DNA from: Opitutaceae bacterium
Lineage (GTDB): Bacteria > Verrucomicrobiota > Verrucomicrobiia > Opitutales > Opitutaceae
DNA: 64,000 bases
Direction of reading: 5' to 3'
Assembly (NCBI GenBank): GCA_005792355.1
Contig: SXSC01000065.1
Span: forward strand, 1 to 64,000
A program made the translations under genes and the position numbers. Shown piece after piece: positions 1-64,000 of this stretch. The notes below the pieces were generated by a model, which saw only the letters and a program-made list of their open reading frames with translations, did not search any database and had not been told where the DNA came from. Position 1 is the stretch's first letter, and every line of letters begins with the position of its first letter.

Positions 1-1
1 C

Positions 2-100
2 GAACTCTACAATCGGGAATGGCGCCTCGAGAAACTCGGCTACAAGAGCCCGCTCGAAGCCCGCCGCGATTTCCAACCCTCCACTCTTTTAGCCGCCTGA
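2..100 (+). mobile_element. C-terminal end of an IS3-family-like transposase (integrase core tail), 5' part outside the window
   Basis: Frame 2 reads ELYNREWRLEKLGYKSPLEARRDFQPSTLLAA*, the typical 'YN..R....LGY.SP.E.R..F' IS3/rve transposase ending. Confidence 0.7.
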
Positions 101-135
101 TTAAACTTTATCTTGTGTCCAGACAACCGGTGGCG

Positions 136-306
136 ACACAGAACAAGGACGTCCGGAAACTGCAATGGGAGTCAGGCTTGCTCGCGGGCAAGCCGTACCC
201 AGCAGGTCGCTACACGTTCACGACGGCACAAGGCGACTATAAGGCTGATTCGCCGCTGCAGGAATCGGGGCTCCTGGGGCCCGTGCAGCTCATTTCTCCC
301 CGATGA
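136..306 (+). pseudogene. C-terminal remnant of a GH106-like (alpha-L-rhamnosidase-type) glycoside hydrolase, truncated by the IS
   Basis: Frame 1 reads QNKDVRKLQWESGLLAGKPYPAGRYTFTTAQGDYKADSPLQESGLLGPVQLISPR*, resembling the GH106-type ending (GR.TFTT....K.D.PL..SGLLGPV.L). Confidence 0.5.
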
Positions 307-3300
307 AACCAACCACCCCTACTTTCCTTGCCCGCCTCTCCGGATGTCTGCTGGCCGTCGTCACCGCGCTGCCCGGGCAGTCGTTGCCGCCGGCTCCCGC
401 CCCGGTGCCGAGGGAGGCGGAGCCCACCGTGGAGCTGTCGCCCTTCCTGGTCGAGGAGTCGCCGGATGCGGGCTATGCCGCGCGCGACAGCCTGGCGGGC
501 ATGCGGCTAAAGACACCGCTGGCCGACATCGCCTCACAGGTATCTGTCTTCACTCCGGAACTCATGGCCGACCTGGCGCTGACCGGCCCGGACCAGGTGT
601 TCATGTATTCCACCAACGTGGACACTACGCGCGAGGGCTACACCCCGGAGGGCGGCGACAACGGCGCCACGGTTGGCGCGACCTTCCTGAACACCGGCAA
701 CCGTTCCCGTGGCATCGCGACGCTCGGGATGATGCGGGACTTCTTTCCCACGTCGTTTTCCACCGACACCTACAACTCCACCCGCATCACAATCGCCAGC
801 GGCCCCAACGCCATGCTCTTCGGCCTCGGCAGTCCGGCGGGGATGACGGACACATCGACCAAGCGCGCGGAGTTCCGCAGCACCTACTCCTTCGGCGGCA
901 CCTACACGCGTTTTGAAGGATATCGTCTGGAGACGGACCTGAACCGGGTGCTCGTGCCGCGGAAGCTTGCCCTCCGGGTGGCCGCGCTGCGGGGCAACGA
1001 CCGCACCTTCCGGCCCGGCACAAGCGACTTCAATGAACGCCTGTTCGGCACCGCCACGTACAGGCCGTTTGGCACCACGACCGTCCGAGTCTCGATCGAG
1101 GGCATCGACCGGACGGCTTCGCTCGCCTCGATGGTGCTGACGCGGGACTATTTAACGCCGTGGTGGGACTCGGGCAGGCGGGGATTCGACAGCCGGGGCC
1201 TCACGCCCACGACTCCGGCGGCGCAGGTTAACAACGCTCTGGCCAGCCAGGGGCTGCAGGGCGTGCTGATTCCGTTCACCGGCCGCCTGACCTACGTTTA
1301 CGGCGGAACGGGCGCTTTTCAGGACGGCTTCTTCAACCTCGTCAACACGGCCCGCACCAATGGTGCCAGTCTTCAAGCGGGAGTTCCGACCCAAGACAGC
1401 ACGCCGGCGTGGAGCCTGCGTCGTCCGGACATCGTCGATCCCAATTTCAACGCCTTTGGCACCGCGACGGCCGTCGAGCACAAAGGCACCATCCGCAACG
1501 CATTCCTCGAGCAGCAGCTCAGGCCGGACCTGATCCTGGAGCTCGCCTTCTCCCTCGAGAATTTCCGGGAGCGGCGCGGCAGCTTCTTTCGGCCCGACGT
1601 GATGAACATCGAGGCCGATGCCAACCTCTATCTGCCCGACGGCACGGCCAATCCCGACTTCCGCCGCCTCCTCGTGCAGACCGACACCTACGGAGGCATC
1701 ACCTACAACCGGAACGGCAACGCCCGGGCCATGATGGTGTATTCGCCGGACTTCAGCAAGGCCTCTGGCTGGCGGCGTCACCTCGGGCGCTACAACTTCG
1801 GGGCGATGTGCGAACGGTGGGACAGCCAAAGCAGGAGCCAGAACCTCCGCCTGAGCACGCTCGACCACGCCTCCACGTACACGACGGCGGCCCGCAACAA
1901 CGCGATCGATCCCAATCGCATCTTGTCCACCCGCTACTACCTGTCGCCGGGAGACACCTACCGGCCCGTAGCGCCACGCTTCGGGGATGCGTTGAATTTT
2001 GCGGAACCCGTCGCGCTGAAACTGCCCAACGGGGAGCAGATGACCTATCGCCTGTGGACCCAGGACGGCGGCTTTGGGCCCCCCACGGGATCGAGGCAGC
2101 GGACGGTTTCGCAGCTGGCGACCGGTCAGGGATATTTCCTCCAGGAGCGGGTGCTGGTGTACGGCGGCTACCGGAACGATGCGGTCAAGCGCGCGCAGTC
2201 GCTCACCCCGGAGAGCAGCGCGCGAAAGCCGTGGCCCCAAGTCAACGGCACGGTCGCCGCCACCGGCCTGTATCCCAGGGTGGAGGACACGCGCTATGTG
2301 GACTGGGATTTCCGCGAGACTGGCGAGTCGTTCAACTGGGGGGCGATTGTCCGGCCGCTTTCCTGGTTCCAGGTGCACTTCTCGGATTCGGAGAATTTCG
2401 GCGTGCAGACCAACGCCAACATCTGGATGAGCCCGTATGGCAAGGCGATTCCCGGATCGAGAGGGCAGGGCCGCGACTATGGGTTCAGCATTCGATTGCC
2501 GGACAACAAGCTGATGCTGCGAGTCAACCGGTGGAGCAACAACCAGACCAACGGGGCCGTGACCAACGCGGTGCTCGGGCTGCGCGACGCGCCCCTCCGC
2601 ATCGAGAATCGCTTGCTCGAGATCGCGCCCGGCGCGCCCAAGCAGGGCATCGATCTCGAGCGTTACTCCAGCACCTCCTATTTCGTCACGTCCATGCTCG
2701 AGGCGCGAGGCCTGGATGTGGAACTTGTCGCCAACCCGACGGATTCCTGGCGGGCGATGCTCAACCTCGGCAAACAGGAAGCCCGTACCCAGATCGATGA
2801 TACCTGGTGGCGGTGGGTGGAAGCGAGACTGCCCGTATGGCAAAGGGCGGGATCGGGTTGGGAAACCCAGTCGATCGGCGTGGGCGATCCGACACCGATC
2901 CGGCAAATCTACCAGCAGTGGCTCGCCGCTTATCGCGATCCGTTGATAGCGGTGGACGGCCGCGTCACGGACAACCAGCGCAAGTGGCGCGCCAATGCCG
3001 TCGTGTCGCACGACTTCAAGACCGGGCCGTTGAAGGATTGGACGCTTGGGGGTGGGGGGCGCTATCGCAGCGCGCCCTCCATTGGCTACCCGCTGAAAAC
3101 GCTGCCTTCCGGCCAGAGCGTGGCGGACCTCAACCGTCCCTACCAAGGCGATGACGAACTCTATTTCGATGTCTTTGCCCGCCATGTCATCCGCCGCGTC
3201 CCGCTCCTGGGCCAGCGCGCCCGGGCGCGAATCCAGCTCAACATCCGCAATCTGTTCGATGCGGGGGGCATCACGCTGCTGGAAACGAAGAGCGACGGCA

Positions 3301-3365
3301 CGCCGAAGATCTACCGCTACCAACTCCCCCGCGAGATGATCCTCTCCTGCACGGTTACCCTATGA
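303..3365 (+). CDS. TonB-dependent receptor (plug and beta-barrel)
   Basis: 1020 aa with signal peptide; plug-like N-terminus (LADIASQVSVFTPELMADLALTGPDQVF...); C-terminal barrel pattern ending in an aromatic-rich strand region. Confidence 0.88.
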   Translation: MKPTTPTFLARLSGCLLAVVTALPGQSLPPAPAPVPREAEPTVELSPFLVEESPDAGYAARDSLAGMRLKTPLADIASQVSVFTPELMADLALTGPDQVFMYSTNVDTTREGYTPEGGDNGATVGATFLNTGNRSRGIATLGMMRDFFPTSFSTDTYNSTRITIASGPNAMLFGLGSPAGMTDTSTKRAEFRSTYSFGGTYTRFEGYRLETDLNRVLVPRKLALRVAALRGNDRTFRPGTSDFNERLFGTATYRPFGTTTVRVSIEGIDRTASLASMVLTRDYLTPWWDSGRRGFDSRGLTPTTPAAQVNNALASQGLQGVLIPFTGRLTYVYGGTGAFQDGFFNLVNTARTNGASLQAGVPTQDSTPAWSLRRPDIVDPNFNAFGTATAVEHKGTIRNAFLEQQLRPDLILELAFSLENFRERRGSFFRPDVMNIEADANLYLPDGTANPDFRRLLVQTDTYGGITYNRNGNARAMMVYSPDFSKASGWRRHLGRYNFGAMCERWDSQSRSQNLRLSTLDHASTYTTAARNNAIDPNRILSTRYYLSPGDTYRPVAPRFGDALNFAEPVALKLPNGEQMTYRLWTQDGGFGPPTGSRQRTVSQLATGQGYFLQERVLVYGGYRNDAVKRAQSLTPESSARKPWPQVNGTVAATGLYPRVEDTRYVDWDFRETGESFNWGAIVRPLSWFQVHFSDSENFGVQTNANIWMSPYGKAIPGSRGQGRDYGFSIRLPDNKLMLRVNRWSNNQTNGAVTNAVLGLRDAPLRIENRLLEIAPGAPKQGIDLERYSSTSYFVTSMLEARGLDVELVANPTDSWRAMLNLGKQEARTQIDDTWWRWVEARLPVWQRAGSGWETQSIGVGDPTPIRQIYQQWLAAYRDPLIAVDGRVTDNQRKWRANAVVSHDFKTGPLKDWTLGGGGRYRSAPSIGYPLKTLPSGQSVADLNRPYQGDDELYFDVFARHVIRRVPLLGQRARARIQLNIRNLFDAGGITLLETKSDGTPKIYRYQLPREMILSCTVTL

Positions 3366-3428
3366 TCGGCGGCCTGGCTTCATCGCTGCAACCCTGGCGG
3401 CTCGTGCCCGCCTGAATCTCTCATTGCC

Positions 3429-6400
3429 ATGAAATGTTTCCCTTGCCTTCTCTCTGCGCTGGTGGCCGGCCCGATGCTGGCGGCATCGGTGGCGGCTGCC
3501 GCGACGAACCCGCCCAACATCATCTTCATCCTGGCCGACGATCTGGGGTGGCGGGACACCGGATGCTACGGCAGCACGTTTTATGAGACGCCGCACATCG
3601 ACAAATTAGCGGCCCGCGGGGTGCGGTTCACGCAGGCCTACGCGGCGAATCCGCTCTGTTCGCCCACCCGGGCCAGCATCCTCACTGGGCAGCACCCGGC
3701 TCGCATCGGCATCACCTTCCCGGACTGTCATGAGCCTTTGGCGCAGCTTGAGAAGAAACTGGACGCCGGCACGTCCCAGATGCGGGTGCTGAGTGCCGAC
3801 AGCGTCAACCGGCTGAAGCCGGAGTATTTTACGCTGGCGGAAGCGCTGAAGGATGCGGGCTATGCGACGGCGCACTTCGGCAAGTGGCATCTGGGATACA
3901 ACGGTCCCTACGAGCCGAAGGACCAGGGATTCCAGACCGAGTTTCCCCACGCTCCCGCCGCACCGGGTCCGGCGGGTGGCTACATCCATCCATGGAAATT
4001 CATCCCGGCGCCGGGCATAAACGGGAATCCAGGCGAGCACCTCGAGGACCGCATGGCGCGGGAGGCCGTCGCATACATCCGAGCGAATCGCGATCGGCCA
4101 TTCTTCCTGAACTACTGGGCCTACTCCGTGCACGCCCCGTTCAATGCCCGCCGGGACTACATCGAGCACTTCCGGTCCAAAGTGAATCCGGGCGACCCAC
4201 AGCACAATCCGCTCTATGCCGCCATGGTCAGGAGCCTCGACGATGCCGTGGGCCAACTGCTGCGGGCGGTGGACGAGGCGGGCATTGCTGACCGGACCAT
4301 CATTGTCTTCACCTCAGACAATGGCGGCTACGTGAACAGCCCGAAGACCACCGACCCCGAAGGCTACGAGAACGCGCCGGTCACCAGCAACGCACCCCTG
4401 CGCCGGGGCAAGGGTTCGCTCTACGAGGGCGGCACGCGGGTGCCCTGCATTGTCGTGTGGCCGGCCAAGACGGCCGCCGCGGCGACCAGCGACGCCCTGT
4501 TCCACAGCGTGGACTACTATCCGACGCTGCTGGCGATGTGCGGACTGAAACCGCGGCCGGGCCTGCGGCTGGACGGAGTCGACCAGTCCGGAGTGCTGCT
4601 CGGCCGGCACGCGCTGCGGGACAGGTTGTTTTGCCATATGCCGCATGGCGCGGCGACCGGGGTGAAGGACGGCAGCCGCATCGGCTTCCAGCCCGGCACA
4701 TACGTGCGCCAGGGCGACTGGAAGCTCATCCGTTTCTTCGGCGACAACGACGACGGCAGCGATTCGCTCGAACTCTACCACCTCCGGGACGACCCGGGTG
4801 AGACCACAAACCGGGCGGCGGTGGAGCCCGACCGGGTGCAGGCGATGAATGGACTCATCTCCGACTTTCTCAAAGAGACCGACGCGGTCGTGCCGCGCCG
4901 CAATCCCGATTTCAGAGGGCCTGGCACCCCGGCCGGGAAGGCGAGTGCGAAGACCACCTCCGCGGCGCCGTTGCAGGGGTGGGTGCCGCGTGAATGCAGC
5001 GCCACGGTGAAAGCGCATGGCCTGTTCCTGTCGGAATTGAAACCGACATCGTTTCTCGGTTTTGCGGTGGGCAGCCTGGATCGGCCGGCCAGGCTGCGTT
5101 TCCGCGTGCGCGGCGCGGCGGGCGAGGGCCGTCTGGTGTGGATGCCCGGAGTTAATGCCGCCGCTTCCGAGATCCGGGAGGCCCCGTTCACGGTCGTCGG
5201 CGATGACTGGCAGGTGGTCGCCGTCGACCTCCGCGCGTCCTCGGGCAGAACGGGATTGATGCGACTCTTCCTCCCGACCCGTCCCGATGGCATCGAGGTG
5301 GAGTGGATTGAACTGATCACCGGCGGGCCAGTGCGGCGCTGGGACTTTGGGGCACCGGCGCGGAAAGGCGAAGCGTCATCCCAGCCGAGGGGACGCGATG
5401 CGGAAGCGCCGCCGGCCGCGACGGGCGGTGCTCCGGGATGGCAGCGGGAACAGACGCCTCTGCTGTCTGGCTTCGTTAATATGTACAATCCCTGCGTGGT
5501 GGAAACCGGCGGTGAATGGCGTTACCGCATGTGGTTTTTCGGATGGTCGGCCCGGCACGCCAATGAGAGCATGGGATGGGGCTGCGATGCCATCTTTCAC
5601 GCCCGCTCGCGCGACCTGAAATCATGGCAGGTCTGGTGCGGCGACGGGCAGTGGGATGCCACGATGGAGCCCGCGCGTTGGCGGCCCGTCCTGCACGCGA
5701 GCGAGCGCTGGTATGACACCTGGCACAACGGGGATCCATCGGTGATACATGAGAACGGCAGGTTCTACATGGCCTACAGCGCCACCTCGAAGACCTTCCT
5801 CCGGACACCCGGCTACCCTGCCAACATGGTGCAATGCATCATGGGCGCGACCTCCACTGACGGCATCCAGTGGGAGAAGACTCACCAACCGCTGCTCATT
5901 CGCGCGGCGGACACGGCGTCACCCCGTCCGGAGCCGGACCGCATCGGCGACTTTCACCGTCCCTGCCTGCGGCGCCACGCGGGCAAATGGAAGCTGTGGT
6001 TCGACTACTGGGTCCCCGGCAAGGGCATCTGCCTCGGGCTGGCGGAAAACGAGGCCGACTTTGCCGGGCTGAACGGATTCGTTCCGCGCCACGATCTGGC
6101 AGAGCCACTGCTGGAAAACTGGCCCAATCCGGACATGGTCTTGGTCGGCGGTCGCTGGCATTCCTTTGCGGACCCGTCCGGCTATCCGCTTCCGCAAGAC
6201 ACCCCGCCCGATGCGGCACGGTGGATGCGCCGTCAGCTCCGGGAAGCGGTTTCCGACGACGGCCTCCACTGGCAGCACTTACCGTTCATCGCCCCCGATG
6301 CCGACGCCCCCGCCTGCCATGTCCCCCAAGCGCTGGTCACCCGGCAGGATGGCCGCGCTTGGCTGTATCTTTTCTACGCCACCCAAGGGGGCAATCGCGG

Positions 6401-6470
6401 GGATGCCGGGCGCTATCGCTACGAGTACGATCGCATCCGCGCCATGCGCAGGGAGATTTACCCACCATGA
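3429..6470 (+). CDS. Sulfatase (CSPTR FGly motif) fused to a beta-sandwich linker and a C-terminal five-bladed-propeller glycosidase-like domain
   Basis: N-terminus NIIFILADDLGWRDTGCYGS... NPLCSPTRASILTGQHP; C-terminus with GDPSVIHENGRFYMAYSA / DFHRPCLRRHAGKWKLWFDYW repeats typical of GH43/GH32-like propellers. Confidence 0.9.
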   Translation: MKCFPCLLSALVAGPMLAASVAAAATNPPNIIFILADDLGWRDTGCYGSTFYETPHIDKLAARGVRFTQAYAANPLCSPTRASILTGQHPARIGITFPDCHEPLAQLEKKLDAGTSQMRVLSADSVNRLKPEYFTLAEALKDAGYATAHFGKWHLGYNGPYEPKDQGFQTEFPHAPAAPGPAGGYIHPWKFIPAPGINGNPGEHLEDRMAREAVAYIRANRDRPFFLNYWAYSVHAPFNARRDYIEHFRSKVNPGDPQHNPLYAAMVRSLDDAVGQLLRAVDEAGIADRTIIVFTSDNGGYVNSPKTTDPEGYENAPVTSNAPLRRGKGSLYEGGTRVPCIVVWPAKTAAAATSDALFHSVDYYPTLLAMCGLKPRPGLRLDGVDQSGVLLGRHALRDRLFCHMPHGAATGVKDGSRIGFQPGTYVRQGDWKLIRFFGDNDDGSDSLELYHLRDDPGETTNRAAVEPDRVQAMNGLISDFLKETDAVVPRRNPDFRGPGTPAGKASAKTTSAAPLQGWVPRECSATVKAHGLFLSELKPTSFLGFAVGSLDRPARLRFRVRGAAGEGRLVWMPGVNAAASEIREAPFTVVGDDWQVVAVDLRASSGRTGLMRLFLPTRPDGIEVEWIELITGGPVRRWDFGAPARKGEASSQPRGRDAEAPPAATGGAPGWQREQTPLLSGFVNMYNPCVVETGGEWRYRMWFFGWSARHANESMGWGCDAIFHARSRDLKSWQVWCGDGQWDATMEPARWRPVLHASERWYDTWHNGDPSVIHENGRFYMAYSATSKTFLRTPGYPANMVQCIMGATSTDGIQWEKTHQPLLIRAADTASPRPEPDRIGDFHRPCLRRHAGKWKLWFDYWVPGKGICLGLAENEADFAGLNGFVPRHDLAEPLLENWPNPDMVLVGGRWHSFADPSGYPLPQDTPPDAARWMRRQLREAVSDDGLHWQHLPFIAPDADAPACHVPQALVTRQDGRAWLYLFYATQGGNRGDAGRYRYEYDRIRAMRREIYPP

Positions 6471-6749
6471 GGATCCCCTCTGCGCTTCCAGCCGGCATGA
6501 GATGCGGCACCGCACCGATTGTCGCTCCAATATGGTAGCGTCGCGACGGCGCGTGGCTCACGTGGGTGGTTGCGCCTGCGCCAGCCAGATTCCTTCACGT
6601 AGCGGCGGCCGTTTTTGCGACGAACCTGCCCGAGGCGAACAAGTATGTCCGCGCCGGATTCCGCCAGGGGTGGAGTTTGTAGGGCCGAGTCCGATTGGCA
6701 GTGTCAGTTTTTGGTGTCCCGGCGGTTCGGATTTGCTTCGGAATTCGGA

Positions 6750-6959
6750 CTAACGGATCGTGTAATGGAATCGCCGTAGAATGTAGCGGCGGATATCGTG
6801 ATGCCAGGTACGCCAGATGGTCGGGTTTTGCATGATCAGTTCGACGGCCGCTTCCGCTTCGTCGAGGAACACCCGACCGTAGTCGTGCCGTTTCTGTCCA
6901 AGGTATCTCGCCGCTTCGATTAAATCAGTCTCGAACGCGGGGTGATACCACCGCTTCAT
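6750..6959 (-). pseudogene. ParE/RelE-family toxin, apparently C-terminally truncated
   Basis: MKRWYHPAFETDLIEAARYLGQKRHDYGRVFLDEAEAAVELIMQNPTIWRTWHHDIRRYILRRFHYTIR* stops where intact ParE proteins continue (..RFPY.VIYR......AVAH..R.P.YW). Confidence 0.6.
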
Positions 6960-7156
6960 GAAATCGCTGCGCGGGCGTTGCCAAAAACGTCCGTGTGCAG
7001 CTTGGGCTGCACCACGCCGCGAGCGAGTTCGTCGCGGCGGGTGAGGGCCACCGAATCGGCAGTTTCCTCGTCGAGTTCAGCCAGACGGGCGCGGACTTCA
7101 TCGCGCTCCACTGCCGTGAGCTTCACCAGCTCGTTGAGGATTTCGGTCTTGCTCAT
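6956..7156 (-). CDS. Addiction-module antitoxin (addiction module component family)
   Basis: 66 aa MSKTEILNELVKLTAVERDEVRARLAELDEE...; 4-bp overlap with the downstream ParE-like gene. Confidence 0.6.
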   Translation of the reverse strand: MSKTEILNELVKLTAVERDEVRARLAELDEETADSVALTRRDELARGVVQPKLHTDVFGNARAAIS

Positions 7157-7445
7157 GCATTAACCCCTACTCACCGCCGGACGATTTCCAAGGCTAGAAG
7201 TGAATGGCCGCCAGGCGTCCGCGACGCGGACCACGGGTTTCGGGGCGCGTCAGTCTTGCCCGTTCGATAGGCGTCGAGCAACGAGTCGACGGGGTCGGCC
7301 GGAATGAACACTCGCCCTTCGCATGGCTTTCCGGGGCTTTCACTTTGGGTCGGACGAGGTGGCAACGGTCCTGCGGGAAGGAGGGCCCGTTGTTCGCCCT
7401 TCATTCGCTTTGGGTCCGATACTCCGAAGCTTGCTTCGGCTTGGT

Positions 7446-7554
7446 TGTAGCCGGCCTCGCTGAGGCCGGGCCGGGGTCAGCCTACTTCGCCAAGCCTTCC
7501 ACCTTCGCCAAGCCTTCGGCGGACAGGTCGAAGGCCAGGCCGACCCCGGCTACA
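7446..7554. repeat. Composite hairpin repeat element
   Basis: Outer arms TGTAGCCGG (7446-7454) and CCGGCTACA (7546-7554); inner GGGGTCAGCC/GGCCGACCCC; inner hairpin GGCCTCgctGAGGCC; contains two copies of CTTCGCCAAGCCTTC. Confidence 0.75.
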
Positions 7555-7597
7555 GGTCCGGCTTTCCGAAATGCCTCGGGGCTTGCCCCGGGGTTGT

Positions 7598-7744
7598 TTA
7601 CTCTGCCGGCATCAGCACCGGCTCACAGGTGAGCAATGGTGGGTGCAGTCGTTTTCACTGCTCGCAAACCCAGACGTGATGGTCCAACCCGGCGGCGAGA
7701 AAGGCCACCAGGGGCCCCGTGTCGAGCAGCACCGCGCCCTTCAT
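7598..7744 (-). pseudogene. Degraded VapC-like PIN-domain toxin
   Basis: Minus-strand reading MKGAVLLDTGPLVAFLAAGLDHHVWVCEQ*KRLHPPLLTCEPVL...; PIN motif LLDTGPLVAFL, in-frame TGA at 7655-7657, and loss of similarity after TCEPVL. Confidence 0.6.
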
Positions 7745-7890
7745 CGGCCGAAGCCCTCCATGTACTTTGGGTTGGTCGCCAGATCGCGCGGGAGACCGTT
7801 CAGCGATCCGGCCAGGTCACTGGCGAGATCGTAGCAGGTGGCCTTGCCGCCGACAGGCCGGGCGTCCAGCAACGGATCAATTGTACCCGG
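7741..7890 (-). pseudogene. Antitoxin C-terminal part paired with the VapC remnant
   Basis: Minus-strand frame ...GGKATCYDLASDLAGSLNGLPRDLATNPKYMEGFGR*, the antitoxin-type ending 'DLATNPKYMEGFG'; its stop overlaps the toxin ATG. The N-terminal region is not recognisable. Confidence 0.45.
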
Positions 7891-8137
7891 CGATTGAATA
7901 CGGATTCTTGCCACAGGTGTTTTCTACCGTGCAGGCAAAAGTTTTGATGCCGGGATTAGGAGTCGTGGGAGCAGGTGCGATTAAATCGGCAAAAAGGCCG
8001 TTTTGCTTTTTTCAGGCCTCGGCTCCACCAACTGAGCGACCGAGCCACTGCAGGAAGGGCGAGCAAAGGCGCGGGCGGCGGGATGCGCCAACGGGAAATT
8101 AATCCGTCGCGAAGATCGCCGCACGCCCCGCCTTTGG

Positions 8138-8983
8138 TCAGCGAAGCGTCCGTTTGAGGAACTTGAGGCCCTTCACGGCGATGTCGTTTCGCCTCGGCTC
8201 AATCTTGCGCCAGATGGCGGCGGCGCGGGCGATGACCTTCACGTCGGTCGTGAACGACTCGATCACGACGTCGCCCTTGTAGCCGATCGACTTCAGCGCC
8301 CGGGCGATGGCCGGCCAGGCGATGTGGTCACCACCCGGAGTGCCGCGATCGCTGCCGCACGCGTGAAAATGGCCGAGGTGTTTGCCCGCCTTGCGAATCG
8401 ACGCGGCCTGATCCTTTTCCTCGATGTTCATATGGAATGTGTCGAGGTGCAACTTCACCGCCGGCGACCCGATGGCGCGCACGAGTTTCAGTCCCTGGTC
8501 GCAGGTGTTGAGAAAGTCGGTTTCGAAACGATTGAGCGGTTCGATGCAGATGTTCACGCCCTTGGCCTCGGCGTAAGCGGCGAGCACCTTCAGATTCTTC
8601 ACGACGAGGGCCCACTCGATCTTCTGCTGGGCGGGCTCGACGGCGTCGGCTTTGCCCACGACGGAATAGACCGGACCGATCAGCGAAGGGACGCCCATGA
8701 CGGCGGCCTGATCGATGAGAGCTTGGCAGTAGACCATCGCCGTCTGTTGGTCGGCATCGCTGCCGCGGAAATCGCGGCCGGGCCCCATGCACGCGCAGAC
8801 GCTGCCGATGGCGAGGCCGGCCTTGTCGGCGTCGGCCTTCACCTTGGCGGGATCAATGTGGGAGGGATCTTCGATCGGAAGCTCCACGGTGTCGAAGCCC
8901 CAACGCTTGAAGGTCTTGAACAGCCGAGTGTGCTTCGTCGTGAACGGTGAGGTGAAGAGGAACGAATTGATGCCAAGTCTCAT
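8138..8983 (-). CDS. Sugar phosphate isomerase/epimerase (xylose isomerase-like TIM barrel)
   Basis: MRLGINSFLFTSPFTTKHTRLFKTFKRWGFDTVELPIEDPS... HLDTFHMNIEEKD... GDVVIESF. Confidence 0.85.
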   Translation of the reverse strand: MRLGINSFLFTSPFTTKHTRLFKTFKRWGFDTVELPIEDPSHIDPAKVKADADKAGLAIGSVCACMGPGRDFRGSDADQQTAMVYCQALIDQAAVMGVPSLIGPVYSVVGKADAVEPAQQKIEWALVVKNLKVLAAYAEAKGVNICIEPLNRFETDFLNTCDQGLKLVRAIGSPAVKLHLDTFHMNIEEKDQAASIRKAGKHLGHFHACGSDRGTPGGDHIAWPAIARALKSIGYKGDVVIESFTTDVKVIARAAAIWRKIEPRRNDIAVKGLKFLKRTLR

Positions 8984-9157
8984 GGAGGAGCGATTTCTGG
9001 GTTGAGGTTGAAGGAGACACGCCGGTGGAGGACCGGGCGCCGACGCTCACGATGGGCCCGGCCGCGACGGGCGCAAGATCGCGTATTCCGGATCGGTCGC
9101 GAATTCCAGGACTCCCCGCGCGCCCTCCGGTCGCTCTTCGCCACCCCAAGCCGCTCG

Positions 9158-9214
9158 TCACGTATTACGTGACAAAGACTCGGAGTGAAAAACCTTTTGT
9201 CACTTAATACGTGA
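9158..9214. promoter_or_regulatory. Tandem palindromic operator pair upstream of the TonB receptor
   Basis: TCACGTATTACGTGA (9158-9172, perfect palindrome around a central T) and TCACTTAATACGTGA (9200-9214, one arm mismatch), 42 bp centre to centre. Confidence 0.6.
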
Positions 9215-9378
9215 CAAGAGAATTGGGGCGGATTCCGGGTGAGCGGGTGGGGCGGGAGAGGGCGGTCGGGTCGAGGGGAGCGATCGGTTGACGTTTGGGC
9301 GGGACGCACTCAGTTACTGATCCGCCTGTGTTCCCCGCCGGCTCACCCCAACCCGCGTTCCATGCCAAGATCCACACC

Positions 9379-12285
9379 ATGAAAATCGTCCACGCTTCCA
9401 CCGTACCGCCAGCACCGTTCCTGCGCGGCCCCCGAATCCTGATTGTTTTTCTCGCCGCCCTGCTGGGGGAGGGCGCGTTTGGCCAGTCCACCGGTGCCAT
9501 CACGGGCGTCGTGACGGACATGGCCTCCCGCGGCTATCTCGTGGGCGCCGAAGTGCGGGTGCTGGGCACGGACCTGGCCACGGCCACCGCGCGGGACGGC
9601 ACCTTCACCCTCGCCAATGTACCCGCCGGCAGCCAGACGCTCGAAGTGGGTTACGTCGGCCGGAAAACAAAAACTGTCCCGGTCGCCGTCCGCGCCGGGG
9701 CGGCGACGATGGCCCGGGTTGATCTCGCCGACAGTGACGTGATCATGCTCGAGGCGGTCACGGTGGAGTCGGTGCGCGAAGGTCAATCGCGGGCGATCAA
9801 CCAGCAGCGCACGAGCAACACGGTGATGAACGTCATCTCCTCCGATGCGATCGGCAACCTGCCTGACAACACCGTGGGCGAGGCGCTGGCACGGCTCGCG
9901 GGCGTGAGCGTGGTGTTCGACGGCCGCTCGGCGTTTGCGTCGATTCGCGGCGCGGAGGCCAAGCTCAACTCGGTGACGCTCGACGGTTCGCACCTCAGCT
10001 CGCCGGCGAACGACGGCATTTTCAGCACCAGTGGCACCGAGACGCGGGCCGTCGATCTTAACACGATTCCGTCGGACATGATCGGCAGCATCGAGGTCAT
10101 CAAGGCGTTGCCGGCGGACCGCGACGCGGATTCGTTTGGCGGACTCGTGAATCTCGTCACGCGCAGCGCGTTCGATCTTCCGGGTCGGAGCATCAACGGC
10201 CGGGCGGAGTATCGCTATAACAGTCTGCGCAAGGACGACGGCTACGCCTTCAACCTTAACTACAGCGATGTGGTGAATGCCGCCCGTACGTTCGGCATCA
10301 CCGCGACGGTCTCGGCCTCGAACGAGAAGTTCGGACAAAACGACTATGAAATCGCGTATTTCGACAAGGCCCTCGCTCCGGTGAACACGATTCCAGGCAT
10401 CACGAATCAGGGCATCTCCGAGTACGACCAGCGCTTCCGGCGCATCGGCAAGAAGAATCTCGGGGGCAACCTCAACTTCGATTATCGCCCGGGCGACACC
10501 TCCCAGTTTTTTCTCAAGTTGTTCCACAACGGCAGCGAGACCGACGCGACCCGCTGGCGCTTGCGGCAGCGCGGGTTTGCGACGCTGACGGCAACCTCCA
10601 CGGATCTGCGCGCCACCGGGGCTGAGGCCCGGATCACGCGGCGCCTCGACCAAGCGCTCAGCGAGCGCGACAACGACCGCGCGGCGGTCGGCGGCAAGAC
10701 GAAACTCCCGGCCGGCACCTTTAACTACGAGTTGAACTACGGCACGGCCAGCCTCGACGCGCGGGCGCGCCGCTACCAGTTCGAAACCGGATCGGCGGCG
10801 TTGCGCCGGACGATTGACTGGGTCGTCGATCGCAGTGATCCGATGTATCCGCGCGTGACGATGACGCAGCGCGCGACGGGGGAAAACGCCCTCTTTCGCT
10901 CGCAGGACATGAACCTCAACCAAGTGCGGTTTCATTACGTGAAAGGGAACGATGAGGACCTCGTGGCCAAGCTTGACTACGAGTTCGACCAGAAGATCGG
11001 CAACACGCCGGTGCAGTGGAGGACGGGCGTCAAGTTTCGAAGCAAGGACCGCAAACTCGACGGAGCGATTGACGACTATGCGCCGACTGGAACCGCGCCG
11101 ACGCAGAACTCCTTCGGGGTGGATTTCGAGCCGCGCAATGTCTTCGCGGGCCGCGTCGCGACGCTGGGACCGTATCCGTCGCTCAACGGCGTCTTCAGCG
11201 CCGTGGCGCAGAATCCGAACGCGTTCGCGTTTGTGCCGGGCGATGAAATCACGTTGCTTGCGATCTCCCGCTACAACGCGACCGAGAACATCTCCGCCGC
11301 CTTTGGCATGGGCACGGCGCAGTTCGGAAAATTGCAGGTGGTCGGCGGTCTGCGCTACGAGAAAACCAAGGTCGACTACACCTATCGGCCGGCGCCGGCG
11401 ACAACGGCGAACGGAGGTTCGTCCTACGGGAACGCTTTTCCGTCGGTGCTCCTGAACTATCGCTTCAACCGCAATCTCGTGCTCCGCGGGGCGTGGACCA
11501 ACACGATGTCGCGTCCGGATTACGGGGACTTGATTCCGTACGAGTCGTCGCTTGATCCCGAGGGGCTCCTCAATCTCGACAGCGGGGCGCTGGTGCGGGT
11601 TTACCGGGGCAACCCGAAATTGAAGGCGCAGAAATCGATGAATTTTGATACGTCGCTCGAGTGGTATTTCCAGCCGACCGGCATGCTGTCGGTCGCGGTG
11701 TTCCAAAAAGACATCAAGGACTTCATCTACAAGGGGGTTTCCCGCGAGGCGCGTCCGCCAATCGTGGTGGCGCTCTACCAGAACCTGAACGGCGGGAAGC
11801 AGGACATCACCGGCACCGAGCTGACGTGGGTGCAATCGCTCTCGATGCTGCCGGGTTTGCTTAACGGCTTTGGTTTCAGCGTCAACGCGACCTTCGTGCG
11901 CGGCGACTCGGAGTTCCCGACCCTCAATGTCACGACCGGTGCGACCGGCACGCGGACGGAGAACTTCGTGCCGTCGCAGCCGAAGCGGGTCTACAATGCG
12001 CAGGTTTATTGGGAGAAGTACGGTTTCACCGCGCGGGTCGCGCTGAACTACATCGACGAATTCGTGCGCGAGGTTGGCGGGCTCGCGGGCGCGGTGACCA
12101 ACAACGACGCGACGCGTTGGGATGCGCAAGTGTCGTATCGCGTGACGAAAAACTTCACGGTCTTCGTGGACGGCAAGAATCTCTCCCAGGAAAAGAAACG
12201 CTGGTATGACAACACTCCGAGCCGCCCCGAGGAACTCGAGTATTCCGGCTGGAACGGTTCCGCCGGCGTGCGGTTTCGGTTTTAG
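9379..12285 (+). CDS. TonB-dependent receptor with N-terminal carboxypeptidase-regulatory-like domain
   Basis: GAITGVVTDMASRGYLVGAEVRVLGTDLATATARDGTFTLANVPAGSQTLEVGYVG then a plug (QQRTSNTVMNVISSDAIGNLPDNTVGEALARLAGVSVV) and a barrel ending GVRFRF. Confidence 0.92.
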   Translation: MKIVHASTVPPAPFLRGPRILIVFLAALLGEGAFGQSTGAITGVVTDMASRGYLVGAEVRVLGTDLATATARDGTFTLANVPAGSQTLEVGYVGRKTKTVPVAVRAGAATMARVDLADSDVIMLEAVTVESVREGQSRAINQQRTSNTVMNVISSDAIGNLPDNTVGEALARLAGVSVVFDGRSAFASIRGAEAKLNSVTLDGSHLSSPANDGIFSTSGTETRAVDLNTIPSDMIGSIEVIKALPADRDADSFGGLVNLVTRSAFDLPGRSINGRAEYRYNSLRKDDGYAFNLNYSDVVNAARTFGITATVSASNEKFGQNDYEIAYFDKALAPVNTIPGITNQGISEYDQRFRRIGKKNLGGNLNFDYRPGDTSQFFLKLFHNGSETDATRWRLRQRGFATLTATSTDLRATGAEARITRRLDQALSERDNDRAAVGGKTKLPAGTFNYELNYGTASLDARARRYQFETGSAALRRTIDWVVDRSDPMYPRVTMTQRATGENALFRSQDMNLNQVRFHYVKGNDEDLVAKLDYEFDQKIGNTPVQWRTGVKFRSKDRKLDGAIDDYAPTGTAPTQNSFGVDFEPRNVFAGRVATLGPYPSLNGVFSAVAQNPNAFAFVPGDEITLLAISRYNATENISAAFGMGTAQFGKLQVVGGLRYEKTKVDYTYRPAPATTANGGSSYGNAFPSVLLNYRFNRNLVLRGAWTNTMSRPDYGDLIPYESSLDPEGLLNLDSGALVRVYRGNPKLKAQKSMNFDTSLEWYFQPTGMLSVAVFQKDIKDFIYKGVSREARPPIVVALYQNLNGGKQDITGTELTWVQSLSMLPGLLNGFGFSVNATFVRGDSEFPTLNVTTGATGTRTENFVPSQPKRVYNAQVYWEKYGFTARVALNYIDEFVREVGGLAGAVTNNDATRWDAQVSYRVTKNFTVFVDGKNLSQEKKRWYDNTPSRPEELEYSGWNGSAGVRFRF

Positions 12286-12353
12286 TATTACGATGAAAGA
12301 AGGCCCACTTTCGGAGGGCGCCGCTTGCTGTTACCCCTGATACGGATCTCATC

Positions 12354-14504
12354 ATGAACCCGGGTAGCGGGAGGCCTCCCGCGGCTGCGACGAAGCCCAT
12401 GTCGCGTTGGAGCATATTCCGCTGGCGCCCGCTGATCGCCTTCCTCGCGGCCGTGCTGGGAAGTACTCGCGTGCTGCCCGCGGCCGAATCCGCCCAGGCG
12501 CTCATCACCGCCGCCGGCGACGCGGCTGAGGAAAGCGAGCGGCTGGCGCACCTGCGCCGGCTCACGGAGCGCGGGGCCGCCCTGCTCGATGCGCCGACGC
12601 GGGCCGAGTTGGCGGCGCTGCTGCCGGTCGTGGCGGCGTGGGTCGAGGGGCGGGCGGACGCGGCGGGTGAAATCGCGCGCGCGGAAGGGGAGGCGCACCG
12701 CTACCTGCATCGCTTCTTCAACAACGCCACGCGTCCCTTTGAGCCGGCTTTTCCCGTGCCGCCGCGCACCGAGTCGGCGCTGTATCCGCTCTGGGCGTTT
12801 TATCGGGCGCGGTTTCTCACCTGGTTCATGTTTGAGCACTCGGAAGTGCTGGCCGTGCCGGAGAAGAAGCGGGCGTTCACCGCCGAGGCCGAGCGTTGCT
12901 TTGATCGCGCGCGAGCGGCGTTCCCGAAAAACCCGGTTTTGCGCAGCTATGGCGGTGAAAACGTGCCGGCGCCGGATTTGTCGGCGTGGGACGAGCGCGC
13001 GCCGCCGTGGGCCAATCACCAGCGCCGTGCGTTGGAACAATTGCACGCCATCATCCGCTGGTGGATCGCGGAGCGTCAGCTCGGGAACGGGGAGTTCGGT
13101 GGCAACTGGGGCGACGATGTGGAGATGTGGCGCTGGTGGGCGGCCGTCCTGATTGGCTTCGACGATCCGATCGTGACCGGGGCGCAGGAACGGCTGGCCC
13201 GCGGCAACCTGGCGCGACGCGGGATGGCTGGCGGCTATACGAGCCAGCTCACCGATGTCGAGCACACCGCCGAGGAGACCGCCGACACGCTGACGCCGAT
13301 GCTGCATGCCGCGGGCGATGATCCGTCGTGGACTCCGCGGGTCCGCCGGCTGATTGAACTCGCCGACCGAGTGTGGTGGGGGGCAAACGCGCGGGGCGAA
13401 CTGCAATTCAAACACATCGATTTCAACCACGAGCAACTCGGCCCGGATGCCGGGCGCGCCTACGACACGGGCTATCACGTGCGGGTCATGCAGCCGGCGC
13501 TCCTGCTCTGGCAACGCACGGGAGACGCCGCGCTTGGCGCGTCCCTCACGCGCTGGCTGCGCACGTGGGCGGTGGCTGCCCTCGGCACCGACCGGGGCAA
13601 GCCGAAGGGAATCGTGCCCGCGGCACTGGAGTGGCCGTCGGGTCGAGTTGGCAGCGTCGGGCGCGGCTGGATCGGCCCGCACCTCCGGGAGGACCCAATG
13701 CAGGTTTTGTATTCCTGGCCCGGCCAGCCGGTGTCCGCGATGACCGCGGCATTGTTGCAGGCGCACGTGCGGACGAACGAGGCCGTGTTTCTCGAGCCGC
13801 TGCTGCGCATGGCCGGTTTGCGACGCGCCCATCTCGCCGCTGGGAACCAAGACGGGCCGCTGGGCAGCGAGGCGTGGGCCGCCCACCGTCTGCCGGAGAT
13901 CATCCACGACGCGCTGGGCAAGTGGCGGCAATGGTCGGGCGACACAAAGTTTGACGATCTCCTGGGAAAAGACGCCGGCGGTTATCTGCGCTACTTGATT
14001 ACCCGCGACACTGTGGCGCTCACGCAGGAAATCGGCGCCACCGCGCGGTCATTGAGTGTGAACTGGCCGTTGTTCACTTCGGAAGTGCGCTACACGGATC
14101 GCGTGCTGTCGTTTCCGCAGGCGTGGCCGCGGGCCAAGGCGAGCGGATTGGGGCGGGTCGATGCCCGTCTCCTCTACTCCACGGTCACCGGCGATCCGGG
14201 TTCGGTGGAAAATTTTCCGCTGAACGGCGCGAGATGGCATACGATGCCGCGCGAAATCGCGGTGCTGGTGGCGGAGAATCGACGCGAGCGTTTTGCCGCC
14301 GAGCTGTTCCATTTCGGCGCGCAGGAGCGGATGCTGGCGGTGACGCTGCACACGCTCGAACCGGGGCGATATGGGTGGACGCTCACGTCGGACGACGGAC
14401 GGGAACTGGCCGGCGGGGACCTGACGATGGCGGTGGACGCGCGTCGCATGGAGCTGACGCTGCCGGCGCGCGAGCTCTGCCGGTTGGCCGTGGTGCGGCG
14501 GTAA
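12354..14504 (+). CDS. Secreted protein of unknown function, possibly an alpha-barrel polysaccharide-active enzyme
   Basis: 716 aa, signal-peptide-like N-terminus, WG DDVEMWRWWAAV and HYHVR-type helical repeats; no confident family. Confidence 0.75.
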   Translation: MNPGSGRPPAAATKPMSRWSIFRWRPLIAFLAAVLGSTRVLPAAESAQALITAAGDAAEESERLAHLRRLTERGAALLDAPTRAELAALLPVVAAWVEGRADAAGEIARAEGEAHRYLHRFFNNATRPFEPAFPVPPRTESALYPLWAFYRARFLTWFMFEHSEVLAVPEKKRAFTAEAERCFDRARAAFPKNPVLRSYGGENVPAPDLSAWDERAPPWANHQRRALEQLHAIIRWWIAERQLGNGEFGGNWGDDVEMWRWWAAVLIGFDDPIVTGAQERLARGNLARRGMAGGYTSQLTDVEHTAEETADTLTPMLHAAGDDPSWTPRVRRLIELADRVWWGANARGELQFKHIDFNHEQLGPDAGRAYDTGYHVRVMQPALLLWQRTGDAALGASLTRWLRTWAVAALGTDRGKPKGIVPAALEWPSGRVGSVGRGWIGPHLREDPMQVLYSWPGQPVSAMTAALLQAHVRTNEAVFLEPLLRMAGLRRAHLAAGNQDGPLGSEAWAAHRLPEIIHDALGKWRQWSGDTKFDDLLGKDAGGYLRYLITRDTVALTQEIGATARSLSVNWPLFTSEVRYTDRVLSFPQAWPRAKASGLGRVDARLLYSTVTGDPGSVENFPLNGARWHTMPREIAVLVAENRRERFAAELFHFGAQERMLAVTLHTLEPGRYGWTLTSDDGRELAGGDLTMAVDARRMELTLPARELCRLAVVRR

Positions 14505-14505
14505 A

Positions 14506-16107
14506 ATGCAGCAGTACGACGTCATTTTCCTCGGCACCGGCCACAACGCGCTCGTCGCGCAGGCGTACCTGGCGCGTTCCGGCCTGCGAACGCTGGCACT
14601 TGATCGGGCGGCGGAGCCCGGCGGCGGCCTGTGCACGATGGAAAATCCGCGGTGGCCGGGTTTCACCCACCATCCGCATTCGTTCTTCCACCGCGCGATT
14701 TCCCGGATGCCGTGGTTTCGCGACCTCGAGCTGGAGCGCCACGGCGTGCGTTATCTCCAGCCGGAACTGAACGTCGCGATGCTCCGGCGAGACGGTCGCG
14801 CCCTCGAGTGGTGGACGGAGCTCGAGCGGACCGTGGCGTCCTTTGCGGAGTTCTCGCGCCGAGACGCCGAGGCGCTGCGGCGCTGGACGGAAGAGTTCCG
14901 GCCCATCGTCGAACACATCCTGGTGCCCGAGGCGCAATCGCCGCCGTTGGAACCCAACCGTCGCCGCGAACTGCTGGCCCGGAGCAAACTTGGCCGCCGT
15001 TTGCTGGAAGTATCGGCGTGGTCGCCGTTGGAGTTTGTCACGCGCGAGTTCGAGCACGATGCGGTGCGGGCCGGACTGCTTTTTTTCAACGGCCTGCGCG
15101 AAGTCGATCTGCGGCAGCCGGGATTCGGGCACGCCATCCCGGCGTTGCTCGCGTCGCCGGCGAAGGCGCAGATGTGCGTGGGCGGGGCGGGCAACCTCGC
15201 GCGCGGCTTGGTGCGCGACATCACGGAACACGGCGGGGCGATGCGGTGTGGCGTGGAGCTGCGCCGCCTGGTGATGCGGCGGGGCCGGGTGGCGGGCGTG
15301 GAGTTGACGACGGGCGAGGTGCTGGCGGCCAGCGTGCTGGTTTCCGGCTTGAATCCGCAACAAACCTTTCTGGAGTTGCTGCCGCCCGACGTACTGCCGG
15401 CGGAAATACGGGCGCGCGCGGAGGAGTTTTCCTACAATCTGCTCGCGCCGCTGTTCGCGTTGAACGTCGCCCTCGACGAGCCGCCGCGCTGGCGCGCAGC
15501 GGAGCGCCAGCCGGAGCTGGCGCGGGCCTTCATGTTCATCGTGGGGTTGGAGCGCTTCGGCCAGTTTCACGAAATCGTCGCGGCGCACGAGCGCGGGGAA
15601 ATTCCGCCCCCGGTGGCGTGGGGAGCCTGTCCGACGCTCTTTGACCCGACGCAGGCGCCGCCGGGGCGGCACACGGCGTTTCTGTGGGAGAAATTGCCGT
15701 ATGCCCTGCGCGGCGCGGCGGCCAGGTGGGACGCGGAGCGCGAGGCGCACGGCGGGCGGCTGCTGGCGCATTGGACGGAGTTCGCGCCGAATCTCCGGGG
15801 CGCGGTGCTCGACACCTTCGTGCGTTCGCCGCTGGATACCGAGCGCACGCTGCCCAATATGCGCGGCGGGGATCTGCTGGTTGGATCGTTTGCCAACGGG
15901 CAGGTGGGCTGGAACCGGCCGTTTGCGGGGGCGGGCACGTATCGAACGCCAGTGCCCGGGCTATACCTCTGCGGCGGGTCGACGCATCCGGGAGGGAACG
16001 TCACCGGCCTCTGCGGCTACAACGCCGCGCGGGTGGTTGCGGTGGACGCCGGGAAGAGGATCTGGTGGAGCCCGCCCGACATCGAGGGGTTGCTGGCGCG
16101 GTTGTAG
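14506..16107 (+). CDS. FAD-dependent oxidoreductase, phytoene desaturase-like
   Basis: MQQYDVIFLGTGHNALVAQAYLARSGLRTLALDRAAEPGGGLCTME (Rossmann dinucleotide fold) and C-terminal GLYLCGGSTHPGGNVTGLCGYNAA. Confidence 0.88.
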   Translation: MQQYDVIFLGTGHNALVAQAYLARSGLRTLALDRAAEPGGGLCTMENPRWPGFTHHPHSFFHRAISRMPWFRDLELERHGVRYLQPELNVAMLRRDGRALEWWTELERTVASFAEFSRRDAEALRRWTEEFRPIVEHILVPEAQSPPLEPNRRRELLARSKLGRRLLEVSAWSPLEFVTREFEHDAVRAGLLFFNGLREVDLRQPGFGHAIPALLASPAKAQMCVGGAGNLARGLVRDITEHGGAMRCGVELRRLVMRRGRVAGVELTTGEVLAASVLVSGLNPQQTFLELLPPDVLPAEIRARAEEFSYNLLAPLFALNVALDEPPRWRAAERQPELARAFMFIVGLERFGQFHEIVAAHERGEIPPPVAWGACPTLFDPTQAPPGRHTAFLWEKLPYALRGAAARWDAEREAHGGRLLAHWTEFAPNLRGAVLDTFVRSPLDTERTLPNMRGGDLLVGSFANGQVGWNRPFAGAGTYRTPVPGLYLCGGSTHPGGNVTGLCGYNAARVVAVDAGKRIWWSPPDIEGLLARL

Positions 16108-16116
16108 CGCGACGGA

Positions 16117-17439
16117 CTACTTCATCGCCGCAAAGTGGCGCTTGACGGCGGCGCGCATGGCGGCGCTGGCGGCCGGGGTGTTGGTGTGTCCGGCGGCGAT
16201 GTCGTGGAAGATCTCTTTCCGGGAGCGCAGTGCGTTGTAGGCGGCGAAGACGCTCGAGGGCGGGCAGGTGGTGTCGATGAAGCCGACGGTGAAAAATCCC
16301 GGCGCCTTCGTCTGGGCCGCGAAGTTCACGGCGTCGTAGTACCGGATCGCGTTTACCACCTGCGGCGATGGCGATTTCTCCGCGGTGGCGATGAACTTTG
16401 GCCAGCCCGAAACCCGGCCGGCGAGAAATCCCGTGTGATCGCACATGGCGGGAACGCCGGCCGCGAGGAAGGAGACGCGCGGGTCGAGACCCGCGGCGGC
16501 GATGGCCTGGGCGCCGCCCTGGCTGGAGCCGAAAACCACGAGAGTGCGGCCGTCCCATTCAGGTTGTCCGGCCAAAAAATCGATCGCGCGGACCAGACGG
16601 AGAAACATGCCGAGGAAGTAAACCGTGTCGCGCGAATCGCGGCCGGCGCTGCGGTAGTTCTTGAGGTCGCCGTTGGCCAGGGCGTCGTAATAGGACTGAT
16701 CTTTTCCGTTCGGCAGACCGTGGGCATTGAGATCAAGCGCCAGGGCGCCGTCACGCGCCCAGCCGGCCGCGCCGCTCAGGCTGGCACTCCGCACGCCGGC
16801 ACCGTGCACCGTGAGGATGGCCGGCAGACTGCGCACCTTGGCCGCGGCCGGCCGGGCGAAGTAGCCGGAGACCGGTGCACCCACGCAGTCGGCCTGCAAA
16901 TCAAAGGCCTCCACTTTCGGAACCGGCGACTTTACGGGAGTGAGCCGGGCGTGGACCGGCACGGTGGCGAGCTGTTTTTTCTTGCCGTCCCAGAATGCGC
17001 GAAAATCAGCCGGCGGCGGCTGGCTGGGCTTGATTTCGAGCGGGGAAACCGCGGCGCCGGCGAGCGCGGTGACTTTCTTGCCGTCCACCAGATAGGTGGC
17101 CCGGCACTGCAAGAATCCGGGTTCATCGAGGCTGCCCGTGACGACAACCTTGCCCTGGTCGACCTGGGATCGACCGCTGCGCAGGGGAGGCAGACCATCC
17201 TTGGTCAGAGCCCAGTCGATTTCGCCGGAGGTCACCGGCTGGCCGTTCTGCTCGAGGCGGATGGTGAACGCAATCGTCTCGCCGCGTTGGTAAACGGCGC
17301 TGGGTCGGTCAACCGACGCCGTGAGGGGATCGGGCGGCTGCGGAACTTTGGTTTTCTTTTCGGCGGCCCACGCGGGGCCGGATACTGGAAGTGCGAGGGC
17401 GCCGATGAGGGCCGCGAGGAGGAGGACGGACAGTTTCAT
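16117..17439 (-). CDS. Acetylxylan esterase-like (CE7/AXE1) alpha/beta hydrolase with N-terminal beta-sandwich
   Basis: VVFGSSQGGAQAIAAAGLDPRVSFLAAGVPAMCDHTGF; C-terminal GFIDTTCPPSSVFAAYNAL...GHTNTP. Confidence 0.88.
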   Translation of the reverse strand: MKLSVLLLAALIGALALPVSGPAWAAEKKTKVPQPPDPLTASVDRPSAVYQRGETIAFTIRLEQNGQPVTSGEIDWALTKDGLPPLRSGRSQVDQGKVVVTGSLDEPGFLQCRATYLVDGKKVTALAGAAVSPLEIKPSQPPPADFRAFWDGKKKQLATVPVHARLTPVKSPVPKVEAFDLQADCVGAPVSGYFARPAAAKVRSLPAILTVHGAGVRSASLSGAAGWARDGALALDLNAHGLPNGKDQSYYDALANGDLKNYRSAGRDSRDTVYFLGMFLRLVRAIDFLAGQPEWDGRTLVVFGSSQGGAQAIAAAGLDPRVSFLAAGVPAMCDHTGFLAGRVSGWPKFIATAEKSPSPQVVNAIRYYDAVNFAAQTKAPGFFTVGFIDTTCPPSSVFAAYNALRSRKEIFHDIAAGHTNTPAASAAMRAAVKRHFAAMK

Positions 17440-17578
17440 GGCAGTACCTCAGAATGGCGGAACGTGGTCGCGGCACGCGAGAAAACTGTGGGGAAGAGGT
17501 CGAACGGGCCGACTCCGTCGGCTGATGGTGGCGCGGTGCGATGGAGTGCGGGTGCCCTCACGCGCCGTTCGAAGGATG

Positions 17579-17629
17579 GCGGGGTTCCACCTTCGCCAAG
17601 CCTTCGGCGGATACGGGGGTACCCCGCCT
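17579..17629. repeat. Dispersed hairpin repeat containing CTTCGCCAAGCCTTCGGCGG
   Basis: Arms GGCGGGGTtccACC and GGGGGTACCCCGCC flank the same 20-mer core seen at 7503-7520. Confidence 0.65.
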
Positions 17630-17683
17630 CGATCAATTCGGTGACAAAGGGAAAAACCGAAAAGGCGAACCCGCGCGTGTGTC

Positions 17684-19159
17684 TCAGGCCAGAATTCCGC
17701 GCACCACGCTGGCGGGTTCGACGCCGGTGAGGCGTTGATCGAGGCCCTGCGACTTGAACGAAAACTTCAGGTGATCGATGCCCAGACAGTGCAGCAGGGT
17801 GGCGTTGAGATCGTGCAGGCTCACCGGATCGCGCACGATGTTGTAGGAGAAATCATCGGTCTCGCCGTAAACCACGCCGCCTTTCACCCCGCCGCCGGCC
17901 AGCCAGACGCTGAAACAGCGCGGATGATGATCCCGGCCGTAGTTGGTCTTGGTGAGTGTACCCTGGCTGTAGACGGTGCGGCCGAACTCCCCCGCCCAGA
18001 CCACCAGCGTGTCGTCGAGCATGCCGCGCCGCTTGAGATCGCTGATTAGTGCGTAACAGCCCTGATCGGTGTCGAGGCACTGGATCTTGAGGTGTTCCGG
18101 CAGCGTGCCGTGCTGATCCCAACCGCGATGCAAAATCTGCACGACGCGCACATTGCGCTCGGCCAGCCGGCGCGCGAGGAGGCAGCTCGCGGCGAAGGAG
18201 CCGGGTTCCTTCACCCGTGGACCGTAGAGCTCGAGCGTCTCCGGCGACTCGTCGCGGAAATCCGTGAGCTCCGGCACGCTCGTCTGCATCCGGAAGGCCA
18301 TTTCGTATTGCGCGATGCGCGTCATCGTCTCCGGATCGCCATGACGGGCGTGCGCCAGGTGATTGAACTGGGCGAGCGAGTCGAGCATCGCCCGTCGCGT
18401 GCCGGCGTCGACCCCGTTGGGGTTTTCCAGAAACAACACCGGATCGCCCTGGGCGCGCAACGTCACGCCGGTGTGCGACGTCGGGAGAAAACCGCTGCTC
18501 CACATCCGCGTGAAGAGCGCCTGCGCCGCGACTTTCGATGAGAATTTGGGCGTGAGCACGACGAAGGCCGGCAGATCGTTGTTTTCGCTACCCAGGCCGT
18601 AGGAGAGCCACGAGCCGAGGCTGGCCTTGCCCGGAATCTCGCTGCCCGACATCAGAAACGTGCAGGCCGGATCATGGTTGATCGCGTTGGTGTGCACGCT
18701 GCGCACGATGGCGAGATCGTCGATGACCTTGGCGGTATGCGGCAGGAGGTCGCTCACCCAGGCGCCGCTCTGGCCGTGTTGCGCGAAATTGAAAATGGAC
18801 GGTGCGACGGGGAAGCGGGTCTGCCCGCTCGTCATCGTGGTGATGCGTTGTCCCTGGCGAATCGATTCGGGCAGCTCGACATCGAACTTGTCCGACAGCG
18901 CCGGTTTGTAGTCGAACGTGTCGAGCTGCGAGGGCCCGCCGTTCATGTGCAGATAGATGATGCGCTTGGCTTTGGGCGCGAAATGCGGGAAACCGCCGAG
19001 CGGCGGATGGACGCGGGCGTCGAGGGGATTCGGCGGCCGGGCCGCACCGTGCAGGCGCGGTGCGAGCCAGTTGAGCGCGACACCACCCATGGCGAGCCCG
19101 GCGCCGGAGAAGAACTGGCGGCGGGTAAGCTGGTTCAGAAAATCGTGGCAGGGGTTCAA
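17684..19159 (-). CDS. DUF1501 family protein
   Basis: [28 protein letters not shown]... [23 protein letters not shown]; likely TTG start overlapping the upstream TGA. Confidence 0.92.
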
Positions 19160-22100
19160 TTGCGGGTGATGGTTTCGTCGAGGTTGAGGAGGAGGTTGGC
19201 GACCATCGTCCACGCGGCGAACTCGCCGACCGGCAGCTTGGCGGAGGGTTTGGATTCACCGTTGGCAATGACCTGGCTCGCGGCTTCCGTGTTTTTTCCG
19301 AAGTGTGCGCGGTGCGTCGCGAGGGCGGCGGCGAGGAGCTGGCGCTCCTCGGCGGTGGGTGCCCGGGCCGTGGCGCAGCGGAAAGCCTCCCCCAGCCGCT
19401 GGTCGTCGCTGGCGGTGGGCTGGAGCAGTCGCTCGGCGAAGGCGCGCGCGGATTCGAATTGTTGCACGTCGTTCAGGAGCGCCAGCGCCTGGATCGGCGT
19501 GTTGGACCGGCTGCGGCCGACGCAGTAGTTTTCGCGCGACGGGGCGTCAAAGGTCACCATGGCCGGCGCCGGAGCAGTGCGTTTCCAGAAAGTGTACAGG
19601 CTTCGCCGATACAAAGCGGCGCCGTGTTCCTGCACATAGTCCTTGGTGTTGCTGCCGCCGAAGGCGACCGGCTCCCAGATGTTCACGGGCTGGTAGGGCA
19701 TCACCGGCGGGCCGCCGAGCGTCGAGCCGAGGAGGCCGCCCAGCGCGAGGGCCTGGTCGCGGAGCACCTCGGCGTCGAGGCGCAGCCGGGGGCCGCGGGC
19801 AAGCAGGGCGTTCGGGGGATCGAGTTCGAGCAGCGCGGGGGTCACCCGGGAGTCCTGCCGGTAGGTGTGCGAGGTGACCAGGAGGCGCACGAGTTGTTTC
19901 ACATCCCAGCCCGTGCGCTGAAACTCATCCGCGAGCCAGTCGAGCAGCTCGGGGTGGGTGGGCGGCGTGCCCTGCGCGCCAAAATCCGCCGGGGTGCGCA
20001 CGAGCCCGGCGCCGAAAAGTTGCTGCCAGAAACGGTTGACGGTGACGCGGGGGGTGAGCGGATTTTTCGCGTCGACCAGCCAGCGGGCGAGATCAAGCCG
20101 CGTCGGGCGGGCGCCGGCGGGGACGAGCGGAGGCAGAAACGCCGGGGTGGCGGGCGTGACCCGTTCGCCGGGTTTGTCGTATTGGCCGCGGATCATGACA
20201 TGCGCGGGCAGCGGCTCGGCGCGCTCGCGCGAGATGGGTGTCACGGGAAAATTCTGCTCGTAGTGCACCTGTTCGGAAATGAGGCGGCGGGCGGCATTGA
20301 CCTCCGGTTCGAGGAGGGCGCGCCACGGGGCGTAGAGGTAGTCGCGATGGTATCGCGCCGTCAGTTGCTTTTCCTCCTCGTTCTGCTGCGTGGAGGAAAG
20401 ACCCACGAGGAAATTGATGTCGTGGCGCAAAGGGACGGCGGCGAAGGCGCGGGCGCCGGTCCGCAGCGTGCGCACCCACGCATCCCGGGACAGCAAGGGA
20501 TCGTCGACTCCACTCGGGCTCGTGCAGACAACGCCCGCGCGATCCCACCACGCGGCGCCGCCACGCTGCGTGATGCGCAGGCCGGTGTACGCCTTGCCTT
20601 CGATGATGCCAGATTCGCAGGCGGTGAGGTCCAGGCGGGCGTAGCTCCCGGGGGCGGGCAACGGCCTGACCAGGATGGCGGCGCGGGCGGCATCGGGTCC
20701 GAAGGCCGAGGCGTCGCCCCAGATCATGCGCCGAGTTTTTTCTTCGCTGATGAACTCGAGGCTGATGGCGCGCGGTGGATTGGAGGAGTCCGCGTGAAAG
20801 TGAACGAAGGCCTTTGCTTCCGTGCGGACGAGCAGCACCACGTCGCCGGCGGTGAAGGCGAGGGCCCGCTCGACATCGCCTTCGAGGTGCAGGGCGCGCT
20901 GACCGCCGGCCACCGGCACGTCGGGGCCGCCGCGCCATTCACCGGCGGGCGGCGGTGCGAGCACGTTGTCCGGTGTCGGCAGATCGGAGTCCTCGGCCCA
21001 GATCACCTCGTACGTGATCGGCTGTTTGGTGAGCGTCAGGGGCTCGAGTCCGCCGGTCACCAGTTGTTGGGCGCGGGCGGTGACCGCCGCCTCGAGGGGT
21101 GCGACCGCAGTCGTGATTTCGTCGATGCGTCGCTGTTTCTCCGGGTTTGGCCCGAGGATCGCAATCGGACCGGCGATGCGGATGTTGCCGTCCCAACAGC
21201 GATCGGCGAGACCCTTGAAGAACGCGCCGAGCGAGTAGTATTCTTTCTGGGTGAGGGGATCGAATTTATGGTCGTGGCAGGAGGCGCAATTGGCGGACAG
21301 ACCGAGCCAGACGGCCGCGGTGGTATCGACGCGGTCGGCGGTGTTGCGCATCTCGGCTTCGGCCTCGATGGCACCGCCCTCAGACGTGGAGAGGTGATTG
21401 CGATTGTAACCGGTTGCGACGAGTTGGTCGAGTCGGGGATTCGGCACGAGATCGCCGGCGAGTTGGTCGATCGTGAATTGGTTGAAGGGCAGATTGCGAT
21501 TGAACGCCTGCACGACCCAGTCGCGGTAGGGCCAGATGGTGCGCACGTTGTCGAGGTGCAGACCGTGGGTGTCGGCGTAGCGGACGGCGTCGAGCCAGTG
21601 GCGGCCGAATTGCTCGCCATAGCGCGGCGAGGCGAGGAGGCGATCGACGACGCGGGAATAAGCTCCGGGGGAAGAGTCGGCGAGGAACGCGTCGACCTCG
21701 GCGGGAGTCGGGGGGAGTCCGATGAGATCGAGGGTGAGGCGGCGAATGAGGGTTTCGGGGGATGCTGCGGGGGAGAGGGCGAGTTGGTGGTTGGCGAGTT
21801 TGGCCGAGACGAAACGGTCGATCGGGTGGGTGCTTGCGGTGGCTGGGGCCTGGGGTGGGGCTGGGCGAGTGACGGGCTCGAAGGCCCAGTGATTCTGGAA
21901 GACGGCACCCTGCTCGATCCAGCGTTTGATGAGCTCGCGCTGCGCCGGTTTGAGCGGGGCCTTGTGGGACTCGGGCGGTGGCATCATCTCGTCCTCATGG
22001 GGGCTGATGATGCGTTGCCAGAGCTCGGAGCTGGCAAGGTCGCCGGGCACGATGGCGCGGACGCCCTTGCGTTCGGCGGTGGCGCTGGCGGCGGAATCGA

Positions 22101-22266
22101 GGCGGAGTTCGGCTTTGCGGTGGGCGGCGTCGGTGCCGTGGCAGGCGAAGCAGTTTTGCGCGAGGATGGGGCGGATGTGCTCGTTGAAGGTGATCGGGGT
22201 GACCGCGCCGAAAGTGGTGGGGGCGGGCGCGAGCGAGAGCAGGACGACAAGACGGCGATACAACAT
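19156..22266 (-). CDS. PSD1-type planctomycete cytochrome c / DUF1549-DUF1553 protein
   Basis: Heme-binding motifs CFACHG and [14 protein letters not shown]1549/DUF1553 signatures ([43 protein letters not shown]). Confidence 0.93.
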
Positions 22267-22386
22267 GGGTGGGTTGACCCTCGTGGGTGCCTTGGAAGTG
22301 CAGGAAAGGAGGCCCGGGGTCAATAGGTGGTTGCGCGGGTTCCGGGGAACATGGCGCATCTGCGGGTTGACAGCTGATCGTGACGC

Positions 22387-22460
22387 TTCGGGGGCGCCGC
22401 TTTGTCGGCGCCGATGCGTCATCACGCAAATGCGGCTGGGACAAAGCGCAGCCCTCCGAA
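22387..22460. repeat. Inverted pair of dispersed repeat TTCGGAGGGC(G/T)(C/G)CGCTTTGTC
   Basis: TTCGGGGGCGCCGCTTTGTC (22387-22406) and its inverted relative GACAAAGCGCAGCCCTCCGAA (22440-22460); a related copy TTCGGAGGGCGCCGCTTGC lies near 12310. Confidence 0.6.
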
Positions 22461-22567
22461 ATCGGAAGATACGGATATCGGTCTGCACTACCGTGAAGTC
22501 GGAGATGCACCCCGAGGGACACGCGCCTTTGACCTGCCCCTTTGGAATCTACTTCGGAATCTCCCGT

Positions 22568-23992
22568 CTAAGGCGCGCCCGCCACCAGCGGCAATCGCTC
22601 CAGATGTTTTTTCATTTCGGCAACGACCTTGGCGTGCGCCGGATCCTTGACGAGATTTTGGTGTTCGCCGGGATCCTTGATGCTGTCGATCAACATCGCG
22701 CCCTCCCGTCCTCCGTCCCAGTCGGCGTAGTGCCAGCGCTCGGTGCGGACGGAACGGCCGAGGATCTTTTGCTGATACGAAACCGAGATCGCCGGCCGGT
22801 CCCACACCGCGGTGGGATTGCGCAGGAGCGCCGTGATGCTGACGCCCTGCTGTCCGGGAATCGCGGGCAGTCCGCAGAGGTCGACCAGCGTGGGGTACAT
22901 GCTCATGCATTCGACGATGCGCGGGCTCGTCTGGCCGTTGGCGGAGACGCCCGGGGCGGAGATCAGATACGGCACCCGCAAGCCGACTTCCCAGAGCGAG
23001 CCGTGCTTCGACCATTTGCCCTTCTCCCCGAGGTGGTAGCCATGGTCTCCCCAAAAGACGACGATGGTGTTTTCGCGCAACCCGAGTTCGTCGAGGGCGG
23101 CCACGACGCGACCCACCTGGGCGTCGACAAACGAAACGCTGGCCCAGTAGGCGCGCTTCACTTCGCGGGCCTCCTTTTCCGAAGCGTCGCGACCGATGAA
23201 AAGATCGCCATTGCGCGCCGGCACGCTGCGCTCGGGAAAACCGAGCGGCGGCGTCGGTTTCGCGGCGAAGTCAGCGGGCATCGGGACCGCGTCCAGCGGG
23301 TAGAGATCAAAGAATTTTCGCGGCGCCGTGGGAGGGCTGTGGGGCTTGCTGAAACCGCATGCGACGAAAAACGGTTGGTCGTTGCCGCGTGATTTTGCGA
23401 GGTACTCGATCGCGCGCGTGGCGGATTTGTAATCGAGGTGAGTTTCGCCTTCGCCCTCGAGGACGACGATGCGGTCGGAATTACCGGGCACCTGGGTCGA
23501 GCCCTGGCGATCGGCGTTGCCGTTGGGGCGGGGTTCGCCACCCTCGTGCCAGGCGTCGGTGTCGTCATATCCGCCATGGAAAATCTTGCCGGTGCGCAGG
23601 GTCGTGTAGCCGTGTTTCTTGAAGTACATCGGGAGCGTATCCCAGTCGGGGTGACGCGAGCCGAGAAACTCGGTGTTACCGAGCACGCCGGTGGCGGTCG
23701 GGTAGCGGCCGGTGAGCAAGGAGGAGCGCGACGGGTTGCAGAGCGGAAACTGGACGTAGGCGCGATCGAAACGCACGCTGCGACGCGCCAGCGCATCGAT
23801 GTTCGGTGTCTTGATCCCGGCGACACCGTAGCAGCCGAGTTCGGTGCGCAGGTCGTCGGAGAAAATCAGCAGCACGTTTGGCCGCTTCGCGGGTGCGCCG
23901 GAGGCAACCAAGTGGATTGAAGCGACCAGGAAAAGCAGGGCGGCGCACCGGACGGCACGCGGGCGGAGTCGGGAGGAGTTGGATGGGTTCAT
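22568..23992 (-). CDS. Sulfatase, iduronate-2-sulfatase-like (CNPSR motif)
   Basis: KRPNVLLIFSDDLRTELGCYG... FPLCNPSRSSLLTGRYPTATGV; WGDHGYHLGEKGKWSKHGSLWE. Confidence 0.93.
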   Translation of the reverse strand: MNPSNSSRLRPRAVRCAALLFLVASIHLVASGAPAKRPNVLLIFSDDLRTELGCYGVAGIKTPNIDALARRSVRFDRAYVQFPLCNPSRSSLLTGRYPTATGVLGNTEFLGSRHPDWDTLPMYFKKHGYTTLRTGKIFHGGYDDTDAWHEGGEPRPNGNADRQGSTQVPGNSDRIVVLEGEGETHLDYKSATRAIEYLAKSRGNDQPFFVACGFSKPHSPPTAPRKFFDLYPLDAVPMPADFAAKPTPPLGFPERSVPARNGDLFIGRDASEKEAREVKRAYWASVSFVDAQVGRVVAALDELGLRENTIVVFWGDHGYHLGEKGKWSKHGSLWEVGLRVPYLISAPGVSANGQTSPRIVECMSMYPTLVDLCGLPAIPGQQGVSITALLRNPTAVWDRPAISVSYQQKILGRSVRTERWHYADWDGGREGAMLIDSIKDPGEHQNLVKDPAHAKVVAEMKKHLERLPLVAGAP

Positions 23993-24054
23993 GGTGGAAG
24001 CGGCGAAGGTTGCGACTGAGGGCAGGATTCTCCGATTGCGAACGGTGGTCCAGG

Positions 24055-25227
24055 CTATCGCCCGAGGACCCTCTCGACCCACGCGAGTTTGTCCTGGTAC
24101 TGCAGAGCATCCGGAAGCCGTTTTTCCATGACCGGGTGGGGCAGGGCGAAGAACGCGCCCTCGGCCCGCACGGCGCAGCCTCCGCCCATTTCCAAATAGC
24201 AATAACCGCAGCCGTCAAAGATCGCTTCAGGCGCGCGCCCCAGAATTTTCGCCGCAATGCGCCGGGCGACAACGGCACCCTGCTCCGCCGCGAGCACGCC
24301 CGCCTTGGGCAGCACGAGCGGCACGTCCGGCCGATAGCGGCCGGGCAGGGGGAGCGCCATCACATCGCCCACCGCGAAGACGTCGCCGGTGCCGGCGGCG
24401 GATTTCACTTCCAGAGTGAGCGGGTCGACCTGAATCCAGCCCGCGGGCCCGGTGAGTTGGGCGGCCCTCACGACCGCCGGAGCCTCGTGCGGCGGCACGG
24501 CGATCAGGAGGTCGTAGGCGGCGGAAGTTCCATCCTCAAAGTGGACCTGCCGCCCGGCGCCGTCGACCCGCACCGTCTTGTGCGAGGGGTGGTAGGTGAT
24601 CCCGCGCTGCGCCAGTTCGCCCCGGATGAACTGGCCCATCTCCGGGCCGGCCGTCGCCATCGGCGCGCCTTCAACGGTGTGGAGCGAAAGCCGCACGCGT
24701 TCGCGGAGCCCGCGGCGCTGGAAGAAATCGTGCAGCAGAATGGCGGCTTCGTAGGGAGCGGGCGGACATTTAAAAGGAGCCCGCGGGATCAGGAGCACGA
24801 TCTCCCCCGCGGAGAATCGCTCCAGCACCGCGTGCAAAGCCGTCGCACCCTCCGGGGTGTAAAATGTGTGCGCCGCCCCGGCCAGACCGGGGATGGCGTT
24901 CAGGTTGAGATCTGCGCCGAGGGCGAGCACGAGCTGATCCCAGGGCAGCGTTTCCTCCCCGACCGACACGGTGTGTCCCGGGAGGTCGATCCGGCGCACG
25001 TCGCCACGGATCAAACGCACGCCCGGTGCGAGCAGCTCCGGGCGGGGCCGGGAGATCCGGGCGAACGACCGTTCCCCGAGCATCATCCAGGTCTTGCCGG
25101 CGCCGACGAAGAAGTCCGGGGTCCGGTCGACGACGACGATGGCGTGTTCCGGCGGGACGAGGCTGCGCAGCGTATTGGCGGTCGCGATACCGCCGAAACC
25201 GCCGCCGAGGATGAGGGTGGTGGGCAT
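24055..25227 (-). CDS. NAD(P)/FAD-dependent oxidoreductase (sulfide:quinone reductase/NDH-2-like)
   Basis: LILGGGFGGIATANTLRSL... GDVFAVGDVMALPLPGRY; IPRAPFKCPPAPYEAAILLHDF typical of SQR/FCSD-like proteins. Confidence 0.85.
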   Translation of the reverse strand: MPTTLILGGGFGGIATANTLRSLVPPEHAIVVVDRTPDFFVGAGKTWMMLGERSFARISRPRPELLAPGVRLIRGDVRRIDLPGHTVSVGEETLPWDQLVLALGADLNLNAIPGLAGAAHTFYTPEGATALHAVLERFSAGEIVLLIPRAPFKCPPAPYEAAILLHDFFQRRGLRERVRLSLHTVEGAPMATAGPEMGQFIRGELAQRGITYHPSHKTVRVDGAGRQVHFEDGTSAAYDLLIAVPPHEAPAVVRAAQLTGPAGWIQVDPLTLEVKSAAGTGDVFAVGDVMALPLPGRYRPDVPLVLPKAGVLAAEQGAVVARRIAAKILGRAPEAIFDGCGYCYLEMGGGCAVRAEGAFFALPHPVMEKRLPDALQYQDKLAWVERVLGR

Positions 25228-25281
25228 GATCAGGGGAGGAGGCAATCCCTCGACCGGGGAGGAAACCGGGTCGAGGCACGC

Positions 25282-27801
25282 TTATTCTTCGTCGGCTTTT
25301 TGGTGGGTTTTGTAGAAGGCGGCGCGGACGGGCGCGGGCATCGGGGAATCGGCGCCGCGCACGCTGCGCCAGACGATTTCGTTGAGTGCGATGTCGTCGG
25401 CTTTGTCGGGCTCCGAGAAATCCATCTTTTGCGACTCGCGGCCGCCCCAGGCGAGGGCGGAATTGACGGCGTGCAGATCGACGTTGGCCGGGCGGGCGGT
25501 ATAGGTCGCCGGGTCGGGTTGATCGGCAAACGCATTCCACATCGGCATTGCGGCGGCGTCGAATTGCGACATCGGCTGCAGGCCGAGAATGAGCTCGATC
25601 GTGCGCAGCATGCTGGTGGTGGAATAGAGCGTCGAGTCAACGGCGCGGCGTTTGCTCCAAGCGCTCAACACGAAGCCCGGCATCCGATGGGCGTCGACGT
25701 GATCGGGGCCGTTTTGCGCGTCGTCCTCGAGCACGAAGATGGCGGTGTCGGCCCAAAACTTGGACTTGCTCACCGCCTCGACGATGCGGCCAAGGGCGAG
25801 ATCGTTGTCGGCGACCTGCGCGGTGGGCGTGGGTTTGCCGGCCTTGGTCCCTTGGGTGTGGTCGTTGCCGAGGCGCAGCACTTGCAGGCGCGGCATGCCG
25901 CCCTCCCGTTCGAATCGCCGCAGCTCGCTGATGAAACGGTCGGCGCGTTTCACGTCGGGGTAGTCGAGGTCCCACCCGCGGTAGAGCGGATCGATGTGGC
26001 CGACGAGGATGGGGAGCGACGGGGCGGATTGTTCGGGGCCCTGCTTTGGGGTGGAGCAGAACTCGCCGTAGCTGCGGTAGCTCACGCCGGCCTCGGCGGC
26101 GCGGTTCCAGAGGTAGCCGTTGACCGGGTAGGCGATGGGAAAACGGCCCTCGGCCGGGTAGTCGTATTTCTTTTTAGTGTTGTGTCCGTAGCTCAGCGGC
26201 CAGTGGCGCTCGACGAAATCGGTCGCGTACGCGCCCATCGTCCACTCGTGGCCATCGGCGCTCACTTCGCCGTCGGCGTAGAGATTGTCGAGCAGCACAA
26301 ACTCGCGGGCGAGAGCGTGCGCGTTGGGCGTAATGTGCTCCGGGAACAGGCAGAGGCGCGGGTCGCCGTTGCCCTCGGGCAGATCACCCAGCACCTGGTC
26401 GTAGGTGCGATTCTCGCGGATGATGTAGATCGCGTGTTTGATCGGCGATGGGTCACCGAGCCTGGCGGGAATCGGGCTGCCAGTCGGGCGGGGGCCGCGG
26501 GGTGTGAGCGCGGCGGTGAGCGGGGAACATTCGTAGGCGACCTTCGACCACGCGCCGAATTGCGCGGCGCGTTTCGCTTTTGTGGGCAGATCAATTTGGG
26601 CGACCGTGCCCTGAAAGAGACTCCCGATGTATTCCTGCAGATTGCGCGGAACGTTCGAGCCGGGGAAGGGGCCGCGGGGATTGGCGGAGGGCACGTTGCC
26701 CTTGCCGTTGGCCACGAGGAGTGAGCGGCCGTCGCTGGTCACACGCACGCTGGTGGGAAACCAGCCGACGGGGATGAAACCGAGGGACTTCGCGCGCCCG
26801 GGCGAGGTAACGTCGAAGATGGCCACGTTGTTGTTGGTGGCGTTGGCGACGAAGAGCGTTTCCCCATCGGGCGTGAGCGCGAGGCTGTTGGGCATCGAGC
26901 CGGGCGGGGAGTTGGGGAAGAGTGAGGCCGTGAGTTTCTCGGTCGGCTTTCCGCTGGTGGTGTCGATGACGCTCACGGTGTTGTGGTTCGCCTCGGCCAC
27001 GAACAGCCGGCCGTCGCGGGCCAGCAGCATTTCGCACGGATGCGGGCCGACGGGCCAACGGGTCAGCTCCGCTCCGGTCCGGGCGTCGAGCACCAGAACG
27101 GTGGCGGTGGCCCACAGGCTGACATAGATGCGGCCCTGTTTTTCATCGGGCACGCAGGTGAATGGAAACGGCGCGACCGGTTCCGCGCTCGCGGCGACCC
27201 GCGCCTCGTCGTGCTGCATTTCGGAGCCACCCTGCGGGGGCGCGAGGACGCGGGTCCAGAGGGCGCTGCCGTCGGCTGACGAAATTTTCGTGACGCGCTG
27301 ACCCCACAGTTCGGCGACGTAGAGCGCGGCGCCGTCAGCGGAGACTGCGAGACCGGCGGGGATGCCGCGCTCCTTGACGGAGCGCACCTGCAGCAGGCGG
27401 TGTTCGGAAAGATAGCCGGCCTTGAAATCGAACGCATGCACCAGTTCCTCGCCCGCGCCGCTCGCGTAGAGTTTCGTCCCATCGGGGGACCAGGTGAGGC
27501 CGTAGAGCGATTCTTCAATCGCCGCCTGGGAAACGAGCCGATGCGCCTTTACGTCGAGGATGCGCAGCTCGTGCTGGCCCCAGCCGCCATGCAGCACCGC
27601 GGCGAATGCGCCGCCGGGATGCAGGGCGATATTCACCGGAAAGTCTCCGACGACCAGGTGCCGGCCGACGGGACGCAGCGACCACTGGTTCGGCAGCAGC
27701 ACGGAGCCGTCGAGTTGGAGGCCAGGGAGCGTGGCGGGGGATTTCGCGGGGGCGGCGGCGCACGTGGCGAGTGCGAGGGCGGCGAGCAGCGGGAACTTCA
27801 T
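25282..27801 (-). CDS. Bifunctional YncE-like beta-propeller / alkaline phosphatase-superfamily phosphoesterase
   Basis: N-terminal propeller repeats (NSLALTPDGETLFVANATNNNVAIFDV) and C-terminal phosphoesterase (IKHAIYIIRENRTYDQVLGDLPEGNGDP, AIFVLEDDAQNGPDHVDAHR). Confidence 0.88.
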   Translation of the reverse strand: MKFPLLAALALATCAAAPAKSPATLPGLQLDGSVLLPNQWSLRPVGRHLVVGDFPVNIALHPGGAFAAVLHGGWGQHELRILDVKAHRLVSQAAIEESLYGLTWSPDGTKLYASGAGEELVHAFDFKAGYLSEHRLLQVRSVKERGIPAGLAVSADGAALYVAELWGQRVTKISSADGSALWTRVLAPPQGGSEMQHDEARVAASAEPVAPFPFTCVPDEKQGRIYVSLWATATVLVLDARTGAELTRWPVGPHPCEMLLARDGRLFVAEANHNTVSVIDTTSGKPTEKLTASLFPNSPPGSMPNSLALTPDGETLFVANATNNNVAIFDVTSPGRAKSLGFIPVGWFPTSVRVTSDGRSLLVANGKGNVPSANPRGPFPGSNVPRNLQEYIGSLFQGTVAQIDLPTKAKRAAQFGAWSKVAYECSPLTAALTPRGPRPTGSPIPARLGDPSPIKHAIYIIRENRTYDQVLGDLPEGNGDPRLCLFPEHITPNAHALAREFVLLDNLYADGEVSADGHEWTMGAYATDFVERHWPLSYGHNTKKKYDYPAEGRFPIAYPVNGYLWNRAAEAGVSYRSYGEFCSTPKQGPEQSAPSLPILVGHIDPLYRGWDLDYPDVKRADRFISELRRFEREGGMPRLQVLRLGNDHTQGTKAGKPTPTAQVADNDLALGRIVEAVSKSKFWADTAIFVLEDDAQNGPDHVDAHRMPGFVLSAWSKRRAVDSTLYSTTSMLRTIELILGLQPMSQFDAAAMPMWNAFADQPDPATYTARPANVDLHAVNSALAWGGRESQKMDFSEPDKADDIALNEIVWRSVRGADSPMPAPVRAAFYKTHQKADEE

Positions 27802-27975
27802 GGGGGCGCAGCGTAGCCGAGCGCGTGCCGCCGCCAAGCTCTGAAGCGAAATAGGCTTTACCCCTCCAGCACCCGGACCCTAGCTCGCACGTGAGCGACC
27901 GGCGGTTTGAGCCGATCGGTGCCCGCCGGTTTCTCCATCTTCCAAGATCGAATCGCATCGTCATTTTCGTTTCCT

Positions 27976-30900
27976 ATGAAAATCAGAACTTGGGCCGTCA
28001 CCGCGTTGTTAACCCTCCTGCCGCTGCCGCTGCCGGCGGTCGACGAAGCGCGATTCATGGTGTCGCCGGATATTTCCGGAGATCGGATCCTCTTCACGTA
28101 CGACGATGACCTTTGGATCACGACGGCGTCCGCGGCGGCGCCCGTCCGGCTTACGAGTCACCCGGGGCGAGAGTTTGCCGGAAAATTTTCCCCGGACGGA
28201 AAGTGGATTGCCTTCACCGGGAGTTATGACGGAGCCCAAGAGGTGTATCTGATTCCGGTTGGTGGCGGGCAGCCGAAGCGACTGACGTTTCAGCCGAATG
28301 GGGCGCAAGTCGTCGGGTGGACCCCCGACGGGCGGCACGTCGTCTTTCGTGGCGCCTATGGCCGGGTGCCGATTGCGCGGGATCCGAAGCTCTTCAAGGT
28401 CAGTGTGGACGGTAGTCTTCCCGAGGCCCTGCCGGTTGATCGGGGGATCAACGCCAGTTTCTCCGAGGACGGCCAGCGCATGCTGTACGTCCGGCGGGGC
28501 AACGAGAGCTACAACTGGAAGCGCTACAAAGGCGGACAGTACCCCGAGATCTGGATGGCCGACTTTCGCTCGAAGGAGTACACCCCGGTCACCGACTACG
28601 TCGGGCGCAACGCCTTTCCCATGTGGATCGGCAACAGCCTGTATTTCACGTCGGATCGCGGCGCGGACGGCATCACAAACCTCTGGACGCAGGACCTCCG
28701 GACCAAGGTCACGAAACAGATCACGAATTTTTCCGACTTTGACGTCATGTCGCCCTCGACGGACCGGCAGCGCATCGTGTTTGTGCAAGACGGCTATTTG
28801 CAGCTGCTGGATCTGCGATCGGGCGCGGTCCGGAAGCTGACGCTGCAAATCCCCACCGACCACTGGCGCCTGCAGCCGCGCTGGGTGAATCCGACAGAAT
28901 ACGTTCAGCAGATGGACATCAGCAACGACGGGAAACAGGTGATCCTGTCGGCGCGCGGTGAGGTGTTTCAGCTGCGACCGCGGGAGAAGGAAACCACGTG
29001 GAAGAATCTCTCCGCCACGTCCGGGAGCAGGGAGACGCATGCGGCGATCTCTCCGGATGGAAAACAGGTGGCGTTTTTTTCGGACCGAAGCGGCGAGTAT
29101 CAACTCTACCGGCAAGACGTGGCCGCGGGTCCTGCGGTGGCCCTGACGGACAGCCTCAACCGGACTGCGTACCATCTGGAGTGGTCGCCGGACGGGAAGA
29201 AGATTCTCTTCGGCAACAAGGATTTTTCCCTCTTCGTGCTGGAGGTCGCCACGCGGCAGCTGACCAAGATCGACGAATCGCACCACTTGGACAACGACGA
29301 GTTCACCTGGGAGATGAGCGACTATGCCTGGTCGCCCGACAGCCGCTGGATTGCGTATTCGTTCTGCACGGAGAATCGCAACAACGTGATCTTTCTCTAT
29401 GACACCCAGGAACAGACGAAAACCCAGCTCACGAACGATTTCTTCGACAACCTGAATCCCCGGTGGGATGCCGACGGTGGCTTGCTCTATTTCCTGTCGA
29501 ACCGGAATTACGAGATCGGGATGGATGTCTTCGAGGACAACCACATCGTGGTGAATCCGACGCGGCTCATGGTGGTCCAGTTGCGCCAGGGCGAACGGCC
29601 GCTGTTCCTGAAGCAGGCGGAGGAGGAAGAGTCGAAGGCGCCCGAAAAAGATGAGTCCGCGGAAAAAGGCGAAGAGGAGAAAAAACCGAAAGCCGCCAAG
29701 AAACCGAATCCGGCGGTCAAGTTTCGGGTCGACGTGGAGGGGATTCAGGAGCGGATTTTTCAGGCACCGGTCTCGCCGGGAAACTATTTCCATCTCCTCG
29801 CCGGCCACGGCTGTGCCGGCTGGTCCTCGGTGGCCAGGTTCACGGAAGACGAATACGAGGAATTCTACAACGCCGGTGGCCGCACCAAGTGGCATTTCAA
29901 TGTCTTCGCGTTCAAGGACGAGAAGACGGTGCAACTGGAGGACAAGATCGCCGAAGCCCGGGTTTCGGCCAACGGCGAGCACTTGATCTTCCGGCGGGAG
30001 GGCAAACTGTACACGACGACGTTCAAGAAGGCCCAGGAATCGAAAAAAGCGGGCAAGGAGGTTGACACCTCGGGCTTGGTTTGCCGCGTGGTGCCGGCGG
30101 AAGAGTGGCGGCAAATCTTCGACGACACCTGGCGCTGGTATCGGGATTTCTTTTACGACAAGGACATGCACGGCCGCGATTGGCGGGCGATGGGCGACAA
30201 GTATCGGGCGTACCTCCAGGATCTGCGGACGCGGGATCAGCTCAACTGGGTGCTGTCCGAACTCGTGGGTGAGCTGTGCGTGTCGCATACCTACATCAGC
30301 GGCGGCGATTTTGGGCCTCAGTTGCCGTCGGCGGTGCCGGTTTTCACCGGGATGTTGGGGGCCGATCTGTCGGCCGATGCGGACTCGGGGCTGTATCGGT
30401 TTCGGCGCATCTACGGGGCGACGCGGTATTTCACCGGCATCACGACGCCGCTGCAGCGGGCCGACATCGTGCTCAAGGAGGGGGACTATCTGCTGGCGAT
30501 CAACGGCCAGAAGGTCCGGGCGCCCGAAAACTATTTCCGGCTGTTGCAGGTGGCGAAGGATGACTACGTCGAAGTGACCGTGGCGAGCGACGCCGCCGAC
30601 GCCACGGGGCGGACCTACCGGGTTAAGCCGATTCGCTCGGAGCGCGAAGCCCGCTACGCCCGCTGGGTCACCGACAACATCGAAACGGTACTGCAGCGTT
30701 CCGGCGGTCGGGTGGGGTACATGCACATCAACGCCATGGGGGGCGACGGGGTGATGGAGTTCGACAAATTCTGGCGCGCCTTTCGCTACAAGGATGGGCT
30801 GATCATCGACGTGCGCGGCAATAGCGGCGGGTGGACGGAATATTTTCTGATCGATAAATTGGAGCGTCAACAGGTCGCGTACAACGTGCTCCAGGGCATG

Positions 30901-31305
30901 GCACCCTACCGGTATCCGAATCCGGCGTCGCGTGCACACATGGTGGTGGTGTCGAACGAGGACAACGGGTCCGACGGCGAGGCGTTCGTCGAGCACTTCA
31001 AGGCGCGCAAACTCGGGACCGTCGTGGGCGTGCCTTCGTGGGGAGGACTGGTCGGAATCGTCAACGGTCAACGCACGATCGACAACGGCCGGGTGCAGCA
31101 GCCGAACAACGCGTTCTACGGGCGCGACGGCAAGTGGCTGGTGGAAAATCACGGCGCGGATCCCGATATCATCCAAGTGAACGATCCCGCGGCCGTGCTG
31201 GCGGGCCGGGATCCCCAATTGGAGACTGCGGTGGACGCGGCGCTCCGGAAAATCAAGGAGCAGCCTTTTGAGTTTCCGCCGATGCCGGCGTATCCGAAAA
31301 AATAG
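27976..31305 (+). CDS. Tricorn protease homolog (S41 family, N-terminal propellers, PDZ)
   Basis: DEARFMVSPDISGDRILFTYDDDLWI...; C-terminal VRGNSGGWTEYFLIDKLERQ and VVSNEDNGSDGEAFVEHFKARKLG. Confidence 0.93.
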   Translation: MKIRTWAVTALLTLLPLPLPAVDEARFMVSPDISGDRILFTYDDDLWITTASAAAPVRLTSHPGREFAGKFSPDGKWIAFTGSYDGAQEVYLIPVGGGQPKRLTFQPNGAQVVGWTPDGRHVVFRGAYGRVPIARDPKLFKVSVDGSLPEALPVDRGINASFSEDGQRMLYVRRGNESYNWKRYKGGQYPEIWMADFRSKEYTPVTDYVGRNAFPMWIGNSLYFTSDRGADGITNLWTQDLRTKVTKQITNFSDFDVMSPSTDRQRIVFVQDGYLQLLDLRSGAVRKLTLQIPTDHWRLQPRWVNPTEYVQQMDISNDGKQVILSARGEVFQLRPREKETTWKNLSATSGSRETHAAISPDGKQVAFFSDRSGEYQLYRQDVAAGPAVALTDSLNRTAYHLEWSPDGKKILFGNKDFSLFVLEVATRQLTKIDESHHLDNDEFTWEMSDYAWSPDSRWIAYSFCTENRNNVIFLYDTQEQTKTQLTNDFFDNLNPRWDADGGLLYFLSNRNYEIGMDVFEDNHIVVNPTRLMVVQLRQGERPLFLKQAEEEESKAPEKDESAEKGEEEKKPKAAKKPNPAVKFRVDVEGIQERIFQAPVSPGNYFHLLAGHGCAGWSSVARFTEDEYEEFYNAGGRTKWHFNVFAFKDEKTVQLEDKIAEARVSANGEHLIFRREGKLYTTTFKKAQESKKAGKEVDTSGLVCRVVPAEEWRQIFDDTWRWYRDFFYDKDMHGRDWRAMGDKYRAYLQDLRTRDQLNWVLSELVGELCVSHTYISGGDFGPQLPSAVPVFTGMLGADLSADADSGLYRFRRIYGATRYFTGITTPLQRADIVLKEGDYLLAINGQKVRAPENYFRLLQVAKDDYVEVTVASDAADATGRTYRVKPIRSEREARYARWVTDNIETVLQRSGGRVGYMHINAMGGDGVMEFDKFWRAFRYKDGLIIDVRGNSGGWTEYFLIDKLERQQVAYNVLQGMAPYRYPNPASRAHMVVVSNEDNGSDGEAFVEHFKARKLGTVVGVPSWGGLVGIVNGQRTIDNGRVQQPNNAFYGRDGKWLVENHGADPDIIQVNDPAAVLAGRDPQLETAVDAALRKIKEQPFEFPPMPAYPKK

Positions 31306-31355
31306 CATGGGCTGGCGGTGCGAGCCCGACCTCGAAGCAACGACCAAACCAGCCC

Positions 31356-31895
31356 ATGGCCTACACCTGCAAATGCGGACAAGACTTTGATCTGGTCGCG
31401 TTCCTCGATGCGTTGCCGCCTGGGCAGATGGGGAGCAGCGGGATGTTCGGCCACGCCTGCAGCCGCTGCGGTGAGCGGTTCGAAGGCCGTCTGCGCGGGG
31501 GCGGTTTCGACGTCGGTTACACGTATTGGGCGGGCAGCATGCACTTCGAAACCGTGCAGCAGGTGCGCGTGGCCGGACTCAAGTTGACCCGTTCCGAGCC
31601 GGACGATCTGAAGGTCGTCATCGGCAGCCGGCACTGGCATTTTGGCATCCGCCATCCCTCGGCCAAACGTTTCGTGATTTTCGACCAGGCCTTTGCCAAT
31701 GGAAAACGGATCGGCGAATTGGATTTTGCACAATGGAACGTCAGCGTCACGGAGATCGAGCGGGAAGCCGCCCGGCTCCCGCCGGGTCCGGACGTCGTCT
31801 TGGCGGCGGGAGATTTCCTGTGCCTGGTCGGGCCGGAGCCTGCGCTGAACCGCGCCTGGCACTACCTGAACGACGGGAAATCGAAGAAGCCATAA
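31356..31895 (+). CDS. Hypothetical protein with an N-terminal zinc-ribbon-like motif
   Basis: 179 aa with CKCG...CSRCG pairs; no confident family. Confidence 0.6.
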   Translation: MAYTCKCGQDFDLVAFLDALPPGQMGSSGMFGHACSRCGERFEGRLRGGGFDVGYTYWAGSMHFETVQQVRVAGLKLTRSEPDDLKVVIGSRHWHFGIRHPSAKRFVIFDQAFANGKRIGELDFAQWNVSVTEIEREAARLPPGPDVVLAAGDFLCLVGPEPALNRAWHYLNDGKSKKP

Positions 31896-32006
31896 ATCAG
31901 ATGACGCGGTGCAGACCGGTTGAGTGGTCGGCCCAAATGCCGCGGGGCTGTCTACTTTCAGGATTGTCCACAGGCGCTCCCGGGTTTCGTATTCGCCGCA
32001 ACCCCC

Positions 32007-33308
32007 ATGCCCACCGCCCATCGATTCGTTGCGCCCGCCTTTCCTGCCCTCACCACCGTCGCGGTGTTGCTTGCCCTGGTGCCTGCCGCCGCCCTCCGGG
32101 CCCTTGAGCAGTGGCCGCAGTTTCGCGGCCCGACTGGCGACGGTCATGCGGTCGTGAAGGATCTTCCGGTGACCTTCGGGGAAGGGGACCGCGTGAAATG
32201 GAAGACAGCGGTTCATGGGAAGGCGTGGTCGTCGCCGGTTGTGTGGGGAAATCAGGTCTGGCTGACGACGGCGACGGAGGCGGGCGATGCGTTGTCCGTC
32301 GTATGTCTGAACCGCGACACGGGAGCGATCATTCGCGATCAGGTCCTCTTCCGCGTGGCGACCCCGCAGTTCTGCCACAAGTTCAACTCGTATGCCTCGC
32401 CGACGCCGGCGATCGAGGAGGGGAGGGTGTATGTCACCTTTGGTTCGCCCGGCACGGCGTGTCTCGACACCAAGACCGGCGCGGTGCTCTGGCAGCGGAC
32501 CGATTTTGTCTGCAACCACTTTCGCGGGGCCGGTTCCTCGCCGGTGATTCAGGGTGATTTGCTGTTGATGCATTTCGACGGGAGCGATTTCCAGTTTGTG
32601 GTGGCGCTCGACAAGCGAACCGGGCGCACGGTGTGGAAAACGGATCGGTCAGTCGACCACAAGGATCTCGATGCCGCGGGGAAAGTCGCCCTCGACGGCG
32701 ATTTGCGGAAGGCGTTTTCCACGCCGCATGTGATCGTACAGGAGGGAAAACCCGTGATCCTCAGCAGTGGGGCGAAGGCGCACTACGCGTACGACGTGGC
32801 CACCGGCGCCGAGCTCTGGCGGCTGGAGGAACGCGGGCAGCACAGTGCCAGCACCCGTCCGGTCGTGGCCCATGGGCTGGTTTATTTTCTGACCGGTTTC
32901 TCCAAGGGCCAGTTGCTGGCGGTGAAACTTGGGGGCAGGGGCGTACTGGAAGAATCGCAGATCGTGTGGAAGGAAAAGCGCAGCGTGGCCAACAAGCCGT
33001 CGCTCCTCGTCGCGGACGATCTCATCTTCATGGTGGACGATGTTGGCATCGCCGCGTGCTACGAAGCGAAGACGGGGGCGGAAGTTTGGCGCGAGCGCGT
33101 CGCGGGCAGTTACTCGGCGTCACCCGTGCTGGCCGCGGGCCACATTTATGTGTGCAGCGAGGCGGGACATGTGACGGTGTTGGCGGCGGGGAGGAAATTC
33201 AAAAAGCTCGCGGAGAACAAATTTGAGAGTGGTTTCATGTCGTCGCCCGCGGTCGCGGGGCAGGCGCTCTACCTGCGGACGAAGACGCATATGTACCGGG
33301 TGGAATAG
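32007..33308 (+). CDS. PQQ-like beta-propeller repeat protein (BamB/Pyrrolo-quinoline family)
   Basis: EQWPQFRGPTGDGHAVVKDLPVTF...; repeated GKAWSSPVVWG / TGAVLWQRTDF / YSASPVLAAGHIYV blades. Confidence 0.88.
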   Translation: MPTAHRFVAPAFPALTTVAVLLALVPAAALRALEQWPQFRGPTGDGHAVVKDLPVTFGEGDRVKWKTAVHGKAWSSPVVWGNQVWLTTATEAGDALSVVCLNRDTGAIIRDQVLFRVATPQFCHKFNSYASPTPAIEEGRVYVTFGSPGTACLDTKTGAVLWQRTDFVCNHFRGAGSSPVIQGDLLLMHFDGSDFQFVVALDKRTGRTVWKTDRSVDHKDLDAAGKVALDGDLRKAFSTPHVIVQEGKPVILSSGAKAHYAYDVATGAELWRLEERGQHSASTRPVVAHGLVYFLTGFSKGQLLAVKLGGRGVLEESQIVWKEKRSVANKPSLLVADDLIFMVDDVGIAACYEAKTGAEVWRERVAGSYSASPVLAAGHIYVCSEAGHVTVLAAGRKFKKLAENKFESGFMSSPAVAGQALYLRTKTHMYRVE

Positions 33309-33350
33309 ACCGCGCTTGAAACGCGGGGGGAGCCGCCACGATTCTAATTC

Positions 33351-33377
33351 TACTTTGTTACGTCTGCGAAATTCTCC
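33351..33377. repeat. Copy 1 of TACTTTGTTACGTCWGCGAAATT repeat
   Basis: TACTTTGTTACGTCTGCGAAATTCTCC; near-identical to 55590-55616 (one mismatch in the first 23 nt); hairpin GGCGGGGTGctttCACCCCGC immediately downstream (33396-33419). Confidence 0.6.
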
Positions 33378-33486
33378 GGTGAAAACTCCGGTCTTGGAGG
33401 CGGGGTGCTTTCACCCCGCGACCTCGATTCGGACCGTGGTCGAAGATCCAGAATCAAGCGTCGCAAATCCCCAACCGTCCACTCCC

Positions 33487-33876
33487 ATGCCCAGGCCGAT
33501 CCACTTCGAAATCCACGCGGACAATCCCGACCGCGCCGCCAAGTTCTACTCCACCGTCCTGGGCTGGTCGTTCACCAAGTGGGACGGCCCGATGCCCTAC
33601 TGGCTCGTCACCACCGGCGCCGACGGCACGCCCGGCATCAACGGCGGCATGCACCCGCGAATGGGCCCGGCGCCGGTCGAGGGGCAGGCGGTGATCGCGT
33701 TCGTTTGCACGGTCGATGTGCCGAGTGTCGACGATCACGTGGCCAGGGCCGTCGCGGCCGGCGGCGTGGTCGCGGTGCCGAAGATGGCGATCCCCGGCAT
33801 CGGCTGGCTCGCCTTCGCGAAAGACACCGAGGGCAACATCTTCGGAATGATGCAGAGTGATCCGGGCGCGAAGTAA
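33487..33876 (+). CDS. VOC family protein (glyoxalase/dioxygenase-like)
   Basis: MPRPIHFEIHADNPDRAAKFYSTVLGWSFTKWDGP... IPGIGWLAFAKDTEGNIFGMMQ. Confidence 0.9.
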   Translation: MPRPIHFEIHADNPDRAAKFYSTVLGWSFTKWDGPMPYWLVTTGADGTPGINGGMHPRMGPAPVEGQAVIAFVCTVDVPSVDDHVARAVAAGGVVAVPKMAIPGIGWLAFAKDTEGNIFGMMQSDPGAK

Positions 33877-34001
33877 GCAAGCACCAGGTTCGCGCCGCTC
33901 CGCTGCGACCAAGCGGGCGCCGGCAAGCGATGCCGCTGCAACGCTTCTGACACGACTTTGTCACGAGCGTATGGTAGCCGGTGGCACAATCCGCCGTCCC
34001 C

Positions 34002-34382
34002 ATGAGCACAACCGCCAACCACCTCCGCATCGATTACGTCGAGTTTGCGACCCGCGACCTCGCCGCCACCAAGCAATTTCTTGCCGCCGCTTTCGGCTGG
34101 AAATTCACGGACTACGGTCCCGACTACGCGAGTTTCGAGGACGGCCGTCTGACCGGTGGCCTCTACACTTCGCCCAACGCGCCCACGGCGATGAATCCGA
34201 TGATCGTCATCTTCGCGGCGGATCTCGAGAACGCCGAGGCGCGCGTGAAAAAGGCCGGCGGAAAGATCGTGAAACCTGCGTTCGAATTTCCCGGCGGCCG
34301 GCGGTTCCAGTTCACCGAACCGTCCGGTCTCGAACTCGCCGTGTGGAGTAACGTGCGCGCCGACGGCTCGAAGATCGCCTGA
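34002..34382 (+). CDS. VOC family protein
   Basis: MSTTANHLRIDYVEFATRDLAATKQFLAAAFGWKFTDYGPDYASF... GGRRFQFTEPSGLELAVW. Confidence 0.9.
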   Translation: MSTTANHLRIDYVEFATRDLAATKQFLAAAFGWKFTDYGPDYASFEDGRLTGGLYTSPNAPTAMNPMIVIFAADLENAEARVKKAGGKIVKPAFEFPGGRRFQFTEPSGLELAVWSNVRADGSKIA

Positions 34383-34718
34383 TCTTGCGCGCCGCCCGGA
34401 AGAACAGTCGTCGTTGACACCGGCCCGCAAGGCCTGCGCTTTGCCTGCAATTCGCCCCTGATAAATGCGGTTCGAAGAGGGTAGAGTCGAAAAGATAGGT
34501 GGGCGGGCATTGCCGGATGCGAACGCTCTGCGGAGTCTGCTGGAGAGTGATTGCGTCGACGTGGATTGTCGGAACTGCGAGGAACGCGTTCGATCGCCGC
34601 CTCGACACTGACAATGAAACGCAGATCCAATCCGGGCTGCTGCTTTGCGTCGTAGAAACCAGCCTCGTTGTATTCGGCGAGGGCTTCGGGAGTGACCCCA
34701 TCGGCTAGGCTCAAGGCC

Positions 34719-35783
34719 CTACCGACGCGGGTGTTTTCGGGCCATTTCGATCGTCCAAAGGACCGCATTAATTACAAGGTCGGGATCTTCGTGGTACACG
34801 GCATGAGGCGCCTTATCCGTGACGATGTGCATCCCCAAGGTGGATGTTTTGAACACTTCGGAATGAACACTCCGAGATACCTCAAAATATTGCCGGGCGC
34901 TTTCGCTCTTCGCCTCAGCATATCCTTTAACCGAGGTTATCATCACCAGCGGAATGTTTGCCATGGTGCCATAAACCGACGCGTCGCCAGTCCAATTCAA
35001 TTCTACTAGCCCGAGCGCTTCTGAAGAAGGTACATCTTTCTTCTTTTTAAGACTGTCGACGCTTGATCGCTTTCGCTTCGCACGATCCTCATCGGAACGC
35101 CCGGCCCTTCGATCCAACTCAAATCCAACTCGCTCGTGCGACGGATCAATTAGCACTAGGCCAGCCATGTCCATCGGGTACCGCATCGCAAAAATTCGGG
35201 CGTATATTCCGCCGAGAGACGCTCCTACCAATACATACGGCGGTTTGTAGCCTGCGCTTTCCAATAAACGATGCAGATCATTCGTTATGGCTTCTGGCGT
35301 GCGAAGATCCTTGGCCAATTCTGAACCGCCGCGACCTGCGCGACTATAGCAGAGCACTGATGTGATTTGTGAAATGCGCGGCAACATTTCACGCCATCGC
35401 CCAATGCCGTCTCCGTCTGCTGCTCCGGATTCGAAGATTACGACCGGACTTCCCTGGCCTGCGCGTAGAACTTGAAGCTTATGGTCTCCTACCGCGACCA
35501 TTTCCAGGTCAGATGTGATTAACTCTCCGTTATCGCTGATGCCCCGCCGCACGCGAAATTCACCAAGTTCCTGCCGGGAAATGGAACCATCACCGTTGCG
35601 GTCGATCTGTACGAATCCTTGTAGATTTGCGGTGTCCGCCTCGTCGCGAGAAATCTTTCCATCGCGATTTTTGTCCAGTCGCGCGAAACCCTCGTCGAGG
35701 GTCGGTCTTTTTGCCGTCGCTGGGCCGTCGGCGGCTCCAGCGCGCATGACCGTCAGGCAAACCAATAGCAAAGCGACACGCAA
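34719..35783 (-). CDS. Alpha/beta hydrolase with N-terminal EF-hand pair
   Basis: FARLDKNRDGKISRDEAD and FVQIDRNGDGSISRQELGEF EF-hand loops followed by VVIFESGAADG... VLVGASLGGIYARIFAMRYP. Confidence 0.85.
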   Translation of the reverse strand: MRVALLLVCLTVMRAGAADGPATAKRPTLDEGFARLDKNRDGKISRDEADTANLQGFVQIDRNGDGSISRQELGEFRVRRGISDNGELITSDLEMVAVGDHKLQVLRAGQGSPVVIFESGAADGDGIGRWREMLPRISQITSVLCYSRAGRGGSELAKDLRTPEAITNDLHRLLESAGYKPPYVLVGASLGGIYARIFAMRYPMDMAGLVLIDPSHERVGFELDRRAGRSDEDRAKRKRSSVDSLKKKKDVPSSEALGLVELNWTGDASVYGTMANIPLVMITSVKGYAEAKSESARQYFEVSRSVHSEVFKTSTLGMHIVTDKAPHAVYHEDPDLVINAVLWTIEMARKHPRR

Positions 35784-35980
35784 TTCGGGGTGCTCATAGA
35801 GGAACTGGAAGTTCCGTGTTTAGCCTCTTATTCCAGACTGTCGAGCCATGTCGCATCTTTCCATCGCTGGCTGGCGTTACTGATAGGAACGCTGGATTTC
35901 ACGGGGTCGCATCGGGGAGGGGTTTAAGGGGTTGTCGAATTTGCGTTGGCAAATACAGCGCGTGCGCTCAAATTGTCCGC

Positions 35981-36193
35981 ATGAGTCCGAGCTTTGAAAC
36001 TTTGGTTGAGGAAGTGCGAAACCGTTCCATCGAGGAAAAAGAGGAACTCAAGTTTTTGCTCGACCGCGCGCTCATCGAGGAGCGGCGCAGCGAACTCCAG
36101 GCCAACCATCGTCGCAGCCTCAACGAGGTGAAGGGTGGCAAGCTCAAGTTTTCCAGTTCCATCGGCGAATTGAAGAAATCACTGGCCGCGTGA
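35981..36193 (+). CDS. Antitoxin of a RelE/YafQ-type toxin-antitoxin pair
   Basis: MSPSFETLVEEVRNRSIEEKEELKFLLDRALIEERRSELQANHRRSLNEVKGGKLKFSSSIGELKKSLAA; 4-bp overlap with the toxin. Confidence 0.65.
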   Translation: MSPSFETLVEEVRNRSIEEKEELKFLLDRALIEERRSELQANHRRSLNEVKGGKLKFSSSIGELKKSLAA

Positions 36194-36462
36194 TGACACA
36201 GGTCGCCTTCAGTTCCTCGTTTAAGCGCGCGTTCAAGAAACGAATCGAGGGAAGGAAGGATTTGGAACAGAAGTTCTGGCGGCGGGCGGAGATCTTCACC
36301 GTCAACCCGCAAGATCCCCGGCTCCGAACCCACAAGTTGTCTGGCGAGTTGCGTGAGCAGTGGAGTTTCACCGTCGAGTACGACGTGCGAGTGGTGTTCT
36401 CGTTCTTGCCGAATAACCGCGCGGTGTTCGAGGACATTGGCAGTCACGACGAAGTTTATTAA
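36190..36462 (+). CDS. RelE/YafQ-type mRNA interferase toxin
   Basis: SSSFKRAFKKRIEGRKDLEQKFWRRAEIFTVNPQDPRLRTHKLSGELREQWSFTVEYDVRVVFSFLPNNRAVFEDIGSHDEVY. Confidence 0.82.
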   Translation: MMTQVAFSSSFKRAFKKRIEGRKDLEQKFWRRAEIFTVNPQDPRLRTHKLSGELREQWSFTVEYDVRVVFSFLPNNRAVFEDIGSHDEVY

Positions 36463-36584
36463 ACGGGCGGAAGGCTGCCGTCGCGGCGCGCGGCGACGGA
36501 GGAGCGTTACGAAGAAGTTCGCGGCGTGCGCGAAGGCACCATCGATTTTGGCCAGCGGCTATTTCTTCTTTTCGCTGCTGGCTC

Positions 36585-39500
36585 TCACCGGAAATCGTGC
36601 GAGGCCTGGGCCGGCAGCGCGACCTCGGCCAGGGCTTCGATTTTTTCCGCCTTCACGTGGATGACGCCGTGCTGGTTCTGCAGTTTGCCGGTGATGCGCA
36701 GGGCGGGTTCCTGCGTGATGACGAGGCGGCGGGCTTCGAAGAGCTGCGGGACCACGATGACGTTGGCGATGCCGGTTTCGTCCTCGAGGCTGATGAACAT
36801 GAATCCCTTTGCCGTGCCCGGCCGCTGGCGGCAGATCACCGAGCCGGCGATCGTCAGGCGCTCGCCGTCGCGGGCGAGCGTCAGATCGGCGGCGCGCCAG
36901 GCGTCGGGGAGCCGGTCGCGGACGAGTGCCATCGGATGCGCGCCGGTGGTCAGATCGAGTCCGGTGAAATCCGCGCGGAGACGCTCGGTGAGGGTCATGG
37001 GCGCGAGGGGAGAGGGGGGATTTTCGATTTTGGAATTTTGATTTTCGATTGAGGGCGGAGAGGGCGGGAGGTTTTCTGGAGGCGAGGTGCCGCCCGCGTC
37101 CACCGAAGGCTCGGCGAAGGAGGAACCCCGGGCCGAGTGGATCTGCGGGGTGGGGGCACCCCGCCTCCATTCGGAAATCTCGCGAGTTTCCCCGTACTCG
37201 CGGAACAAGGCCTCGTCCTCCGACCAGGCGGCTTCGACCTGCCAGAGCGCGGCACGGCGGTGCGGGGCGAAGGCGTTGAGCGCGCCCACGGCGGCCAGCG
37301 CGCGGCGCTCGGTCGGATTGAACTGCGTGCGGCGCAGAAAATCGTCGAGCGAGATGAACGCCTCCCGGGCGCGCGTCGCCAGCATCGCCCGCGCGGTCGC
37401 CTCATGCAGGCCTTTCACGTAACACAGCCCGATTCGGATCGTGTCGTCGCTCTCGACGGTGCAGTTCCAGTCGGAGGCGGCGACGCACACGGGTTTCGCC
37501 TTGAGCCCGTGACGGCGGGCGTCCTGCAGGAGGGTCGCGGGCGAGTAGAAACCCATCGGCTGGTGGTTGAGCAGGCTCACGGTGAACTCGGCCGGCCGGT
37601 GGACCTTCAGCCACGTGCTCGCATAGGCGAGGAGGGCGAAGCTGAGCGCGTGTGATTCCGGAAAACCATAGGCGGCGAACGAGAGCGCGGATTCGCTGAC
37701 TTTCTTCACAACGCTCTCGTTGCGGCCATGGGCGCGCAGCGCGGTGCAGAGCCGGGCGAGGGCGCGCTGCAGCCGCTCGGTGCCCTTGGTGAAACCCATC
37801 GCGCGGCGCAGTTCTTCGGCTTCGCCACCGGTGAAATTGGCGAGCTTCATCGCCAGCTCCAGCATCTGCTCTTGAAACAGGATTACGCCCAGCGTGCGGC
37901 GGAGAATCGGGCGCACGATGTCGTCGACGCTCGGATCGATGTATTCCGGTTGCTCCAGTCCGTTGCGGCGGCGGATGAGCGGGTGGGCGAGGTTGCCGAC
38001 GATTGGGCCCGGGCGGACGATCGCGACCTGCATGGCCACGTCGTAGAAGCACGCGGGGCGCATCCGCGGCAGCGACGCCATTTGCGCGCGACTCTCGATC
38101 TGAAACACTCCGACTGTGTCGGCCCGCTGCATCGCGGCAAAGGTCGCGGGGTCATCCTGCGGGATGGTGTAGAGTTCGACCGGGTGGCCGCGGGCGGCGC
38201 AGAGCGCGAACGTGTCCTGCAAAGCGGCCATCATGCCGAGGCCGAGGAAGTCGACCTTCACGATGCCCAGATCCTCGCAGTCGTCCTTGTCCCATTGCAC
38301 GACGACGCGGCCGGGCATGGTGGCGTTTTCGAGCGGGACCACGCGGTCGAGCTGGCCCTGGCAGATCACCATGCCGCCGCTGTGCTGGCCGAGGTGGCGC
38401 GGGAGTCCGTGAATCTGCAGATAGAGCGAATGCAGCGCGGCGGCCCGCGGGTGTTGGGGGGCGATGCCCGACATCGCGAGCTGTTGCTGCAACTCGAGGG
38501 TTTCCGGAAAATCGCCGTTGGCATAGAGACCGGAAAAACGTTCAAGCGCGTCGTCGCCGAAACCGAGAACCTTGCCGACCTCGCGCACCGCGCTGCGTCC
38601 GCGATAGGTGATGACATTGGCGGTCATGGCGGCGCCGCGCGGCGCGTAGGTGGCGTAGACTTTTTGGATGATGCGTTCGCGCAATTCGCCACTCGGCAGA
38701 TCGAGATCGATGTCGGGCCACGAGGGATGTCCATCGCGACCGACGCGGCCCTCGCTCAGAAAACGCTCGAACAGGAGTTCGTGTTTGATGGGATCAACAG
38801 CGGTGATGCCGAGCGCGTAGCAGACCGCGCTGTTGGCGGCGCTGCCGCGACCCTGGACGAGAATGTCGTTTTCGCGGGCGAATTTGCAGACATCCCAGAC
38901 GATCAGGAAATAGCCGCAGAAGCCGAGTTTGGCGAGGAGCGCGAGTTCCTTGTCGAGCTGCGTGGTGATGCGCGCGGTGAGCGTGCCGTAGCGGCCGCGC
39001 GCCCCGGCGTAGGTGAGCTCGCGCAGCAGCGACTCCATCGAGTGTCCGGGTGGCGTGGGGAAGTCGGGGAAACGGTAGCCGAGGTGCTGCAGGGTGAACT
39101 CAAGCCGCTGTTCCAACCGGACGGATTCGGCGACAGCCTCCGGCAGGTCGCAGAAGAGTTCCAGCATCTCGCGGGCGGATTTGACGTGACGCTGGGAGTT
39201 GAGGGCGAGGGCGCGGCCGGCGGCATCGAGGGTGGTGTGGAGGCGCAGGCAGGTGAAGACATCGGCGACGGCGCGTTGGGCGGGGCGGGCGTAATTCACG
39301 CCGCCGGTGGCGAGGAGTGGCAGTCCGTGCGCGTCGGCGAGATCGCGGAGGAAGGCGATTTCGCGCTCCTCGCCGCGGAGACGATGGCGCTGAACTTCAA
39401 CGTAGAGCCGGTCGCGGCCGAAGATCGCGGTGAGATTTTGCAGGGCGGCGCCGGCGGCGGCAGGTCCGGCGGTGAGCCAGGCGCGGCGGACGGGGCCTTC

Positions 39501-39962
39501 CTCGTCGCCGGTGAGGGCGATGAGACCTGCGGAGTAGCGGGCGAGCTCCGGCCAGGTGGCGAAGCACGGGCGCTTGCGATCGCGGGGATCGGGGGCGGTG
39601 GGCTTGGCGCTCCGCGCCGAGCCTGACCGCGCGCGGAGCGCACGGTCCACCCCGGCGGAATCGCGTTCGGTGAGCTTCGCCTCGGTGATCAGTTGGCAGA
39701 GATTCTGGTAGCCGGTGCGCGTGGCGGCGAGGAGCGGGACGACGCTGCCGTCCTCCATCGTGATTTCGGCCCCGACGCGCGCGCGCAGTCCCGCCTCGCG
39801 TGCGGCGCCGAAAAAGCGCGGCGCACCGCAGAGGACGTCGCGGTCGAGGAGCGCCATCGCGGGCAGCCCGTGTGCGAGCGCGGCCGCCACGAGCGCCTCG
39901 GGATCAGCGGCGCCGCGCAGGAAACTGAAGGCGCTGCGCGCGTGGAGTTCGACGTAGCTCAT
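36585..39962 (-). CDS. dnaE2: Error-prone DNA polymerase III alpha subunit
   Basis: MSYVELHARSAFSFLRGAADPEALVAAALAHGLPAMALLDRDVLCGAPRFF (PHP); QGRGSAANSAVCYALGITAVDPI; HSGGMVICQG; C-terminal OB-fold. Confidence 0.95.
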   Translation of the reverse strand: MSYVELHARSAFSFLRGAADPEALVAAALAHGLPAMALLDRDVLCGAPRFFGAAREAGLRARVGAEITMEDGSVVPLLAATRTGYQNLCQLITEAKLTERDSAGVDRALRARSGSARSAKPTAPDPRDRKRPCFATWPELARYSAGLIALTGDEEGPVRRAWLTAGPAAAGAALQNLTAIFGRDRLYVEVQRHRLRGEEREIAFLRDLADAHGLPLLATGGVNYARPAQRAVADVFTCLRLHTTLDAAGRALALNSQRHVKSAREMLELFCDLPEAVAESVRLEQRLEFTLQHLGYRFPDFPTPPGHSMESLLRELTYAGARGRYGTLTARITTQLDKELALLAKLGFCGYFLIVWDVCKFARENDILVQGRGSAANSAVCYALGITAVDPIKHELLFERFLSEGRVGRDGHPSWPDIDLDLPSGELRERIIQKVYATYAPRGAAMTANVITYRGRSAVREVGKVLGFGDDALERFSGLYANGDFPETLELQQQLAMSGIAPQHPRAAALHSLYLQIHGLPRHLGQHSGGMVICQGQLDRVVPLENATMPGRVVVQWDKDDCEDLGIVKVDFLGLGMMAALQDTFALCAARGHPVELYTIPQDDPATFAAMQRADTVGVFQIESRAQMASLPRMRPACFYDVAMQVAIVRPGPIVGNLAHPLIRRRNGLEQPEYIDPSVDDIVRPILRRTLGVILFQEQMLELAMKLANFTGGEAEELRRAMGFTKGTERLQRALARLCTALRAHGRNESVVKKVSESALSFAAYGFPESHALSFALLAYASTWLKVHRPAEFTVSLLNHQPMGFYSPATLLQDARRHGLKAKPVCVAASDWNCTVESDDTIRIGLCYVKGLHEATARAMLATRAREAFISLDDFLRRTQFNPTERRALAAVGALNAFAPHRRAALWQVEAAWSEDEALFREYGETREISEWRRGAPTPQIHSARGSSFAEPSVDAGGTSPPENLPPSPPSIENQNSKIENPPSPLAPMTLTERLRADFTGLDLTTGAHPMALVRDRLPDAWRAADLTLARDGERLTIAGSVICRQRPGTAKGFMFISLEDETGIANVIVVPQLFEARRLVITQEPALRITGKLQNQHGVIHVKAEKIEALAEVALPAQASHDFR
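37012..37170. repeat. Dispersed-repeat sequence carried in frame within dnaE2
   Basis: Contains GATTTTCGATTTTGGAATTTTGATTTTCGATT and the CACCGAAGGCTCGGCGAAGGAGG core (reverse relative of the CTTCGCCAAGCCTTCGG core at 7503 and 17591) plus GCGGGGTGGGGGCACCCCGC; encodes RRGAPTPQIHSARGSSFAEPSVDAGGTSPPENLPPSPPSIENQNSKIENPPSPL. Confidence 0.7.
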
Positions 39963-39965
39963 GAG

Positions 39966-40086
39966 ACGACGGGACTACGGACCACGGACGACGGACAACG
40001 GGACTACAGGACGACGGACCACGGACGACAGACGGCGGACGACAGGACAACGGGACACGACGGGACGACGGACCACGGACGACGGG
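39966..40086. repeat. Tandem-like GGACCACGGACGACGG repeat tract between imuB and dnaE2
   Basis: GGACCACGGACGACGG at 39979-39994 and 40070-40085, GGACCACGGACGACA at 40016-40030, filled with related ACGACGGGAC words. Confidence 0.85.
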
Positions 40087-40138
40087 TTCATGGTCTCGTA
40101 GTCCTGCAGTCCAGTGGTCCAGTAGCCCAGTGGTCCCT

Positions 40139-41845
40139 TTAGTCATACTCCCCCTCGATGAACCAGGCTTCGCCGAGGCGGAGCAGGCGGTAGAGGCCGC
40201 CGCCGTCGGCGAGGGCGATGTCCCACTCGGTGCGTGCCCACGCGCGATCGGTCTGCCACCAGTCGCCGCTGCCGCACCATGGGCCGCGCACCTGGGTGAT
40301 CGCGCCGTGAAAGTGTTCGGTCCACACATAGGTGGGCTGCCGCTCCGTCGGGGTGAACTCGAGGTTTGCGGGAAGCGGCGGCCGGAAACGCCGCAGCGGC
40401 AGACCACACGGCGGATGCACCGGCGGCGCAGCGGCGGGTGGGACGACGGCGGGTGGCGGGGCGAGTTTTATGGCGTCGGGGCGGTGGGTGTCCTGGGGTT
40501 GCGGGGTGCCGACGCGATCGGCGCCGACGAGGGCGGAGACGCGGGCGAGCGTTTCCGCGAAACCGTGCGGGTCGCGGAGGCCGGTGTCGAAGAGACCCTG
40601 CTGGCGCACGAGCGGGCGGACGGGAGTGGCGTGCAGTTGCAGGCCGATGATCGGCGAGTCGGTGTGCAGCGACTCGAGGTGGGTGTGGAGGGTGCGGAAG
40701 AGGATTCCGGCGTCGGCGGTGGGTTCGGGCAGGCGGAAAGTGCGCGCGCAGGGTGGGCCGCGGTCGAGGTCGAGGGTGAGGGCCAGTTCGGCGGCGACGA
40801 CCTGGGCGGTGCGCAGCTCGAGGGCGAGGCGGTCGAGAAAACGGCGCAAAATGAAGAGGAGCGGCTCGAGCGTTTCGACGGCTTCCTCAAATTTCATCGC
40901 CGCGGAAAATTCCCGGGTGGGGGTGACGAGGTAGAGCGGCCGGGGCTCGCCGCCGGTGGCGCGCCGCCAGAGCGCGAGCCCGGCGGTGCCGAAACGGCGC
41001 ACGATTTCGTCGCGCGGCAGGGCGGTGAAGTCGCCGAGCGTGCGCAGGCCCCAGCTGGCGAAGACGGCCGCGAGTTCGGGCGAGGGATCGGCGGTGGCCA
41101 GCGGGAGCGGGGCGAGGAAGGATTTTTCCTCTTCGCGGGTGAGGAGGAGGATGTCCAATCGTTCTCGCTCCTCGTTCTCGTTATTCGTTCTCGTCTCCGG
41201 GAGAGGTGCGAAATCGGCCCATTCCTGTTCCTCGTGCTCGTGCCTCGTGCTCGCGGTTGAGAGAGAACGAGAACGATTACGAGAAAGAGAAGGAGGAGGA
41301 TCCGGCGGGGCGGGTTCGCAGAGGAGGGGCTCGGCGGTGGCGGGGTTTTCTTCGGAAAGAGAACGAGAAAGATTACGTGAACGGTTGAATTGCGCGTGGC
41401 GCGCGGCATACAGCGCGAGCAGGGGGGTGCGCGCGATCCCGGCGGTGGCGGGAAGGGCGAGGGTCGTGAGCTGAGCGATCGCGGCCTGCGCCGCGGGCAG
41501 GTGGCGGGCCGGTTCGGTGCCCTTGAGATCGATGGTACAGACGCCGGGCGCGGTATCTTCGATTGCGGGTGCGAGGGTGAAGCTCACGGCGAGGAGCGCG
41601 GCGCGGGCGTCGGCTTCGGCGGCGGGTTGCGGCGTGCGGATGAGGAGGGTGGGGCAGCGGGCGACGGCGTGGGGCGCGGTCATGCCGGGTTCGACGCCGG
41701 CGGCGTGCGCCGCGCCGTTGACGGCGAGCACGAGCGATTTCTTCCCGGTGCTGGCGAACAGCGCGGCGGGATGCGCGGCCGAGCCGGGCTCGGTGCGGAG
41801 CACGGCCTGCAGGGCGAAATCGGCGAGATGAAGGACGGCGAACAT
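40139..41845 (-). CDS. imuB: ImuB-type Y-family DNA polymerase-like protein
   Basis: MFAVLHLADFALQAVLRTEPGSAAHPAALFASTGKKSLVLAVNGAAHAAGVEPGMTAPHAVARCP... SWGLRTLGDFTALPRDEIVRRFGTAG; adjacent to imuA and dnaE2. Confidence 0.92.
   Translation of the reverse strand: MFAVLHLADFALQAVLRTEPGSAAHPAALFASTGKKSLVLAVNGAAHAAGVEPGMTAPHAVARCPTLLIRTPQPAAEADARAALLAVSFTLAPAIEDTAPGVCTIDLKGTEPARHLPAAQAAIAQLTTLALPATAGIARTPLLALYAARHAQFNRSRNLSRSLSEENPATAEPLLCEPAPPDPPPSLSRNRSRSLSTASTRHEHEEQEWADFAPLPETRTNNENEERERLDILLLTREEEKSFLAPLPLATADPSPELAAVFASWGLRTLGDFTALPRDEIVRRFGTAGLALWRRATGGEPRPLYLVTPTREFSAAMKFEEAVETLEPLLFILRRFLDRLALELRTAQVVAAELALTLDLDRGPPCARTFRLPEPTADAGILFRTLHTHLESLHTDSPIIGLQLHATPVRPLVRQQGLFDTGLRDPHGFAETLARVSALVGADRVGTPQPQDTHRPDAIKLAPPPAVVPPAAAPPVHPPCGLPLRRFRPPLPANLEFTPTERQPTYVWTEHFHGAITQVRGPWCGSGDWWQTDRAWARTEWDIALADGGGLYRLLRLGEAWFIEGEYD
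41157..41385. repeat. GAACGAGAACGATTACGAGAA-type repeat carried in frame within imuB
   Basis: GAGAGAACGAGAACGATTACGAGAAAGAGA (41261-41290), AAAGAGAACGAGAAAGATTACGTGAACG (41356-41383), inverted CGTTCTCGCTCCTCGTTCTCGTTATTCGTTCTCGTC (41160-41195); encodes NRSRNLSRSLSEE...SLSRNRSRSLSTASTRHEHEEQEW...TRTNNENEERERL. Confidence 0.8.
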
Positions 41846-41860
41846 GGAGCAGGACGTTTC

Positions 41861-41994
41861 GGAGATCTTGAAATCGGGCATCGGGCATCGGGAAATTTGC
41901 AATGCCCGGTAACGTCGGCCGAATGGGTTTACCGTTCCGGGATGCGTCGGTTTGAAAATTCCGAGATTTTAGATGCCCGATTTCACGATTTCCG
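41861..41994. repeat. Inverted GAAATCGGGCATC repeats in the imuA-imuB gap
   Basis: GGAGATCTTGAAATCGGGCATCGGGCATCGGGAAATT (41861-41897) versus AGATGCCCGATTTCACGATTTCCG (41971-41994). Confidence 0.65.
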
Positions 41995-42035
41995 AAAACC
42001 TTCGGTTGCGGTTGCCGCGGTGCGAAAAATGCAGG

Positions 42036-42716
42036 CTAACTGGCGGCGGCGGCGGGTTGCTGCCGCTGGCGTTGGAGCAGGGGCGTGAGTGCGGCGGTGA
42101 GGGCCGGGCGCTCGCGGTCGAGCGCGGCGACGATGTGGAGCGTGGCGAGTGCGAAGCGGACCTGGGCGCTGGGCACGGTGGCGCGCGGAGTTATGACGAC
42201 GAATGCGAGTTCGGCGGATTCGACGGCGCGTTGCAGGCGGTACCATTGCGTCGAGGGGATGCGGCGCAGATCGGCGGCGGGGGCGCGGCGGAGATCGAGG
42301 ATGACGAGTCCGAGATTGGCGTCGCGCGCGAGGAGATCGGCGGCGTGGAGCGCGCCCGCCGTCGCGGAAGCTTTGGCGGACAGAATGATCGTGGTGGCAC
42401 CGCGGACCCAGACCAGATGAGCGAGCAGATCGTCGGCGAACGAGGAGGGATCAAACGAGTCGGTGCTGTCGATCAACGCGACCCGCGTGCGGGTGACGCG
42501 GGTGACGGCGAGCAGCTGGCCAATGAGGAGTTGCCCGCCGCAGCTCGGTGCGGCGCAGACGATCTCGGTGATGGCGCCGAGGGGGAGGCCGCCGATGGCG
42601 TCATCGAGCGAAGGGATGCCTGTGGGCAGCACGCTCGACGCCGTGCGGGGCACGGAGGGGAAGCGTGCGGCGAGCAGGTGTCGGAGCGCCGTGAGCTTTT
42701 CGGGCGCGGAGGGCAT
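42036..42716 (-). CDS. imuA: ImuA-type RecA-like protein
   Basis: LTALRHLLAARFPSVPRTASSVLPTGIPSLDDAIGGLPLGAITEIVCAAPSCGGQLLIGQLL, the ImuA/SulA-like N-terminus; located directly upstream of imuB. Confidence 0.88.
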   Translation of the reverse strand: MPSAPEKLTALRHLLAARFPSVPRTASSVLPTGIPSLDDAIGGLPLGAITEIVCAAPSCGGQLLIGQLLAVTRVTRTRVALIDSTDSFDPSSFADDLLAHLVWVRGATTIILSAKASATAGALHAADLLARDANLGLVILDLRRAPAADLRRIPSTQWYRLQRAVESAELAFVVITPRATVPSAQVRFALATLHIVAALDRERPALTAALTPLLQRQRQQPAAAAS

Positions 42717-42727
42717 GGGAAAGGGAA

Positions 42728-43029
42728 GTCGGAGGACGGATGTCAGAGGCCGGAGGCCGGATGTCAGAGGTCGGAAGCCAGAGGACGGAAGCTGGAGGAC
42801 GGAGGTCGGATGACAGAGGACGGCGGGGAAAAGGCAGTTGAACCACTAATGAACACTAATGGACACTGATGTCAGGGGACGGGGTGCTAGAGTCCTTGAA
42901 CGCCCAAACTTGGTGTGAACATGTCAAGTTTCCGGGAAGTCCCGTGGTCTCTTGGTCTTAGCCGGAGCCTCGTTGGTTTGGAGCTGGCCTCTGACCTCTG
43001 GCTTCCGTCCTCCGGCTTCCTGCTTCAGG
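42728..43029. repeat. CGGATGTCAGAGGNCGGA tract with inverted copy in the lexA-imuA gap
   Basis: CGGATGTCAGAGG at 42737 and 42758, CGGATGACAGAGGACGG at 42807; GGAAGCCAGAGG (42773-42784) inverted as CCTCTGGCTTCC (42995-43006); also CACTAATGAACACTAATGGACACTGATG at about 42844. Confidence 0.8.
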
Positions 43030-43639
43030 TAAACGCGCGCAGGAGGCCGACCATCACGCCCTGGATGATGAGTTCGGTGGCGGGCACGAGATCGGGGTAA
43101 CGCGGATTCTCGGCGCGGAGAAACGGTTGGCCGCGCTGCACGAGGAAGCGTTTCAGGGTGGACTCGCCGTCGATGAGGGCGGCCACGATATCGTGAGGGC
43201 GCGGTTCGCGTTGGGCGAGGAAGACAATGTCGCGGTCGAGGATGCTGGCGTTGATCATCGAGTCGCCGCGGACGCGCAGGGCGAAGAGTTTCGCGTTGGG
43301 GCGGACGCCGAGCGAGGTGGTGTCGACCGAGATGTAGCTGTCGGGTTCCTGCACGGCCTCGACGGGCAGGCCGGCGGGGATGGTGCCGTAGAGGGGGATC
43401 TCGGCGAGGGCGCCGCGGCGCGGGTGGGATTGCGGGAGGAGGCCGCGGGCCTTGCCCTCGAGGCGGCGGAGCGCGCCTTTTTCGATGAGGGCGTCGACAT
43501 GGCGTTTGATGCCGAAGGGGCTCGCGAGCCCGAAGTGCGCCTGGATCTCGCGCAGGGAGGGTGACACTCCCTGCTGCCGGTGGTGCGCGTGGATGTACTC
43601 GAGGACCTGTTGCTGGCGATCGGTGAGAGGTTCGCTCAT
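43025..43639 (-). CDS. lexA: LexA repressor
   Basis: MSEPLTDRQQQVLEYIHAHHRQQGVSPSLREIQAHFGLASPFGIKRHVDALIEKGALRR... VRGDSMINASILDRDIVFLAQ. Confidence 0.95.
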   Translation of the reverse strand: MSEPLTDRQQQVLEYIHAHHRQQGVSPSLREIQAHFGLASPFGIKRHVDALIEKGALRRLEGKARGLLPQSHPRRGALAEIPLYGTIPAGLPVEAVQEPDSYISVDTTSLGVRPNAKLFALRVRGDSMINASILDRDIVFLAQREPRPHDIVAALIDGESTLKRFLVQRGQPFLRAENPRYPDLVPATELIIQGVMVGLLRAFT

Positions 43640-43641
43640 AG

Positions 43642-43655
43642 TGTTCAGGTGAACA
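43642..43655. promoter_or_regulatory. LexA (SOS) box at the lexA start
   Basis: TGTTCAGGTGAACA = TGTTC-N4-GAACA palindrome, 2 bp upstream of the lexA ATG. Confidence 0.75.
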
Positions 43656-43685
43656 CATCCGCCGGGAAAAGCAACTCCGCGTTTA

Positions 43686-43907
43686 TCAGCGGGGGAAACG
43701 CCGGTCGAAATCGTCGTGCGTGCCGATCCAGAACCAAAGCCAGTCGTCGCCGTAGCGTCGGGCTGCAGCGCGATAATTGCGCGTGACCCGCACTGACCCG
43801 AAACGCACATCGCTTTTCAATCGCTCAAGCTGCAGACCCGGGTGGGCGGGATTTGCGGCAAACCTCCGATGGGCCTCGCGGGCGGCGGCACGGATTTCAG
43901 GAGGCAA
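43686..43907 (-). CDS. ParE/HigB-like toxin, start uncertain (possible 5' frameshift)
   Basis: ...TPEFWQLYHDLPPEIRAAAREAHRRFAANPAHPGLQLERLKSDVRFGSVRVTRNYRAAARRYGDDWLWFWIGTHDDFDRRFPR; similarity extends upstream of the ORF-track start to TSRGTPEFWQLYHD without a standard start codon. Confidence 0.6.
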   Translation of the reverse strand: MPPEIRAAAREAHRRFAANPAHPGLQLERLKSDVRFGSVRVTRNYRAAARRYGDDWLWFWIGTHDDFDRRFPR

Positions 43908-44060
43908 GTCGTGATAGAGCTGCCAAAACTCCGGCGTGCCACGCGAGGTTACTTTTGCTCACGAAGCGAGTCTTCGTTTACCACCGCAAAACTATCCGGT
44001 GCCTGTGCGTATTTGGCATCGAGCCGGTCGGGCAGCGACGAAAGCGCTTCGGCTCAGGAG

Positions 44061-44396
44061 TCAATCATGGCCCCGTGTGCGCGTCATCGCTCTGGCCGAG
44101 AGCGGCTCGACCTCGGCTTCGAGCCGGCGGCCGAGTGCAGTGCGGGTTTGTTCCAGATCATAGGCTTGCTGGAGATTCAGCCAGAAGCGTTCGCCGGTGC
44201 CGAAGAAACGCCCGAGGCGGAGCGCCGTGTCGGCGGTGATCGCACGGCGTCCTTTCGTGATCTCGGTGAGCCGCGAGGCAGGGATGCCGGTGCGCTGGCT
44301 CACTTGATAGCAGGTCAGGTCGTGAGGCTTGATCCACTCCTCGAGCAGAATCTCCCCGGGCGTGATGTTGGAGACGACGGGCAGCTTGGCTTTCAT
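44061..44396 (-). CDS. higA: HigA-family addiction module antitoxin (XRE HTH)
   Basis: MKAKLPVVSNITPGEILLEEWIKPHDLTCYQVSQRTGIPASRLTEITKGRRAITADTALRLGRFFGTGERFWLNLQQAYDLE. Confidence 0.9.
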   Translation of the reverse strand: MKAKLPVVSNITPGEILLEEWIKPHDLTCYQVSQRTGIPASRLTEITKGRRAITADTALRLGRFFGTGERFWLNLQQAYDLEQTRTALGRRLEAEVEPLSARAMTRTRGHD

Positions 44397-44428
44397 GGCA
44401 GATGGGCTTTGAGAGAGACGAGAGCAGC

Positions 44429-44710
44429 TTAATGGTAATCCACGATTTCGACTTCGTGGGCGTCTTCGCCTTCCCAGCGAAAACAGAGGCGCCATTGGTC
44501 GTTGATGCGTATGCTGTGCTGGCCGCGACGGCTGCCTCTGAGGGCTTCCAAACGGTTGCCGGGTGGAAGGCGCATGATGTCGAGGCGGTCGGCGGCATCG
44601 AGTTGGAGAAGCTTTCGGCGGGCAGTGCGTTGGATGTCGGGTGGCAGATGGCGCGAAGCCGTGCCGGCAAAGAGCTTTTCGGTCTCGGTGTCGGCGAAGC
44701 TTCTGATCAC
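44429..44710 (-). CDS. higB: HigB/RelE-like plasmid maintenance killer toxin (GTG start)
   Basis: (V)IRSFADTETEKLFAGTASRHLPPDIQRTARRKLLQLDAADRLDIMRLPPGNRLEALRGSRRGQHSIRINDQWRLCFRWEGEDAHEVEIVDYH. Confidence 0.9.
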   Translation of the reverse strand: MIRSFADTETEKLFAGTASRHLPPDIQRTARRKLLQLDAADRLDIMRLPPGNRLEALRGSRRGQHSIRINDQWRLCFRWEGEDAHEVEIVDYH

Positions 44711-44753
44711 GGAATGTAGCGTAGGCCGGGCGATGGCGGTCGCAAGCCGAATA

Positions 44754-44765
44754 GTTACGCGTAAC
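44754..44765. promoter_or_regulatory. Candidate HigA operator
   Basis: Perfect 12-bp palindrome GTTACGCGTAAC, followed by a further CGTAA, about 45 bp upstream of the higB start. Confidence 0.45.
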
Positions 44766-44830
44766 GTAATGGTTGAGAACGGGCGAAATGCCGCGCGCGG
44801 AGCGCACGCCCACCTCGGAAATGAAACCAC

Positions 44831-46774
<1,944 letters not shown>

Positions 46775-46868
46775 CGCGTTGCGGGATGCGGGGGGAGTTA
46801 TAGCTTGCTTTTGCCGGAGGCGAATCAGTTAGATGCATGTTTTCTTTTTTCAAATCACTCAACACGCA

Positions 46869-47222
46869 ATGTCGAAAATGTCCCCGTTGTTTTCCGCCCT
46901 TGAAATTCTCGCCCAAAGCCCGGCGCCCGGCCAGCCCCAGGGGCCGGCGGCGTGGGTGCAGATACTCCCGATGGTGCTGCTCTTTGGCGCGATGTATTTC
47001 TTCATGATCGCCCCGCAGCGGAAGAAGCAGAAGGAACATGAGAAGATGCTCACGGCGCTGCAGTCGGGCGACGAGGTGGTGACGAGCGGCGGCATCTACG
47101 GCGTCATCACCAACGTCAAGGAAGACCGTTTCGTCGTCCGCGTGGCCGACAATACCAAAATCGAAATCGGCAAGAGCTTCGTCCAGACCGTCCTGAAGAA
47201 GGCGGCAACCGAGAAGAAGTAA
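46869..47222 (+). CDS. yajC: Preprotein translocase subunit YajC
   Basis: PMVLLFGAMYFFMIAPQRKKQKEHEKMLTALQSGDEVVTSGGIYGVITNVKEDRFVVRVADNTKIEI. Confidence 0.95.
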   Translation: MSKMSPLFSALEILAQSPAPGQPQGPAAWVQILPMVLLFGAMYFFMIAPQRKKQKEHEKMLTALQSGDEVVTSGGIYGVITNVKEDRFVVRVADNTKIEIGKSFVQTVLKKAATEKK

Positions 47223-47227
47223 CTGCT

Positions 47228-47275
47228 TCCGCCGACGGCGGAACGCGTTTTTAGGTCTTTGCGCGGCAAAGACCT
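47228..47275 (+). terminator. Two hairpins between yajC and secDF
   Basis: TCCGCCgacGGCGGA followed by ACGCGTTTTTA (terminator-like) and AGGTCTTTGcgcggCAAAGACCT (47253-47275). Confidence 0.5.
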
Positions 47276-47298
47276 GTCCCTTTCAACCCAAACGATCC

Positions 47299-49848
47299 AT
47301 GCTCAAACGCAACCTCTGGAAGCTCGTGCTTTGCCTCACCATCGTGGTGTGGGCCGGCGCGCAGCTCTTCCCCCTCAAAGACGATCCGTTCGTCGGATTT
47401 ATCCGTGCCCACGCCTCGGCCAAGCAGGCTGATTTCGCGAAATTGGTGGATGAAGCCGCGGCGCGCAAAAAGAACCTGTCGGCCCCGAGTGAATTCGTCG
47501 CGCTGAAACAGATTGGCAAGGAGCGACGCCTCGATCTGTCGCAGTACTTTCCCCACATCCGGCTCGAGGAATCGTTGCGCAACATCGAAAAACGCAACGA
47601 CATCCTTCTGACCGAGCTCCTGCGCCTTTCCAAGGGCCGGCTGCAGCTCGGCCTCGATCTCAAGGGCGGCGTCGCCTTCACGCTTGAGGCGGCGGAGACA
47701 CCCGGCGAGGCGATTGACGACTACCAGCGCAAGGAGAAGCTCCAAAAGGCCATCGAGATCATCGGCGCCCGGGTCAACGGGCTCGGGGTGGCCGAGCCCA
47801 TCATCCGCCCGATTGGCGAGAATCGCATCGAGATTCAGCTCCCCGGCGTCAGCACCAAGGACAACCCGGAGGTCGTCAACCAGGTGAAGGCGCCCGCGCG
47901 CCTCGACTTCCGCCTCGTCCATGCCTCGGCCTCTCCGGGCCCCAACGTGGAAACCCCCGCTGGCTACGAAATCAAGACGCTCGATTGGGAAGGCCGGAAG
48001 GGCGAGACGGGCACGGAGGAGCTCTTCGTGAAGCGCATCCCGGAAATGACCGGCGAGATGGTTTCCAATTCTTTCGCGCGACCGGACATGTACGGGAAGC
48101 CCGAGGTCATTTTGGAGTTCACGAGCGATGGCAAGAAGCGCTTCGCGGAGGTGACGCGCGTCATCGCCGAGATCAGCCAGCGCGGCGGCCCGCTGGGCCG
48201 GCTCGCGATCGTACTCGACGGCAAGCTTTACTCGGCGCCGACGGTAAGAGAGGAGATCAACAGCACCTCCGCTCAAATCACGGGAAGCTTTTCCGATCGC
48301 GAGGCGATCAATCTCGCCAACGTCCTCAACAATCCGCTCGACGTCGAATTGCGCGTGATGGAGCAATACGAAGTCGGGCCGACTCTCGCGGCCGACGCGA
48401 TTATCAGCGCCCGGAACGCGTTTATCGTCAGCACGGCGCTGACGATTGGTTTCATGCTCGTGTTCTACACCCTCGGCGGCGTGGTGGCCGCGATTGGCAT
48501 GGGCGTCAACGTGCTGATCACGCTGGGTGTGATGGCCAGCATCGGAGCGACGCTCACGATGCCCGGCATCGCGGGTATCGTACTCACCCTCGCGATGTCG
48601 GTGGACTCAAACATCCTGATTTTCGAGCGCATGCGCGAGGAGTTGAAGCTGGGCAAGACGCTCGGCACGGCGCTCGAAGCGGGCTTCGACAAGGCGTGGT
48701 CGGCCATTCTCGATTCCAATGTGACCACCTTGCTGGTGGCCGTGGTCATGATCGTGCTGGGCACCGGCCCGGTGAAGGGTTTCGGCGTGACGCTCACGAT
48801 CGGCATCTTTACGACGATGTTTGCGGCGGTCGTCATCAGCAAACTGATCCTCGAGTGGCTGATTCACGGCGAGGTGACGAAGAAGTTGCCGATGTTCTCC
48901 GTCCTGCAAAACACGAGCTACGATTTCCTGAGTTTTACGAAGGCGGCCGTAATCGGTACCGTCGTCGTGCTGGTGGTCGGCATTGGCGCCCTCGTCTACA
49001 AGGGACACGAGATTTACGGCATCGATTTCGCCGGCGGCGACATGGCGACGCTGAATTTTTCGAAAAAGGCCGATCTCGCGAGTCTCCGCAGTGCCGCGGC
49101 CAAGGCGGGTTTCAAGGAGGTCAACTTTTCCTACCAACAACCCTTGGGTACGGAACGGGAGGTGCTGCGGGTGACCACGCCCTTTGACCAGGGCCAGAAG
49201 GTGGTGCAGGCGCTTCAACAGGCGCAGCCGGATGCAAAATTTGAGGTCGCGGGCACGACGCGGATCGGAGCCTCGGTGGGCAAGGAGATCCAGTGGAACG
49301 CGCTCAAGTCGGTGCTCGCCGCGCTCGTGCTCATCCTGGTCTACGTGGCGTTTCGTTTCGAGATGGGATATGGCATCGGTGCGGTCGTGGCGACCGTGCA
49401 TGACCTGGTGCTCACGGTGGGCGTCTTTGTGCTGTTCGACCGGCAATTCAACGCCTCGATGGTGGCGGCCATTTTGCTCATCGCCGGCTACTCGATCAAC
49501 GACACCATCGTCGTGTTCGACCGCATCCGCGAGGAGTTGAAACTGAACCCGATCGGCACCCTCCGCGAAGTCATCAATCGGGCGCTCAATCTGACCCTCT
49601 CGCGCACGATCATCACGGGCGGCACGACATTTCTGACCGCGATCACGCTGATCCTCACCACCACTGGCGACGTGAACGACATCGCGTTTACGCTGCTCAT
49701 CGGTGTGCTCACGGGTACGTTCTCCTCGCTGTTCATCGCGACGCCGGTTTTCTACTGGTGGCACAAGGGCGATCGGAAGCACGTCGAGGCGCACCACGAT
49801 ATCGCGCCGAAGTACGAGTGGCAGGGCTCCAGCAAGGCCTCGGAATAA
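47299..49848 (+). CDS. secDF: SecD-SecF fusion protein translocase subunit
   Basis: SecD part (LQLGLDLKGGVAFTLE, IVLTLAMSVDSNILIFERMREEL) and SecF part (YGIDFAGGDMATLNF, IAGYSINDTIVVFDRIREEL) in one ORF. Confidence 0.95.
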   Translation: MLKRNLWKLVLCLTIVVWAGAQLFPLKDDPFVGFIRAHASAKQADFAKLVDEAAARKKNLSAPSEFVALKQIGKERRLDLSQYFPHIRLEESLRNIEKRNDILLTELLRLSKGRLQLGLDLKGGVAFTLEAAETPGEAIDDYQRKEKLQKAIEIIGARVNGLGVAEPIIRPIGENRIEIQLPGVSTKDNPEVVNQVKAPARLDFRLVHASASPGPNVETPAGYEIKTLDWEGRKGETGTEELFVKRIPEMTGEMVSNSFARPDMYGKPEVILEFTSDGKKRFAEVTRVIAEISQRGGPLGRLAIVLDGKLYSAPTVREEINSTSAQITGSFSDREAINLANVLNNPLDVELRVMEQYEVGPTLAADAIISARNAFIVSTALTIGFMLVFYTLGGVVAAIGMGVNVLITLGVMASIGATLTMPGIAGIVLTLAMSVDSNILIFERMREELKLGKTLGTALEAGFDKAWSAILDSNVTTLLVAVVMIVLGTGPVKGFGVTLTIGIFTTMFAAVVISKLILEWLIHGEVTKKLPMFSVLQNTSYDFLSFTKAAVIGTVVVLVVGIGALVYKGHEIYGIDFAGGDMATLNFSKKADLASLRSAAAKAGFKEVNFSYQQPLGTEREVLRVTTPFDQGQKVVQALQQAQPDAKFEVAGTTRIGASVGKEIQWNALKSVLAALVLILVYVAFRFEMGYGIGAVVATVHDLVLTVGVFVLFDRQFNASMVAAILLIAGYSINDTIVVFDRIREELKLNPIGTLREVINRALNLTLSRTIITGGTTFLTAITLILTTTGDVNDIAFTLLIGVLTGTFSSLFIATPVFYWWHKGDRKHVEAHHDIAPKYEWQGSSKASE

Positions 49849-49882
49849 GCAGGTAAGGCGCGTTATCCCTGACGTGCCGCTA

Positions 49883-49936
49883 CTGTGGGAGGGGCTTCGC
49901 GCCCGGGCGTTTCGCGGGGTGAACCCGCTCCTACAG
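49883..49936. repeat. Dispersed hairpin repeat (CTGTRGGAG...GGGG-type)
   Basis: CTGTGGGAGGGGCTTCGCGCCC...GCGGGGTGAACCCGCTCCTACAG; related to 53893-53963. Confidence 0.6.
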
Positions 49937-49981
49937 TTCAAAGCGGCGGCATGAGGATCAGCCGCCCGGCCTTTCCAAGCC

Positions 49982-51739
49982 ATGCGCTGGAACCATACGC
50001 TCCTCCCGGTCGCGGAGGTGGAGGCACTGAGCAAGCGAGCCGGCGTGAGCCGGGTGCTGGCGGAGTTGCTGTTGCGCGCGGGCCTGGGTGACGGCGACGC
50101 GGCGGCGGCGTTTCTGCAACCGGCGCTCGCCGGGCTGAACGACCCGTTTTTGCTGCACAATCTCGAGGCGGCGGCGACGCGCCTGCGCCAGGCGATCGCC
50201 AATCGCGAGCAGGTGGCCGTGCTCGGCGATTACGATGTCGACGGGGTGAGCAGCACCGCGCTGCTGGTGATGGTGCTCCGGCGCTTCGGGTTGAACCCGC
50301 GCTTTGTCGTGCCGCGGCGCTCCGAGGATGGCTATGGGCTGTCGCGCAGCGCGATCGACCGGGCGCTGGAGGCCGGCCGCCCGGACCTGTTCATCGCGCT
50401 CGACTGCGGTACCAATTCACATGCCGAGGCCGCATACCTGCGCGGCCAGGGCATCGATGTGATGGTGATTGATCATCATCGTTCGACCGAAAAGGCGCTT
50501 GATCAATGTCTGTTGATCAACCCGCACGTCCACGCGAACACGACCGGAAGCGACGGCGCGTGGCGCAACCTTTGCACGGTCGGCCTGGTGTTCAAGCTCT
50601 GCCATGGGCTGTTGAAACAACTCCGGGTCGAGAATCACCCGGTCGCGTTTCGGATCAAATTGCGCGACCATCTGGATTTGGTGGCGATGGGCACGATTGC
50701 CGATCTGGTGCCGTTGCGGGGGGAGAATCGCATCCTCGCGCGGCACGGTCTGCGCATTTTGCAGGAAACGCAGCGGCCCGGCCTGCGCGCCCTGATGGAC
50801 GTGGCGGGGGTCAAGCCGGCGCAGGGGATTACCCCGACGGATATTTCGTTTCGCATCGGGCCGCGGATCAATGCGAGCGGCCGCCTGGCCGACGCGGCGC
50901 TCTCGGTCGAGTTGTTGCTTAGCGATGACGAGAAATTCTGCCGGGAGACGGCGCAGCAGCTGGACACCTTTAATCGCGAACGGCAGGAAATCGAGCGGGT
51001 GATCACCGAGCAGGCGGAGCGCAGCATCGAGCAGCAGTTCAGCGCCCTCGCGGGCGTGGTGTTGTTTGCCGAGAACTGGCATCCCGGGGTGGTGGGCGTG
51101 GTGGCGGGGCGGGTCACCCGCAAGTATAACCGGCCCTGTGTCGTGCTCGGCAACGAAGGCGACATGGCGAAGGGCTCCGGCCGCAGTGTCGATGGTATCA
51201 ACCTGGTCGAGGTGTTGGGGACGTGCTGCGAGCACCTGACGAGTTGGGGCGGGCACCCGATGGCGGTCGGGGTGGCGCTGCCGAAAGTGCACCTGGCGAC
51301 GTTTCGCGCCGGTTTCGCCGAGGCGGTGCGGGTGCACGCGGGCGGGGAGATCGCCGAGGCGCGGCTCGAAATCGCCGTCTGGCTCACGCCCGAGCAGGTC
51401 ACGGAGCGGCTGATGGAGGAATTGGAGACGCTGCATCCGTTTGGTCAGGGCAATCCGGAACCAATTTTCGGAGTGTGCGGAGTGGTTCTCCGTTCGCCGA
51501 CGGAGGTTTTCAAGGAGCAGCATTTTCGCTTTCAAATTGAGGACGGGCGGGGGCGCCGGCTGCACGGCGTCGCGTGGAAACTCGCGCATCGCCGCCCGCC
51601 GCCGGGAGTGCCGCTGGACCTCGCGGTCGAGCTGAAGTGGAATCACTTCAACCACCGGAAACTGCTGCAACTTGGCCTGATCGACTGGCGGAAGTCGGTT
51701 CCGGGCCAGCAACCCTGGGCACCGGCGGCGGGGAATTGA
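49982..51739 (+). CDS. recJ: Single-stranded-DNA-specific exonuclease RecJ
   Basis: VAVLGDYDVDGVSSTALLVMVLRRFGLNPRFVVPRRSEDGYGLS... MVIDHHRS... GRINASGRLADA-type DHH/DHHA1 motifs. Confidence 0.95.
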   Translation: MRWNHTLLPVAEVEALSKRAGVSRVLAELLLRAGLGDGDAAAAFLQPALAGLNDPFLLHNLEAAATRLRQAIANREQVAVLGDYDVDGVSSTALLVMVLRRFGLNPRFVVPRRSEDGYGLSRSAIDRALEAGRPDLFIALDCGTNSHAEAAYLRGQGIDVMVIDHHRSTEKALDQCLLINPHVHANTTGSDGAWRNLCTVGLVFKLCHGLLKQLRVENHPVAFRIKLRDHLDLVAMGTIADLVPLRGENRILARHGLRILQETQRPGLRALMDVAGVKPAQGITPTDISFRIGPRINASGRLADAALSVELLLSDDEKFCRETAQQLDTFNRERQEIERVITEQAERSIEQQFSALAGVVLFAENWHPGVVGVVAGRVTRKYNRPCVVLGNEGDMAKGSGRSVDGINLVEVLGTCCEHLTSWGGHPMAVGVALPKVHLATFRAGFAEAVRVHAGGEIAEARLEIAVWLTPEQVTERLMEELETLHPFGQGNPEPIFGVCGVVLRSPTEVFKEQHFRFQIEDGRGRRLHGVAWKLAHRRPPPGVPLDLAVELKWNHFNHRKLLQLGLIDWRKSVPGQQPWAPAAGN

Positions 51740-51864
51740 ACCGCCGGCGGGTCCATTCCCCGTGGTTTGCCTCGGGTTGGCCCAGCGAAGGGCGAGTGTT
51801 CACTTCCGGGAAGTTCCCGCTTGCGCTCGCGGGAGAATCCTTGCTTCTTCTCGCGCTCATTCTC

Positions 51865-51941
51865 GCACCTGTAGCTCAACTGGATAGAGCGCCAGACTAC
51901 GAATCTGGAGGTTAGGGGTTCGACTCCCTTCAGGTGCGCCA
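51865..51941 (+). tRNA. tRNA-Arg (ACG), CCA encoded
   Basis: GCACCTGTAGCTCAACTGGATAGAGCGCCAGACTACGAATCTGGAGGTTAGGGGTTCGACTCCCTTCAGGTGCGCCA; acceptor GCACCTG/CAGGTGC, anticodon loop CTACGAA. Confidence 0.96.
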
Positions 51942-51998
51942 TCTCCGGAGGAGAAGGTGAAAAAGGGGGCGAAAAGGGGACAAAGTTGGCCGAAAATG

Positions 51999-52042
51999 GC
52001 ACGAAAAAGACCGCAGTGATCGGGCTGGCCTTGGTACTGGCG
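51999..52042. repeat. Direct repeat copy A downstream of tRNA-Arg
   Basis: GCACGAAAAAGACCGCAGTGATCGGGCTGGCCTTGGTACTGGCG; imperfect copy of 52841-52883. Confidence 0.6.
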
Positions 52043-52064
52043 TCGCGATTCTTTTTCGCCGTGG

Positions 52065-52718
52065 TCAGGGGCTCTCAGCGATAGTAACCGGACGTTTCGC
52101 GAACAGCCATTTTTTTTCGTTCAGTTGAACGTTGTCCTTTTCCTCGAATTCAGCCGATGGCGCTCGCCATTCGTAAGATGCCCATTTGTCGCCAACGAGG
52201 CGATTTGCCTGCGCGAACAAGAAAAACGGCGTGCTCTTGGGAACCTGAATACGGAACTTGCCGTCCGCGTCGGTCGTCGTTTTTGAAATGGGAAACGGCA
52301 AGTCGACAACGAGCGCGTTGGTCTCTTGCCATTTGTTCAAAACGCTCAACGGAAAGGCGTAAACGGCCACGCTGGAAAATTTGTAGGAGCTGGCGCCGCG
52401 AGTAGTCACGAAAACTTGGCCGGCGTATGTGTCGGAAGCTGTTGTGACACGACTGCTGACGGTGCGTGGTCCCCCGGGTCGCTTCTTCTCGGCTTCAAAT
52501 CGTACTTCGTCTGGCAGAAATTCGTAGCGCAACACCACAGTTCCGGCTGTGTGGCGTATTACGACGTCGGATACGTTAAACTTAGTGATTGTGACGTTCT
52601 TGAAGACGCGGCCATCCGAGATGGCAAGAGCGGGAATTGGCTTGGTTAGGTCGATAGTGTCAGCACCAAACAGCGAGGCAGCGGCGAGCAAGATTGATGT
52701 AAGGAAAAAAAATTTCAT
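52065..52718 (-). CDS. Secreted hypothetical protein with carboxypeptidase-regulatory-like segment
   Basis: MKFFFLTSILLAAASLFGADTIDLTKPIPALAISDGRVFKNVTITKFNVSDVVIRHTAGTVVLRYEFLP... TTTDADGKFRIQVPKSTPFFLFAQANR. Confidence 0.75.
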   Translation of the reverse strand: MKFFFLTSILLAAASLFGADTIDLTKPIPALAISDGRVFKNVTITKFNVSDVVIRHTAGTVVLRYEFLPDEVRFEAEKKRPGGPRTVSSRVTTASDTYAGQVFVTTRGASSYKFSSVAVYAFPLSVLNKWQETNALVVDLPFPISKTTTDADGKFRIQVPKSTPFFLFAQANRLVGDKWASYEWRAPSAEFEEKDNVQLNEKKWLFAKRPVTIAESP

Positions 52719-52840
52719 TTGGACTCCTGTGAATTGGAACTGCCTTTGCGTCCGCGAGCCTCGCGCTGCTGGATGACAAGGCAAGCCCGCGTCTACCTCC
52801 TGATGGCGTCCGTCCGATGGCCTGAAACGGGCAGGAAACG

Positions 52841-52883
52841 CCACGAAAAAGCCCGCCGTGTCGGGCGAAGTCTTGGTGCTGGC
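52841..52883. repeat. Direct repeat copy B
   Basis: CCACGAAAAAGCCCGCCGTGTCGGGCGAAGTCTTGGTGCTGGCG-type sequence matching copy A at most positions. Confidence 0.6.
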
Positions 52884-52970
52884 GGAATTACGCTACCGCT
52901 TTCCTCTCTCAAACGAGAATCTCCAACCAGGTGTTGATTCTTGCTGAAGGTGTGAACACGGAATACAGAT

Positions 52971-53486
52971 TTGCTCGTGAAATTCAATTACCGCGCTCTC
53001 GGGGTGGTGGTGCTCATGGCAGCGGTGCTCATAGGTATAGTCGTGATCTGGTTGGCGATACCGCGAGAAAGTAGTGCCGAAGATAAAGCTAAAGGGCAGT
53101 TGCGGCAGCAGCAGACCGAGGTCCGTATTGCACAGAGAATTGCAACCGAAGCAGCGGTGAAGCAAAAAAAGGAGGCCGAATCCGAGTCGGCAAACTCGCC
53201 TCCACGAGTGAGAGTGAGCAATAGCACTATGGCGGTTCGAATTGAGAATACAGGCACGCAGAACTGGAACCAAATGGTTGTTTACGTTAACGACACTCCA
53301 CCGTTCACGTTCAAAGTAACTGTTGCGGCCCCGGCGGTTGGTGCGGCCGTGAATATCCCGTTGGCGAGTTTTGCGAAAAAGGACGGCACCCGCTTTAACC
53401 CCACTGCGACCAAGGTTACACAAATCTGGGTCGGCGGCGGCGGGCGCGATTTTCAGTCTTTCAACGCTAGCCCGCTAAGTCGCTGA
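52971..53486 (+). CDS. Small single-pass membrane protein of unknown function
   Basis: One TM helix (ALGVVVLMAAVLIGIVVIWLAI), a charged linker and a beta-rich C-terminal domain; no recognised family. Confidence 0.65.
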   Translation: MLVKFNYRALGVVVLMAAVLIGIVVIWLAIPRESSAEDKAKGQLRQQQTEVRIAQRIATEAAVKQKKEAESESANSPPRVRVSNSTMAVRIENTGTQNWNQMVVYVNDTPPFTFKVTVAAPAVGAAVNIPLASFAKKDGTRFNPTATKVTQIWVGGGGRDFQSFNASPLSR

Positions 53487-53698
53487 CTCAAGCCGGTCGC
53501 GCAGGACTGGGCTTACGGGGCCGACGTATCGGCGAGTCCCCGCAGCGCGACTTGCCTTCGATGACTTCGATCAAGACGCGGCGGTGGTATTCGTCGGGCA
53601 GAACGCTGACCAGATGATGACGCAACGCCGTAACTAGCCGACCATCGGGCGTTCGGTCGCCGCCGCCATCGCGTCACTAAGCCGTATCTCGCAGTCCG

Positions 53699-53776
53699 AG
53701 GTGGAGCCCGTTGTCCCCAACGGGCTGACTTGAGAGCGTACGACTCAAAACCCGATGAGGACATCGGGTTCCACCT
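53699..53776. repeat. tRNA-sized cloverleaf-folding repeat element (four-way junction)
   Basis: Closing stem AGGTGGA/TCCACCT with three internal hairpins: GCCCGTTgtccccAACGGGC, TTGAGagcgtacgaCTCAA, AACCCGATgaggacATCGGGTT. Confidence 0.7.
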
Positions 53777-53892
53777 TTCAGTGGTTTCGTCTTCAGAGGT
53801 AAAACGCCCATCGACTGAATGAACACCGCTAAGCCGTATCCATTCAGCCCCAGCCGCAAAAGCGACTCTTGCCCGTGACGGGAAGAAACAGG

Positions 53893-53963
53893 CTGTAGGA
53901 GCGGGTTTATCCCGCGATCCTTCGTTCGGACTGACTTCTGTTCGGCATAAAGCCGCTCCTCCA
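53893..53963. repeat. Dispersed hairpin repeat CTGTAGGAGCGGGTTTATCCCGCG...CATAAAGCCGCTCCTCCA
   Basis: Inverted arms GGAGCGG(G)TTTAT and ATAAAGCCGCTCC; related to 49883-49936. Confidence 0.65.
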
Positions 53964-54037
53964 AACGGTCCACGGACGCTGTTTCCTTGGAGTCGAGTTG
54001 CTGCCGCGAATGATATCGCCTAAACCATTTGGTGACT

Positions 54038-54117
54038 GGGAGGGCGCGTCCCCGGTGAGCCGTGCCGACGGCAGGCATGCCAACGCTCGTAACGGCTCGG
54101 AGGGGACGCCTCGCCCC
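54038..54117. repeat. Long imperfect hairpin
   Basis: GCGTCCCC/GGGGACGC and GAGCCGT/ACGGCTC arms (54046-54063 with 54092-54109), extended by AGGGCG/CGCCC. Confidence 0.65.
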
Positions 54118-54135
54118 ACCCCCAGAACTGAATCG

Positions 54136-54504
54136 TCACGGAGCGAGGGTGCTCGAGACCAGTTTTCTCAAACGGCGTCTCGAGACGCGCAAATGCAAGG
54201 TGCGATGAAAGAAGTGCCGATTGGCCGGGTCGTGAATGAAGTCCTCTTCCTCCCCGGCATATTCCTCAATTCGGGCGATCCGACCAACCCCGCGAATGAA
54301 CTGCCGGTCGGCCGCAAAATAATCCGGATTGAGATTGAGCAGGGGACGAAGAAAGCCCGCCACCGGACGCAACGTAAGCTTGAGCACTGTCGCCTCGAAA
54401 TCGGCCGGATGGACTTCGTGCTGCGCGCAAAATTTCTCTGCAAAGGTCATGATACCAACGGAGTGATCGATGGCGAAACTCGCTTTCCCCTGCTTTCGAC
54501 TCAA
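54136..54504 (-). CDS. Hypothetical protein
   Basis: 122 aa with protein-like composition (IDHSVGIMTFAEKFCAQHEVHPADFEATVLKLTLRPVAGFLRPLLNLNPDYFAADRQFIRGVGRI...). Confidence 0.5.
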   Translation of the reverse strand: MSRKQGKASFAIDHSVGIMTFAEKFCAQHEVHPADFEATVLKLTLRPVAGFLRPLLNLNPDYFAADRQFIRGVGRIARIEEYAGEEEDFIHDPANRHFFHRTLHLRVSRRRLRKLVSSTLAP

Positions 54505-54823
54505 GGAGATTCAACGTAACATTTCATCTGGCGCCCATCGGCGGTTCGCAGGAATCGCGCGGGATCTGGTGCCACGCCCTCCTCTTTAGGTATCGGGACG
54601 CCGCGCTTTGACCGACTGGCCGATCGCGCGCCTCCAAACCTGGCGCAACAGCGGTTTCACGCTCGACGCGGGCGAGGCCCCCGCCGCCGCACGTCGCGCC
54701 GGCCGGCTCCGGGCAGGGCGAACTGTTCGGCGACCACTCTCCGCAGGCTTCCATTTGTCCCAATTCGTTGGCAAAGATACCGCGTGTCTGGTCTGTCGGT
54801 TTCTTCCGCGGGCCATCCCCTAC

Positions 54824-55408
54824 ATGCCTGATTCCTCCAAAGCCATTTTTCTGAGCTACGCCCGCGATGACGCGGCGGCGGCACGGCGCATTGCCGAGGC
54901 GCTGCGCGCTTCGGGCGTGGAAGTGTGGTTCGATGAAAACGAACTGCGCGGTGGCGATTCTTGGGATGCAAAGATCCGCCGCCAGATCGACTCCTGCGCG
55001 TTGTTCATGCCGATGGTTTCGTCGCACACGCAAGAGCGCAGCAAGGGTTACTTCCGCCTCGAATGGAAACTCGCCGTCGACCAGACGCACCTTCTCGCCG
55101 CCGGCGTGCCCTTCATCACCCCGGTGGTCATCGATGCGACGACCGAAGCCACCGCGATTGTCCCGCCCGAATTCATGCGCGTGCAGTGGACGCGGCTGGC
55201 CGACGCGTTGCCGACGACCGATTTCGTCGCCCAAGTGAAACGCCTGCTCGATGCACCGGTGGCCCCGGCTTCGGGCGCAGTTGCTCGCCGTCCCGAGGGG
55301 CAAGTGGTTGCCGCTGGCAACAAGTGGCACGAGCTGAGCCTTGTTTCGGCAAGCGGTTTTCTCTGGGCTCTCTGTGTCTCTGTGGTGCAAATCTGGCTGC
55401 GCGCGTAG
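54824..55408 (+). CDS. TIR-domain protein, probably truncated
   Basis: MPDSSKAIFLSYARDDAAAARRIAEALRASGVEVWFDENELRGGDSWDAKIRRQIDSCALFMPMVSSHTQERSKGYFRLEWKLAVDQTHLLAAGVPFITPVVID; C-terminus runs into repeat-derived sequence. Confidence 0.85.
   Translation: MPDSSKAIFLSYARDDAAAARRIAEALRASGVEVWFDENELRGGDSWDAKIRRQIDSCALFMPMVSSHTQERSKGYFRLEWKLAVDQTHLLAAGVPFITPVVIDATTEATAIVPPEFMRVQWTRLADALPTTDFVAQVKRLLDAPVAPASGAVARRPEGQVVAAGNKWHELSLVSASGFLWALCVSVVQIWLRA
55357..55386. repeat. CTCTGTG-type word repeat at the TIR gene end
   Basis: TTTTCTCTGGGCTCTCTGTGTCTCTGTGGT; same style as 60091-60198. Confidence 0.55.
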
Positions 55409-55498
55409 CGCGCCATTTTTTCCGAGCGCAGCCTCGGAAAAAGCCGCGCTGCTTTCCGTCCGCATCGTGCATTTCTGCAACGATTTTGATCGTTCCCC

Positions 55499-55575
55499 GA
55501 GGAGCGGCGGTTTCCCAACCGCCGAAGAACCGTTGGCCGACCGTATTTGGGCGGTTGGGAAACCGCCCCTCCTTC
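55499..55575. repeat. GGAGGGGCGGTTTCCCAACCGCC inverted repeat
   Basis: GGAGCGGCGGTTTCCCAACCGCC ... GGCGGTTGGGAAACCGCCCCTCC; long near-perfect arms. Confidence 0.8.
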
Positions 55576-55589
55576 GGATGCGGTAGTTT

Positions 55590-55616
55590 TACTTTGTTAC
55601 GTCAGCGAAATTTCCC
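55590..55616. repeat. Copy 2 of TACTTTGTTACGTCWGCGAAATT repeat
   Basis: TACTTTGTTACGTCAGCGAAATTTCCC; compare 33351-33377. Confidence 0.6.
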
Positions 55617-55712
55617 TGGGCTAGATCCGATCCCCCGGGAAATCGATTTTCCTTGAGATTGATCGCCCGGGCCGAGGCGGACACCCCGACTGCCTGGCAG
55701 CACCATTCCGCT

Positions 55713-57137
55713 TTATGATTTTTTCTTGTTCTTGGCCTGACCGGTCTGGGCGCGGGTGGCGGCATCCGCGGCGGCGGGAGAAATTTTTTCGGGAAAACGA
55801 CCCTGGTCGTCCGTGCGCACGATCCATGATTCCAGCTCGGCGCGGAGGCGCAGCAGCGCGGCGGCGTGCCCGGGCTGGGTGGAGCCGGTGAGATTCAGGA
55901 TCTCGTGCGGATCGGCGACCAGGTCGTACAATTGCTCCTCGGGCTGGCGGGGCTGGCTGAGGAAGGCTTGCGTCGGGGTGAGCTTGCCCTCCGCGAAAAG
56001 TTTCGGCACGAGCGTCCACGCGGGGTATTGACGGGCCTTGTACGCGTTGGGCGAGAAGAACGGCACCTCGGGCGTGAAGGTGCGGATGTAGCGGTAGCGG
56101 TCGTCGCGCACCGTGCGCAGACGCATGGCGGTCTCGTCGCAGCGGTCGCGCGCGCCGAAGACGTATTGTTTCGCCGCGGCCACCTGCGCGCCGAGGAAGG
56201 GCACGCCTTGCATTTTGGCGGGCAGCGGCACGCCCGCGAGGCTGAGCAACGTCGCCGGCAGGTCGATCGCTTCGAGCAGCCGGCGGTCCACGGTGCCGGC
56301 GCGATAGTGGGCCGGGGCCGGGAGGCCTTTCGGCCAGCGCACAATCAGCGGCACCCGCAGGCCTTCCTCGTAGCAGAATTGCTTGCCGCGGATGTGGGCC
56401 TCGCCGTTGTCGCCCATGACGATCACCACGGTGTTGTCGGCCAGGCCCTCCCGCTCGAGCTGGCCGAGGAGCTTTTGGATCTTGCCGTCGACGCGACGGG
56501 CGGAGTCGAGGTAGTCGGCGTAGTCCTTCCGGATGACAGGATGATCGGGATAGTACGGCGGCAGCACGACCTTTGCCGGATCGGTGAGGCCCTCCGCGTT
56601 GAATTCGCGGTGGGTCTCCTGAAAGTTCACCTGGGCGTAGAATGGCTGGTGGGAGGCGAGATCGGCCCAGCGGTCGCTCTGGTACAGCGGCGTTTCGGCC
56701 GGGATGAAGTTCCAGTCGGTCTTGCCGGAGGCGCGGAGGCCCAGTTCGGCGGGGAATTCCCGGAGGTTGGCCGTGTAATAGCCGGCGGAACGGAGCCATT
56801 CGGGAAGGGTGCGCACTCCGTCGGGGAGTGGTTGCTTGTTGGGAGTGCGGTGCTGGTGAGCGCCGAGGGTGGTCTGATACATCCCGGTGTTGAAGGCAGA
56901 GCGGGAGGCCGAGCACACCGGGGCGGTGGTGTAGAAGCGCTGGTAGCGCACACCGCTGGCGGCGAGGCGGTCGAGATTCGGCGTGGAGGCGGCCGGCTGT
57001 TCGCCGTAGCAACTGTAGGCGGAGGGTCCCGTGTCCTCGATGATGAGCCAGAGGAAGTTGGGGCGCGCCGGAGCGGCGGCAAAGACCGCGACGGCGGTGA
57101 CCAGAAATGCGAGGAGCAGGGTGAAGCGGGATTTCAT
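55713..57137 (-). CDS. Sulfatase with CSASR (CxAxR) motif
   Basis: RPNFLWLIIEDTGPSAYSCYGEQPAASTPNLDRLAASGVRYQRFYTTAPVCSASRSAFNTGMYQTTLGAHQHRT; VIVMGDNGEAHIRGKQFCYEEGLRVPLIVRWP. Confidence 0.93.
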   Translation of the reverse strand: MKSRFTLLLAFLVTAVAVFAAAPARPNFLWLIIEDTGPSAYSCYGEQPAASTPNLDRLAASGVRYQRFYTTAPVCSASRSAFNTGMYQTTLGAHQHRTPNKQPLPDGVRTLPEWLRSAGYYTANLREFPAELGLRASGKTDWNFIPAETPLYQSDRWADLASHQPFYAQVNFQETHREFNAEGLTDPAKVVLPPYYPDHPVIRKDYADYLDSARRVDGKIQKLLGQLEREGLADNTVVIVMGDNGEAHIRGKQFCYEEGLRVPLIVRWPKGLPAPAHYRAGTVDRRLLEAIDLPATLLSLAGVPLPAKMQGVPFLGAQVAAAKQYVFGARDRCDETAMRLRTVRDDRYRYIRTFTPEVPFFSPNAYKARQYPAWTLVPKLFAEGKLTPTQAFLSQPRQPEEQLYDLVADPHEILNLTGSTQPGHAAALLRLRAELESWIVRTDDQGRFPEKISPAAADAATRAQTGQAKNKKKS

Positions 57138-57221
57138 GAGGACGGGCGGTTGGAGAAAGATCGGGGAACGAGGAAGGCGAAGGAGGCTGAGGGCAACTCT
57201 TTGGTCGCGACGATTTCAGTG

Positions 57222-57299
57222 TCGTTCTCGTTCCTCGTCCTCCTTATCGTTCTCTCAATTCCGCGAGAACGAGGAACGATTACGAGAACGAGGAACGAT
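57222..57299. repeat. GAACGAGGAACGATTACGAGAACGAGG inverted repeat, related to the tract inside imuB
   Basis: TCGTTCTCGTTCCTCGTCCTCCTTATCGTTCTC (57222-57254) and GCGAGAACGAGGAACGATTACGAGAACGAGGAACGA (about 57263-57299). Confidence 0.8.
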
Positions 57300-57375
57300 G
57301 AAAAGCGGATGGCACCTTTGTCTGCAGTTGCCGCGTTTGGTAACTTCCAAGCTAGTGTGCCGACCGCAAAGTAGC

Positions 57376-57451
57376 GTGACAAGTAGCGGCGAGCGCCAGC
57401 GAGTGGAGCGCACCGGTGGTCCACTCGCTGGCGCTCGCAGCTACACGTCAC
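57376..57451. repeat. Near-perfect long hairpin (19-bp perfect stem)
   Basis: GTGACaaGTAGCggCGAGCGCCAGCGAGTGGA-gcgcaccggtgg-TCCACTCGCTGGCGCTCGcaGCTACacGTCAC. Confidence 0.85.
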
Positions 57452-57863
57452 GAAAGTTATTGGTCGCGCCACTAGCGCGCCGCCTTCTGCTTGACCTTCT
57501 TTTTGGTCGCGGCGGGTTCGTCGCCCGCATCGGCGGTGCCCGCGCCATTGTGCGGTGCATTGTGGGTGGGAAGCCACTTGGCGAGCTCGACCTTGGTGCG
57601 GGCGAACTCCGGTTGCGCGGCGAGGCCCAAGCATGATAGGGAACGGGAAAAGGCGGGAAACGGGGACATCACGGGGAAAAAGACGAACGAGGCGGGGCGT
57701 TGGATACAGACGGACGGCTGAGGCGGGACCAATTCTGGATGGAGACTGACTCTATCCGTGCCGATCCGTGGCATCCGTGGTGAGGATTGACGGCCCTCCT
57801 TGGGATGCGACTCCTGGGAAATACCATGGCCAGGGGGACAAATGCGGCTCAGCCTTCCCGGAC

Positions 57864-59981
57864 ATGAACGACCACCCTTCCGTTTCGAATCCCTCGCGGC
57901 GCGCCTTGTTGCAGACGACCGGCCTCGGCCTGCTCGGCGCGGTCCTGTCCGGCACGTCCGCCTCATCCGCCGCCGAAACGCCGAGGGCCCCGGCGGCGAA
58001 ATCCGGCGCCACCGCTCGTCCCGCGAATGCGCTCGTGCCCCTCAATCGTTTCGGCCGGATGGTGCAGGAGTATTATGTCGGACGTCTGCGCGAGGCGGAG
58101 CGAACCGCGGACGCCCGTCGCGCGAAAATTCGCACGAAGGCCGACGCGGAAAATTATGTGCGCGAGGTGCGCGGCAAGATTCAGTCCATCTTCGGACCAT
58201 GGCCGGAAAAAACCCCGTTGCACGCGCGCAGCACCGGCGTGGTCGAGCGCGATACCTACCGGATCGAAAAGGTCATCTTCGAGAGCCGTCCCGGGTTTCC
58301 GGTTACGGCCAATCTTTACCTGCCGAAAGGCCGCCCCACGCCGGCGCCCGGTGTCGTCGGCAGTTGTGGCCACTCCGCCAACGGCAAGGCCGCCGACGCC
58401 TACCAGTCTTTCGCGCAAGGCCTGGCGCGCCAGGGTTACGTCGTGCTGATCTTCGATCCGATCGGACAGGGCGAGCGGATGCAATACGTGACGCCCGACC
58501 TCAAGCCCCGGATGGGGACGGGCGTCCGGGAACACCTGCACGCCGGCAATCAGCAGTTTCTCGTGGGCGAATTTTTCGGGGCCTGGCGCGCCTGGGACGG
58601 CATCCGCGCGCTCGATTATCTCCTCACGCGGCCGGAAGTCGACCCGCGGCAGGTGGGCATCACCGGCAACTCGGGCGGCGGCACGATGACGACCTGGCTT
58701 TGCGGCGTGGAGTCGCGCTGGACGATGGCCGCGCCGAGCTGTTTCGTGACGACGTTTCGCCGGAATCTGGAGAACGAACTGCCGGCCGACACCGAGCAGT
58801 GCCCGCCGCGGGCGCTCGCGCTTGGGCTCGATCACGCGGATTTTATCGCCGCACTGGCGCCGAAACCCGTGATCCTGATCGATCAGGAGAATGACTATTT
58901 CGACGTCCGCGGGCTCGAGGAGAGCCTGGAGCGGTTGCGGCCGATTTACCGGTTGCTCGGCGCGGAACAGAACGTCGAGATTTTCATCGGGCCGGACTAC
59001 CACGGGTACTCCAAGCCGGCCCGCGAGGCGATGTATCGAAAGTTCAATGGCGTCACGAAGATTTCCAGCGCGGCGGCGGAGCCCGCCATTGTGATTGAGC
59101 GGGACGAGACGCTCTGGTGTACGCCGCAGGGGCAGGTTGCGTCGGAAAAGTCGCGCACCGTTTTCGGGTTCACGCGCGAATCTTCCCTGGCGTGGCGGCA
59201 ACGGCGCGGCGAGGTGGGCGGCGCGGCGCTGACCAAGGCCCTGGCGGAAACGCTCAAGCTGCCCCGCCGCGAAGGTTCTCCGGAATATCGGATCCTGCGT
59301 CCCGGCAACTCCCGCGGCTATCCGAAGCGTTATGCCGGCACCTACGCAGTCGAGACCGAGCCGAACAGCTTCGCGCTCGTTTACCGGCTCGACGACCAGC
59401 CGCTGATGTCGCGCCTGCCCCGCGGACCGCGACGCGCGCTGCTGTACGTGGCGCATCTCTCTGCGGACGCCGAGTTGCGCGAGGAGCCGCTGCTGGCGGA
59501 GTTGATGCACGCCGAACCGGACTCGGCCGTGTTCGCGTGTGATGTGCGCGGCGTGGGTGAATCAATGCCGAGCACCACCGCCACCGCGGCGTGGGAGCCG
59601 TATGGCCCGGATTATTTTTACGCGATCCACGGCCTCATGCTCGATTACCCGTATGTGGGGCAGAAGACGCACGACGTGCTGCGGGTGATCGACTGGCTGA
59701 AATCCGGCGGGCACAGCGAGGTCCACCTGGTGGGGAGAGGCTGGGGCGCGTTCCCCGCGACGTTCGCCGCCGTGCTCGCGGCGGAGGTGAAGCAGGTCAC
59801 GTTGAAGCACGCGCTCACGAGCTATAGCGAGGTGGCCGAGAGCGAGGACTACCACTGGCCGCTGTCGACCCTGGTGCCGGGCGTGCTGCGCGCGTTTGAT
59901 CTGCCGGACTGCTATCGGGCGCTAGCCGCCAAGCGGCTCCGGCAGATCGAGCCATGGAACGCCACCGCGGGGGCGGGCTGA
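57864..59981 (+). CDS. Alpha/beta hydrolase, acetylxylan esterase-like, Tat-type signal
   Basis: NPSRRALLQTTGLGLLGAVLSGTSAS; VGSCGHSANGKAADAYQSFAQGLARQGYVVLIFDPIGQGER; ITGNSGGGTMTTWLCG. Confidence 0.85.
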   Translation: MNDHPSVSNPSRRALLQTTGLGLLGAVLSGTSASSAAETPRAPAAKSGATARPANALVPLNRFGRMVQEYYVGRLREAERTADARRAKIRTKADAENYVREVRGKIQSIFGPWPEKTPLHARSTGVVERDTYRIEKVIFESRPGFPVTANLYLPKGRPTPAPGVVGSCGHSANGKAADAYQSFAQGLARQGYVVLIFDPIGQGERMQYVTPDLKPRMGTGVREHLHAGNQQFLVGEFFGAWRAWDGIRALDYLLTRPEVDPRQVGITGNSGGGTMTTWLCGVESRWTMAAPSCFVTTFRRNLENELPADTEQCPPRALALGLDHADFIAALAPKPVILIDQENDYFDVRGLEESLERLRPIYRLLGAEQNVEIFIGPDYHGYSKPAREAMYRKFNGVTKISSAAAEPAIVIERDETLWCTPQGQVASEKSRTVFGFTRESSLAWRQRRGEVGGAALTKALAETLKLPRREGSPEYRILRPGNSRGYPKRYAGTYAVETEPNSFALVYRLDDQPLMSRLPRGPRRALLYVAHLSADAELREEPLLAELMHAEPDSAVFACDVRGVGESMPSTTATAAWEPYGPDYFYAIHGLMLDYPYVGQKTHDVLRVIDWLKSGGHSEVHLVGRGWGAFPATFAAVLAAEVKQVTLKHALTSYSEVAESEDYHWPLSTLVPGVLRAFDLPDCYRALAAKRLRQIEPWNATAGAG

Positions 59982-60090
59982 TATTCAAGTCCTTTCGATC
60001 CCGTTTGCGACGATTTCGGAAATTCGTCGGCTGCGGTCGCCGCGTTGAGCTAAGATTGACCCACTTCGATCCTGTTGAGACGATTTTTTA

Positions 60091-60198
60091 TCACAGAGAT
60101 CACGGAGGGAAAAGAGAGGCCACAGAGCAGAAAAGCGGGCGTTCATTTCCGGTGTATTCTCTGTGACCTCCTGCCGGGCCTCGGTGACCTCTGTGACC
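60091..60198. repeat. CACAGAG word-type inverted repeat
   Basis: TCACAGAGATCACGGAGGGAAAAGAGAGGCCACAGAG versus TCTCTGTGACCTCCTGCCGGGCCTCGGTGACCTCTGTGACC (inverted). Confidence 0.7.
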
Positions 60199-60238
60199 AG
60201 CGGTTCGATTCCTTCGGCTGCGGTATCCACGTTGGGAA

Positions 60239-61831
60239 TTATTCAAGCGACGCGCGATTCAGCAGCGGCCGACCTGACTCGACCACATACGTCGCGCGCG
60301 TCTGCAAGGGGGCGCCGCGGCGCGTGACGAAAGGCACGGTCCGAAAATCCGTGCGCCACTGCTGCGACCTGACCTCGCACCGGACGTAGCCGCGCTCGTT
60401 GTTGTGATATTTCACGAAAGGATTTTCGGCGAGCAGCGCGCCGAGGTAGGCGGGCTGGTCCTCGCCATCGTTATTCGACGAGATCGACGTGCCGACAAAC
60501 TCCGTCGCGACGCTGGGCGCATCGGGCCGGTCGGGATCGGCCGCCAGTTCGTTCGCCCAATTGTGATGAACGTCGCCGGTGAGGACAACCGGGTTGGCGA
60601 TCCGGCGATCGCGCAGGTGGCGCAGCAGGCGGCGGCGCTCGAATTCGTAACCGGCCCACTTGTCCATGCTCAGTCCCACTACAGGGCCGGGTGTGCGATC
60701 GACCGGTGCGACCATCACCTGTTGCGCGAGCACGTTCCACGCGGCCGACGAGCGCTGCAGGCCATCGAACAACCACGCCCGCTGCGTGTCGCCCATGATG
60801 GTGCCGCGCGGGTCGAGCAGCACGGGGTGCGGCGGCTTGGTTCCGTCGCCCTGCGGCTGGTCGGTGCGGTATTGGCGGGTGTCGAGCACGTGAAACGAGG
60901 CGAGCCGGCCGAATTCGAGGCGGCGGTAGAGCAGCATGTCGGGCCCGGAGGGGAGCGCGCTCCGGCGCAGGGGCATGTGCTCGAAATACGCCTGATAGCC
61001 CGCGGCCCGGCGGACCAGGAATTTCTCCGGTGGATTTTCCTCGGGATGATCGTGGATCGCCCCCGCGTAGTTGTTGCTCACCTCATGATCGTCCCACGTG
61101 ACAATCCACGGGGCCATCGCGTGGGCGGCCTGCAGCGCCGGATCGGATTTGTAGAGCGCGTAGCGGTTCCGATAGTCGTCGAGCGAAAAAATCTCCGGCA
61201 TGCCGTGGGGCCGGACCGCGCCATTGGCGTCCCCCTTTTCGTAGATGTAGTCGCCAAGATGCACAACCAGATCGAGGTCCTCGCGGGCCATGTGCTCATA
61301 GGCGGTATAGTAGCCCATCTCGTATTTCTGGCAGGAGGCGAAAGCGAAGCGCAGCCGCTCCGGGGTCGCACCCGCCGGAGGCATCGTGCGGGTGCGGCCC
61401 TTGGCGCTGACCTCGCCGCCCGCCTTGAATTGATACCAGTACCAGCGATCGGGGCGCAGGCCCTCGACTTCCACATGCACGGCATGCGCCCACGCGGGCC
61501 GGGCGGTCGCGGTGCCGCGTTGCACGACACGCGTCATGGCTTCGTCCTCCGCCACCTGCCACGCCACCTCGACCGGTTCGGGCGGCATGCCACCGCCGTT
61601 TTCCAACGGTCGCGGCGCGAGGCGCGTCCACAAGACGACGCCATCGGGCGCCGGATCGCCGGACGCAACGCCAAGGGAAAATGGATACGCGGAAAATTTC
61701 GGCGCCGCGGCGACCGCCCCGCGGGCGTGGGTCGAGAGCAACGCGGCGGCGGCGAACGAGGCGGAGCCGGCGAGAAAGGTGCGGCGGTTCAGCTGCGGCC
61801 CACCGGGCAGGGGAAAGAGGGGAGGTGTCAT
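60239..61831 (-). CDS. Alkaline phosphatase D (PhoD-like) family protein, Tat signal
   Basis: LNRRTFLAGSASFAAAALLSTHARG; FSLGVASGDPAPDGVVLWTRLAPRPL; HLGDYIYEKGD; WDDHEVSNNYAG; LTGDVHHNWANEL. Confidence 0.93.
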   Translation of the reverse strand: MTPPLFPLPGGPQLNRRTFLAGSASFAAAALLSTHARGAVAAAPKFSAYPFSLGVASGDPAPDGVVLWTRLAPRPLENGGGMPPEPVEVAWQVAEDEAMTRVVQRGTATARPAWAHAVHVEVEGLRPDRWYWYQFKAGGEVSAKGRTRTMPPAGATPERLRFAFASCQKYEMGYYTAYEHMAREDLDLVVHLGDYIYEKGDANGAVRPHGMPEIFSLDDYRNRYALYKSDPALQAAHAMAPWIVTWDDHEVSNNYAGAIHDHPEENPPEKFLVRRAAGYQAYFEHMPLRRSALPSGPDMLLYRRLEFGRLASFHVLDTRQYRTDQPQGDGTKPPHPVLLDPRGTIMGDTQRAWLFDGLQRSSAAWNVLAQQVMVAPVDRTPGPVVGLSMDKWAGYEFERRRLLRHLRDRRIANPVVLTGDVHHNWANELAADPDRPDAPSVATEFVGTSISSNNDGEDQPAYLGALLAENPFVKYHNNERGYVRCEVRSQQWRTDFRTVPFVTRRGAPLQTRATYVVESGRPLLNRASLE

Positions 61832-61877
61832 GGCGAAGGTTGGTTTTCGTTGTTTCGCGGAGAAATGAAATAGCCCG

Positions 61878-62732
61878 CTATCGCGAACGGTGATCCGGAA
61901 AATCGCGCTGGTAACGCCGCACCAGCGCGGGCGCATCGTTGGGCACGAGGCAGATTTTCCCGCGGATGTGCTTCGTTTCGCCCGGTTGCAGGCCGCCGAG
62001 GCGGAAGTCGGAGTGCAGGCAGCGCGCCACGCCCTGGAAAAGCTCCTGGTACGGCTCCCATGCCGTGGCCCACATGAGTTTGCCATCCCCGCTCGTGCAG
62101 CCGATCAGGCCGTTGTCCGGCACGAGCGGTGAGAGCGGACGCGGGTTCACGTCCGTGCGCGGGACGTGAGCGGGACACCACACCTGGCCGGGGATGTAGC
62201 GGGCCGTGGTGGCCCAGTTGCGCGTGGGCATCCGGGTGAGTCTGCCGTCGAGGAAGATGAAACACTGCGGCAGGTAATCGGTCGCGTTGGCGGCGGTCTT
62301 CTCGTCGTGCCCGGTGAAACGACTCAGGCGCACGCAAGGTTGCGTCCAGTGCGCTTCCGAGCGATGCGCGCCAGGATTGCGCGCGACGAGTTGGAAGTTC
62401 ACTTCGTCGGCGTGGGCGGTGATGGTGTGTTCGACGATCACGCCGCCGGCCAGCGTGTCGCACAGGCGCAGGACACGGCGGTCGGCGCTGAGGGCAAGAA
62501 GCTCGCTGTGGTGGGCGATGACAGTGTGCCTCCAGTCGGCGTCCGTGGAACCCGCCCGGCAGTAGGCTTCGAGGTAGTTGATCCGGAAGGAGCCGCCGGG
62601 AAGCTGCGGGCCGTGGACGACCAGCCAGTGTCCCTCGCGTTCGAGCGTGAGGTTGGCGGACGATGCCGAGTGGAGCGTGGCGCCGCCGCCCGCCAGAACC
62701 AGGGTAAGACCGAGGAGAAGCGGACGGTGCAT
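61878..62732 (-). CDS. Secreted hypothetical protein
   Basis: MHRPLLLGLTLVLAGGGATLHSASSANLTLEREGHWLVVHGPQLPGGSFRINYLEAYCRAGSTDADWRHTVIAHHSELL...; no confident family. Confidence 0.75.
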   Translation of the reverse strand: MHRPLLLGLTLVLAGGGATLHSASSANLTLEREGHWLVVHGPQLPGGSFRINYLEAYCRAGSTDADWRHTVIAHHSELLALSADRRVLRLCDTLAGGVIVEHTITAHADEVNFQLVARNPGAHRSEAHWTQPCVRLSRFTGHDEKTAANATDYLPQCFIFLDGRLTRMPTRNWATTARYIPGQVWCPAHVPRTDVNPRPLSPLVPDNGLIGCTSGDGKLMWATAWEPYQELFQGVARCLHSDFRLGGLQPGETKHIRGKICLVPNDAPALVRRYQRDFPDHRSR

Positions 62733-62772
62733 GGGTGATTGGTGGCGGGAAGACGCGCGCCGCACAATTCGC

Positions 62773-64000
62773 CTAGCGCGTGGGGCGCGCGTCGGCCGGG
62801 AGCTTGTCCAGATATTTTCCGTCCTGGAAATCGATGATCGTGCCGCCCGGCTGGTAGGCGATCGGCTTCGGGTCGAGCCATTCGACCAGCGCGTTTTTCA
62901 GCGCAAAGGCGAAGAATTGGTTTCCGGCCGGAGAATAATGCCCGTTGTAGAGGCGCTTGATATAGGCGGCGGCCGGGATGCGGAATTGCGCGAAGTCCGC
63001 GACGTGCGCGTCCAGCGCATCGAGCGTCGGCGTGCCGCGGTCTTTCAACCATTGGAGCAGGGCGACATTGGCTGCGAGCTTCGGCCCACCTTCGCACGCG
63101 CGCAGCACCTCGCGCGTGCTATAGCTCAGGACGACCATCAGGCGGCGGCCTTGTTGCGTGGCGAACGCGTGCAGTTTTTCCATCACGTGCAGCGTGCTGG
63201 CCCGCGCGACAATGTCGCGCAGTTCGGCTGCGGAATTGCGGCGGCTCGTCGCGTCGGTGAAGTCGAATTTCACCTTCGCCCAATCGGCGAGCCGGCGGAT
63301 GCGGTCCTGAGGCACATCGGGCACGCCTTCCAGCATCGCGGTCATCTGGATGTTTTCGTGATTGGCCAAGAGTGCGCGCGTGCGCTCGAACGAGAGCAGG
63401 TCGCGCAACGCCGTGGGCGTGGGGCACGGACTGGCGGCTTCCTCCCACTGGCCGGAATCGAGGTTGACCCGCAGGTGCGTCCACGGGTTGCCGTGATACA
63501 TTTCGCTGGAGCGCTCGGAATTGATGATGAAGCTGCGCCACGGCATCACCGTCCGCCGGTGATCGTCATCCCAGATGTTGAAGATCAGATAAGGTGCCCG
63601 GACCGCCGTCTGCTCCATCCGCCGCAGGCGCGCGAAAGCCTGAAACACGCCGTAGCCGCCGACGCCGAAATTCCGGATCGGTTCGCCCAGGTGGGCCGCG
63701 AGATTTTCCTGCCACGTCTCGCCGTCGCTGACCTGGTGGCAATGCGTGAAGCTGTTGCCATACGTGTTCACGCGGCACGGACGATCGGCATAGTTGATGA
63801 GCTTGCGTTCGCCAGCGGCCCCGTAGCGGTAGACCGAGTGGGAACCGTCGACGCCGTCGCGCTGGATGCTGTCGCTCGGCACATAGCCGAGTTCCGGATC
63901 GAATTTCGCCCATTGATTGTGCGGTGGCGGCCGCAGGAAGGCATCGAGATGCGCCGCAGAATGCACGCGTTGATGGCGCTCGGCGAGCCACGCGTCGTAA
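62773..64000 (-). CDS. SGNH/GDSL-hydrolase-like protein, 5' end beyond the window
   Basis: RVNTYGNSFTHCHQVSDGETWQENLAAHLGEPIRNFGVGGYGVFQAFARLRRM (SGNH block I-like); the reading frame continues upstream as YDAWLAERHQRVHSAAHL to the window edge. Confidence 0.8.
   Translation of the reverse strand, partial: YDAWLAERHQRVHSAAHLDAFLRPPPHNQWAKFDPELGYVPSDSIQRDGVDGSHSVYRYGAAGERKLINYADRPCRVNTYGNSFTHCHQVSDGETWQENLAAHLGEPIRNFGVGGYGVFQAFARLRRMEQTAVRAPYLIFNIWDDDHRRTVMPWRSFIINSERSSEMYHGNPWTHLRVNLDSGQWEEAASPCPTPTALRDLLSFERTRALLANHENIQMTAMLEGVPDVPQDRIRRLADWAKVKFDFTDATSRRNSAAELRDIVARASTLHVMEKLHAFATQQGRRLMVVLSYSTREVLRACEGGPKLAANVALLQWLKDRGTPTLDALDAHVADFAQFRIPAAAYIKRLYNGHYSPAGNQFFAFALKNALVEWLDPKPIAYQPGGTIIDFQDGKYLDKLPADARPTR

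Follow-up and report, generated by a model that had tools for sequence, protein, structure and literature searches.

In-frame arms of a dispersed, normally intergenic palindromic repeat in the ImuB linker of an Opitutaceae bacterium

How does a repeat that is dispersed between the genes of a bacterium come to encode part of a conserved protein? The question is raised by an imuB gene in a window of 64,000 nucleotides, the whole stretch of DNA analysed here, from an 8.4 Mb Opitutaceae assembly (416 contigs, ~5% contamination). The product matches Pfam IMS (9e-13) and IMS_C (7e-8), and the fold matches of its AlphaFold2 model are Y-family polymerases in the PDB; on these domain and model grounds it is assigned as a Y-family polymerase-like subunit of the SOS mutasome. 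The gene lies in a cassette of normal order, lexA - putative imuA - imuB - dnaE2 (Table 1), in which the putative imuA product gave no Pfam match, and the named relatives of the protein are encoded in Opitutaceae/Opitutae MAGs. Quasi-periodic intergenic sequences are also seen in the operon region, at 39962-40130, 41882-42035 and 42720-42860 (ACGGACCACGGACGACGG; ATCGGGCATCGGGAAAT; GGTCGGAGGACGGAGG; ACTAATGAACACTAATGG).

Table 1. Features of the imuB cassette and of the repeats in the window.
Feature	Position	Strand	Basis
imuB, 568 aa from likely start ATG at 41845	40139..41845	-	ORF; Pfam IMS, IMS_C; AF2 model
dnaE2	36585..39962	-	Pfam DNA_pol3_alpha, PHP and others
putative imuA, assigned by position only	42036..42716	-	ORF
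lexA	43025..43810	-	Pfam LexA_DNA_bind and Peptidase_S24
palm/fingers-to-thumb linker of ImuB (palm/fingers to ~residue 151, thumb from ~240), grown to ~90 aa	41125..41395	-	orthologue alignments; pLDDT
arm A, encodes ETRTNNENEERERLD	41157..41197	+	DNA matches; family k-mers
hairpin, arms B (41227-41258) and C (41261-41293), encodes SLSRNRSRSLSTASTRHEHEEQE	41221..41293	+	nhmmer 7.3e-6; whole-genome DNA matches
arm D, encodes NRSRNLSRSLS	41355..41385	-	also in sister species G006
DnaE2 linker, 65 aa	36998..37193	-	15-28 aa in most orthologues
intergenic copy, full hairpin	57222..57299	+	DNA fold z = -4.1; whole-genome matches

The repeat-bearing segment, 41157-41385 on the minus strand, corresponds to ImuB codons ~152-237 and falls in the linker. 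This linker is hypervariable across orthologues, from 14 aa in the shortest to ~50-90 aa in the longest with little sequence in common, and many orthologues keep one of 14-20 aa. In the AlphaFold2 model, built with 29 sequences, the domains on either side mostly exceed a pLDDT of 90 and residues 186-221 fall below 50, which is consistent with a disordered loop; residues 186-221 are taken as such on the strength of this prediction.

The sequence-only reading had described a low-complexity, in-frame segment of ImuB that was formed by one repeat and matched an intergenic inverted repeat elsewhere in the window. This account of the peptide and of the DNA is borne out, the Pfam domains back the ImuB assignment, and the match is real, whole-genome and profile searches placing both sequences in one family. 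A repeat is therefore present, but it comprises four arms of one dispersed palindromic family and not a single unit. On the coding strand these are arm D (AACCGTTCACGTAATCTTTCTCGTTCTCTTTC), an ordinary spacer, the hairpin (arms C and B flanking CTCTCTCAACCGCGAG), a further spacer and arm A (GAGACGAGAACGAATAACGAGAACGAGGAGCGAGAACGATTG); the hairpin loop, GCGGTTGAGAG, resembles the family consensus loop GCCGGATTGAGAG. In a genome sample enriched for loci with this family, 28 of the 218 12-mers of the 229-nt imuB segment are present in at least three intergenic loci; 2000 random 229-nt coding segments averaged 0.36 such 12-mers and reached 11 at most.

Among the orthologues examined, most lack the segment, and only a sister species has it in common (G006; JACQWL records L116 and L152, with identical linkers): its linker holds arm D, with an in-frame length difference of 6 nt, and a related hairpin. 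Two alternatives bear on these observations. Local slippage and inverted duplication within imuB would make the likeness to the intergenic family one of convergence; the simple units of about 6 nt, and the difference of one such unit in the sister species, are in keeping with this. We nevertheless consider such an origin in situ unlikely, as the central hairpin keeps a family-like loop and scores as a family member, the segment has its 28 12-mers in common with intergenic loci, and other species carry families of their own genome in the ImuB linker (see below). The second alternative, a repeat-induced chimera of the assembly, is suggested by the fragmentation and contamination given above and by the sister imuB gene, the linker of which coincides with the junction of two contigs. 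It is very improbable: the reading frame is intact across all four arms with ImuB sequence on both flanks, arm D stands at the same place in the sister species, and the order of the cassette is normal.

Searches of the whole genome gave 31 matches to the imuB segment and 52 to the intergenic copy (57218-57302), counting strands separately, and a profile search over 720 kb found 40 non-overlapping loci, one of which is the ImuB hairpin (E = 7e-6). The repeat, at about 40 loci in the 8.4 Mb genome, is thus not confined to imuB. The unit is ~80 bp long (working consensus ATCGTTCTCGTTCCTCGTTCTCGTAATCGTTCTCTCAATCCGGCGAGAACGAGGAACGATTACGAGAACGAGAACGAT), with imperfect arms of ~25-34 nt built from ~6-nt units resembling AACGAG, AACGAT or TTACGAG, and the consensus frame that corresponds to the ImuB reading frame is open, without stops. 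About half of the copies sit within a larger conserved block of ~190 bp, and the imuB copy shows the palindrome only. The palindrome forms the core of this intergenic block (GCGACGATTTTCGGAATGCACCA ... CCCTTCGGTTGCGGTTGCCGCG), for example at loci L025, L029 and L017. The intergenic copy in the window is adjoined at 57350-57460 by a GTAG-type palindrome pair (GTAGCGGCGAGCGCCAGCGAGTGG...CCACTCGCTGGCGCTCGCAGCTAC), 12-mers of which recur in about 20 of the sampled intergenic bins. The family was found in 51 of 150 genomes and in 24 of the 49 sampled genera of Opitutaceae; outside this bacterial family, the sampled genomes of the class gave three weak matches only (E about 1e-4). An Rfam scan of 41000-41500 returned nothing, and we found nothing on the family in the literature on dispersed repeats of Verrucomicrobia or Opitutaceae. 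Phage and plasmid collections gave no match to the element, so neither a phage nor a plasmid source is indicated.

The location of the copies relative to genes was assessed from the approximate calls of a custom hexamer-based gene finder, for which the host genome served as training set (coding fraction 86%). Clusters were counted by a k-mer method, single-arm nhmmer searches being too insensitive for counts. Of 36 clusters in the host genome, counted in 1.26 Mb of the 8.4 Mb that was partly picked for holding the family, 33 are intergenic, one lies across a gene edge and two are within a gene, both in imuB. Elsewhere, in 40 stretches from about 30 genomes, 45 of 46 clusters lie between genes; the remaining one sits at a gene edge, and no cluster falls within a gene. 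Reversed sequences, run as a control, gave no matches to the focal family. The in-gene cases found are this imuB and that of the sister species only; the family is an intergenic one, and imuB is the exception. These counts divide the earlier likening of the segment to palindromic elements that insert into ORFs. A dispersed palindrome does lie in frame, in a predicted disordered loop of an otherwise normal ImuB, but insertion into ORFs is not its habit, since nearly all loci are intergenic and imuB is the sole confident gene match. The parallel drawn was with the Rickettsia palindromic elements (RPE-1 and others), which lie within ORFs with the frame kept. They come from a different phylum, and the likeness is one of behavior: the focal palindrome is likewise dispersed in the genome, and likewise in frame in a conserved protein gene while absent from most orthologues. 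RPEs, however, enter many genes, a spread that the focal family does not show.

Neither a target-site duplication nor a mobilizing enzyme was found for the focal family. The 23 Y1_Tnp (RAYT-type) genes of the genome were considered as mobilizers; at the 12 inspected the motif was at about background, and copies, which in RAYT-associated REPs flank such a gene, were not evident beside it.

The ImuB linkers of related species hold other repeats, which the earlier reading had not seen. The linker of G016, identical in JAUSID (L108, searched as G172), contains a AACCCAGA heptamer array, and this pattern has 293 overlapping sites in G172, 13 in the focal genome and 0-1 in the other four genomes. 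The sister species G006 also has a CTCAGCT heptamer array in its linker, with 47 pattern sites in its genome, and the CTCAGCT family is commoner in G170. Two opposed GTAG REPs lie in the JACPIT linker (L112, G170), with 42 BLAST matches genome-wide; a related REP pattern has 62 sites in G170 and 14 in G171. One GTAG REP, with 14 pattern sites, lies in that of PNJQ (L110, G171), and GTAG...CTAC dimers were seen by eye in that of PLOH (L123). The linkers of L118 and L124 look like low-complexity arrays of CTTTCTC type and were left out of the dispersed-repeat cases. In ImuB linkers, 2.6 kb contain 5 perfect hairpins with a stem of at least 8, which come from three lineages; this is 1.95 per kb, compared with 0.34 over the remainder of ImuB and 0.21 in other coding sequences. 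The ImuB linker thus carries unrelated, genome-specific in-frame repeats in other Opitutales too and is a site on which repeats land recurrently. With their period of 7, the AACCCAGA and CTCAGCT arrays are reminiscent of the cyanobacterial STRR (short tandemly repeated repetitive) heptanucleotide sequences, which are dispersed short-period arrays; the focal family differs from STRR in being an inverted repeat with a loop.

In two genomes, at L281:3062-3182 and G172:C249:16164-16205, the repeat type of the linker was also observed near the imuB start, in what appears to be the gap that separates this gene from imuA. The imuB gene of MAG M30B9 (L142:4001-5759) has frameshifts, one in the N-terminal part and one in the linker, and is either a pseudogene or an assembly error; the palindrome CGGGCTCACCGAGCCCGG is found in its imuB and dnaE2 linkers alike.

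In-frame repeats are present in other genes too. In 1.26 Mb of the focal genome, dispersed 12-mers at a strict threshold marked 242 intergenic and 7 in-gene segments (reversed control, 0), at least two of the seven being in weak ORFs. Among the in-gene segments are ones in rlmN and in dnaE2 of the imuB operon, the lengthened linker of which has a dispersed GGAGGCGGGGTGCCC-type palindrome at 37144-37170. The window having been selected on account of imuB, the imuB and dnaE2 cases are biased as a sample. 12-mers related to the palindrome at 37144-37170 (GGGGTGCCC-type) occur in ~15 intergenic bins, and a ATCGAAAATC array is seen in the linker at 37018-37052. The focal RlmN (L053:7703-8866, G000:C230) has 39 residues where PDB 6fz6 has 4, about 35 extra; the insert contains a TGTCACGTAATACGTGACA palindrome that is present between genes as well. 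Relative to solved structures, the dihydrolipoamide dehydrogenase (lpd) of G172 has an extra SEPKTQNSEPKTQNAKP heptamer-array insert and the UvrA of G170 an extra REP-dimer insert of about 36 aa. The loci of these two inserts, in two other Opitutales genomes, are L265:2017-3486 and L287:5082-7499, respectively.

Some of this was known, as the earlier reading had also missed. According to the main text of Di Nocera et al. (2013; PMC3733652), GTAG REPs are hairpins of 20-40 bp, with stems mostly of 6-9 bp, that are mostly intergenic, with some in genes; GTAG and CGTC REPs within ORFs are most often found in Opitutus terrae and R. conorii. O. terrae has the highest number of intragenic GTAG repeats, dimers of which encode 20-30 aa. 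Both its uvrA genes carry REPs, as do DnaE2 genes of species that the main text does not name, so that paper already describes in-frame REPs both for DnaE2 and for genes of O. terrae, uvrA among them. The inserts of L112, L110 and L123 look to be of this kind. Judged by its sequence, the focal family does not appear to be a GTAG-type REP: its consensus lacks the terminal GTAG, and its unit of about 80 bp with long imperfect arms is outside the REP hairpin size. What is added here is a non-REP family, ImuB as a host, which the main text of PMC3733652 does not mention, and one site in a protein with several unrelated repeat types.

The repeats may be selected. Their peptides, Arg/Ser-rich and then Glu/Asn/Arg-rich, could alter the ImuB-DnaE2 mutasome, for example in DNA contact or turnover, and so give mutator-like behavior. 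Repeats stand in ImuB and DnaE2 of the same operon, recur in several lineages and reach UvrA, and the main text of PMC3733652 speculates on mutator effects of REPs in DnaE2 and repair genes; it also suggests that an insert might be neutral where a linker is flexible. Such adaptive decoration is nonetheless improbable, given that the inserted peptides have no evident sequence pattern in common between lineages, that many orthologues keep a linker of 14-20 aa and that lpd and rlmN, which are not repair genes, carry repeats as well. In a bolder form, the linker of ImuB, with that of DnaE2, would be a selected hot spot that recruits each lineage's dispersed repeat and so remodels the SOS mutasome and the mutation rate; this we find quite unlikely.

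We consider it probable that a dispersed, normally intergenic Opitutaceae palindrome entered the ImuB palm-thumb linker in frame and is tolerated there, the linker acting as a low-constraint sink. The repeats would spread between genes; insertions within genes would mostly be lost, and in-frame ones in disordered loops would survive. Tolerance in the disordered loop is the most likely case, and the repeat would persist in imuB because the linker tolerates changes of length and sequence, because the consensus has no stops in the frame used, and because units of ~6 nt can later be gained or lost without a frameshift. Since the linker holds other repeat families in relatives, it would act as a sink for whichever repeat a given genome has active. 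Among the orthologues, at most ~73% identical, there was no close relative with an unoccupied imuB site, so that we infer arrival by insertion from elsewhere in the genome, as we do neutrality and the way in which the repeat moved. The linker has four arms, more than one hairpin inserted once would leave, and this counts against the explanation that we prefer.

Taken together, these results show that in-frame repeat capture, known for GTAG/CGTC REPs, takes in several unrelated types of repeat in Opitutales. They signal to annotators that repeat DNA can account for a portion of a conserved protein, and they make testable the question of whether repeats in repair genes are tolerated noise or change mutagenesis.
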